Assembly: GCA_903820035.1 (NCBI GenBank)
Contig: CAIJFT010000219.1
Location: 1-35,108 of the forward strand
Source of the DNA: an uncultured Opitutia bacterium
Lineage (GTDB): Bacteria; Verrucomicrobiota; Verrucomicrobiia; Opitutales; Opitutaceae
Direction of reading: 5' to 3'
DNA: 35,108 bases
In this document: piece after piece, positions 1 to 35,108 of the stretch
Layout: each line of letters starts with the position of its first letter
How positions within the stretch are numbered: position 1 is the first letter of the stretch
Translations under genes and position numbers: made by a program
The notes under the pieces: generated by a model
Database searches by the model: none
Told to the model about the DNA's origin: nothing
What the model saw: only the letters and a program-made list of their open reading frames with translations

Positions 1-38
1 ATCTGCCCCATCCGCCCCCTAACCCCATTCGTTCCGCC

Positions 39-1592
39 GTGTTCGCCACCATCACCTCCGCCGCGCTCCAGGGTATCGAGGCCGCGCTCGTCCACGTCGA
101 GGTCAACGCCGGCGAAGCCGGCGACCCGAAGCTCATCTTGGTCGGGCTGCCCGACGCCGCGGTCAAAGAATCCGATGACCGCGTTTTTTCCGCCCTGACC
201 AACAGCGGCTTCAGTATCCCGCGGACCCGCACCACCATCAACCTCGCCCCCGGCAACCTGCGCAAGGAGGGCCCGTGCTACGACCTGCCGATCGCGCTGG
301 GCATCCTGGCCGCGACCCGCCAGCTCAACGCGCCCGACCTCGGGGACTGGATCATCGCCGGCGAACTCAGCCTCTCCGGCGCCACCCGGCCGGTCCGCGG
401 CGCCCTTGCGATGGCCCGCCTCGCCCGCAAGCTGCGCAAGCGCGGCGTAATCCTGCCCGGTCTCTCCGCCGAGGAGGCCGCCCTCGTCGAAGGTGTCGTC
501 GTCCACCGCGTCGACTCGCTCGACCGCGCCGTGCGTTTCCTGAGCGGCGAGATCCCGCTTACGCCGGTGGACGGCGCCGCACTCCGTCGCGCCACGAAGG
601 CCCAAGCCACCGGCCCCGCCGAAGCGCACGGCCCCGACTTCGCCGAAATCAAGGGTCAGCACGCCCTGCGGCGCGCCGTCGAGGTCGCGGTCGCCGGCAA
701 CCACAACCTGCTGATGATCGGCCCGCCCGGCTCCGGCAAATCGATGGTCGCGAAACGCATCCCGACGATCATGCCCGCGCCGACCGGCGACGAGTACCTT
801 GAGATCATGGGCATCCACTCCGCCGCGGGACGGACCCTCAACGGCGAACTCACCGGCCCGCTCCGGCCCTTCCGCTCGCCCCACCACACCGTCTCGGATG
901 TCGCCCTCCTCGGCGGCGGCACGATTCCCGGCCCGGGCGAAATCTCCCTCGCCCACCACGGCGTGCTCTTCCTTGACGAGTTGCCCGAGTTCAAACGCTC
1001 CGCCCTCGAGGTTCTCCGCCAACCCCTCGAAGATGCCGAGGTCACGATTTCGCGGAGCGCCGGGAAGGTCACCCTGCCTTGCGCCTTCATGCTCGTCGCC
1101 GCGATGAACCCCTGCAAGTGCGGGTATCTAGGAGACCCACGCCACGAATGTCGCTGTTCGCCGGGGGAAATTCAGCGCTATCGTGCGCGGATCAGCGGCC
1201 CCCTCCTCGACCGCATCGACATTCACATCGAAGCCCCGGCCCTCTCGATCGCCGAGTTGCGCACTGAAAAGCTCGGCGAACCCTCAGCCCCGCTGCGCGA
1301 CCGCGTCCAAGCCGCCCGGTTACGTCAACATGCCCGCTTTTCTGGCACGAAAGTCACCGCCAACGCGCGCATGACCAACGCGCACATCCGCAAACATTGC
1401 GCGATCGACTCCACGCTCGGCGATCTCCTGCAACAGGCGATGGAGCAACTCAGCCTCTCCGCCCGCGCCTACGATCGCATCCTCAAAGTCGCGCGCACGA
1501 TCGCCGATCTCGCGAGCGCCGAAAAAATCGAGGCCCCGCACCTGCTCGAAGCCATTCAATACCGCAGCCTCGACCGCACGGTGTTCTACTAA
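39..1592 (+). CDS. comM: YifB/ComM-family Mg-chelatase-like AAA+ ATPase
   Basis: A 517-residue protein of the YifB/ComM family. These are hexameric AAA+ motors; in naturally transformable bacteria ComM drives branch migration during integration of incoming DNA. The N-terminal ChlI-like domain (about 1-185) has the family opening SAALQGIEA. The AAA core has Walker A GPPGSGKS at 228-235 and Walker B VLFLDE at 309-314. A four-cysteine cluster, CKCGY plus CRC (Cys359, 361, 371, 373), follows NP in the usual family position. The Mg-chelatase C-terminal helical domain fills the remainder. Length is typical, so the gene looks complete. The start is a GTG at 39 that matches the family N-terminus; little upstream sequence is available to judge the ribosome site. 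No clear terminator follows. The fold and family are certain from the motifs; a role in transformation is inferred from homologues. Confidence 0.95.
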
Positions 1593-1824
1593 TTTCAGCG
1601 CGCTTCACACATTCGCGCAATGAACCCACCATCGAAATTCATTGTTTCAAAAACGCCCCCTCGATCGGGATAGACACCCTACCTCGCCAGAGGACGCGGT
1701 TCCGCGGCGTTGCAGAAACGGTCCATATAGAAACGGGGCAATTCCGACTCGAAGCCCGCCAGTCCTAAAGAGGTAGAATCCGCCACGGTAGGAATCTGAG
1801 ATTGGTTCGATGGCCCGAATCGCA

Positions 1825-2202
1825 TCAATCGCTGCCAGCCGCTAACACTTCCTCCATCGTGGCCAATAGCATCGGGAGACTGAAGGGTTTCTTGAGTGTG
1901 CGATTGGCGCCGAGCGCACCAGCGATCTTTAGGTAAAGCGCGGGATTTTTTGCAGCACCGCCGGACATCGCGATGATGCCGAAACTGGGAAAATCTCGAC
2001 GAAGGTCGGCCACCGCAGCGGTGCCATCCTTGTTGGGCATGACGATATCGGTCAGCACCAAGTCGGTCGGCTCCGCGTAAAACAGCTTCACGCCTTGCGC
2101 GCCGTCGGCAGCCTGTGTGACGGTGAAGCCGCGCTCGGTTAACGCGTCGGCGAGGGCCCCGCGAAAAAGTTCGTCGTCTTCAATGAGAAGGATGGAGGAC
2201 AT
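1825..2202 (-). CDS. Single-domain response regulator (CheY-like receiver)
   Basis: A 125-residue stand-alone receiver domain. The acidic pocket is E8-D9-D10 in LLIEDDE, the phospho-acceptor is D52 in LTDIVMP, the serine switch lies in AMSGG, and the conserved lysine lies in LKKPF. All key residues are present, so it should accept phosphate from a histidine kinase. There is no output domain, as in CheY/Spo0F-type shuttles or receivers split from hybrid kinases. It lies 6 nt downstream of a degenerate receiver on the same strand, so the two are probably the 3' end of what was once a hybrid-kinase operon. The partner kinase is not next to it, so the signal and output cannot be told. Confidence 0.85.
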   Translation of the reverse strand: MSSILLIEDDELFRGALADALTERGFTVTQAADGAQGVKLFYAEPTDLVLTDIVMPNKDGTAAVADLRRDFPSFGIIAMSGGAAKNPALYLKIAGALGANRTLKKPFSLPMLLATMEEVLAAGSD

Positions 2203-2208
2203 GTTGAT

Positions 2209-2652
2209 TCAGGGCTGAAGGCTTGAATAAAGCAGTCCTTGCACTGTGGCGAGGAGGCTGTCGGCGGTGAACGGTTTGTGGAGCAAGGCATGAGTCAGTT
2301 CCTTTGCCGCATCGAGTTGAGAACTGCCGCTCGTCGGGCAGGACGACCCGCTGATAACCAGCAGCCGAAGTCCGGGGCGAAGTCCGGTGAGCATGAGGGC
2401 AAGTGCGGCACCCCCGACAATGGGCATGTCAACATCGGTTACGACCAGCACGACATCGCCACCGTGCTTAGTGAACTGGCTGACGGCCTCCCCACCGTCG
2501 CTCGCGGTCAGCACGCGGTAGTTCTGTTTCGTGAGAATCGCGGTGACGGAGTTCCGCCAAGGTGGTTGGAGTCTCGTTGAAAACGTGAACCCGCCTTCAT
2601 CCCAAAAGAAATCGACCGCGTTGATGTCGCGCACCAAGGCGTCAGGCGCCAA
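2209..2652 (-). pseudogene. Truncated receiver domain lacking its acidic pocket (hybrid-kinase remnant?)
   Basis: An open frame of 147 residues. Residues from about 34 onward read as a receiver domain: SVTAILTKQNYRVLTA, then phospho-acceptor D in VVTDVDMP, then HKPF with the conserved lysine. The first beta-strand with its paired acidic residues, which bind Mg2+ and should precede SVTAIL, is missing. Its place is taken by an unrelated sequence (WDEGGFTFSTRLQPPW), and neither alternative frame that I read restored a VDD motif. This is how the C-terminal receiver of a hybrid kinase would look after a deletion removed everything before it. It abuts the 3' end of the TonB receptor gene (66 nt away). 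It could still be translated, but without the acidic pair normal phosphotransfer is unlikely. Calling it a remnant is an inference. Confidence 0.6.
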
Positions 2653-2717
2653 CGGCTAGTCCGAAAACGGCCCGAAGCGCGGCCCAAACGAAAGGGCGCA
2701 AGGGGTGAGCTCTGAAA

Positions 2718-5700
2718 TTACAGATCAACCGTGAGTTGGAGGATGAACTGTCGCGGATCAACGATGCGGTAGGAACTCGGGGTACCGTCCGGATAGGCGG
2801 AGATCGGCTGGAGGCGTCCGTTTTCCTGAAGGTTGCGCACATTGAGTTGCAGCCGGGCGCCATACCGATCGGAAAACAGCCGCGTGCCATAGGCGACAAA
2901 CGCATCGAAGTAGGCGTGCGACTTGTCGTAGACGGGATGATGTACGTCCAACGCCGTGATGGTGGCCGGCAATTGTTGAACGCCATAGTAGCCGATCGCG
3001 CCGCGGTCTTCCCAGCGGACCGCACCGCCCACCGTCAACTTTTTCAGGAAGCGGTTTTCCGTGAGCCGCGCCAGGCGCACGCTCGAACTCAGTTTGCCGT
3101 TGTAGCGCCGAACCGCCGGGTTGGATTGTCCCTGCTTAGCCAAGATCAGGGCAAAAGGGCCTTGAATATTGGCAATATAGAACTGCTGCGCCGTTTGGGA
3201 GCCGCCGTAATTCGTCGAAAACCATGGGTTGCCGGTGCGGGGATCAATAATCGAATTCCAAATTGCCAGGCGCTGGCGCAGCCACGTCGCGATGTCGCCG
3301 GAGACGTTGGAGTTGATCGCGCGCATATCCGTGGCCGATGCCGCCAGCGTCCAACTGGGGCTAGGATTGAAATTAATTTCCAGCTCCGTGCCCTTCGCCG
3401 TCACATTGTTCGTCGAGGCTACCTGCCCGGCGACGAGGTAGCTGTTCAGCGTGCCTTGGTAGCTCCAGGGAATCCCCATCTCCTTGGCCACCTCGTCCTG
3501 CACCTGCTGCGTCGTCCAGGTCGGATGCAATTGGGTAACCCAGGTGGTGGCGTTGGGCTGGAGGCTGAACACCGTCGGCGTGGTGAACGGCAAATCGATG
3601 CGCAGCGCGCGCTGCACAATCGTGGCCGGATCGCCCCCTCGGAACCCGATCTGATGGTTTTCGTAATGATTGACCCGCACGACCAACTTTCCCTCGAACA
3701 GGTTCAACGCGACGCCATAGTCCTTACCGTCGCCGACCGGGTTGCTCAGGGGATTGAGGAAGAGATCCACCGCAGGGGCGGCCGGAATAAAGCTGTCGGA
3801 TCGATTGTACGTGAACGACACCCCGCGCAGGAATTGCGCCAGCACGCTTCCCACCCCCTGCCCTTTGTTGGCCTGGCGGCTAATGAAACTCCATTCGCGG
3901 AATGGACGCACCACCGCGCCCGCCGTGGTTGTCTTGCCGCTCACGAACTGGTAGTCACCCGAGGCCCAATGATTGAGCGAATCGTAGTTGAACGTCATGC
4001 CGTCGGCATTGAGCAACTGAGGCGTCGATCCGTTTTTGAAAAATTGGCGGTCTTCGCGAAGGCCGAAAGTCGTGACGACCGAGTCGGCGAGCAGATGACT
4101 CTGCACCACGGCGCCGTTGGTCTTAAGGATCGTCTTGGAGTTGTTCGGACCACCGGTGTTGTCCGTGGTCGCAATTTGGCCGAGGGTTGACGGATCGCGA
4201 ACGAAGCCGGTGGAACTGTTGCCGAACTGGTAAGTGTAGTTGCCGTACTTGTAGCCGGAAGGGGCGTAATCGACGTTGTTGCCCGCAGCATCTCCGACAT
4301 AGAATCGGGTGTACTCGCGGGTAAGTCCCGAGGCAGCGCCCGGGCCGCCCGGCACGGCGCCCTGATTGACGCGCGAACCGGCTGGAATCCACGCGTTGTT
4401 ACTCGTGATTCCGTCCTGAAACGTATATTGGCGGTTGATTCGGTATTTGTACTCCGTGTAGCCGGTCACGATATTATTGCCGAGCCACTTTGGCCAGCCC
4501 TGCTCGCGCGAGAGGTCGAGTTTGTACGCCAATTGTCCGCGGTAGGTGTCCCACTTGGCCGGTTGCCAGAACGTCTTCGGCTGCCGGACGCCAAAGTACG
4601 GCCGCAGGAAATACGGGTTGGTGGAACCGTCGAGTCCCCGCTCGTTGATATCGATCATGAGCTGCCCCTGCTGGCCGATATCGCTCAGGGTGCCGAGTTG
4701 GTTGCGCTGATAGCGTAATGCGTCCTCGCGCAGGAATCCAAATTGGGCAGCCAGTAACTGGCGCGGCGTGTTGAGGAAAATTTGGTCCAGCTGGACATTC
4801 GCGGTGAGAACGCGGTCCATCACGCGATTAACGGCCGCGGTGTTGATCGAGGACCAATCGTAGATCGCCTTGCTGCTGACGGCGGGCGTCGTCGAGAAAA
4901 AGGGTTGGGCGGAATTCAACCCCGTTCCCTTGGACCCCGTCGAGCCGCTCACTTCCTGCAGGCGCACTGTCCCCGAACTGGCGATACCGTTGGTCGCGGT
5001 GAGGGGGCTGGTGCTGAGCGTGGTCTGCGGTACCGTCCACAAGCCGATGCCGCTGCGATCGACGTAAAGCTGGGATATTCCGGACCAGTTGGTCGAGCGG
5101 TTGAAATAGTCGGGGATGTTCGTGTCAGCGGTGAACGGCCCGAGCGTCGCACCGTTGACATGGATCACTTGGGCGACCGGGTCCCAGGACGGCTTCCCGG
5201 AGGCCAGCCAATACGATAGATAATCGCGCGGCGGCTGAAAATTTGGGCGATTGCCGTTCAGGCGGTAATAGGAATAGCCCGCACTGATCGTCGTCGTCTT
5301 GAACGGCGAGTACTTGATCATCCCGTTATAGCGCTCCGTATTCACCCCCGACGGTTTCCGGACAAAGCCCTCGTGCTGGAAAACCTCGGCGAAGCGGACC
5401 GCGAGTTTGTTGGCGACCACGACGCGATTGACGTCCAAGCTTTGGCGGTAGCCGTCGTAGCTGTCGGCGCGGGCGGTGACTGCGGACCGGTTCCGGGAGA
5501 AATTGGCCGTGGCGGGAACTTGGTTGACCGTTCCGGAGGCGTTGCCGAGCCCAAACACGTTGGCGTTGGGACCGCGGCTGATTTCGATGGCATCGATGCT
5601 GATGGGATCGACCGGGACACGGCCCATCGTCTCGATGTTGCCCAGGGAAATGTTGGCCGGCGCGAGTCCGCGAATGCGATTAGCCTGCGTCGGGTTGAGT

Positions 5701-6236
5701 TGCACGTCGTCCGAAACGCTCCCGTTGCGATCGATCGTCGCGGCTGTATAGGTGCCGGATCCTTCCGCGCTCGCCGTATACAGGAAGACATCGTTGATAT
5801 CGATCATCGCGAAATCCTGCATCTGTTCCTTGGTCATCACGGTGAGCGAGGAAGCGATGTCTTCAATCTTGGTATTGAAGCGCGTACCGGACATGGCGGT
5901 CGCGGCGAAATAGCCGTGCGTGTCGGACACCACTTCGAACGGCGACAGCATCAGCGGTGCGGGATCGGCCGCGATACCGGGCGAGGCCGAATCGATACGT
6001 GGGTTTGCCACGCGCGCCTGGTCCGCCTGCCAGGCAGCCCGTTCGCCGGGGTCGAGCTTCCCGTTGCGTTTCCGGTCGTACTTCGCCAGCGGGGAAGCGT
6101 CCGGCGGAGGCAACACGGCGACCTGGGCCCACAGCGCCGAAGCCGTCGCAACCGCCCATGTGGCACCCAGCAAAAAACGCGCACGGTCCCTGCAAATCGG
6201 AATCATGTTCATAGCGTGCAATCGCGAGAGTCCCAC
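2718..6236 (-). CDS. TonB-dependent outer-membrane receptor with N-terminal EF-hand-like motif
   Basis: A 1172-residue protein. A cleavable signal sequence lies near residues 9-38 (a second Met at residue 9, coordinate 6212, may be the true start). Next comes an EF-hand-like loop, D54-R-K-R-N-G-K-L-D-P-G-E65, matching the DxxxxGxLxxxE calcium-loop pattern. A TonB-box-like stretch, LSPFEVVSD, is at about 97-105. The plug domain follows (ISRGPNANVFGLGNASG) and then a long 22-strand-type barrel. The C-terminus has the VDPRQF motif and ends in VDL. Such receptors import oligosaccharides or siderophores using TonB/ExbBD energy. Here the nearby rhamnogalacturonan acetylesterase and LacI remnant suggest a pectin side-chain ligand. 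This is an inference from context only. No susC/susD-like pairing is visible, as is usual outside Bacteroidota. The gene looks intact. Confidence 0.92.
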   Translation of the reverse strand: MGLSRLHAMNMIPICRDRARFLLGATWAVATASALWAQVAVLPPPDASPLAKYDRKRNGKLDPGERAAWQADQARVANPRIDSASPGIAADPAPLMLSPFEVVSDTHGYFAATAMSGTRFNTKIEDIASSLTVMTKEQMQDFAMIDINDVFLYTASAEGSGTYTAATIDRNGSVSDDVQLNPTQANRIRGLAPANISLGNIETMGRVPVDPISIDAIEISRGPNANVFGLGNASGTVNQVPATANFSRNRSAVTARADSYDGYRQSLDVNRVVVANKLAVRFAEVFQHEGFVRKPSGVNTERYNGMIKYSPFKTTTISAGYSYYRLNGNRPNFQPPRDYLSYWLASGKPSWDPVAQVIHVNGATLGPFTADTNIPDYFNRSTNWSGISQLYVDRSGIGLWTVPQTTLSTSPLTATNGIASSGTVRLQEVSGSTGSKGTGLNSAQPFFSTTPAVSSKAIYDWSSINTAAVNRVMDRVLTANVQLDQIFLNTPRQLLAAQFGFLREDALRYQRNQLGTLSDIGQQGQLMIDINERGLDGSTNPYFLRPYFGVRQPKTFWQPAKWDTYRGQLAYKLDLSREQGWPKWLGNNIVTGYTEYKYRINRQYTFQDGITSNNAWIPAGSRVNQGAVPGGPGAASGLTREYTRFYVGDAAGNNVDYAPSGYKYGNYTYQFGNSSTGFVRDPSTLGQIATTDNTGGPNNSKTILKTNGAVVQSHLLADSVVTTFGLREDRQFFKNGSTPQLLNADGMTFNYDSLNHWASGDYQFVSGKTTTAGAVVRPFREWSFISRQANKGQGVGSVLAQFLRGVSFTYNRSDSFIPAAPAVDLFLNPLSNPVGDGKDYGVALNLFEGKLVVRVNHYENHQIGFRGGDPATIVQRALRIDLPFTTPTVFSLQPNATTWVTQLHPTWTTQQVQDEVAKEMGIPWSYQGTLNSYLVAGQVASTNNVTAKGTELEINFNPSPSWTLAASATDMRAINSNVSGDIATWLRQRLAIWNSIIDPRTGNPWFSTNYGGSQTAQQFYIANIQGPFALILAKQGQSNPAVRRYNGKLSSSVRLARLTENRFLKKLTVGGAVRWEDRGAIGYYGVQQLPATITALDVHHPVYDKSHAYFDAFVAYGTRLFSDRYGARLQLNVRNLQENGRLQPISAYPDGTPSSYRIVDPRQFILQLTVDL

Positions 6237-6242
6237 GACGAG

Positions 6243-6740
6243 TCAATGGACTTCCCCTGCCAGTGGGAAATAGTTCTCAAACCCCGTTTCACTTCGCTGC
6301 GGAACCGGGAAACATTGGAGAAAGTCGCATCCGTGCGGGTTTGGAAACCTGCCGCGCACCCTTCCCGCGCACATGGATTCGCGAATCACGAACTGGGTGG
6401 AAATCGTGAGGGTGGGCGCCGGCCGGGAAGGATTTCGAGCTCGCTTGATCACGAACTCGGCCAGATGCCGGCCCAGTTTCTCCGGAAATTCGCGCACGCG
6501 CGTGAGGGGCGGATAAAACAGGGTGCTCTGGGTATCGTTGAATCCAGCCACGCGAATGTCGTCCAGGAAGCGACGGACGATTCTCGCAGCGCGCTGGCGA
6601 GACCGATGGCAACTTGATCCGAGCCGGCCAGCACCGCCGTGATTCCGTCGCGAGGGTTGAGGATGCCCTTGGGCCCGAGATAGCCGGGTTCGGTGCCGTC
6701 AGAGCGCAAGTCCACCCGCTGCAATTCGCGTCCCGCTCCG
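6243..6740 (-). pseudogene. LacI-family transcriptional regulator, C-terminal remnant with frameshift
   Basis: Read on the minus strand, two overlapping frames together give the C-terminal effector domain of a LacI-type repressor. The first frame carries LRSDGTEPGY and then GITAVLAGSDQVAIGLASAL (about 6724-6575). The second frame continues with RFLDDIRVAGFNDTQ, LTRVREFPEKLGR and the typical ending TQFVIRES. The switch of frame falls near 6560-6580, so there is a small indel. The N-terminal helix-turn-helix and half of the sugar-binding domain are absent. Upstream sequence runs straight into the promoter region of the esterase gene at 6847. The fragment probably once controlled the flanking rhamnogalacturonan genes. 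It has lost DNA binding and is a clear pseudogene. A sequencing error could explain the frameshift but not the missing N-terminus. Confidence 0.75.
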
Positions 6741-6846
6741 CGAATTTCCCGCCCTTGCCTCCCATTCGGGTGCGGGAATTCTTCCCTCCTCCTCGAACAT
6801 AAAACCGGTCTATGATCGCTCCCGTCTCCGTCGCAACATTCACCTC

Positions 6847-7617
6847 ATGAAAATCGCATTCTACCAGATCGGCGTGGTCTTCAGCGCGTTCGCCTCCGTC
6901 ATCACGCCGGCTTGCGCGAACGCCGAAGTGTCGGATCGTCTGCCGCATCTCTACCTCGTGGGAGATTCGACGATGTTCGATCGCCGCTTGGATAAACCAA
7001 CGCCGGGCCGGGGCTGGGGACAGATGTTCAAGGAACTTCTCCGCGATCCCACGCGGGCCACGAATCTCGCGAAAAGCGGGCGCAGCAGCAAAAGCTTCAT
7101 CGACGAAGGCGCGTGGGCCGCCGCGATGGGGCGGTTTCAACCGGGCGACTACGTGATCATCCAATTTGGCGGGAACGATCAAAAAAAGGAGGACCCGAAG
7201 CGCTTCGCCGCGCCGGAAGGCGCCTTCAAGGTCAACATGACTCGCTTCGTCACGGACGTTCGCCGCAAGGGCGCCTTTCCGGTCCTCGCAACCTCGGTCG
7301 TGCGGCGCAAATTCGACGGTCAAGGCATACTGATCGACACCTACGCGGGCTACACGGAGGTGGTCAGAGCCATCGCCAAGGAACAAAATGTCCCTCTTCT
7401 CGACATGAATCGGGAGACGACCGTGCTGCTGCGCAAATACGGCCCCGACGAATCCAAAAAACTGTTCATGTGGATCAAGCCGGGCGAATATGAACTCTAT
7501 CCGAACGGGCAGCAGGACGATTCGCATACGTCCAAGCTCGGTGCGGAGCTTTTTGCGGCGATCGCGGCTTCCGAAATCAAGGCCCAGCAACTCCCGCTCG
7601 CAGAGTGGCTGAAGTAG
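6847..7617 (+). CDS. Rhamnogalacturonan acetylesterase (SGNH/GDSL hydrolase, CE12-like)
   Basis: A 256-residue secreted esterase with a signal peptide at about 1-26 (ending ACANA). SGNH blocks in order: nucleophile Ser41 in VGDSTMFD (block I); the glycine/oxyanion segment NLAKSGRSSKSF at 73-84 (block II); GGND at 108-111 (block III); and D224-D-S-H227 (block V, DxxH). The spacing and the GDST/DDSH wording are typical of rhamnogalacturonan acetylesterases, which remove acetyl groups from galacturonate residues of the rhamnogalacturonan-I backbone so that lyases or hydrolases can act. It probably acts in the periplasm or outside the cell. It sits between a LacI remnant and a TonB-receptor remnant, that is, in the rump of a pectin-side-chain locus. 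It is intact. Substrate assignment rests on family resemblance. Confidence 0.88.
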   Translation: MKIAFYQIGVVFSAFASVITPACANAEVSDRLPHLYLVGDSTMFDRRLDKPTPGRGWGQMFKELLRDPTRATNLAKSGRSSKSFIDEGAWAAAMGRFQPGDYVIIQFGGNDQKKEDPKRFAAPEGAFKVNMTRFVTDVRRKGAFPVLATSVVRRKFDGQGILIDTYAGYTEVVRAIAKEQNVPLLDMNRETTVLLRKYGPDESKKLFMWIKPGEYELYPNGQQDDSHTSKLGAELFAAIAASEIKAQQLPLAEWLK

Positions 7618-7639
7618 TCGTGGACTTTTAAGCCACGAA

Positions 7640-8077
7640 CCCGTCTCACCTTCGAAGACACTCATCCGCTCCCTCCCCGACGGCATCAACATCGCGGCGG
7701 ATTCGTTTTACGGCTCGGCGCCGAACGATTGGGCGATGGGCAAGGGACCGACCCGCACGGCGAGCGCGGTGGTGCGGCCGCTGCGCTGGCTGAGCCTGCA
7801 CGCGAACCGCTTCGACAGTTTTCAACCCGCAAGTCCGGCCCTGAACCTCGATCTCAACCGGTTGCCGGATCCGGCCGGCAAGGGCGAGGACGACGGCTTT
7901 TCGCTGACGCTGTTCACCGGCCGCCTGGTGCTGCGCGCAAACCAGCACTCAACCAAGGTCATCGGTACGCGCGCCGGCACGGCCGGTACGATCAACGCCT
8001 ACCCCGACGACAGCGCGAGCGCCTTCCGCATCGTGGATCCGCGGCAGTTCATCGTAAGCGCATCGTTCGATCTTTAG
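7640..8077 (+). pseudogene. TonB-dependent receptor remnant (N-terminus and internal barrel deleted)
   Basis: In frame from about 7652 this reads KTLIRSLPDG, then NDWAMGKGPTRTASAVVRPL, then FTGRLVLRANQH, and then jumps to INAYPDD and the ending FRIVDPRQFIVSASFDL. Both blocks have counterparts in the intact receptor at 2718-6236: AGAVVRPFREW and LFEGKLVVRVNHY, and at the very end ISAYPDG with YRIVDPRQFILQLTVDL. In the intact protein those blocks are separated by about 300 residues, while here they are about 10 apart. So the gene has lost its signal peptide, plug, most of the barrel, and an internal barrel segment. It cannot make a working receptor. The remnant begins right after the esterase gene, so it was probably the next gene in that locus. 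The shortest ATG start would be 7736. Confidence 0.8.
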
Positions 8078-8097
8078 CGCGCGGGGGACCCGCGCGC
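8077..8097. other. Perfect GC-rich hairpin after the receptor remnant
   Basis: GCGCGCGGG (8077-8085), a three-base loop GGA, and CCCGCGCGC (8089-8097) form a perfect 9-bp stem starting on the last base of the TAG stop. No T-run follows on either strand, so it is not a canonical intrinsic terminator. It could still pause or end transcription. Confidence 0.5.
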
Positions 8098-8151
8098 GGT
8101 TGAACGTTCCTAGTTGAAGGTTTAAAGACAGGAGAAGTTCCGACGAACGTA

Positions 8152-8176
8152 GCCCTGCGCGTGGGGGGCGCAGGGC
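8152..8176. other. Perfect hairpin downstream of xdhC
   Basis: GCCCTGCGC (8152-8160) pairs with GCGCAGGGC (8168-8176) across a seven-base loop, giving a perfect 9-bp stem. It lies 19 nt beyond the xdhC stop on the minus strand. No T-tract follows on either strand. It may act as a 3'-end stabiliser or weak terminator. Confidence 0.45.
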
Positions 8177-8194
8177 CACAGCATCGAAAGGCCG

Positions 8195-8983
8195 CTACCG
8201 CCGGTCCCGCTCCTGGACCAACTGCGCTGCGATACTAAGCGCAATTTCGGCAGGATGGTTCGAGCCGAAATCAAGTCCGACGGGACAATGGAATGCCTTC
8301 GCGCGCCGCACGCCGACACCGGCGGCGACCAGTTCCCGCCGCAGCACGACCGCCTTGGCGTCGCTGCCGATAACGCCGATGTACGGAAATTTCCGCTCGG
8401 CCAAGGCCCGGAGCAGAACGGGAAAATCGCTCGTGTGCCCTTTGGTGAGGCAAAGGAGAAACGCGTGGTCCGGCATCGTCGGCACGAGTTCCGCCGGGTT
8501 ATCGTGTTGCAGGTAACGCGCGTTGCGGGCGCGCGGCAGCCGGTCGAGCCAATCGCGGCGCGGATCGACCACGGTCAAGGTACAATCGAGCGGCGCGAGC
8601 ACCGGCACCAACGCCTGCGCCACATGGCCCGCACCAAAAATCCAGATCGGCCAGACGCCACCGGACGAACGCGCCGGGTGCGGCTCAAAGTAGAGTTTCA
8701 CCGCGCCGCCGCAGGTCATGCCGACGTCGCCCTTCAGCGTCCACGACACAAAACGCGGTTTGGCGTCCGGCTCTCGCAACAGCTCTTGCGCCAGCGCAAT
8801 GGCCTTCGCCTCGACGCGTCCGCCTCCGATCGTACCGGCATGGAGACCCGCGGCGGTCACGAGCATCTTGGCGCCGGTGTCCTGCGGTGTGCTGCCCAGC
8901 GCATCGACGAGCACCACCAGCACGCCGCCCGTCCCTTCGTTCTTCAGGGCGAGCAAACGGGCGTAGAGGTCGGCGTGGTCCAC
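8195..8983 (-). CDS. xdhC: XdhC/CoxI-family molybdenum-cofactor maturation protein
   Basis: About 262 residues from a GTG at 8983 that starts VDHADLYARLLAL; an upstream TTG at 9019 is the alternative. XdhC proteins bind molybdenum cofactor, promote its sulfuration and deliver it to xanthine dehydrogenase-type enzymes in the cytoplasm. The N-terminal XdhC_CoxI domain has the family segments TPQDTGAKMLV, GTIGGGRVEA and the cysteine-containing MTCGGAVKLYFE. The C-terminal half is a Rossmann domain beginning IFGAGHVAQAL and containing VVDPRRDW and YIGVIGSDAK. Both domains look complete. No xdhA, xdhB or other molybdenum hydroxylase gene lies in the window, so the client enzyme must be encoded elsewhere or have been lost. 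Family assignment is firm; start position is uncertain. Confidence 0.9.
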   Translation of the reverse strand: MDHADLYARLLALKNEGTGGVLVVLVDALGSTPQDTGAKMLVTAAGLHAGTIGGGRVEAKAIALAQELLREPDAKPRFVSWTLKGDVGMTCGGAVKLYFEPHPARSSGGVWPIWIFGAGHVAQALVPVLAPLDCTLTVVDPRRDWLDRLPRARNARYLQHDNPAELVPTMPDHAFLLCLTKGHTSDFPVLLRALAERKFPYIGVIGSDAKAVVLRRELVAAGVGVRRAKAFHCPVGLDFGSNHPAEIALSIAAQLVQERDRR

Positions 8984-9169
8984 AGGTGACGAGCGTGGTG
9001 ATTCAGCGCGTCGAAGCAAACTCCGCGCCGTGGCGTAAAACCCCGGTCGTTTCTGGTTTTTTTCCCGAAGGCAGGTTGGGCAAAGCGCTGCCTCGGCGAG
9101 CAGGCCGACACGGGTTGAAGTCCAGAAGCGCGCGCCGTTGAGATAAGACCTCGGACGTGCCCTCCCCGC

Positions 9170-9853
9170 TCACGCCAGCAGGCGGGCGAGTTCCGTGCGG
9201 CCGGACAGGCCGAGCTTGCGGTAGATGGCGTTGAGCTGGAACTCGACCGTGCGGAGAGATTTTCCCAATTGCGCCGCGACATCCTGGTTGCGACCGCCCC
9301 GCGCGACCAGCAAGGCGACTTGGCGCTCGCTGGGGCTCAGCACTTGCAGCAACGCCAGCACGTGAGGGCGCGGGCCCGGCGAGGCGGCACCGGTCGGGAT
9401 GATCGCGAGCAGATAGTCGACAAAGCTCAGGTTACTCCCGGCCTTCACGAGTCCCGCCACCGCGCCGGCATCCAGCGCACGCGGCTCGATATTGAGCCCG
9501 GCGCCGGGCTTGAAGAGATGCACCACGAGCAGACCGAGCCCGAGCGCCAGGGTCGTCACCACCTCGAAGTAGGCGATCGACTTGAATCCCATGCGACCGA
9601 CTTTTTTCAAGTCGCCGGTCGAACCAATACCAAGCGCCATCGTCGTGAAGATGATCGGCGGCAACATCAGGCGGAGGGCCTTGATGAAGGCGTCGGAGAT
9701 CGGCTTCAACTTCACCGCCCGCGCCGGCGCCACGCTCCCCAGCGCGACCCCGAAGACGATGGCCACGAAAACCTGAAAGTAGAGCGACGTGTAAAAGGGC
9801 TTGGGCGCCGCCTTCCCATAACGGGGTGGCATCGGACTGGGGTATGACGACAT
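9170..9853 (-). CDS. Chimeric protein: N-terminal third of a DctA-type transporter fused to a LuxR DNA-binding domain
   Basis: A 227-residue frame starting at ATG 9853, chosen because AGGA lies 8 nt upstream; the frame is open back to a TTG at 9874. From the 9874 start, residues 24-161 (KPFYTSLYFQVFVAIVFGV, then LMLPPIIFTTMALGI, then YFEVVTTLALGLGL, then FVDYLLAIIP) are the first three transmembrane segments of a dicarboxylate/proton (DctA, DAACS family) symporter. The match stops abruptly at IIPT. After a short linker, residues 179-234 are a complete LuxR-type helix-turn-helix (LSPSERQVALLVARG, TVEFQLNAIYRKLGL). The last two-thirds of the transporter and the receiver domain of the regulator are gone, yet the junction is in frame. 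By DAACS topology the HTH would follow TM3 on the periplasmic side, so function is doubtful. It is probably a deletion chimera, but it is still open from start to stop. Confidence 0.85.
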   Translation of the reverse strand: MSSYPSPMPPRYGKAAPKPFYTSLYFQVFVAIVFGVALGSVAPARAVKLKPISDAFIKALRLMLPPIIFTTMALGIGSTGDLKKVGRMGFKSIAYFEVVTTLALGLGLLVVHLFKPGAGLNIEPRALDAGAVAGLVKAGSNLSFVDYLLAIIPTGAASPGPRPHVLALLQVLSPSERQVALLVARGGRNQDVAAQLGKSLRTVEFQLNAIYRKLGLSGRTELARLLA

Positions 9854-9888
9854 CAACCTCATCCTAACCTGCAACGGGCGCCGGATCT

Positions 9889-9965
9889 ATCCGTGGAACC
9901 ACCTGAAACACCGCACCACGTCGCCGGCGTTTCAGGTGGTTTCACCGATTGTCGCCGCCACGGAT
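9889..9965. promoter_or_regulatory. Nested inverted repeat between the divergent dctA-luxR chimera and tartrate dehydrogenase gene
   Basis: AACCACCTGAAAC (9897-9909) and GTTTCAGGTGGTT (9929-9941) form a perfect 13-bp inverted repeat with a 19-nt spacer. Directly outside it, ATCCGTGG (9889-9896) is matched by CCACGGAT (9958-9965). The element fills most of the 130-nt gap between two divergent starts (9853 and 9984). That position suits an operator for a dimeric regulator, or a stem-loop in the leader of the dehydrogenase mRNA. What binds it is unknown; the natural suspect would be the LuxR-type regulator whose DNA-binding end survives next door. Confidence 0.6.
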
Positions 9966-9983
9966 CCGACGTAGGATCCCAAC

Positions 9984-11054
9984 ATGGAAAACTATCGAAT
10001 CGCCACTATCCCCGGCGACGGGATTGGCCGGGAAGTCGTCCCGGTCGGCATGCGCGTGCTCGACGCCGCCGCCAAAAAACACGGCTTCGCCCTTACGTGG
10101 GACGTCCGGCCCTGGAACTGCGATTTTTATCACGCGACCGGTCGCATGATGCCGGTCGACGCGCTCGCGCAGATCCGGCACCACGATGCGATCTTCCTCG
10201 GCGCCGTGGGTTTTCCGGGCGTGCCCGACCACGTTTCGCTCTGGGGCCTGCTGATCCCGATCCGGCGCGAGTTCCGGCAATACGTTAATATCCGCCCGGT
10301 CCGCCTCATGGCCGGCGTGACTCCACCCGTGCGCGATCGCGTCGCCGGTGATATCGACATGGTCATCGTGCGGGAAAACAACGAGGGCGAATACTCCGCC
10401 GTCGGCGGCCGCATCAACGAAGGCACCGAGGACGAGGTCGTGTTCCAGCAGTCCGTCTTCACGCGCCGCGGCGTCGACCGCATCCTGCGTTACGCGTTCG
10501 AGACCGCGCGGAGCCGGCCCAAGAAACACCTGACGTCGGCGACGAAATCGAACGGCATCACCATCACCATGCCGTTTTGGGATGAACGCTTTCAGGCCAT
10601 GGCGAAGCAGTACCCGGACGTCCGCACCGACCAATACCACATCGACATTCTCACCGCGCACTTTGTGCGCAATCCGCACTGGTTCGACGTCGTCGTGGGC
10701 TCGAATCTCTTCGGCGACATCCTCTCCGACCTCGGCCCCGCCGTCACCGGAACCATCGGCATCGCACCCTCCGCCAACCTGAACCCCGAACGCGAATTCC
10801 CCTCGATGTTCGAACCCGTCCACGGCTCCGCCCCGGACATCGCGGGCAAGGGCATCGCCAACCCGATCGGCCAGGTCTGGTCCGGCGCGATGATGCTCGA
10901 TCACCTCGGCCAGCCCGAGGCGGCCGCGACCGTCCTGCGCGCCATCGAGACGGTGGTACAGCACGGCCCGTGCACCCGTGACATGGGCCAAGGCCACACC
11001 GGTTCGACCCTCGCTGTCGCCGCCGCCTTGGTCGCCGCCGTCGAGGCCGCCTGA
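9984..11054 (+). CDS. ttuC: Tartrate dehydrogenase / D-malate dehydrogenase family (NAD-dependent decarboxylating)
   Basis: A 356-residue member of the isocitrate/isopropylmalate dehydrogenase superfamily. The N-terminus RIATIPGDGIGREVVP and the segments VIVRENNEGEYS and DILTAHFVRNP, with GSNLFGDILSDLGP holding the Mg2+-binding aspartates, are all present. The late segment EPVHGSAPDIAGKGIANP contributes to NAD binding. The wording LGAVGFPGVPDHVSLWGLLIPIRR is the tartrate/D-malate dehydrogenase branch, not the LeuB branch. These enzymes oxidise tartrate or D-malate, with decarboxylation of D-malate to pyruvate, in the cytoplasm. The start ATG 9984 follows the palindromic region. Next to it, divergently, lie the remains of a dicarboxylate transporter gene. 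That fits a former uptake-plus-catabolism unit for C4 dicarboxylates. Choice between tartrate and malate cannot be made from sequence alone. Confidence 0.88.
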   Translation: MENYRIATIPGDGIGREVVPVGMRVLDAAAKKHGFALTWDVRPWNCDFYHATGRMMPVDALAQIRHHDAIFLGAVGFPGVPDHVSLWGLLIPIRREFRQYVNIRPVRLMAGVTPPVRDRVAGDIDMVIVRENNEGEYSAVGGRINEGTEDEVVFQQSVFTRRGVDRILRYAFETARSRPKKHLTSATKSNGITITMPFWDERFQAMAKQYPDVRTDQYHIDILTAHFVRNPHWFDVVVGSNLFGDILSDLGPAVTGTIGIAPSANLNPEREFPSMFEPVHGSAPDIAGKGIANPIGQVWSGAMMLDHLGQPEAAATVLRAIETVVQHGPCTRDMGQGHTGSTLAVAAALVAAVEAA

Positions 11055-11088
11055 GTCCGTTACTTCCCGTCCTCCAAACCCCGAAGCC

Positions 11089-12995
11089 ATGCACCCGAAA
11101 TTGACCGCCACCCTGCTGCTCCTTGCCGGCAGCCCGCTCGCCGTCGCCCAGCAAGCCCCCGCCGCGATCACCGAGCCCACCGTCAAGTTGGAGGCCTTCA
11201 CCGTGACCGGCTCCAATATCAAGCGTATCGAGGTCGAACGGACACTGCCGGTGACGGTTCTGACCCCGGAGCAGTTGGACATCCGGGACGCGACGCAGAC
11301 GTCCGATCTCGTGACGGCGTTACCCATGGTCACCGGCCTCCCCGGCAACGAGACCGCCAACGCCACCCAGAACGCCAGGGGCGACAACGCCTCGGTCTCC
11401 TTCCGCGGCCTCGCCTCCGGCAACACCCTGATCCTGCTCAACGGCCGTCGCCTCGTCCCGCACCCGATCAGTCAGAGTGAGCGCGGCATTCCGGCGCTCT
11501 CGGTAAATATCAACACGCTGCCGAATCGCGGACTCCGCAGTGTCGACGTACTGCGCGATGGCGCCTCCTCGATCTACGGTTCCGACGCCGTCGCCGGGGT
11601 CATGAACTTCCGGATGAACACCGCCTTCCAAGGCACCGAGCTCTCCCTGAGCTACGGCCTGACCGGGCAGCGGGACGGCGATCAAGTACGCGCCACGCTC
11701 ACCCAGGGACTCCGCTTCGCGCAGGGGAAGGGCCGCCTCGTGCTGACCGCGGACTTCTCGAATCGCCGCGCGTTGTTTCAGAGCGCCCGCTCGTTCTCCA
11801 GTGACGGTGATCACATCGCCGCGGCCCCGGCCCCGTGGAACGTCTACTCGGACACCACGTTCAACGCGCGTACGACCACGAGCCAATACGGTCAGTTCAC
11901 GCTCGGCACCTTCAGCGGGTTCGGCACGTACGGCGCGCCCAACTTCACGGCGACGCGGCCGGCCGGCATCCCCGCCAGCTATGCGACCACGGCCGGCACG
12001 TTCTTTCTCGTTCCGCAGACCAACGGCAGTGTAACCCTCGCCACCGCTGCGCCCGCACGCAGTGCTGCGGGTCCCGGCCTCGATTACTATTGGAACCTGG
12101 CCGGCAGCCGCCTCATCCAGCCGCAATCGACGCGCGGCAGCCTCTATCTCAACGGCGAGTTCGATCTGTCTCCACGCGTCACCGCCTTCACCGACTTAAG
12201 CGTCTATCAATCCCAGTCGATCAGCTACCGCGACCCCGATGTCTATACGTCGAGTTCCAACGGTCCGATGATCGTGCCCGTCACCAATCCCTACAATCCG
12301 TTCGGCGATCGATTCTGGTCGCCGACCGGCGCCCCGAACGCCGACGGCACGCCGCGGCTTACCGGCACCCCGTCTGTCGTGAGCCTGGTCAGTCATCGTT
12401 TCGCCGATTTTGGCGTGCGCCAGGATACCGTCACCCATTCGCTCTATCGCGGCGTCGCCGGACTCCGCGGAAAACTCACCGATTCCTGGACCTGGGAAGG
12501 CGCTCTGCTCTACGGCCGGGGCCGCGCCATCGAATACGAACCCGCGGCGCGCATCAGTCTGCTGCAGGCCGCACTCCTGCAGACGAATCCGGCCAACGCG
12601 ATGAACCCCTTTGAGCGCACCTTCGCCGTGCGCAACGGGGCTTTGGTCGACACCGGGACGTTCGTGAATCCGCCCGCGGTTAAGTCCGCCATCTATGGCG
12701 ACTATATCCGCAACGGGATCACCCGCCTGGCCAGCGCGGATTTCCATGCGAGTGGCGACCTCCTGCCGCTCTGGCGCGGGAACAAGATCGGCGGCGCGAT
12801 CGGCGGCGAGTTCCGCTTTGAGAGCTACGACGACTACCGTCCGCCCTACGTCGGACTGAATCCCCCGAGCTCCGGACTGGATCCCATCATCAGCGATTTC
12901 GTCAGCGCCTCGTCCGTGCCGGATATGATACGGCGGTCTACAACAGCCTCGCCAAGGGCCGCGGCTACACCCTGCAGCTCACCCAGAAGTTTTAA
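11089..12995 (+). pseudogene. TonB-dependent receptor broken by an internal deletion and frameshift
   Basis: Starts at ATG 11089 with a signal peptide (MHPKLTATLLLLAG, cleavage after AVAQ). The plug is well preserved (EAFTVTGSNIKR, NTLILLNGRRLVPHP, VDVLRDGASSIYGSDAVAGV), and the barrel is readable to about residue 612, DFVSASSVPD. At that point (about 12920) the frame breaks. The usual C-terminal end of such receptors, GYDTAVYNSLAKGRGYTLQL and the terminal TQKF with TAA at 12993-12995, continues at once in another frame. The last stretch of barrel, probably several hundred residues, is missing between the two parts. The mutant frame instead runs on to a stop at 13042-13044. The C-terminal beta-strand with terminal Phe, needed for BAM recognition, is therefore out of frame. 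The product is presumably not assembled. Confidence 0.8.
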
Positions 12996-13040
12996 TGGCG
13001 GAGAACAGCTTGGAAAGTTCGGTGAGATCGGTCCTATCCC

Positions 13041-14792
13041 ATGAATATGAGCCCGCACCGCCTTCGTCTCGCCCTTGCGCTCGTCGCGTGGACCTTCGCG
13101 CTCGGCGGCCCCGCCCGCGCGCAGGGCCGCAACGACTGGCTCGAACCGTTTCCGGCCTTCACCATCGCGGGCAACCTCCACTACGTCGGCAGCAAGGGCC
13201 TCGCGAGCTACCTCGTCACCACCCCCAAGGGTCACCTCCTGCTCAATCCGTCCCTGGAGGCCAATGTGCCGTTGATCCGGAAAAGCGTGGAGGATCTCGG
13301 CTTCAAGTTCAGCGATATCAAAATCATCCTGATCAGCCACGCGCACTGGGATCACAACGCCGGCGCCGCGCGGCTCCAGGAAGCGACCGGCGCGGCCTAC
13401 GCGGTCATGGCGGCGGATGTCGCCGTCGTCGAATCCGGCGGGCGCGCCGATTTTCACTACGGCCGTTTTCCCGCCTCGCTCTATCCGCCGGCCAAGGTCG
13501 ATCGCCTGCTGCACGACGGCGACACGGTTGAACTCGGCGGCGCCGTGCTCACCGCCCGCCTCACCGCCGGGCATACGAAGGGTTGCACCACGTGGACCCT
13601 AAACGTGAGCGACGGAGGCCGGACGCTGCACGCGGTGATCATCGGCAGCCCCAACGTCAACTCGGGCTACAAGCTCGTCGCCAACGCCGCGTATCCTGAA
13701 ATTGCCGACGACTTCGCCCGGATGTTCGGCACGCTGAAGGCGCTGCCGTGCGATCTTTTCCTCGGCTCCCACGGCAGCTACTTCGGACTCGCGGAAAAAT
13801 ACCCGCGACGAAACCCCGCCGCCGCGAATCCGTTCGTCGATCCCGCCGGCTATCAACGCTACGTCGCGGACAAGGAGCAGGTATTTCGCACCGAACTCGC
13901 CCAGCAGCGGTCCGGTGAAACACCGGGCACCAAGGCCAAACGCCGGGCCCCGCCGAGCGTGGTGTTTATCGGCAACAGTTTCATGTTCGGGGCCGGCTCG
14001 CCCGTCCGGATCTACCGCGCCGACACCGTAACCGACCTGAACGGCGGCGGCATCGGCGGCGTGCCGGCGCTGTTCAAGTGCTTCGCGCAACAGGCCGGAC
14101 GCGATTTCGCCGTCAGCCTCGAAACCTCCGGCGGGAAGAATTTCGACTACCACGTGGAGCAGAAAGCCGACGTGCTCAGCCGTGCCTGGGACTATGCCGT
14201 CGCGCTCGGCTACAGCACCCTCGACAAGGACAAGCCCGGCGATCCGGCCTTGCTGGTCCGCTCCGCCGGTCAACTGGCGGAACTCCTGCGGGCCCAGAAC
14301 CCCGGCGTGGACGTCCGCCTGATCGCGACCTGGTCCCGCGCCGACCAGACGTATCCGACCAAGGGGCACTGGCACGGCAAACCCATCGCGCAAATGGCGC
14401 TCGATGTCCGCGCCGCCTACGATCTCGCCGCCCGCAGCTCCGTCGCGATTCGCGGTGTGATTCCCGTCGGGGAGGCGTGGAACCGCGCCATGCAGACCGG
14501 CGTGGCCGACCCGAATCCCTACGACGGAATCGACTTCGGCAAAGTGAGCCTTTGGACCTACGATTATTACCACGGCAGCACGTTCGGCTATTATCTCGAG
14601 GCCCTGATGATTTTTGGCGATCTCACCGGCCTGGACCCGCGATCCCTGGGTAAAAGTGAACGCGCCGCCTCCGACCTCGGCCTCTCCGGCGAGCAGGCCA
14701 CCGCCCTCCAAAAAGTCGCCTACGACGAACTGATGGCGATGCCGGGCCGCGCGCCCCTGCAGGTCTTCACGCCTGCAACTTCGGCCCGCTAG
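13041..14792 (+). CDS. Two-domain secreted protein: subclass-B3-like metallo-beta-lactamase plus SGNH hydrolase-like domain
   Basis: 583 residues with a signal peptide at about 1-28 (ending ARAQG). Residues about 30-290 are a B3-type metallo-beta-lactamase fold. They carry the zinc motif H100-A-H102-W-D104-H105, H178 in TAGHTKGCTTWT and H244 in FLGSHGSYFG, so all six B3 zinc ligands are present. The typical C-terminal helix YQRYVADKEQVFRTEL closes that domain. A basic linker (TKAKRRAPPS) leads into residues about 306-560, an SGNH-like hydrolase. This has nucleophile-type GNSF (Ser313), GYSTLDKDKPGDP, an ATWSRADQTYP segment and a final YYHGSTFGYYLEAL with a candidate catalytic His. I recall both halves as separate secreted proteins. 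The ATG overlaps the false stop of the broken receptor upstream. The substrate is unknown; beta-lactam hydrolysis is possible but unproven. Confidence 0.82.
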   Translation: MNMSPHRLRLALALVAWTFALGGPARAQGRNDWLEPFPAFTIAGNLHYVGSKGLASYLVTTPKGHLLLNPSLEANVPLIRKSVEDLGFKFSDIKIILISHAHWDHNAGAARLQEATGAAYAVMAADVAVVESGGRADFHYGRFPASLYPPAKVDRLLHDGDTVELGGAVLTARLTAGHTKGCTTWTLNVSDGGRTLHAVIIGSPNVNSGYKLVANAAYPEIADDFARMFGTLKALPCDLFLGSHGSYFGLAEKYPRRNPAAANPFVDPAGYQRYVADKEQVFRTELAQQRSGETPGTKAKRRAPPSVVFIGNSFMFGAGSPVRIYRADTVTDLNGGGIGGVPALFKCFAQQAGRDFAVSLETSGGKNFDYHVEQKADVLSRAWDYAVALGYSTLDKDKPGDPALLVRSAGQLAELLRAQNPGVDVRLIATWSRADQTYPTKGHWHGKPIAQMALDVRAAYDLAARSSVAIRGVIPVGEAWNRAMQTGVADPNPYDGIDFGKVSLWTYDYYHGSTFGYYLEALMIFGDLTGLDPRSLGKSERAASDLGLSGEQATALQKVAYDELMAMPGRAPLQVFTPATSAR

Positions 14793-14892
14793 GACCAACC
14801 GCGGAGGCGATCTCCGCCGATCATCGACGCGCGCACGTCCCCGCCCGCGCGCCGGTCCTCGCTCGCCACCGGGGACATTTCATTTCCAAGTT

Positions 14893-17800
14893 ATGCCCCA
14901 GATGAAAGTTCGCCACTCCGATTTCACGCGCTGGAAAAGCGGTCTTACCCTCCTCATCGGCTGGCTCGTTGCCGTCGTCGGTGCCAGCGCGCAGCCCGCG
15001 GCGCCGGGCGCCATCGAAGGCCGCGTCTTTGATGCCAGCCGCGGCGAATATCTCGAAAACGCGCGCGTCACCGTCGAGGGCTCCAACACCGAGGCCCTGA
15101 CCGACGGCATCGGGCAGTTTCGACTCTCCGTCGTTCCCGCCGGCACGGTGCGCGTGAAGGTTTTTTTCACCGGCTTGGCGGGTCTGACTGAAAGCGTGGT
15201 CGTCTCCGCGGGCCAGATCGCGGTGCATGATTTCACCTTTGGTCGTCAGGACCGCCTCCGGGGGGCCAATACGGCCGATATCGTCAAGCTCGGCGCCTTC
15301 CAAGTCTCCAGCTCCAAGGAGATGGAAGGGGCCGCGATCGCCGTCAACGAACAGCGCTTCGCGAAGAATATCGTCAACGTGCTCTCGGCCGACGAATTCG
15401 GTCCGATCGTGGACGGCGCGGTGGGCGAGTTCATGAAGTTCCTTCCGGGCGTCCGCATGGACTACGTGAACGGCGACCCGCGGCTGATGACCCTCGACGG
15501 CGTCCCCCCGAGCAACGTCCCGATTTCCATCGGCGGCTTCGACGTCGTGAGCACCGGCGGCAGTTCAAACATGAGCCGGCAGGTCGCGCTCGACCAGGTT
15601 TCGCTCAACAACGTCGCGCGCATGGAGGTGAACCGCTCGCCGACGCCCGACGTTTCCGGGTCGGCCCTGGCCGGTTCGGTCAATTTTGTGCCGCGCAGCG
15701 CGTTCGAGCGCAGCCGGCCAACCTACGCGTACAGCCTGGCGTGGATGTGGAAAGACTCGGAGCGCGCGTTCGGCCGGCGCACGCCCGGCCCCGGTTTTGG
15801 CGGCGCGATGACCTACAAGATCCGCCCCGGCATCGACGCCTCGGCGATCGTGCCGGTGAACAAGAATTTCGGCTTCACGGTCTCGGCCGGCTACTCCGCT
15901 CAATATTCGCCGCACGACCGCGCCGGGCCGAACTGGCGGGGTGTTGCCTCCTCCACCGGCGTCGCCTCCACAACGGACCCCTACCTGGGCGTCTTCGGCT
16001 GGTATGACGGCGGTCAGGATACGACGCGGCATTCCTTCGCCACCACGCTGGACTGGCGCCCGGCGCCCCACGACCGCCTTTCCTTTGCCTTCAACTATGG
16101 CCTTTTCAAGCAACTCACGGGAAACCGCTTTCAGACCATCACGATCAACACCATGACCCGCGGCAACTGGGACGCTACCCACGCCTATAGCTCCGCGAGC
16201 ACGTTTCCCGCCACGGGCTCGGCGGCCAACAGCGCACAATACGCCATGGCCAACAGCGGCGCGCTGCGCTTCGGATTCACGGCCACGCCCTCCCTGCGGT
16301 GGTTTCACCACGGCCCCCTCTGGACGGCGGAGGCCGGCGCGAGCTACGGCAACTCCCGGATCCATTTTCAGGACGTCGACCGCGGCGCCTTCAACGGCGT
16401 CTCCCTTCAGCGCAATTACGTCCAGGTGAAGTTCGACCACATCACCTACCTGAATCCGGGCCGGATCACGGTCCTCGACCCGACCGGCCGGATCGTCGAT
16501 CCGTCCCAGCTCGACACCTATTCGATCGCGGGCGCCACGAGCACGCGCAAGCTCACGCAGGACATCGCACGCCAAGCCTACGTGAACGTGCGGCGCGACT
16601 TCAACGTCAACGCCGCCAACGTGACCGTGAAACTCGGCGCCGATGTGCGCACACGCACCCGCGACGCCCGCGGCGTCGGCACCGAAACCTACACCTGGGT
16701 CGGCGACGACGGCGTGGCGAGCACGACGCCGTTCAAGCAGAACGGACAACGCAACGACGACAGCCCCCTGCCGTTTCTCGACACCACGTATTCCGAACGC
16801 ATCCCCACGTGGGGGCTGCCGAAGCAACAGCACGTCGACAACGTGAAGCTCTGGGCCGACTACCAGGCGCATCCCAACCACTGGACCCGCAACGCCGGCT
16901 CCGACTACACCAACGCCACCAATGCCTCGAAGATCGTGAACGAGATCATCTCGGCGCTCTTCTGGCGCAACGATGTCTCGTTATTCCACAACCGTCTCAA
17001 GCTGGTGGCGGGCGTGCGCGCCGAGCAGACCAACATTGATGCCCACGGCCCGCTCAACGACCCGACCCGCGACTACCAGCGTGATGCGGCGGGCAAGGTC
17101 CTCCGCGCCGCCAACGGTGCGCCACTTCTCATCGTCCCCCTCAACGCGGGCCTCGCCTACAACCAGCGCACGCTCCTCGACCGCGGCTACCGCGCGCAAA
17201 AGGAATACCTGCGGCTCTTCCCCAGCCTGAACGTTTCCCACAACCTCACCGAAAACTTCATCAGCCGCGTCTCCTACTACGAGTCGGTCGGTCGCCCCGA
17301 CTTTGGCCAATACGCCGGCGGCCTGACGTTGCCCGACATTGAGCAGCCCAAACCGACCGACAAGATCACGGTGAGCAACGCCTCGATCAAGGCGTGGCAG
17401 GCGCGCAGCTACGTGGCGCGACTCGAATATTACTTCGGCACCGCCAGCCAGCTCACCGCCGGCTTCTTTGTCCGCGACTTCACGAATTTCTTCGCCGACG
17501 TCATCAGCCCGGTCACCCCTGAGTTCCTCGCGGCCTACGGCTTGGACGAAACCACCTACGGCCAGTATCCCGTGGCGACCCAGGTGAATCACCCCGGAAA
17601 CGTCCGGATGACCGGGCTGGAATTCAACTACCGGCAGACCCTGACGTTTCTGCCGGTTTGGGCCCGGGGAGTGCAGTTCTTCGCCAACGCCACCTCGCAA
17701 CGCGCCAAGGATACGGACGAACTGCAAGACATGAGCCCGTTCAGCGCCAGCGGAGGCCTCAGCGTAACCCGCCCGAAGTGGAACCTGCGGATCAGCGAAA

Positions 17801-18069
17801 ACTACCGCGGCCAGAAGCGCACCGATCCGGTCACCGGCACCAACATCGAGCCCGGCACGTACAGCTACTACAAGAAACGTCTCTTCATCGACGTCAGCGG
17901 CGAATACTACCTGCGCCGCTCGCTCGGCCTGTTCGTGTCCGTGCGCAACCTGAACAACGCCCCGGAGGACCAAAAGATCTACGGACCGCATACGGCGGAA
18001 TACGCCCGGTTTCGCGCCCGCGAGGTCTACCATCCCCTCTGGACCGTAGGCCTGAAGGGTACATTCTAA
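14893..18069 (+). CDS. TonB-dependent receptor with carboxypeptidase-regulatory-like N-terminal domain
   Basis: A 1058-residue outer-membrane receptor with a signal peptide at about 14-33 (ending GASAQ; a second Met at residue 4 is an alternative start). Residues 40-115 form a carboxypeptidase-regulatory-like beta-sandwich (IEGRVFDASRGEYLENARVT, TDGIGQFRLSVVPAG). A TonB-box-like IVKLGAFQVSSS is at 130-141. The plug follows at about 148-260 with VNRSPTPDVSGSALAGSVNF, then a full barrel ending with the BAM-signal strand and terminal Phe (YHPLWTVGLKGTF). Such proteins import large ligands such as glycans or metal complexes. It is 100 nt downstream of the lactamase-SGNH gene on the same strand and is likely co-transcribed with it, so the two may handle the same compound. 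It is intact, unlike the two other receptors nearby. The ligand is unknown. Confidence 0.92.
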   Translation: MPQMKVRHSDFTRWKSGLTLLIGWLVAVVGASAQPAAPGAIEGRVFDASRGEYLENARVTVEGSNTEALTDGIGQFRLSVVPAGTVRVKVFFTGLAGLTESVVVSAGQIAVHDFTFGRQDRLRGANTADIVKLGAFQVSSSKEMEGAAIAVNEQRFAKNIVNVLSADEFGPIVDGAVGEFMKFLPGVRMDYVNGDPRLMTLDGVPPSNVPISIGGFDVVSTGGSSNMSRQVALDQVSLNNVARMEVNRSPTPDVSGSALAGSVNFVPRSAFERSRPTYAYSLAWMWKDSERAFGRRTPGPGFGGAMTYKIRPGIDASAIVPVNKNFGFTVSAGYSAQYSPHDRAGPNWRGVASSTGVASTTDPYLGVFGWYDGGQDTTRHSFATTLDWRPAPHDRLSFAFNYGLFKQLTGNRFQTITINTMTRGNWDATHAYSSASTFPATGSAANSAQYAMANSGALRFGFTATPSLRWFHHGPLWTAEAGASYGNSRIHFQDVDRGAFNGVSLQRNYVQVKFDHITYLNPGRITVLDPTGRIVDPSQLDTYSIAGATSTRKLTQDIARQAYVNVRRDFNVNAANVTVKLGADVRTRTRDARGVGTETYTWVGDDGVASTTPFKQNGQRNDDSPLPFLDTTYSERIPTWGLPKQQHVDNVKLWADYQAHPNHWTRNAGSDYTNATNASKIVNEIISALFWRNDVSLFHNRLKLVAGVRAEQTNIDAHGPLNDPTRDYQRDAAGKVLRAANGAPLLIVPLNAGLAYNQRTLLDRGYRAQKEYLRLFPSLNVSHNLTENFISRVSYYESVGRPDFGQYAGGLTLPDIEQPKPTDKITVSNASIKAWQARSYVARLEYYFGTASQLTAGFFVRDFTNFFADVISPVTPEFLAAYGLDETTYGQYPVATQVNHPGNVRMTGLEFNYRQTLTFLPVWARGVQFFANATSQRAKDTDELQDMSPFSASGGLSVTRPKWNLRISENYRGQKRTDPVTGTNIEPGTYSYYKKRLFIDVSGEYYLRRSLGLFVSVRNLNNAPEDQKIYGPHTAEYARFRAREVYHPLWTVGLKGTF

Positions 18070-18101
18070 GTCGGGCCATAACCCAAGCGCCTCCTGCGCG
18101 T

Positions 18102-18158
18102 GAGAGCGGTTCCAAGCTTCCGGTCGCCGCGTTTGAGCCGGAGGCAAAAACGTGGTCA
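18102..18158 (+). repeat. Dispersed intergenic repeat, copy A
   Basis: A 57-nt unit starting GAGAGCGGTTCCA, with CCGCGTTTGAGCCGGAGG in the middle and ending AAAACGTGGTCA. It is closely matched by copy C (22109-22165, opposite strand), differing mainly in the nine or so bases after the first block. It is followed by a hairpin at 18161-18179. It has no coding sense and lies just after a receptor gene. Confidence 0.75.
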
Positions 18159-18201
18159 TCGCCTGAGCGGGGCTCAGGCATTTGAGCGCTGAACGTTGAG
18201 G

Positions 18202-18232
18202 AAAAAAACCAAACGGTGGGTTTACCCCACCG
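18202..18232 (-). terminator. Intrinsic terminator for the minus-strand glycosyltransferase-deacetylase transcript
   Basis: Stem CGGTGGG (18214-18220) pairs with CCCACCG (18226-18232). Read on the minus strand it is followed by TTTGG and then a run of seven T (18202-18208). It lies about 200 nt beyond the deacetylase stop. Confidence 0.75.
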
Positions 18233-18314
18233 ATGTCGTCCGGGCGCCTCGCCCTCCGGGGCCTGGTCGCTCAGCCCTGAACTCTCATCCCTGGACTGAA
18301 TTTTTCCGGCAGAG

Positions 18315-18368
18315 GACCACGTGGTCGTTGCGCGCCAACGCGGCTAAGATCGTATTGGAACCGCTCTC
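18315..18368 (-). repeat. Dispersed intergenic repeat, copy B (inverted, diverged)
   Basis: Read on the plus strand: ACCACGTGGTCG, then AACGCGGCTAAGATCG, then TGGAACCGCTCTC (18356-18368), the reverse complement of the GAGAGCGGTTCCA end of copies A and C. The inner part (the TTTGAGCCGGAGG region) differs from A and C. Together with copy A it makes a large inverted arrangement around the terminator. Confidence 0.65.
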
Positions 18369-18430
18369 CCCCCGGCTTTGAAGCCGCAGTGGACCGGCCC
18401 GCTTTTCCGCGCCTTTTCCACGGAACCCGG

Positions 18431-19159
18431 TCAACGGCGCCGTAATTGATTCCAGAGGTACCGGACGCGATAGGTCGCCATCCGCGCGGGGGCGAGGAGG
18501 GCGCCGGGAGCCTTCATGCCGTCGGCGTCGATGCGATACATCAGGCGCGAATCCCAGGAACGATTGAGCGCCCCACCGATGCGAAATACATGGCGGTACC
18601 TCAAGCGGGCTTTGGTTAGCGATCGCGGGGAATACCGGCCGTAGGGAAAAACAAAACTATCGACCGCCTGGTCCAACCGCGCGGAAAGGACCGCCCGGGG
18701 CGCTTCGATTTCCGCTTCGAGATCCACCTGCGGGTCATCGAGGCGGGTATGGGTAAACCCGTGGGCGGCGATTTGAACGCTTCCGCTTGCGGTCATCTCC
18801 GCCAGTTCGCTCCAAGTACAAAAGCCCCCGCGACTCGGATGCGTGAAAGCGTCGTCGGAATCAAACCCGAGGCGATCCGCGGTTTTCACCGCCACCGTTT
18901 CGCGAATGACATAGGGCGGGATGGCCAGCAGTGCGCGAAGATTATGCCTACGCAGGAGCGGAAAGACCGTCGTATAGAAATCGAAATAACCGTCGTCGAA
19001 ACTCACGCAAACGCTGGGCTTATCCGGCGCCAGGGTTTCTCCCGGCAACACGTTTGCACAGCGGCTGGCAAGATACGCAAAATGGGCGTCAAGCATGGCG
19101 GCCGAGTTGCCATGCCGGCCCTCCCGGGCGCGATGATACATCAGGACGAGCAGGCTCAC
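18431..19159 (-). CDS. Polysaccharide deacetylase (NodB/CE4 family)
   Basis: A 242-residue CE4-fold protein with no signal peptide. NodB motif 1 is SFDDGY (53-58), with the catalytic base and metal-binding aspartates. Motif 2 is HGFTH (133-137), giving both metal histidines. Motif 3 is FPYGRYS. CE4 enzymes remove N- or O-acetyl groups from carbohydrates using a divalent metal. The start is GTG at 19159. It follows the glycosyltransferase gene by 76 nt on the same strand and probably shares its transcript, suggesting a role in cell-surface glycan synthesis and not in glycan breakdown. The MYHR opening with H9 fits small deacetylases of polysaccharide clusters. Substrate unknown. Confidence 0.87.
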   Translation of the reverse strand: MSLLVLMYHRAREGRHGNSAAMLDAHFAYLASRCANVLPGETLAPDKPSVCVSFDDGYFDFYTTVFPLLRRHNLRALLAIPPYVIRETVAVKTADRLGFDSDDAFTHPSRGGFCTWSELAEMTASGSVQIAAHGFTHTRLDDPQVDLEAEIEAPRAVLSARLDQAVDSFVFPYGRYSPRSLTKARLRYRHVFRIGGALNRSWDSRLMYRIDADGMKAPGALLAPARMATYRVRYLWNQLRRR

Positions 19160-19235
19160 GGGAAAGACCGCAAAGGGGGTGGCACGACCACGCAGGTCCG
19201 GAATTTACCGGCGGCGCTGAAAATCGACGGTAGAC

Positions 19236-20108
19236 TCATGCTTTTAACCGGCGATTCGCCTCCGCCAACATCAGGTATTTCCAGAAAACGGTTTGAGCGT
19301 TGTACACGCTGATAACCAAACCTTCACGCCCCTGCATAAAGCCTCGTTTCAACAGGTAGCTGCGAAAAAAGGCCCAAAGACTCCGCGCCACCGCCTTGCC
19401 CGGGCCGGACTTTCTCTTTCCGGCATTTTGCTCCGCAAATAAGCCCGCGTATGCGTTCGTCTTGCGGAGAAAGTCGGCCAGCGCGACATACGAGTAGTGA
19501 TCGATCGGGTGCCGGAGCCTAACCAGCGACAGGTTTGTCGTCTGCACGCGTTCATGCACCATACCGGAGGAAAAATTCGTCGCCTGCCGGTGAAAGAGCC
19601 GCTCGTGAAATTCGTGATTCCAGCCGCAGGTCGTGATGTGCCGGCCGTTAAAGTGGTTCCGAAATGGAATCGCGTAGACCGTGTGCCGATCCAAGGGGAG
19701 CGCTCGGATTTCGCCGGCCAGTTCCGGGGACAGCACCTCGTCGCTGTCGACGGAGAGTATCCAGTCATGGCGCGCGAGGGCAACCGCCCGTTGGTGCGCG
19801 AGACCGAAGCCGGGAAACGGTCCGTTCAGGCGATGTAGTGATACGTTGGGATGTCGCGCGGCGATCACGCGCGTGTCGTCCTCGGACCCGGTATCGAGCA
19901 CGACCACTTCGTCGCACCAAGCGAGCGACGTGAGCACACCATCGAGTAGGCGGGCGCTGTTCTTGGTCAAGACGGTCGCGCTGATCGGCACCACCGGAGG
20001 TAAGGGCGGTGAATCCGCCCGGGATATCCCGGACTCGGATAATACGCTGTTTGGACGAAACGTGGAGTTCGCAGCTCCGTTTCGCCCCGCAAGGGTAAGG
20101 GTTGGCAT
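19236..20108 (-). CDS. Family 2 glycosyltransferase (WaaE/KdtX-like)
   Basis: About 290 residues from ATG 20108, which has AAGG just upstream. The open frame extends to 20228, but the conserved domain begins near ISATVLTKN, so a GTG near 19991 is also possible. GT-A features: DTGSEDDT in the nucleotide-binding strand, and VDSDE as the metal-binding DxD equivalent. Then come WNHEFHERLFHR and the basic C-terminal part RSYLLKRGFMQGREG, as in lipopolysaccharide core glucosyltransferases of the WaaE/KdtX type. It would transfer a sugar from a nucleotide donor to a lipid-linked or LPS core acceptor on the cytoplasmic membrane face. It lies downstream of the kinase-regulator pair and upstream of the deacetylase on the same strand. 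Acceptor unknown; start uncertain. Confidence 0.85.
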   Translation of the reverse strand: MPTLTLAGRNGAANSTFRPNSVLSESGISRADSPPLPPVVPISATVLTKNSARLLDGVLTSLAWCDEVVVLDTGSEDDTRVIAARHPNVSLHRLNGPFPGFGLAHQRAVALARHDWILSVDSDEVLSPELAGEIRALPLDRHTVYAIPFRNHFNGRHITTCGWNHEFHERLFHRQATNFSSGMVHERVQTTNLSLVRLRHPIDHYSYVALADFLRKTNAYAGLFAEQNAGKRKSGPGKAVARSLWAFFRSYLLKRGFMQGREGLVISVYNAQTVFWKYLMLAEANRRLKA

Positions 20109-20182
20109 TACCTTACCACTATGGCGAAGTCGCGCGGGGAAAGCTGCGCGGTCGGATAGGAGGGCGCTTGTCAGGCGAGATA

Positions 20183-20863
20183 CTACACCGTTTCCGCGGG
20201 GCCCCGCGGGCTTTCCCGCTCGTGCCAACTAAACGCGATGCGCGCCAGCTCCTGTCCGTCTTCAAGGCCCAGCTTCTCCTTGATCCGAGCGCAGTAGGTT
20301 TGAACCGTCTTGAGGCTGAGGCCAAGGCTCTCACCGATGTCACGGGTCGATTTTCCCTCGCCCAACCGGCGGAACACTTCCATCTCGCGGTCGCTCAGAA
20401 TTTCGTGCGGAGCTCCGGAGTCCCGCTTCGCACGGCTCATCAGCCGCGCCGTCAATTGGGCGAGAACCTCGGGGTTGGCAAAGACCCGGCCGGAACGCAC
20501 CTGCCGAATCGCCGCCACGATCTGGCCGGTGGATTCCTGCTTCATCACATAGCCGGCCGCACCCGCGCGGAAAGCCCGTTCGATGTCCGTGATTTCCTCG
20601 TGCATCGACAAAACGACCACCGCAACCTCCGGAGCTTGAACCCGGAGCCCTTTGATCAGTTCAAGGCCGGACCCCCTTTTCAGTGTCAGATCGACCACGG
20701 CCACGTCCGGTGGCAGCGCAGACATCGCGGCCAGCGCCTCCACCGGATCGCCGGACTGGCCGACCACCAGCAGGTCCCGCTCGAGCCCGAGCAGATTCGC
20801 CAGCCACTCCCGTACGAAGGGATGATCGTCGATGATGTAAACGCGGGTGACTAGGTTGCTCAT
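20183..20863 (-). CDS. NarL/FixJ-type response regulator
   Basis: About 226 residues from ATG 20863, chosen because it overlaps the kinase stop as ATGA, a translational-coupling arrangement. The receiver domain has acidic D12-D13 (YIIDDHPF), phospho-acceptor D58 (VAVVDLTL), switch residue in VLSMHE and lysine in YVMKQ. A LuxR-type DNA-binding domain follows (LSDREMEVFRRLGEGKSTRDIG, LSLKTVQTYCARIKEKL). It should be phosphorylated by the kinase encoded immediately upstream and bind DNA as a dimer. Candidate targets include the glycosyltransferase and deacetylase genes just downstream, but the sequence does not prove that. Confidence 0.92.
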   Translation of the reverse strand: MSNLVTRVYIIDDHPFVREWLANLLGLERDLLVVGQSGDPVEALAAMSALPPDVAVVDLTLKRGSGLELIKGLRVQAPEVAVVVLSMHEEITDIERAFRAGAAGYVMKQESTGQIVAAIRQVRSGRVFANPEVLAQLTARLMSRAKRDSGAPHEILSDREMEVFRRLGEGKSTRDIGESLGLSLKTVQTYCARIKEKLGLEDGQELARIAFSWHERESPRGPAETV

Positions 20864-21942
20864 CTTCCAGAAGGTTCGCGATGGGGTAGCCGGCAAATGA
20901 TCTTGGTGCCCTCACTGGGATTGGACATCAAGGAGAACGACGCGCCGATCAACGTGGCGCGGTGCTGCATGATGCGGAGACCGATTCCGTGGTGATCCCG
21001 GTCGGTGGCGGCAGGCAGCCCACACCCGTCGTCTTCGATCATGAGACAGAGTGAGTCCTGGTCGTTGGCGAGCATGACGGTGACCCTACGGGCGCCGGAA
21101 TGCCGGAGCGAATTGGTCACCGCTTCCTGGGCGATGCGAAACAGTTGGGCGCATTCACCCGGGCCCGCCTTTAAGGTCGGACCTTTATGCACGAGCCGGC
21201 ACTGTACGCCACCGCGGCTGGAAACGACGGCAAGTTCCTCCAATTCCTGCGGCAGGCGTTCCGGCTTAATGCTGGAAAGCAGTAGCCCGCGGGCCAACTT
21301 CCGGCTCTTGCCAATCCCCTCCTCGATCCAGTGCACAATGGCGTGCGCATCGACGGCCGGCTTCCCTTCCAGTTTCCGAGCGAGCACCTGCGCCGCCATC
21401 GCGGTGGCCACCAGATGCTGACCGAGTTCATCGTGCAATTCGCGTCCCAGCGCACTGCGCTCCCGGGATCCGACTTCCAGTAATTCCTGTTGCAACCGCT
21501 CCCGGTCAGCCACCGAGGCCCTTAGTTCCGAGGTTCGTTCCGTCACCTGACTTTCCAATTGGCGGCGAAGGGAGATCAGGGCGTTGAGCAGCCAAACGGC
21601 GAAGAGAAACACCGCGAGGGAAGCCGGACCGTTCCACCAAGTCTGCGCGGGGAGCTGATGCGGAGAGACGCTCTGGTAGTCACCGAAAACCCGCCCGATA
21701 GTACATATGATGGCAACCGTCACGCCGGCGGACATGCCCAGCCAGCCGGTCGCGAGCGAAATCGGGACCAGATAGAAAATCGCGAGGGAAAGTTCCGTGC
21801 CGGCCACGTAATCCGCCAGGCCAATCGCCACGACTAAGAGCACGGTAATCCGCCAGGCTTTAGTTTTGTTCGGTCGCGCCTGGCCAAGAAAAACCGCGAG
21901 AATTCGCTCCGAGTTGCGGTCCCAACCGGGTTTGGATGGCAT
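20860..21942 (-). CDS. NarX/DesK-type membrane sensor histidine kinase
   Basis: 360 residues. The N-terminal part has about four transmembrane segments (about 31-48, 52-66, 70-85, 107-125) with little between them, so it senses within the membrane or by a short loop (DYQSVSPHQLPAQTW). A coiled coil (about 128-160) leads to the HisKA_3 box with phospho-acceptor His170 in GRELHDELGQHL. The HATPase domain has AQEAVTNSLRHSGA (N box) and EDDGCGLP (G1), then GIGLRIMQHRA. It is the cognate kinase of the overlapping regulator gene. The signal is not evident. The TTG/ATG region upstream (21943-22282) carries a repeat copy. Confidence 0.92.
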   Translation of the reverse strand: MPSKPGWDRNSERILAVFLGQARPNKTKAWRITVLLVVAIGLADYVAGTELSLAIFYLVPISLATGWLGMSAGVTVAIICTIGRVFGDYQSVSPHQLPAQTWWNGPASLAVFLFAVWLLNALISLRRQLESQVTERTSELRASVADRERLQQELLEVGSRERSALGRELHDELGQHLVATAMAAQVLARKLEGKPAVDAHAIVHWIEEGIGKSRKLARGLLLSSIKPERLPQELEELAVVSSRGGVQCRLVHKGPTLKAGPGECAQLFRIAQEAVTNSLRHSGARRVTVMLANDQDSLCLMIEDDGCGLPAATDRDHHGIGLRIMQHRATLIGASFSLMSNPSEGTKIICRLPHREPSGR

Positions 21943-22282
21943 TGACCAACATTGGCGCTTTTTGCGGGGTCGCCAAGCGCTCTTTCGGTGCTCGTCCCGT
22001 CGCGCTGCCTGACCTCGCCGCGTGCCGGAAAAACCAGCGGGGCCAAGGAGCGCGTTTCCGAAAAGAGTGCAGCTGGTTGGCGCGCAGCGCCAACGACGTC
22101 CTCAGCCGTGACCACGTTTTCACCTCCGGCTCAAACGCGGCTAGGGCAATCCTGGAACCGCTCTCGATAATTATCGGCCGTCGTGACAGCGACGCCGCCG
22201 GCGGCACCTGTCGGTCGGCTCAGTTCTCAGACATCGGGCGCGGATCACAACCGGAGGTCATCGGCCGCCCCGGGGTCCGGAC
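21943..22282. other. Non-coding region upstream of the kinase gene
   Basis: 340 nt lying upstream of the kinase start and downstream of the oligogalacturonate lyase stop (both minus strand). It contains repeat copy C (22109-22165), a hairpin-forming TTGGCGCGCAGCGCCAA just left of it, and a 10-bp palindrome GATAATTATC just right of it. No convincing gene. Any kinase promoter must be here, but I cannot place it with confidence. Confidence 0.6.
22109..22165 (-). repeat. Dispersed intergenic repeat, copy C
   Basis: Plus-strand reading TGACCACGTTTTCACCTC, then CGGCTCAAACGCGGC, then TGGAACCGCTCTC (22153-22165). Reverse-complemented it matches copy A over 57 nt with the same spacing. Similarity continues weakly past the GTGGTCA end (CTGAG in both). 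It lies 4 kb from copies A and B. Confidence 0.75.
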
Positions 22283-23692
22283 CTACCTGGCAATTTGGAC
22301 GGCGTAAACATGGCGGGCCCCGTGAAAGTTACCCGAGAACACGACCCATTTGTTATCCGGCGTGATGGAGCCGTTGGGTTCGATGCCACCGCGACCGGTG
22401 ACGTAATTGTGTTTCGACATGTTCACGAGCTTCTCACGCACCAGCGAACCGTCGGCTTGCGGGCGGAACAGATTGATCCACATGCCGTCCGGCGCGAAGG
22501 CGACCTGCGTCGGATCGCCGCCGTCGCCCATGAAAAGGCGGTTGTCGCGGGAAACGTTGTAGTGCACCGACCAGGCGTCGCGGGCGACGGAGTAGCGCGT
22601 TTCCTGACCGGTGGTGAGGTCCACCCCCGCAATCCAGAACACCTGGCTGCGCGGCGTCTGGAGATCGAACCAAATGGTTTTCCCGTCGTGGCTCCAGAAT
22701 TCATGCCCGGCGATTTCCATGTCCATCGTGCGCTTGTACCGGAGCGTCTTGGCGGTGCCGTCGGTGCGGATCGTCCAAATCCGATCAACCTCGTGCCACG
22801 TCCCCTCGTGGCAATAGAGGAGGAGGTTCGGGTCCGTGGGAGAAAACTGCATGTGGTTCAGCGAACCGTATTGGTAGCCGACGGTTTTCGCCTCGCCGGT
22901 TTTGAGGTTGGTGAACGTGAACGCCATGGCGGGGGGATTCACGGTGCGACGAACGAGGCCGTCCTCTTTGTTGACGGCGTAGCGCTGCTCGGGAGTGAGT
23001 TCGGCGAGAGTCTTGCCGGGAAACATGCGGGCGAGCTGCGGACGAGCCTCCCGAGCGGGCGGCTTCGGGGTGGCTCCGGTGGGATCCTCGCCGGAGAACG
23101 TCGCCAGGGTGAACGTTTCGTCGGCGTTGATCAGCGTGCGCGCGGCATGGGGGACTTTGCGGATTTCCTTGGTGGCAAAATTATACGCAAAGACTTCGCC
23201 CCCGCCGAAACCGCCCCGACCGCCGCCCCGCTTCACGCTCGAGGTCGAATCAACGGCAGGCGCCGGCGGCGAAGCGGGCGCACCCGCAGCGCCGTCACGC
23301 GCAGACTGCGCGTTAGGCGGCGGTTCGCCGCGGCCGGGCGCGTTGCCGCCGCGCACGAAATAAATTTCCGGGGTGCGGCGGGCCATGTACGGACCGCGAG
23401 CTTGGGGGACGACCACCTCGGGCTGGAGCGCAGCGGACCCGAGCCGGGAAATGTCCAGCAGAACAACGCCCGAGGGGCTGTTGAAAATCAGTTTATCGCC
23501 CGTCGGAGAATAGCTGTTGTCGTGAAAATAGAGGGTCGAACTGCCGGCTTCGGTCGAGAGCCGGAGGATACGATGGCCGGTATCGGGATCAATCCAGTCC
23601 GCCGGCAAGGACCCGGGGGCAGATTCGGCGGCACCCGCGAACAACTGAACCGTTAAGGCGAAAGCAAAAAGGAAGGGTTGGAGCGGGCGCAT
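22283..23692 (-). CDS. ogl: Oligogalacturonate lyase (PL22 family)
   Basis: 469 residues from ATG 23692, chosen because a clear signal peptide follows (FLFAFALTVQLFAGAAES); the frame stays open further upstream. PL22 enzymes are seven-bladed beta-propellers that cleave unsaturated digalacturonate or short oligogalacturonides by beta-elimination. Family wording seen: DWIDPDTGHRILRLS near the mature N-terminus, LYFHDNSYSPTGDKLIF, LNHMQFSPTDPNLLLYCHEG, HEFWSHDGKTIWFD and the end VFSGNFHGARHVYAVQI. The conserved histidines sit in those segments. An approximately 50-residue Gly/Ala/Pro-rich insertion (about 116-165) is unusual. The signal peptide suggests a periplasmic location. It is divergent from the GH28 gene, so the two form the core of a homogalacturonan unit. 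Confidence 0.88.
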   Translation of the reverse strand: MRPLQPFLFAFALTVQLFAGAAESAPGSLPADWIDPDTGHRILRLSTEAGSSTLYFHDNSYSPTGDKLIFNSPSGVVLLDISRLGSAALQPEVVVPQARGPYMARRTPEIYFVRGGNAPGRGEPPPNAQSARDGAAGAPASPPAPAVDSTSSVKRGGGRGGFGGGEVFAYNFATKEIRKVPHAARTLINADETFTLATFSGEDPTGATPKPPAREARPQLARMFPGKTLAELTPEQRYAVNKEDGLVRRTVNPPAMAFTFTNLKTGEAKTVGYQYGSLNHMQFSPTDPNLLLYCHEGTWHEVDRIWTIRTDGTAKTLRYKRTMDMEIAGHEFWSHDGKTIWFDLQTPRSQVFWIAGVDLTTGQETRYSVARDAWSVHYNVSRDNRLFMGDGGDPTQVAFAPDGMWINLFRPQADGSLVREKLVNMSKHNYVTGRGGIEPNGSITPDNKWVVFSGNFHGARHVYAVQIAR

Positions 23693-24183
23693 GGGGGTGG
23701 GAAGAGAAGGCCGGACGCCGGCAGTGGGGCCAGGATACGACGCAGCTGCACGGACAGGCCGACGGCGTGGCGGAGCATGAACGACGAGAGGTAGGCGGAC
23801 GAACGTACGGGGAATCCGCCACGCTCCAAGGTGATTTGAATCGAGTTTATGCTTACGGCGCTCGCCCACCCGAGACCTCTTAGGAGATGGCATCCGGCGG
23901 CGGAGTGCGGTTGATCTTGGTCTGCCCGACGCCCCTCTCCGTATTGGCGCTGGATCACACGCCCCCCTCCTCTTCGATTTCGCTTTCAGGTCTCTCTTGG
24001 TTCAACGCACCGAACTGTCCGACGCGCCCACCCGCAACGAAATCCCACCCCCGACGTTTGTTCGTCCAGTGGGCCCTCAACGCGATCGCGACGCTGGAAT
24101 TTGCCAAACCGTGGCTGCCGCTGCGGGAAAAAGCCCTTAATCCCCCCTCGACCCAATCCCAACCCCGCCTTGTCGCACGCCCG
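23693..24183. promoter_or_regulatory. Divergent intergenic region between ogl and GH28 genes
   Basis: 491 nt separating two divergently transcribed pectinase genes, so it must hold both promoters. I see no confident -10/-35 pair, no clear operator palindrome and no plausible small gene. The open frame extending the GH28 reading frame back to 23887 lacks protein-like character, and the signal peptide fixes the GH28 start at 24184. Confidence 0.5.
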
Positions 24184-25893
24184 ATGAAAATCCCCCTCCC
24201 ACCCTGCCTGGCGCTCGCCGCGCTGCTGCTCTGCGCCACGTCCGGCATGCTCCGCTCCGCCGATTTCGATGTCCGCGCCCACGGCGCGACGGGCGACGGC
24301 CAGGCGCTCGACACCCCTGCCATCAACCGGGCCATCGCCGCCGCCGCGGCCGCCGGCGGCGGGACCGTGCGCTTTCCCGCCGGCACCTACCTGAGTTTCT
24401 CCGTCCGGCTCAAAAGCAATATCAACCTCCACCTTGACGCCGGCGCCACCCTGCTCGCCGCCACGCCCTCGGCCGCGCTCGGTGGCTACGATACGCCGGA
24501 GCCCAACGAATGGGGCGACCAACTCCAGTATCAGGATTTCGGTCACAGCCATTGGCACAACAGTCTCATCTGGGGAGAAAATCTCGAAAACATCTCCATC
24601 ACCGGCCCGGGGCGCATCGACGGCGCCAAGGGTCTGGTCCGCAACGCCGGCTTGGGCGGCCGGTCCGGTCGGGGCGGTAACGGGCCCAACGGTACCGTCG
24701 CCCCCGGCACCACTCCCTCACCTTCGGCCCCACCCGTCGCGTCGTCCGCGCCGGTCGCCGGCAACAAGGCCATCGCTCTGAAAAACTGCCGCAACGTCAC
24801 GATCCGCGATGTCTCCATTCTGCTCGGCGGCCACTTTGCCCTGCTCGCAACCGGAGTGGACCACCTCACGCTCGACAATCTCAAGGTCGACACGAACCGC
24901 GACGGCTTCGACATCGATGCCTGCCGCCACGTCCGGATTTCCAATTGCAGTGTCAACGCGCCGCACGACGACGCCATCGTGCTCAAATCATCCTTCGCCC
25001 TCGGCTTTGCCCGCCCCTGCGAGGACGTCACGATCACCAACTGCGCCGTCACCGGTTTCGACGCCGGCACCCTGCTCGACGGCACTTACCAGCGCACCAT
25101 GGAGCGCGCCCCCGACCGCGATGGCCCCACGGGCCGCATCAAACTGGGCACGGAGTCGAACGGCGGATTCAAAAACATCACCATCGCCAACTGCACCTTC
25201 GAACGCAGCCGCGGCCTCGCCCTCGAAACGGTGGACGGCGGGGTGATCGAGGACATCGCGATCACGAACCTCACGATGCGGGACATCACCAATGCGCCCA
25301 TCTTCCTCCGCCTCGGCAATCGCGCCCGCGGCCCCGAGCACTCGCCGGTCGGCGCCATCCGCCGCGTGCTCATCAGTAATGTCACCGTCGCGAACGCCGA
25401 CCCGCGCTACCCTTGCCTCATCGCGGGCTTGCCCGGTCATCCGATCGAGGACGTGCGCCTGCAGGGCATCGTCATCACCCATCGCGGCGGCCTGACTCTC
25501 GGTCAAGTCGCCCAACAACCCGCCGAGCTCGTGAACACCTTTTTTCTACGCGGCCCCGGCCTCACCGGCCCGCGCGATCCGTTCACGCCCCCCGAACAGG
25601 AAAAGGGTTATCCCGAGCCTTCAATGTTCGGCCTGCTGCCCGCCCACGGACTCTACGTGCGCCACGCGAAGAATCTCAGCGTGCGCGATGTCACCATCTC
25701 CTTCACCGCCGAGGACACGCGGCCCGGCGTCGTGCTCGACGACGTTGCCGGTGCGACATTCGATCGCGTCAACATTGCGCGTACCGCCCCGGCTCCCGTT
25801 TTCGTCCTCCGCCACGTCACCGACTTCAGCGCCCGCGGCATCGCCGGCCTGGTCGACGCCACCCTGCTCGCGGCCGAAAAGGAATCCCTGTGA
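24184..25893 (+). CDS. Glycoside hydrolase family 28 (polygalacturonase-type)
   Basis: 569 residues with a signal peptide at about 1-25 (LALAALLLCATSG). A right-handed parallel beta-helix protein: the N-terminal pectate-lyase-like cap ADFDVRAHGATGDG is followed by many short beta repeats (NVTIRDVSI, HVRISNCSV, DVTITNCAV, NITIANCTF). GH28 motifs are NRDGFDID at 238-245 (canonical NTDG), HDDAIVLK at 261-268 with the paired catalytic aspartates, and RIK at 318-320. GTESNGG stands where many members have GHG. A 36-residue Gly/Pro/Ala-rich insert (about 158-193) interrupts the N-terminal third. The enzyme should hydrolyse galacturonan or rhamnogalacturonan backbones outside the cytoplasm. Exact bond specificity is open. 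Its stop overlaps the next start as GTGA. Confidence 0.9.
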   Translation: MKIPLPPCLALAALLLCATSGMLRSADFDVRAHGATGDGQALDTPAINRAIAAAAAAGGGTVRFPAGTYLSFSVRLKSNINLHLDAGATLLAATPSAALGGYDTPEPNEWGDQLQYQDFGHSHWHNSLIWGENLENISITGPGRIDGAKGLVRNAGLGGRSGRGGNGPNGTVAPGTTPSPSAPPVASSAPVAGNKAIALKNCRNVTIRDVSILLGGHFALLATGVDHLTLDNLKVDTNRDGFDIDACRHVRISNCSVNAPHDDAIVLKSSFALGFARPCEDVTITNCAVTGFDAGTLLDGTYQRTMERAPDRDGPTGRIKLGTESNGGFKNITIANCTFERSRGLALETVDGGVIEDIAITNLTMRDITNAPIFLRLGNRARGPEHSPVGAIRRVLISNVTVANADPRYPCLIAGLPGHPIEDVRLQGIVITHRGGLTLGQVAQQPAELVNTFFLRGPGLTGPRDPFTPPEQEKGYPEPSMFGLLPAHGLYVRHAKNLSVRDVTISFTAEDTRPGVVLDDVAGATFDRVNIARTAPAPVFVLRHVTDFSARGIAGLVDATLLAAEKESL

Positions 25894-26387
25894 AACCCGT
25901 CGTATCGTCCGCGGCCCCGCGCTTCGGCGGACGCGCGACCGCCGCCGCCCGATTCGCCTCCGCGTTTTTCCTGCTCCTCACCGCCGGCATCCCGGCCGCC
26001 CCGGCCCAGATCGGCACGCGTTTTCCGGCGGAGAAGAAAGTCGTCATCGACGAGACCGCGGGAGTTCCCCTCACGTTTCTCACCTCTCGCCCCGCCGGCG
26101 ACGCAAAGATTTACCAGACGCACCACCCGTGGACCTCCGACGGACAGTGGCTGGTCTTTCGCTCCCATCGCGCGCCCGGCCAGGCGACTGCCGTCAATGA
26201 GGCAACCGGCGACCCGGTCCAGGTCACCGCGAACGGTTACTCCGGCAGGCTCGGCCTCGCGGAGCATGCGATGAGCCGCTACTTCCTCCGTATCCGCCCG
26301 CCTCCCGTCGAAACATCCCCGAAGCCGGCCGCCGACGGCCGGTCGATGAACCTCGGTGCGATCCCGGTGACCGCAAAACTCCTGTAG
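25890..26387 (+). pseudogene. Truncated PL22-like (oligogalacturonate lyase-type) protein
   Basis: 165 residues from GTG 25890, which overlaps the GH28 stop (GTGA), so translation is probably coupled. A signal peptide (ASAFFLLLTAGIPAAPAQ) is followed by the typical first propeller blade of oligogalacturonate lyase-like proteins: KKVVIDETAGVPLTFLTS, IYQTHHPWTSDGQWLVF, VNEATGDPVQVT. After about residue 130 (LAEHAMSRYFLRI) the similarity ends, and a 30-residue tail (KPAADGRSMNLGAIPVTAK) finishes the frame. One blade of about seven cannot form a propeller. I read this as a deletion remnant whose tail may be the original C-terminus. It lies less than 4 kb from an intact paralogue. It might still be secreted as a small protein. 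Confidence 0.65.
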
Positions 26388-26424
26388 CGCACGTAAGCCC
26401 CGAAACCAACTGCCCCCCTCCCCG

Positions 26425-27306
26425 ATGCTCCACCTGAAGCGCCTTGCCCTCCTCTTTATTTCCACGTTCCTCGGCGCCGCCGAGCCGACCCTTACCCTGA
26501 ACGTGTGGCCCGCCCTGCCCCCCGGCGACAAACCCGGCTTGGGCGAAGAAAAATGGGAGGCGAAACAAATGCTGAAGGGCGTCGTCACGACCCCGACGCT
26601 TGCCGTCTATCGGCCGGCCCGGGAAAAGGACACCGGCGCGGCCGTCCTCATCGCGCCCGGCGGAGGATTCTTTCAACTTTCCATGGGCCACGAAGGCGCC
26701 GACGTCGCCGCGTGGCTGAACACCCTCGGGGTCACGGGCATCGTCCTGAAATACCGGATTCCCGTGCGCGAGGGTATGGCCCGCTCGCTGCCCATGACCC
26801 AGGACGCGCAGCGCGCCATGAGTATCATCCGCGCTCGGGCCGCCGAGTGGGGCCTCGACCGGGACCGCATTGGCATCTGCGGATTTTCCGCCGGCGGTGA
26901 AGTCGCCGTCAACGTGCTCAGCCATTCCGGCGACCGCCTCTACCCGGCCATCGACGCCTTCGATCAGGTGGACCCGCGCCCCAATTTCTCGCTCCTGATT
27001 TATACCGGCGGGATCCTGAAGCGCGACGTCACGCCGCCCACGCTCAACGACGGCATCGGGTTCAACAAGGACACGCCGCCGGCCTTTCTCTCCGTGTCGC
27101 ATGACGATCGCGGGGTCGAACAGACCGTGCTGCTTTATCTCGCGTTGAAGCGGGCGGGCGTCCCCGCGGAAATGCACATTTGGTCCGAGGGTGGCCACGG
27201 CTACGGCATTCGGCCGGGCCCCATGCCGCACACCACGTGGCCCGCGCGGGCAGCCGATTGGCTGAAAGTCAGGGGATTCCTGAAACCGGCCACGTCCGTC
27301 AAGTGA
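26425..27306 (+). CDS. Secreted alpha/beta-hydrolase (acetyl-xylan-esterase/BD-FAE-like)
   Basis: 293 residues with a signal peptide (MLHLKRLALLFISTFLGAAE). The alpha/beta-hydrolase features are the oxyanion loop APGGGFF (about 78-83), the nucleophile elbow GFSAGG with Ser155, an acid candidate in SVSHDDRG, and His in the GGHGYG segment near the C-terminus. This set and the LNVWP.LPPGD opening match the esterase family often annotated as acetyl esterase, feruloyl esterase-like or 'endo-1,4-beta-xylanase B' neighbours in Verrucomicrobia. In this cluster it probably removes acetyl or other ester groups from pectin-derived glycans. It is the last gene of the 24.2-27.3 kb plus-strand group. Family is firm, substrate is inferred. 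Confidence 0.85.
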   Translation: MLHLKRLALLFISTFLGAAEPTLTLNVWPALPPGDKPGLGEEKWEAKQMLKGVVTTPTLAVYRPAREKDTGAAVLIAPGGGFFQLSMGHEGADVAAWLNTLGVTGIVLKYRIPVREGMARSLPMTQDAQRAMSIIRARAAEWGLDRDRIGICGFSAGGEVAVNVLSHSGDRLYPAIDAFDQVDPRPNFSLLIYTGGILKRDVTPPTLNDGIGFNKDTPPAFLSVSHDDRGVEQTVLLYLALKRAGVPAEMHIWSEGGHGYGIRPGPMPHTTWPARAADWLKVRGFLKPATSVK

Positions 27307-27412
27307 AGCGCAGGGCGTCCGCCGAGAGTGATAAAAACGCCACCCCGAGGCCGAGGTTTCCGTGGAGGCGATACGCCGCGGCGCCCACTGACAGGAGTTG
27401 GAAGTAGAAAAC

Positions 27413-27504
<92 letters not shown>

Positions 27505-27609
27505 GTGAACAGTCCGCCGAGGGAAACGCTCCCGACGTAAAGTGCAAGGCGGATTTAGACCCTTCCCTCCCCGCGTTCAGCCGCCGGCCGCCGCGAGGAA
27601 AATTTCGCC

Positions 27610-27993
27610 TCAGCCCGCCACTTTTTCGTAGGCGGCGGCATCGAGCAGCGCGCCCGCGGCGGCGGCATCGACCGGCTTCAAACGCAGCATCCAGCCCTCG
27701 GTATACGGCGCGCGATTCACCGTCTCCGGCGCCGACTCCAGCGCAGCGTTCACCGCTAAGACGATTCCCGCCACCGGCAGGTAGAGATCGCTCGCCGCCT
27801 TCACCGACTCGACAACGCCGAACACGTCGCCCGCCTTGTACGTCGCCCCGACCTTCGGCACCTGCACGTAGGTGATATCGCCGAGTGAATTCTGTGCGTA
27901 ATCAGTGATGCCGACGGTGACGCTGCCGTCACTCTCGGCTCGGACCCACTCGTGCGATTTGGCGTAGCGAAGGTCGGCGGGGATATTGCTCAT
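27610..27993 (-). CDS. gcvH: Glycine cleavage system H protein
   Basis: 127 residues. GcvH is the lipoyl carrier of the glycine cleavage system and shuttles the aminomethyl group between P, T and L proteins. The N-terminal RYAKSHEWV and the lipoylation loop [15 protein letters not shown] with Lys65 are as expected, and the glycine-rich turns [13 protein letters not shown] are present. Length is standard. The ATG overlaps the gcvT stop (ATGA), so translation is coupled and the stoichiometry controlled. gcvP is not in the window; the tRNA-Ser follows instead. Confidence 0.97.
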
Positions 27994-29096
27994 GCGGAGG
28001 TTTTTTTTAGTTCCACGAACGGCGGTTTGACCAGTTGCAAATTCAATTTTGTGCCACGGATGTCGACGAGCAGCGGTTGCGCCGCCGCCGCGGTCGCAAC
28101 CAGCGCGGAGCCAATTGCCTCGTTGAGGATCGGCGAGAGCGTGCCGGAAAGGACGCGTCCCACCGTCGCGCCCGCCGCATCGATCACCGGCGTGTCGGCC
28201 CGGACGATGCGCCGGTCGCCGGTCTTGAAGAAGACCACCTTGCGGGCCCCTCCCCTTTCCTTTTCGGCAACGAGCGCGGCCCGGCCAACAAAGTCCACGC
28301 CCTTATCGAGCTTCACCGTCCAACCAAGTCCGGCGGTGAGCGGCGAGATCTCCGCGGTGATTTCATGACCGTAGAGCGGATAACCCGCCTCGAGGCGCAG
28401 GCTGTCGCGCGCGCCAAGCCCGGCGAGTTCGAGGCCGTGCGGCTGGCCGGCCTCAAGTACGGCGGTGGCCAGCGCCACCGCATCGCCGGCGGCGTGATAC
28501 AGTTCAAAGCCATCCTCGCCGGTGTAACCCGTGCGGCTCGCGAGGCAGTGGATGCCGGCGACCGTCGCCTCGGTGAAATGATAATACTTCACGAGCCCGA
28601 GCTTCGCTCCGCTGAGCGATTGCACGATGGCCGCGGCCCGCGGGCCCTGCACGGCGAGCAGGGCGTAGTCGGCGCAGCGGTCGGTGATCGTAACCTGGAA
28701 CGCCGCGGCCTGGCCCCGGATCCACGCGAGGTCCTTCTCGATGTTGCCGGCGTTGATGCAGAGAAAGTAGTCGTCGATCCCGCGCATGTAGACGAGCAGG
28801 TCGTCCACCACGCCGCCGTCCGGATAGCACATCGGCGAGTAGAGCACGCGGCCGGGAAAAAGTTTGGCGATATCGTTCGTGACGAGGTGATTCAGGAACT
28901 TGGCCGCCTCGGGACCGCGGACATCGACCTCGCCCATGTGGCTCACGTCGAAGAGTCCGGCGGCTCGGCGCACGGCCTTGTGTTCCTCGAGGATGCTCCG
29001 GTACTGCACGGGCATTTCCCAGCCGGCGAAATCGACCAGACGGCCGCCGTGGGCGGCGTGAAAATCGCGCAACGGCGTGCGTTTGAGTTCGCTCAT
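27990..29096 (-). CDS. gcvT: Glycine cleavage system T protein (aminomethyltransferase)
   Basis: 368 residues from ATG 29096; a longer open frame exists but [20 protein letters not shown] is the family N-terminus, with GGCGGG just upstream as a ribosome site. GcvT transfers the methylene group from aminomethyl-lipoyl-GcvH to tetrahydrofolate and releases ammonia. Family segments: [54 protein letters not shown] and the C-terminal GCV_T domain TGRVLSGT-like [12 protein letters not shown]. It heads a two-gene gcvTH operon divergent from lgt. I see no glycine riboswitch in its leader. Confidence 0.97.
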
Positions 29097-29158
29097 CCCG
29101 CCAGAGTAGCGGTGCGCGCGGCGGATGCAGCAAGGCTCTTTTGCGGGTGCTGGCGGAG

Positions 29159-29179
29159 GTGCGCGCCGGCGGCGCGCAC
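29159..29179. promoter_or_regulatory. Perfect hairpin/palindrome between gcvT and lgt
   Basis: GTGCGCGCC (29159-29167), loop GGC, GGCGCGCAC (29171-29179): a perfect 9-bp inverted repeat in the divergent gcvT/lgt region, 63 nt upstream of the gcvT start. It could be an operator or a leader hairpin. GC-rich DNA makes chance palindromes likelier, so the role is uncertain. Confidence 0.4.
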
Positions 29180-29323
29180 CAATCGGCGCCGAGCCGCGAC
29201 GGAGAACGTAACGTAATCCGCGACATCCTAACGAGCCGCGCTCGCCAGCGGGCTGGCCGATGACTCCGGAAGCGGCGTGGTTCTGCATTGCCGCAACCCC
29301 GCCGGCGCGGCCAAGAATCGGGC

Positions 29324-30145
29324 ATGCCGTTCGCCTTTTGGGTCCACGATCTCAATCCGTTTCTAATCCGATTCTCGGAGAATTTCGGCATCCGTTACTA
29401 CGGTCTCGCGTACCTTGCAGGATTCGCGGCGGCGCTCGGGATCCTGCACCTCTATCACAAACACGGGCGCTCCCCTTTTAATTTCAACGCCACTTCGGAC
29501 CTGATGACCTACCTTGTCGTGGGCGTGCTCGTCGGCGGCCGCCTCGGGTATTTTTGCCTCTACCAGCTCCACTCGCTCGGCACCGACCCGCTGATCTTGT
29601 TTCGCGTCTGGGAAGGCGGCATGGCCAGCCACGGCGCATTCCTCGGCGTGTTACTCGCGGTGGCCTGGTGGGCGCGCAAGCAGCGGGTTCCGCTGTTTCA
29701 GGTCGGCGATCTCATCGTGACCGCGGCGCCCGCGGGTTTGCTCTTCGGTCGTATCGCCAACTTCATCAACGGCGAACTCGTCGGTCGGGTCAGCGCGGCC
29801 AAGTGGGCGGTCATCTTCCCCCATAACGAATTCGACCGCGGGGTGCGTCAGGCCCTGCCGCGGCATCCATCCCAGCTCTACGAAGCCGCGCTCGAGGGCG
29901 CACTCTTGCTCGCCCTGATGCAGTGGCGGATATGGGGCAGCGACGTGGCGAAGCGCCAGCCCGGACGGCTGAGCGGCGAATTTTTCGCGGCCTACGCCGT
30001 GGTGCGGATGTTCGGCGAACAATTTCGCGAACCCGATGCGTCGCTCCTCTTTGGTCTCAGCCGCGGCTCGTTCTACTCGATCTTTTTACTGGTCGCGGGC
30101 GTCGGCCTCATCGTCCGATCGATCCGCGCCGGCCGAGTGGCGTAA
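29324..30145 (+). CDS. lgt: Prolipoprotein diacylglyceryl transferase
   Basis: 273 residues from ATG 29324 (MPFAFWVHDLNPFLIRF). Lgt transfers diacylglycerol from phosphatidylglycerol to the lipobox cysteine of prolipoproteins in the inner membrane. Seven transmembrane segments are expected. The family motifs are visible: GGRLGYF, EGGMASHGAFLG (with the conserved His), GRIANFINGELVGR (the Lgt signature with Arg and Asn), and HPSQLYEA near the end of the core. Full length. Divergent from gcvT and convergent with the ACT-domain gene, whose stop is 34 nt away. Confidence 0.96.
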   Translation: MPFAFWVHDLNPFLIRFSENFGIRYYGLAYLAGFAAALGILHLYHKHGRSPFNFNATSDLMTYLVVGVLVGGRLGYFCLYQLHSLGTDPLILFRVWEGGMASHGAFLGVLLAVAWWARKQRVPLFQVGDLIVTAAPAGLLFGRIANFINGELVGRVSAAKWAVIFPHNEFDRGVRQALPRHPSQLYEAALEGALLLALMQWRIWGSDVAKRQPGRLSGEFFAAYAVVRMFGEQFREPDASLLFGLSRGSFYSIFLLVAGVGLIVRSIRAGRVA

Positions 30146-30179
30146 CCGCCGGCAGCGGAGCCGCCGCGAACTAACCCGC

Positions 30180-30707
30180 TCAATTCACCGGCGCCAGCTT
30201 GAGGTCCACCATGAGATCGGTGGCGATCTGCTCAAGATCAGCGCGGACGGCGGAAAGTTTGACGGTGGGCGGGCACAGCACGGTGGCCCGTGCCTTGAAC
30301 AGCATGCCGCCGCCCATCGGCGCGCTAACGCGCTCGGAGGCCAGTTCCTCGACGTTCACCCCGTGGGCCGCAAAAACGCCCGATACGCTGCGCAAAATGC
30401 CGGGGCGGTCGTTACCCACCAACTCGATCGTCGCGAGCGTGCCGACGGTGGCCGGCGCACCCACGCCGCCCTCGGCATGCATGATAACCCGCAGCCCGTC
30501 CACTTCGAGGGTACGCAACGCGTTCACCAATTCATCACGCCGCGCCTGCGGCACCTCGACGCGCAAAATGCCGGCGAATTGCCCGCCCAACCGGCACATC
30601 CGGCTTTCCAGCCAGTTGCCGCCGTGGTCAGCGACACGCGCCGCCACCATTTGCACCAAACCGGGCCGGTCGGATCCGATCACCGTCATCACGAGAGTCG
30701 CGAGCAT
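30180..30707 (-). CDS. Two-ACT-domain regulatory protein (GcvR-like)
   Basis: 175 residues with two ACT domains in tandem. The first begins MTVIGSDRPGLVQMVAARVADHGGNWLESRM and the second begins IELVGNDRPGILRSVSGVFAAHGVNVEELAS. This architecture is that of GcvR, the glycine cleavage repressor accessory protein that binds glycine and controls GcvA in enterobacteria. Here it sits close to gcvTH but across the divergent lgt gene, on the same strand as gcvTH. No gcvA is in view, so the way it acts may differ. The domain call is secure; the target is inferred. Confidence 0.88.
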   Translation of the reverse strand: MLATLVMTVIGSDRPGLVQMVAARVADHGGNWLESRMCRLGGQFAGILRVEVPQARRDELVNALRTLEVDGLRVIMHAEGGVGAPATVGTLATIELVGNDRPGILRSVSGVFAAHGVNVEELASERVSAPMGGGMLFKARATVLCPPTVKLSAVRADLEQIATDLMVDLKLAPVN

Positions 30708-30805
30708 AGGCGTGCAGCTTCAGCCCTCCGCCGCCGCCGATCAACCCAGGATTCCACCCTGCTTCGTCCGGCCAGACCGCAGGGAAGCAATCCCCCGCCA
30801 CCGCC

Positions 30806-31423
30806 TCACGCCTCCAGTTCCACGTTCCAGTAGGCCACGTCGAGAAAGTCCTTCCATACCTCGTGGCGCCGGTTGCCTAGGACAATGGAAATTACCGGCC
30901 GCCACTTAGGCCGCACGGCCTTGCGGATAAGCCGCATGTTGGCCTCGTGCGGGAGGCGGTTCGCCTTGCGCGAATTACACTTGATGCACGAGCAAACGAT
31001 ATTCTCCCACGTCGTCTTCCCGCCGTAATCGCGTGGAATCACGTGGTCGAGATTCAGCTGCTCGCGCGGCAGCAGCCGCGCACAATACTGACAGGTGTTC
31101 TTGTCGCGCTCAAAGACGTTGTTGCGCGTCAGCTTCAACTCCTTGCACGGCAGCTTGTCGAAAAACGTCAGCAGAATCACGCGCGGGAACCGGATGATGC
31201 GCGTCGGCGTGTGGACCTTGTCGACTTCCGCGACCGGCGGGTTGTTCACCGAGAAATGGATCCAGTCCAACATCGAGAACGTCCGAAAATCATCGTCGTG
31301 GTGGTGCACGACCTGTGCGTGCCCACGCGCCAGCAGGGCGAAGGCACGCTTGGCGCCAATCACGTTAACCGCCTGCCACAGGCGGTTCAGCACGAGCACC
31401 GGTTGTTCGAGCACGGCTTCCAT
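30806..31423 (-). CDS. HNH endonuclease family protein
   Basis: 205 residues from ATG 31423 (MEAVLEQPVLVLNRLW). The HNH domain has a zinc knuckle C111-x-x-C114 (CQYC) and a second CxxC at 146-149 (CIKC). The catalytic core is LDHVIPRDYGG (D126-H127) with WENIV, then CNSRK. The N-terminal half (VLNRLWQAVNVIGAKRAFALL) is the conserved region of the widespread stand-alone HNH family often found as a single chromosomal gene. It is not visibly linked to phage or restriction genes, so it is more likely a housekeeping nuclease. Substrate unknown. Confidence 0.9.
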   Translation of the reverse strand: MEAVLEQPVLVLNRLWQAVNVIGAKRAFALLARGHAQVVHHHDDDFRTFSMLDWIHFSVNNPPVAEVDKVHTPTRIIRFPRVILLTFFDKLPCKELKLTRNNVFERDKNTCQYCARLLPREQLNLDHVIPRDYGGKTTWENIVCSCIKCNSRKANRLPHEANMRLIRKAVRPKWRPVISIVLGNRRHEVWKDFLDVAYWNVELEA

Positions 31424-31580
31424 GGGAGTGGATACGGGGGAAGGCCAATACAAGGGTGCGCGCCCGAGTGTCAAGGACGCGCCCTGCTCCCGTTCCGCCC
31501 GCTCCGCGCGAATTCGCGGCGCCCCGCGACGCGGCGCGCGACCGCAACAAAGGCCGGGGATGCCCGGTCGAAATCCGCCG

Positions 31581-32048
31581 CTAGAGGCCCTTCGCGTGCG
31601 TCACCTGGCGGAGCGCCTCGAAACACGCCACGCCGGCGGCGGTGCTCAGATTCAGCGAACGCAACCCGTCGTTGGCGCGCGGGATCGTCACCCGTTGTCC
31701 GCGCAGTTCGTCGTGCAGCCAGTCCGGCACCCCTGCGCTCTCGCAGCCGAAGACGAGGCCGTCGCCGTCGGCGTAGGCGGCGTCCCAAAAACTGCGTTCC
31801 GATTTCGTGGTAAACAGCCACAGCCGTTGCGGCGCGTGCGGGCTCTGCCGGAAAGCGGTCCAGTCGGCGTGCTCGTGCACGTCCAGTTGCGTCCAATAAT
31901 CCATCCCGGCGCGCCGCAGATTGCGGTCGTTGATCACGTAACCGAGCGGATGAATGAGGTGCAGCCGTGACCGGGTGAGCGCGCACATCCGCCCGATATT
32001 TCCGGTATTTGGCGCAATCTCCGGCTGGAATAAGACCACGTGCAACAT
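31581..32048 (-). CDS. trmL: tRNA (cytidine(34)-2'-O)-methyltransferase
   Basis: 155 residues from ATG 32048 (MLHVVLFQPEIAPNTGNIGR). A small SPOUT-class methyltransferase that 2'-O-methylates the wobble base of tRNA-Leu using S-adenosylmethionine. The knot motifs are QPEIAPNTGNIGRMCA, VFGCESAGVPDWL and the C-terminal SLNLSTAAGVACFEALRQ. Length is typical. Between smpB and the HNH gene on the same strand. Family is firm; the precise tRNA target follows the family. Confidence 0.95.
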   Translation of the reverse strand: MLHVVLFQPEIAPNTGNIGRMCALTRSRLHLIHPLGYVINDRNLRRAGMDYWTQLDVHEHADWTAFRQSPHAPQRLWLFTTKSERSFWDAAYADGDGLVFGCESAGVPDWLHDELRGQRVTIPRANDGLRSLNLSTAAGVACFEALRQVTHAKGL

Positions 32049-32111
32049 GGCGCGGAGATTCCGTCGATTGCCGCAACGAATCAAGCGCCGGTTGGGTCCG
32101 GACGCCGCGGC

Positions 32112-32594
32112 TTACCCGACACGGCGTTTCATCGCCTGCTGCACTTCGCGCAGTTGCACGCGCATCTTCAAGTCGTCGCGGCGGTCGAACTGCTTCTTGC
32201 CGGTGGCGAGGGCGACTTCAACCTTCACCAGGGCGCCCTTGAAATACATGCGGAGCGGCACGACGGCCCGACCGCCGCCGCCGGTGTCCAACGCCACCCG
32301 GATCTTGTCGATATGGCGGCGGTGCAGCAGCAGTTTCCGGATGCGCTTGGCGTCGTGATTGTTGATGTTCCCGAACGCGTATTGCTCGATGTGCGCGTTG
32401 TGGAGCCAGAGTTCGCCCTTCTCGACCCGCGCAAACGCATCGTTGATCTGCGCCTTGCCGGCCCGGATCGACTTCACCTCGGTGCCGCGCAACTGAATGC
32501 CCGCCTCGAACCGCTCGTCGACCGTGTAGTCGCGGAGCGCCTTCGAATTCCGGACCTCGGAAAAACGCACAGAATCTTTCTTGGAGGCGGCCAT
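32112..32594 (-). CDS. smpB: SsrA-binding protein SmpB
   Basis: 160 residues from ATG 32594. SmpB binds tmRNA and brings it to stalled ribosomes for trans-translation. The opening SEVRNSKALRDYTVDERFEAGIQL, the tmRNA-binding LRGTEVKSIRAGKAQINDAFARV, the segment RKLLLHRRHI and the basic C-terminal tail (KKQFDRRDDLKMRVQLREV) are all canonical. The start was chosen over an upstream Met because MAASKKDSVRFSEV matches the family. No tmRNA gene (ssrA) was recognised in the window. It follows the rpoZ terminator on the same strand. Confidence 0.97.
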   Translation of the reverse strand: MAASKKDSVRFSEVRNSKALRDYTVDERFEAGIQLRGTEVKSIRAGKAQINDAFARVEKGELWLHNAHIEQYAFGNINNHDAKRIRKLLLHRRHIDKIRVALDTGGGGRAVVPLRMYFKGALVKVEVALATGKKQFDRRDDLKMRVQLREVQQAMKRRVG

Positions 32595-32619
32595 GGTTCG
32601 GAAACGAAAAGTACTATAC

Positions 32620-32662
32620 AAAAAAGGCGGCCCGGTTTCTGCAACCGCAGAACCGGGCCGCC
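32620..32662 (-). terminator. Strong intrinsic terminator after rpoZ
   Basis: On the minus strand, GGCGGCCCGGTTCTGC pairs with GCAGAAACCGGGCCGCC (one-base bulge) across a short loop, then TTTTTTG. Arms at 32626-32642 and 32647-32662, T-run 32620-32625. It separates rpoZ from smpB. Confidence 0.9.
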
Positions 32663-32684
32663 GGAGAATGCAGAAGCCGTGCGC

Positions 32685-32882
32685 TTAGGTGGCGAGTTCG
32701 TGGCTGATCTTGCCTTCGATCACTTCGCGGAGCGCGGTGTCCTCGGGCGAAAGCTTTTCCAGCGACTCGACCAAGGGCCGATTGCCGCGCTTCAACTGCT
32801 TCACTCGGCGGGAGACCAAGTTGATCAGGATGTTGGGATCGTTAACCGCCTTCAGCGCTTCTTTGATGTAATCGTCTCTCAT
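32685..32882 (-). CDS. rpoZ: RNA polymerase omega subunit
   Basis: 65 residues from ATG 32882 (MRDDYIKEALKAVNDPNILINLVSRR). Omega helps fold and hold the beta' subunit. The conserved LINLVSRRVKQL block and the following acidic region (SPEDTALREVIEGK) identify it. A 12-residue upstream extension in frame is less likely because MRDDY matches the family start. Monocistronic: a strong terminator follows at once. It is divergent from cutA. Confidence 0.88.
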   Translation of the reverse strand: MRDDYIKEALKAVNDPNILINLVSRRVKQLKRGNRPLVESLEKLSPEDTALREVIEGKISHELAT

Positions 32883-32992
32883 GATTTGACCGGAATTACG
32901 GGTGAAAACCGCCAAAGGGAACCGCCCCCCTGAGGTCCGTCAAGGGCGAATTCCCGGCTTGCGCGAGCCACTGCCCCGCGGGACGTTTCGCC

Positions 32993-33313
32993 ATGTTCAT
33001 CGCCTGGACCACGGTTGCCACCCGGCAGGATGCAGACCGGCTGGCGACCGGGGTCGTCAGCCGCGGCTTGGCCGCGTGCGTCCAAATCGAAGGGCCCGTT
33101 ATTTCACACTATCGATGGGAAGGCCGAGTGGAACGGGCGGAGGAATTCCGGCTTACCTGCAAGTGCCTGCCGGAGCAGCGATCCGCCTTGGAAGCTTGGA
33201 TTCTGGCCGAGCATCCCTACGAAACCCCCGAGTGGATCGTTGTCCGGGCGGAACATGTGGCAGAAAAATACTTGTCATGGGCGCGGACGAGCTCTAGCAC
33301 TCCGCCCCTTTAG
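32993..33313 (+). CDS. cutA: CutA1-like divalent-ion tolerance protein
   Basis: 106 residues, the normal CutA length. CutA1 proteins form very stable trimers with a ferredoxin-like fold and are linked to copper and other divalent-cation tolerance, though their exact role is unsettled. Motifs: FIAWTTVATRQDADRLA, GLAACVQIEGPVISHYRWEG (the conserved ACV and YxWxG), and YETPEWIVV. It is followed 27 nt later by the small basic protein gene on the same strand. Confidence 0.95.
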   Translation: MFIAWTTVATRQDADRLATGVVSRGLAACVQIEGPVISHYRWEGRVERAEEFRLTCKCLPEQRSALEAWILAEHPYETPEWIVVRAEHVAEKYLSWARTSSSTPPL

Positions 33314-33340
33314 CAAGTCGCAACCACCTTTTTCAAAGCC

Positions 33341-33496
33341 ATGTCACAGCACAAAAGCCTCCAAGGCGTCTCCGGCCTAGTCGTTAAACGCAATGTCCTC
33401 AAGCGCTTCGAGCGCGTCGAGCTGCTCCGCAAGCGCAACCAGTGGAAGGCGGGCGACCGCGTGCACAGTCTCCGCAAGACCAAGCCGGACGTCTGA
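33341..33496 (+). CDS. Small basic protein (TIGR04137-like)
   Basis: A 51-residue gene from ATG 33341 to TGA 33494-33496, beginning MSQHKSLQGVSGLVVKRN and ending KTKPDV. It is strongly basic (many Lys/Arg: KRNVLKRFERVELLRKRNQW) with a KAGDRVHSL turn. I recall it as the 'small basic protein' family (TIGR04137) of the Verrucomicrobia/Planctomycetes group. No function is known to me. It lies between cutA and a strong terminator, with DedA downstream, so it is expressed as a short mRNA or with cutA. The coding case rests on family recognition, length and its own terminator. Confidence 0.85.
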   Translation: MSQHKSLQGVSGLVVKRNVLKRFERVELLRKRNQWKAGDRVHSLRKTKPDV

Positions 33497-33516
33497 GCCT
33501 TTCGCTCCTCCCCTTT

Positions 33517-33548
33517 GGCAGGCAGTCTCCACTGCCTGCCTTTTTTTT
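33517..33548 (+). terminator. Intrinsic terminator after the small basic protein gene
   Basis: GGCAGGCAGT (33517-33526), loop CTCC, ACTGCCTGCC (33531-33540), then eight T (33541-33548). A perfect 10-bp stem with a strong T-run. Confidence 0.95.
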
Positions 33549-33572
33549 GCCCGTTTACCCGTCTTCGCTGCC

Positions 33573-34241
33573 ATGATCGACCTCATCAAGAAGCTCATCG
33601 ACTTCATCCTGCATATCGACCGCCACTTGGCCGAGATCATCGCCAGCTACGGCACCTGGACCTACGCCCTGCTGTTCCTGATTATTTTCGCGGAAACCGG
33701 CTTGGTCGTGACCCCGTTCCTGCCGGGTGACTCGCTGCTCTTCGCTGCCGGCGCCTTCTGCGCAAAGCCGGAAACCGGCCTTAGTGTCCATCTGATGGCG
33801 TTGTTGTTGTTCATCGCCGCCGTGATTGGTGACACACTCAACTACTGGATCGGCGCCAAAATCGGCCCCGCCATCTTTAAACGCGAGGACTCGATTTTCC
33901 TGCGCAAGAAGCATCTCGAGCGAGCCCACCGCTTTTTCGAGAAGTACGGCGGCCGCGCCATCATCCTGGCCCGCTTCGTGCCGATCGTGCGCACCTTTGT
34001 GCCGTTCGTCGCCGGCGTCGGCCAGATGACCTACGCTCGCTTCATCACGTACAATATCGTCGGCGGCTTCGCTTGGATTTACTTTTTCACCTACGCGGGC
34101 TTCTGGTTCGGCAATCAACCTTTCGTGCAGAAGAACTTCAAGCTCGTCATCCTCGCCATCATTATCCTTTCCGTCGTCCCGATCGTCTGGGAACTCTGGC
34201 GAGGCTGGCGCGAGGCCAAGGCCGACAAAAAAGCCGCCTGA
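33573..34241 (+). CDS. DedA-family membrane protein
   Basis: 222 residues from ATG 33573 (MIDLIKKLIDFILHIDRHL). DedA/SNARE-associated proteins are inner-membrane proteins linked to lipid (undecaprenyl phosphate or phospholipid) flipping and proton-motive-force homeostasis. Family motifs: IFAETGLVVTPFLPGDSLLFAAGA with the re-entrant acidic loop, ALNYWIG-like TLNYWIGAKIG, FEKYGGRAIILARFVPIVRTFVPFVAGVGQM with the essential arginines, and a hydrophobic C-terminal helix (LAIIILSVVPIVWELW). Complete. The substrate of this member is unknown. Confidence 0.93.
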   Translation: MIDLIKKLIDFILHIDRHLAEIIASYGTWTYALLFLIIFAETGLVVTPFLPGDSLLFAAGAFCAKPETGLSVHLMALLLFIAAVIGDTLNYWIGAKIGPAIFKREDSIFLRKKHLERAHRFFEKYGGRAIILARFVPIVRTFVPFVAGVGQMTYARFITYNIVGGFAWIYFFTYAGFWFGNQPFVQKNFKLVILAIIILSVVPIVWELWRGWREAKADKKAA

Positions 34242-34773
34242 GCCGGCGGCGGTCGAGCGCTGGTGCGAATGCCGGGAGTCGAAATCGGATAAATATCCGT
34301 CGTAAACACCTGTCAATTAGCTAACTAGCAAATCACCAACACCCTCGCATTTTCGCTCCTTTGCAGGGCGTGGCAGGAAGTTGCAACGAGCGGCAGGAAT
34401 TCTGGCAGGAATCTGACAGGAATTTATTAGAAAAAAGGGTCCCATATTTCGCCCCCTTCCCGCCCAAGAAAGATTTCGCCGGCCTGGGAGATTATCAACT
34501 AGGGCGGAGTCTGTTTCGAATCCGCGCCTCTGAGTGTCGTTGTTCGAATCGGCTTACTCTGCAGCTTGGTTCAACCCGTGGATCCGAGATTTGGCGGGAC
34601 CACTTGTTGCCGAGAACCTTTCAGAAACAGTGGAAAATCGGTGGCTGGCATCCCAATATCGCGAGGTCGGCAGCTCGCGTCTTTAGTTTGGGGTCCTTCA
34701 GCGCATCACTCCAGCTTGCGGTGAATTGCGCTTTGGGAGTTGCGCATACGGCAAATTGCCGGATGATGTTCGC
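34242..34773. other. Gene-free, apparently less GC-rich region before the toxin-antitoxin pair
   Basis: 532 nt with no recognisable gene. It looks clearly less GC-rich than its surroundings by eye. It holds four imperfect GGCAGGAA-like units (34372-34422) and then a stretch with two T-loop-like words (TTTCGAATC near 34515 and GTTCGAATC near 34543) that does not fold into a tRNA. The frame through it (34361-34786) lacks protein-like similarity. It may be the edge of an acquired island. Confidence 0.5.
34372..34422 (+). repeat. Four imperfect GGCAGGAA direct repeats
   Basis: Units start at 34372 (GGCAGGAA), 34392 (GGCAGGAA), 34404 (GGCAGGAA) and 34415 (GACAGGAA), spaced 20, 12 and 11 nt. The last three follow a roughly helical-turn period, which could suit a DNA-binding protein. 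They may equally be a chance or decayed-gene remnant. Confidence 0.55.
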
Positions 34774-35079
34774 ATGGCTACTTTGACGGCAAAATCCACC
34801 CGGGCACACACGCTGACAGCTCGACTGGAAGCGCGCATTCCCCGTGATCTGAAAAAGACGTTGGAACGTGCGGCTGCGGTCACCGGGCATCCAACCTTGA
34901 CCAGCTTCATGATCCACACGTTGCAGACGAGCGCGCGTAAAGTGATCGAGGAACACCAGCGCGCCAAGCTCACGGCGGATGAATCAACGAATTTCGTGGA
35001 TGCGTTGCTGGCTCCGGCGGCTCCGAACACTGCCCTTCGCGCCGCGTTCGGGCGCTACCAGCGGGAAGTCCACGCCTGA
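34774..35079 (+). CDS. DUF1778-type antitoxin of a TacA/TacT-like toxin-antitoxin pair
   Basis: 101 residues from ATG 34774. A ribbon-helix-helix segment (TARLEARIPRDLKKTLERAAAVTGHPTLTSFM) is followed by a helix (RKVIEEHQRAKLT) and an extended acidic/proline tail (STNFVDALLAPAAPNTALRAA) that in this family wraps the GNAT toxin. DUF1778 proteins bind their own promoter and neutralise tRNA-acetylating GNAT toxins. The stop overlaps the next ATG (TGATG), the usual antitoxin-first arrangement. Autoregulation is expected from the family, but no operator was identified. Confidence 0.85.
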   Translation: MATLTAKSTRAHTLTARLEARIPRDLKKTLERAAAVTGHPTLTSFMIHTLQTSARKVIEEHQRAKLTADESTNFVDALLAPAAPNTALRAAFGRYQREVHA

Positions 35080-35108
35080 TGATCTACCGCTTTGAGCCGC
35101 TGACCAAG
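35079..35108 (+). CDS. GNAT acetyltransferase toxin, 5' end only (cut by window)
   Basis: Ten codons from ATG 35079, overlapping the antitoxin stop by one base, read MIYRFEPLTK. This opening resembles TacT-type GNAT toxins, which acetylate aminoacyl-tRNA. The rest lies outside the window. The call depends mainly on the upstream DUF1778 antitoxin and the overlap. Confidence 0.65.
   Translation, partial: MIYRFEPLTK

Follow-up and report, generated by a model that had tools for sequence, protein, structure and literature searches.

A transporter fragment joined to a LuxR-type helix-turn-helix beside a tartrate dehydrogenase gene in Opitutaceae: probably an inactive remnant of a recent deletion

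Background

An uncultured Opitutia bacterium of the Opitutaceae harbors, on contig CAIJFT010000219.1 of GenBank assembly GCA_903820035.1, one open reading frame that joins the start of a DctA-type dicarboxylate symporter to a LuxR-type helix-turn-helix. The initial annotation of this 35,108-nt stretch (hereafter the window) left the frame between two readings, a deletion that happened to stay in frame and a membrane-tethered DNA-binding protein. The question raised by the locus is how the two halves came together and whether the joined product could still act.

Results

Frame and domains of the fusion

The frame was located at the coordinates first assigned to it, on the minus strand, which had not been stated (Table 1). 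Its description as an uninterrupted SDF/DctA frame ending in a complete LuxR/GerE helix-turn-helix was confirmed, both Pfam domains scoring above their cut-offs. In the numbering of a 234-aa version from an alternative start (TTG 9874; 9874..9170, minus strand), the SDF domain (E 9.3e-26) covered residues 31-162, or profile positions 1-125 of 387, and the GerE domain (E 1.9e-11) residues 177-232, or positions 1-56 of 57. Three hydrophobic regions were displayed by hydropathy before the helix-turn-helix (residues ~31-49, 63-84 and 100-127). Against the full-length DctA symporter model (NCBIfam NF002461), the fusion scored 158 bits for a cut-off of 513, with residues 25-176 aligned to positions 3-154 of 428. 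The two halves were alike in GC content at third codon positions (0.839 and 0.857) and resembled the neighboring tartrate dehydrogenase gene (ttdh, 0.857). A plus-strand ORF overlapping the fusion (9269-9847) gave no Pfam match up to E 0.1.

The transporter part kept 22 of the 25 columns that were at least 90% conserved in 37 homologues, and was the 7th most deviant of the 38 sequences (6 of 43 distinct frames were excluded as short). An AlphaFold model of the fusion, built on a 7-row alignment, reached block-mean pLDDT values of 80-97 in the helix-turn-helix and ~66-78 in the helices, and fell below 50 in the linker (residues 114-156). A fold search with this model returned no rows at E 0.001; most of the top rows were LuxR-type response regulators, with the helix-turn-helix as the aligned part, and sigma-H rows gave longer alignments but at ~20 A rmsd.

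Table 1. Coordinates of the fusion, its promoter region and the adjacent genes in the window
Feature	Position	Strand	Remarks
Fusion CDS	9170..9853	-	227 aa from ATG 9853, stop at 9170 included
DctA/SDF-derived part	9395..9853	-	N-tail, three transmembrane helices, first residues of helix 4
Fusion junction	9377..9394	-	~18 nt; by eye, clear match to neither parent when compared with dctA and luxR DNA of relatives
LuxR-derived part	9170..9376	-	Complete GerE helix-turn-helix and short lead-in
-10-like hexamer of fusion, TAGGAT	9861..9866	-	22 nt after operator; ATG 9853 7 nt further
Operator copy facing fusion, TTCAGGTGGTTCCACGGAT	9889..9907	-	Exact motif match
Operator copy facing ttdh, TTCAGGTGGTTTCACCGAT	9931..9949	+	Exact motif match
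-10-like hexamer of ttdh, TAGGAT	9972..9977	+	22 nt after operator, 6 nt before ATG
Tartrate dehydrogenase (TIGR02089), full length	9984..11054	+	550.9 bits, cut-off 470.4
TonB-dependent receptor, broken	10978..13044	+	Internal deletion and frame change at about 12924

Regulator and ttdh in related genomes

Genomes, contigs and loci are designated below by G, C and L numbers. Judged by its identity to orthologues, the helix-turn-helix of the fusion is the C-terminus of a LuxR-type regulator of ~370 aa belonging to the ttdh locus. A search of relatives, as the initial annotation had proposed, retrieved this regulator at full length together with ttdh in 16 other genomes (G006, G012, G017, G020, G120, G122, G124, G125, G127, G128, G172, G185, G241, G252, G253 and G254; ttdh was cut by the contig end in G120, and the two genes were ~5 kb apart in G012), and did not retrieve the same fusion. 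The sensor half was present in these 16 loci, and the part matching the fusion, far from being an unrelated sequence, was the regulator C-terminus (68-83% identity). Identity to the L055 regulator was 82% over residues 162-234. More broadly, ttdh matches at E 1e-120 or better were obtained in 19 of 252 family genomes, the source genome included, and the regulator was found within the stretch read in 15 of the other 18 (absent in G024, G205 and G207). The ttdh of the window was 91% identical to that of G254 and 90% to that of G006.

The features expected of a ttdh-locus LuxR-type regulator were partly retained: a GerE helix-turn-helix (59 of 70 residues identical to G254) and an operator-like motif in the locus were present, and the ~297-aa N-terminal sensor was missing. 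Relative to its orthologues, the helix-turn-helix is not decayed, as far as alignment of 15 regulators can tell. In raw counts against 12 other, mutually related regulators, it was more similar than the G254 domain in 9 comparisons (2 ties, 1 lower) and than the G006 domain also in 9 (1 tie, 2 lower). The L055 regulator contained no Pfam domain other than GerE, and part of its structural model was of poor quality (mean pLDDT 66); its best fold matches, in 7 rows reaching E 0.001, were VqmA and another LuxR-type regulator, with low TM-scores. From the secondary structure of this model, we read the lost sensor as a possible GAF plus PAS layout.

The fusion was found in 1 of the 252 genomes, the source genome itself, and in none of the 251 others (counting matches that reached E 1e-20, with no more than 11 first-look candidates scored in each genome), and a conserved fusion family was thus not seen in this bacterial family. 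Seventeen further SDF matches that aligned past residue 188 were all full-length SDF genes, none with such a helix-turn-helix attached; the sole helix-turn-helix match among their loci was the separate regulator of G172. A 223-aa dctA frame in G121 was rejected as a second fusion: it resulted from a frame change inside dctA, and no helix-turn-helix was visible.

A dctA gene directly before luxR was seen in no relative. Within the stretches read, several of which end early, dctA occurred in one of the 16 regulator and ttdh loci, and DASS-type carriers were matched in five others (L038, L041, L042, L069 and L072, the last two partial). None of 20 ttdh-locus stretches contained the downstream neighbor xdhC, which implies more than one rearrangement. 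No dctA fetched was more than about 55% identical to the transporter part of the fusion. In G185, a dctA 83% identical to that of the G172 ttdh locus lay on contig C193 (L147), with the contig end just upstream; the regulator and ttdh of this genome were on another contig.

Parent genes in the source genome

The window is an entire contig of a draft genome, probably a MAG (6.05 Mb, 469 contigs, 98% complete, 4.4% contamination). The initial claim that neither parent gene is otherwise present held inside the window but not for the genome, where two other SDF genes had long frames (C109, 461 aa, 44% identity; C163, 460 aa, 40%). The ~297-aa sensor half gave no match at E 0.001 or better in an assembly-wide search, and its best match in the window was only E 0.56. 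No second close helix-turn-helix was found in the genome (next best 42%). The missing remainder of dctA was not found as a loose piece, the only two matches to an SDF C-terminus falling in the C109 and C163 paralogues.

Operators and promoters

A 19-bp operator-like motif, TTCAGGTGGTTCCACCGAT, with an inner dyad GGTGG-TT-CCACC, was in most cases followed after 22 nt by TANNNT. At up to 2 mismatches, it was present in 16 of 16 loci with regulator and ttdh and in none of 3 ttdh loci without the regulator, a distribution that is partly so by construction, since some of the same sites had served to draw up the pattern and then to broaden it, and the loci are mutually related. Three further results depend less on that choice, the third of them in the source genome itself. 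In 30 of the 34 family sites, two of them in the window and 32 in related loci, TANNNT began exactly 22 nt downstream of the motif, against at most two sites at any of the 44 other offsets counted; a 35th motif hit outside these sites (L059, Solimonas, 2 mismatches) had no TANNNT at this offset. When 16 whole genomes were scanned, all 14 exact matches fell inside ttdh loci, and none in the 6 genomes without a regulator-ttdh pair. One-mismatch hits elsewhere were limited to G002, G008 and G127 (one each) and G205 (two), and the motif read backward as a control gave 1 hit across all 16 genomes. A search for ttdh in G002, G003 and G008 gave no match. An exact match was also observed in G016 just upstream of a regulator homologue (L040, 102-120), on a 9.2-kb contig with no ttdh match. 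The co-occurrence of motif and regulator suggests that the LuxR-type regulator binds the motif, presumably as an activator.

The source genome contained two exact matches, both between the fusion and ttdh, whose ATG codons are 130 bp apart; the 6 remaining hits all had 3 mismatches, and the backward control gave 7 hits. Both operators are contained in a 25-nt inverted repeat (9889-9913/9925-9949, 88%), and with the same operator and -10 layout on either side, the fusion and ttdh have near mirror-image promoters. If the hexamer occupies -12 to -7, the dyad would be centered near -43.5, the usual position for an activator touching the -35 region. The distance of 6 nt from hexamer to ttdh ATG was shared by the window, L038, L039 and L055, and no ATG stood there in other loci. 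With a start codon only 6-7 nt after the hexamer, the ttdh and fusion messages are probably leaderless.

Because the 5' part of the fusion carries the operator-promoter layout of the regulon, the transporter gene probably belonged to the regulon before the fusion arose. A parallel is found in G172, whose ttdh locus includes a full-length dctA; upstream of it is an MmgE/PrpD gene with an operator in front. This locus (L114, 5789-14350) holds ttdh, two MmgE/PrpD genes, dctA and four operator-like sites, which suggests a wider organic-acid regulon.

Neighboring genes and the broken receptor

The TonB-dependent receptor next to ttdh matched homologue L038 over residues 18-618 in frame 3 and 1038-1060 in frame 2, residues 619-1037 (~419 codons) being missing; its last 23 homologous residues continue in another frame at about 12924-12992. 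Because of this loss with a frame change, the tartrate-utilization locus looks to be decaying. Sixteen further receptor genes were matched in the genome, of which 14 had frames of at least 908 aa and the remaining two had 580 and 810 aa; large artefactual deletions therefore do not look general, and assembly-wide deletion noise was not supported. The missing receptor part was not found as a loose piece, the best matches falling in other long receptor frames. Contig C109 also holds a receptor with a 1089-aa frame near its full-length DctA gene, 58% identical to the broken receptor over the matched part.

Further along the window (13041-14792, plus strand), a 583-aa protein appears to be a subclass B3 metallo-beta-lactamase over residues 32-289 (307 bits, cut-off 240); the ~290 residues after this part resemble an SGNH-type hydrolase by eye, Pfam gave no name, and the matches to the two parts lie apart in L041. 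Two adjacent minus-strand ORFs (1825-2202 and 2209-2652) each matched a response-regulator receiver domain only.

Origin of the fusion

Fragments of two ancestral genes share one open frame, as is characteristic of a deletion-born fusion. We consider it fairly probable that the fusion is a recent, real, deletion-born remnant in a decaying tartrate-utilization locus, and that it is probably inactive. In the ancestor, ttdh would have lain on one strand, and a DctA-type symporter gene and, behind it, the LuxR-type activator gene of the locus itself would have diverged from it, each promoter having one activator operator adjoining its -35 region. A single deletion from within dctA to within luxR, of roughly at least 1.7 kb judged from the missing parts, would have taken out the final two thirds of dctA together with the regulator's sensor and left the frame open; a second deletion would have broken the TonB receptor. 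We infer the gene order before the deletion, the single event, the topology and the loss of function, and one deletion within dctA-luxR would be the simplest event.

The N-terminus of DctA is cytoplasmic and the third helix ends on the outer side, so the helix-turn-helix of the fusion is expected, by homology and hydropathy, outside the cytoplasm, which favors a recent relic. With three helices inserted and the helix-turn-helix on the outer side, the product would most likely neither transport nor regulate.

Relatives with the full-length regulator at the same locus and with the same operator lend good support to the earlier proposal of an in-frame deletion, as does the second deletion ~3.5 kb from the fusion junction. 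The remark that the frame has stayed open is true of the source genome; seen in one genome only, this openness may reflect recency alone. Against the deletion reading stand the dctA-luxR adjacency unseen in relatives, the xdhC neighbor missing from the other ttdh loci, the two odd junctions on one contig of a single draft assembly, which could also point to misassembly, and the undecayed state of the helix-turn-helix and the consensus operators. This undecayed state would also fit retained function, and a recent event predicts it equally well.

Discussion

The alternative in which the fusion is functional, as a sensor-less constitutive activator of its own promoter and of ttdh through the two operators, appears unlikely but not negligible. 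The product could be a membrane-anchored protein with a cytoplasmic helix-turn-helix, or translation could begin internally and yield a short, free helix-turn-helix. LuxR C-terminal domains that lack the sensor can be constitutively active, and the fusion holds the only close helix-turn-helix found in the genome, closer to most of the 12 other regulators than those of G254 and G006 and predicted to fold. Both operators are consensus with -10-like hexamers in place, and a free domain could be initiated at the GTG/TTG codons of residues 172, 175 and 178. As the helix-turn-helix and the operators show no visible decay, a self-driven activator, tethered or freed, keeps some probability; that the deletion turned the transporter and its own activator into one such signal-independent protein, anchored or released, acting on its two remaining operators and leaving ttdh permanently on, nevertheless seems improbable. 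The odd number of DctA helices would place the C-terminus outside, none of the late starts was flagged as having a Shine-Dalgarno-like stretch, the fusion is in one genome only at a locus whose receptor is broken, and recency accounts for the conservation just as well.

Misassembly is the main technical doubt, and a false joining of two separate genes in the draft genome is, in our judgment, rather improbable. The window being a whole contig of a 469-contig assembly, the junction shared with no relative and the second odd junction ~3.5 kb off on the same contig would all suit a chimera, as would, weakly, the absence of the junction from a viral contig set. Against this, the two halves are joined in frame on one strand and suit a single small regulon, neither the sensor half nor the remainder of dctA turned up elsewhere in a 98% complete assembly, and 14 of the 16 other receptor genes have frames of at least 908 aa. 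Very improbable is a replacement, in which a 5' fragment of dctA, operator included, entered luxR by insertion or recombination and displaced the sensor. It would account for the missing dctA-luxR adjacency in relatives and for the low identity of the dctA part to other dctA genes, but the fragment would have had to arrive with the right operator, -10 spacing and frame, and a deletion within an existing regulon needs less.

Among known proteins, the fusion shares with the DctA/SDF family (PF00375) the N-terminal third with three helices and lacks the rest of the fold, which includes the substrate- and ion-binding region. With LuxR-type one-component regulators, it shares the complete GerE helix-turn-helix and an operator-like site adjoining the -35 region, whereas its sensor domain is lost. 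CadC and ToxR are membrane-bound one-component regulators with the DNA-binding domain at the cytoplasmic N-terminus; like them, the fusion combines membrane helix and DNA-binding domain in one chain, but its DNA-binding domain follows three helices and is expected outside. Farr, Remigi and Rainey reportedly described in 2017 a spontaneous domain fusion with protein relocalization in Pseudomonas fluorescens, which arose and was selected in the laboratory. There, too, a domain reportedly reached the membrane through being fused to a membrane protein; in the present fusion, the expected membrane side of the domain is the wrong one.

Deletion-born fusion genes are a described class, and two fusions of the M. 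tuberculosis complex did not appear immediately functional, according to a preprint by Kaul et al. (PMC12803068). Its main text does not contain the terms transporter, LuxR, transcription factor or Verrucomicro-. As in those cases, a deletion would have joined fragments of two genes in one open frame; unlike there, both parents fit one regulon and a regulon-type promoter is kept, here in one draft genome. Titles and abstracts searched, covering few subscription journals, held nothing on this regulator, operator or fusion.

The fusion is an ordinary class of event in an unusually clear promoter context. Taken as a relic, it illustrates clearly how a deletion can fuse a transporter to its own regulator with a regulon promoter kept, and new regulatory proteins could naturally start from such a fusion. 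Of greater use, perhaps, is what emerged alongside it: for this bacterial family, an operator and a promoter, both sharply defined, that go with a LuxR-type regulator of tartrate dehydrogenase.
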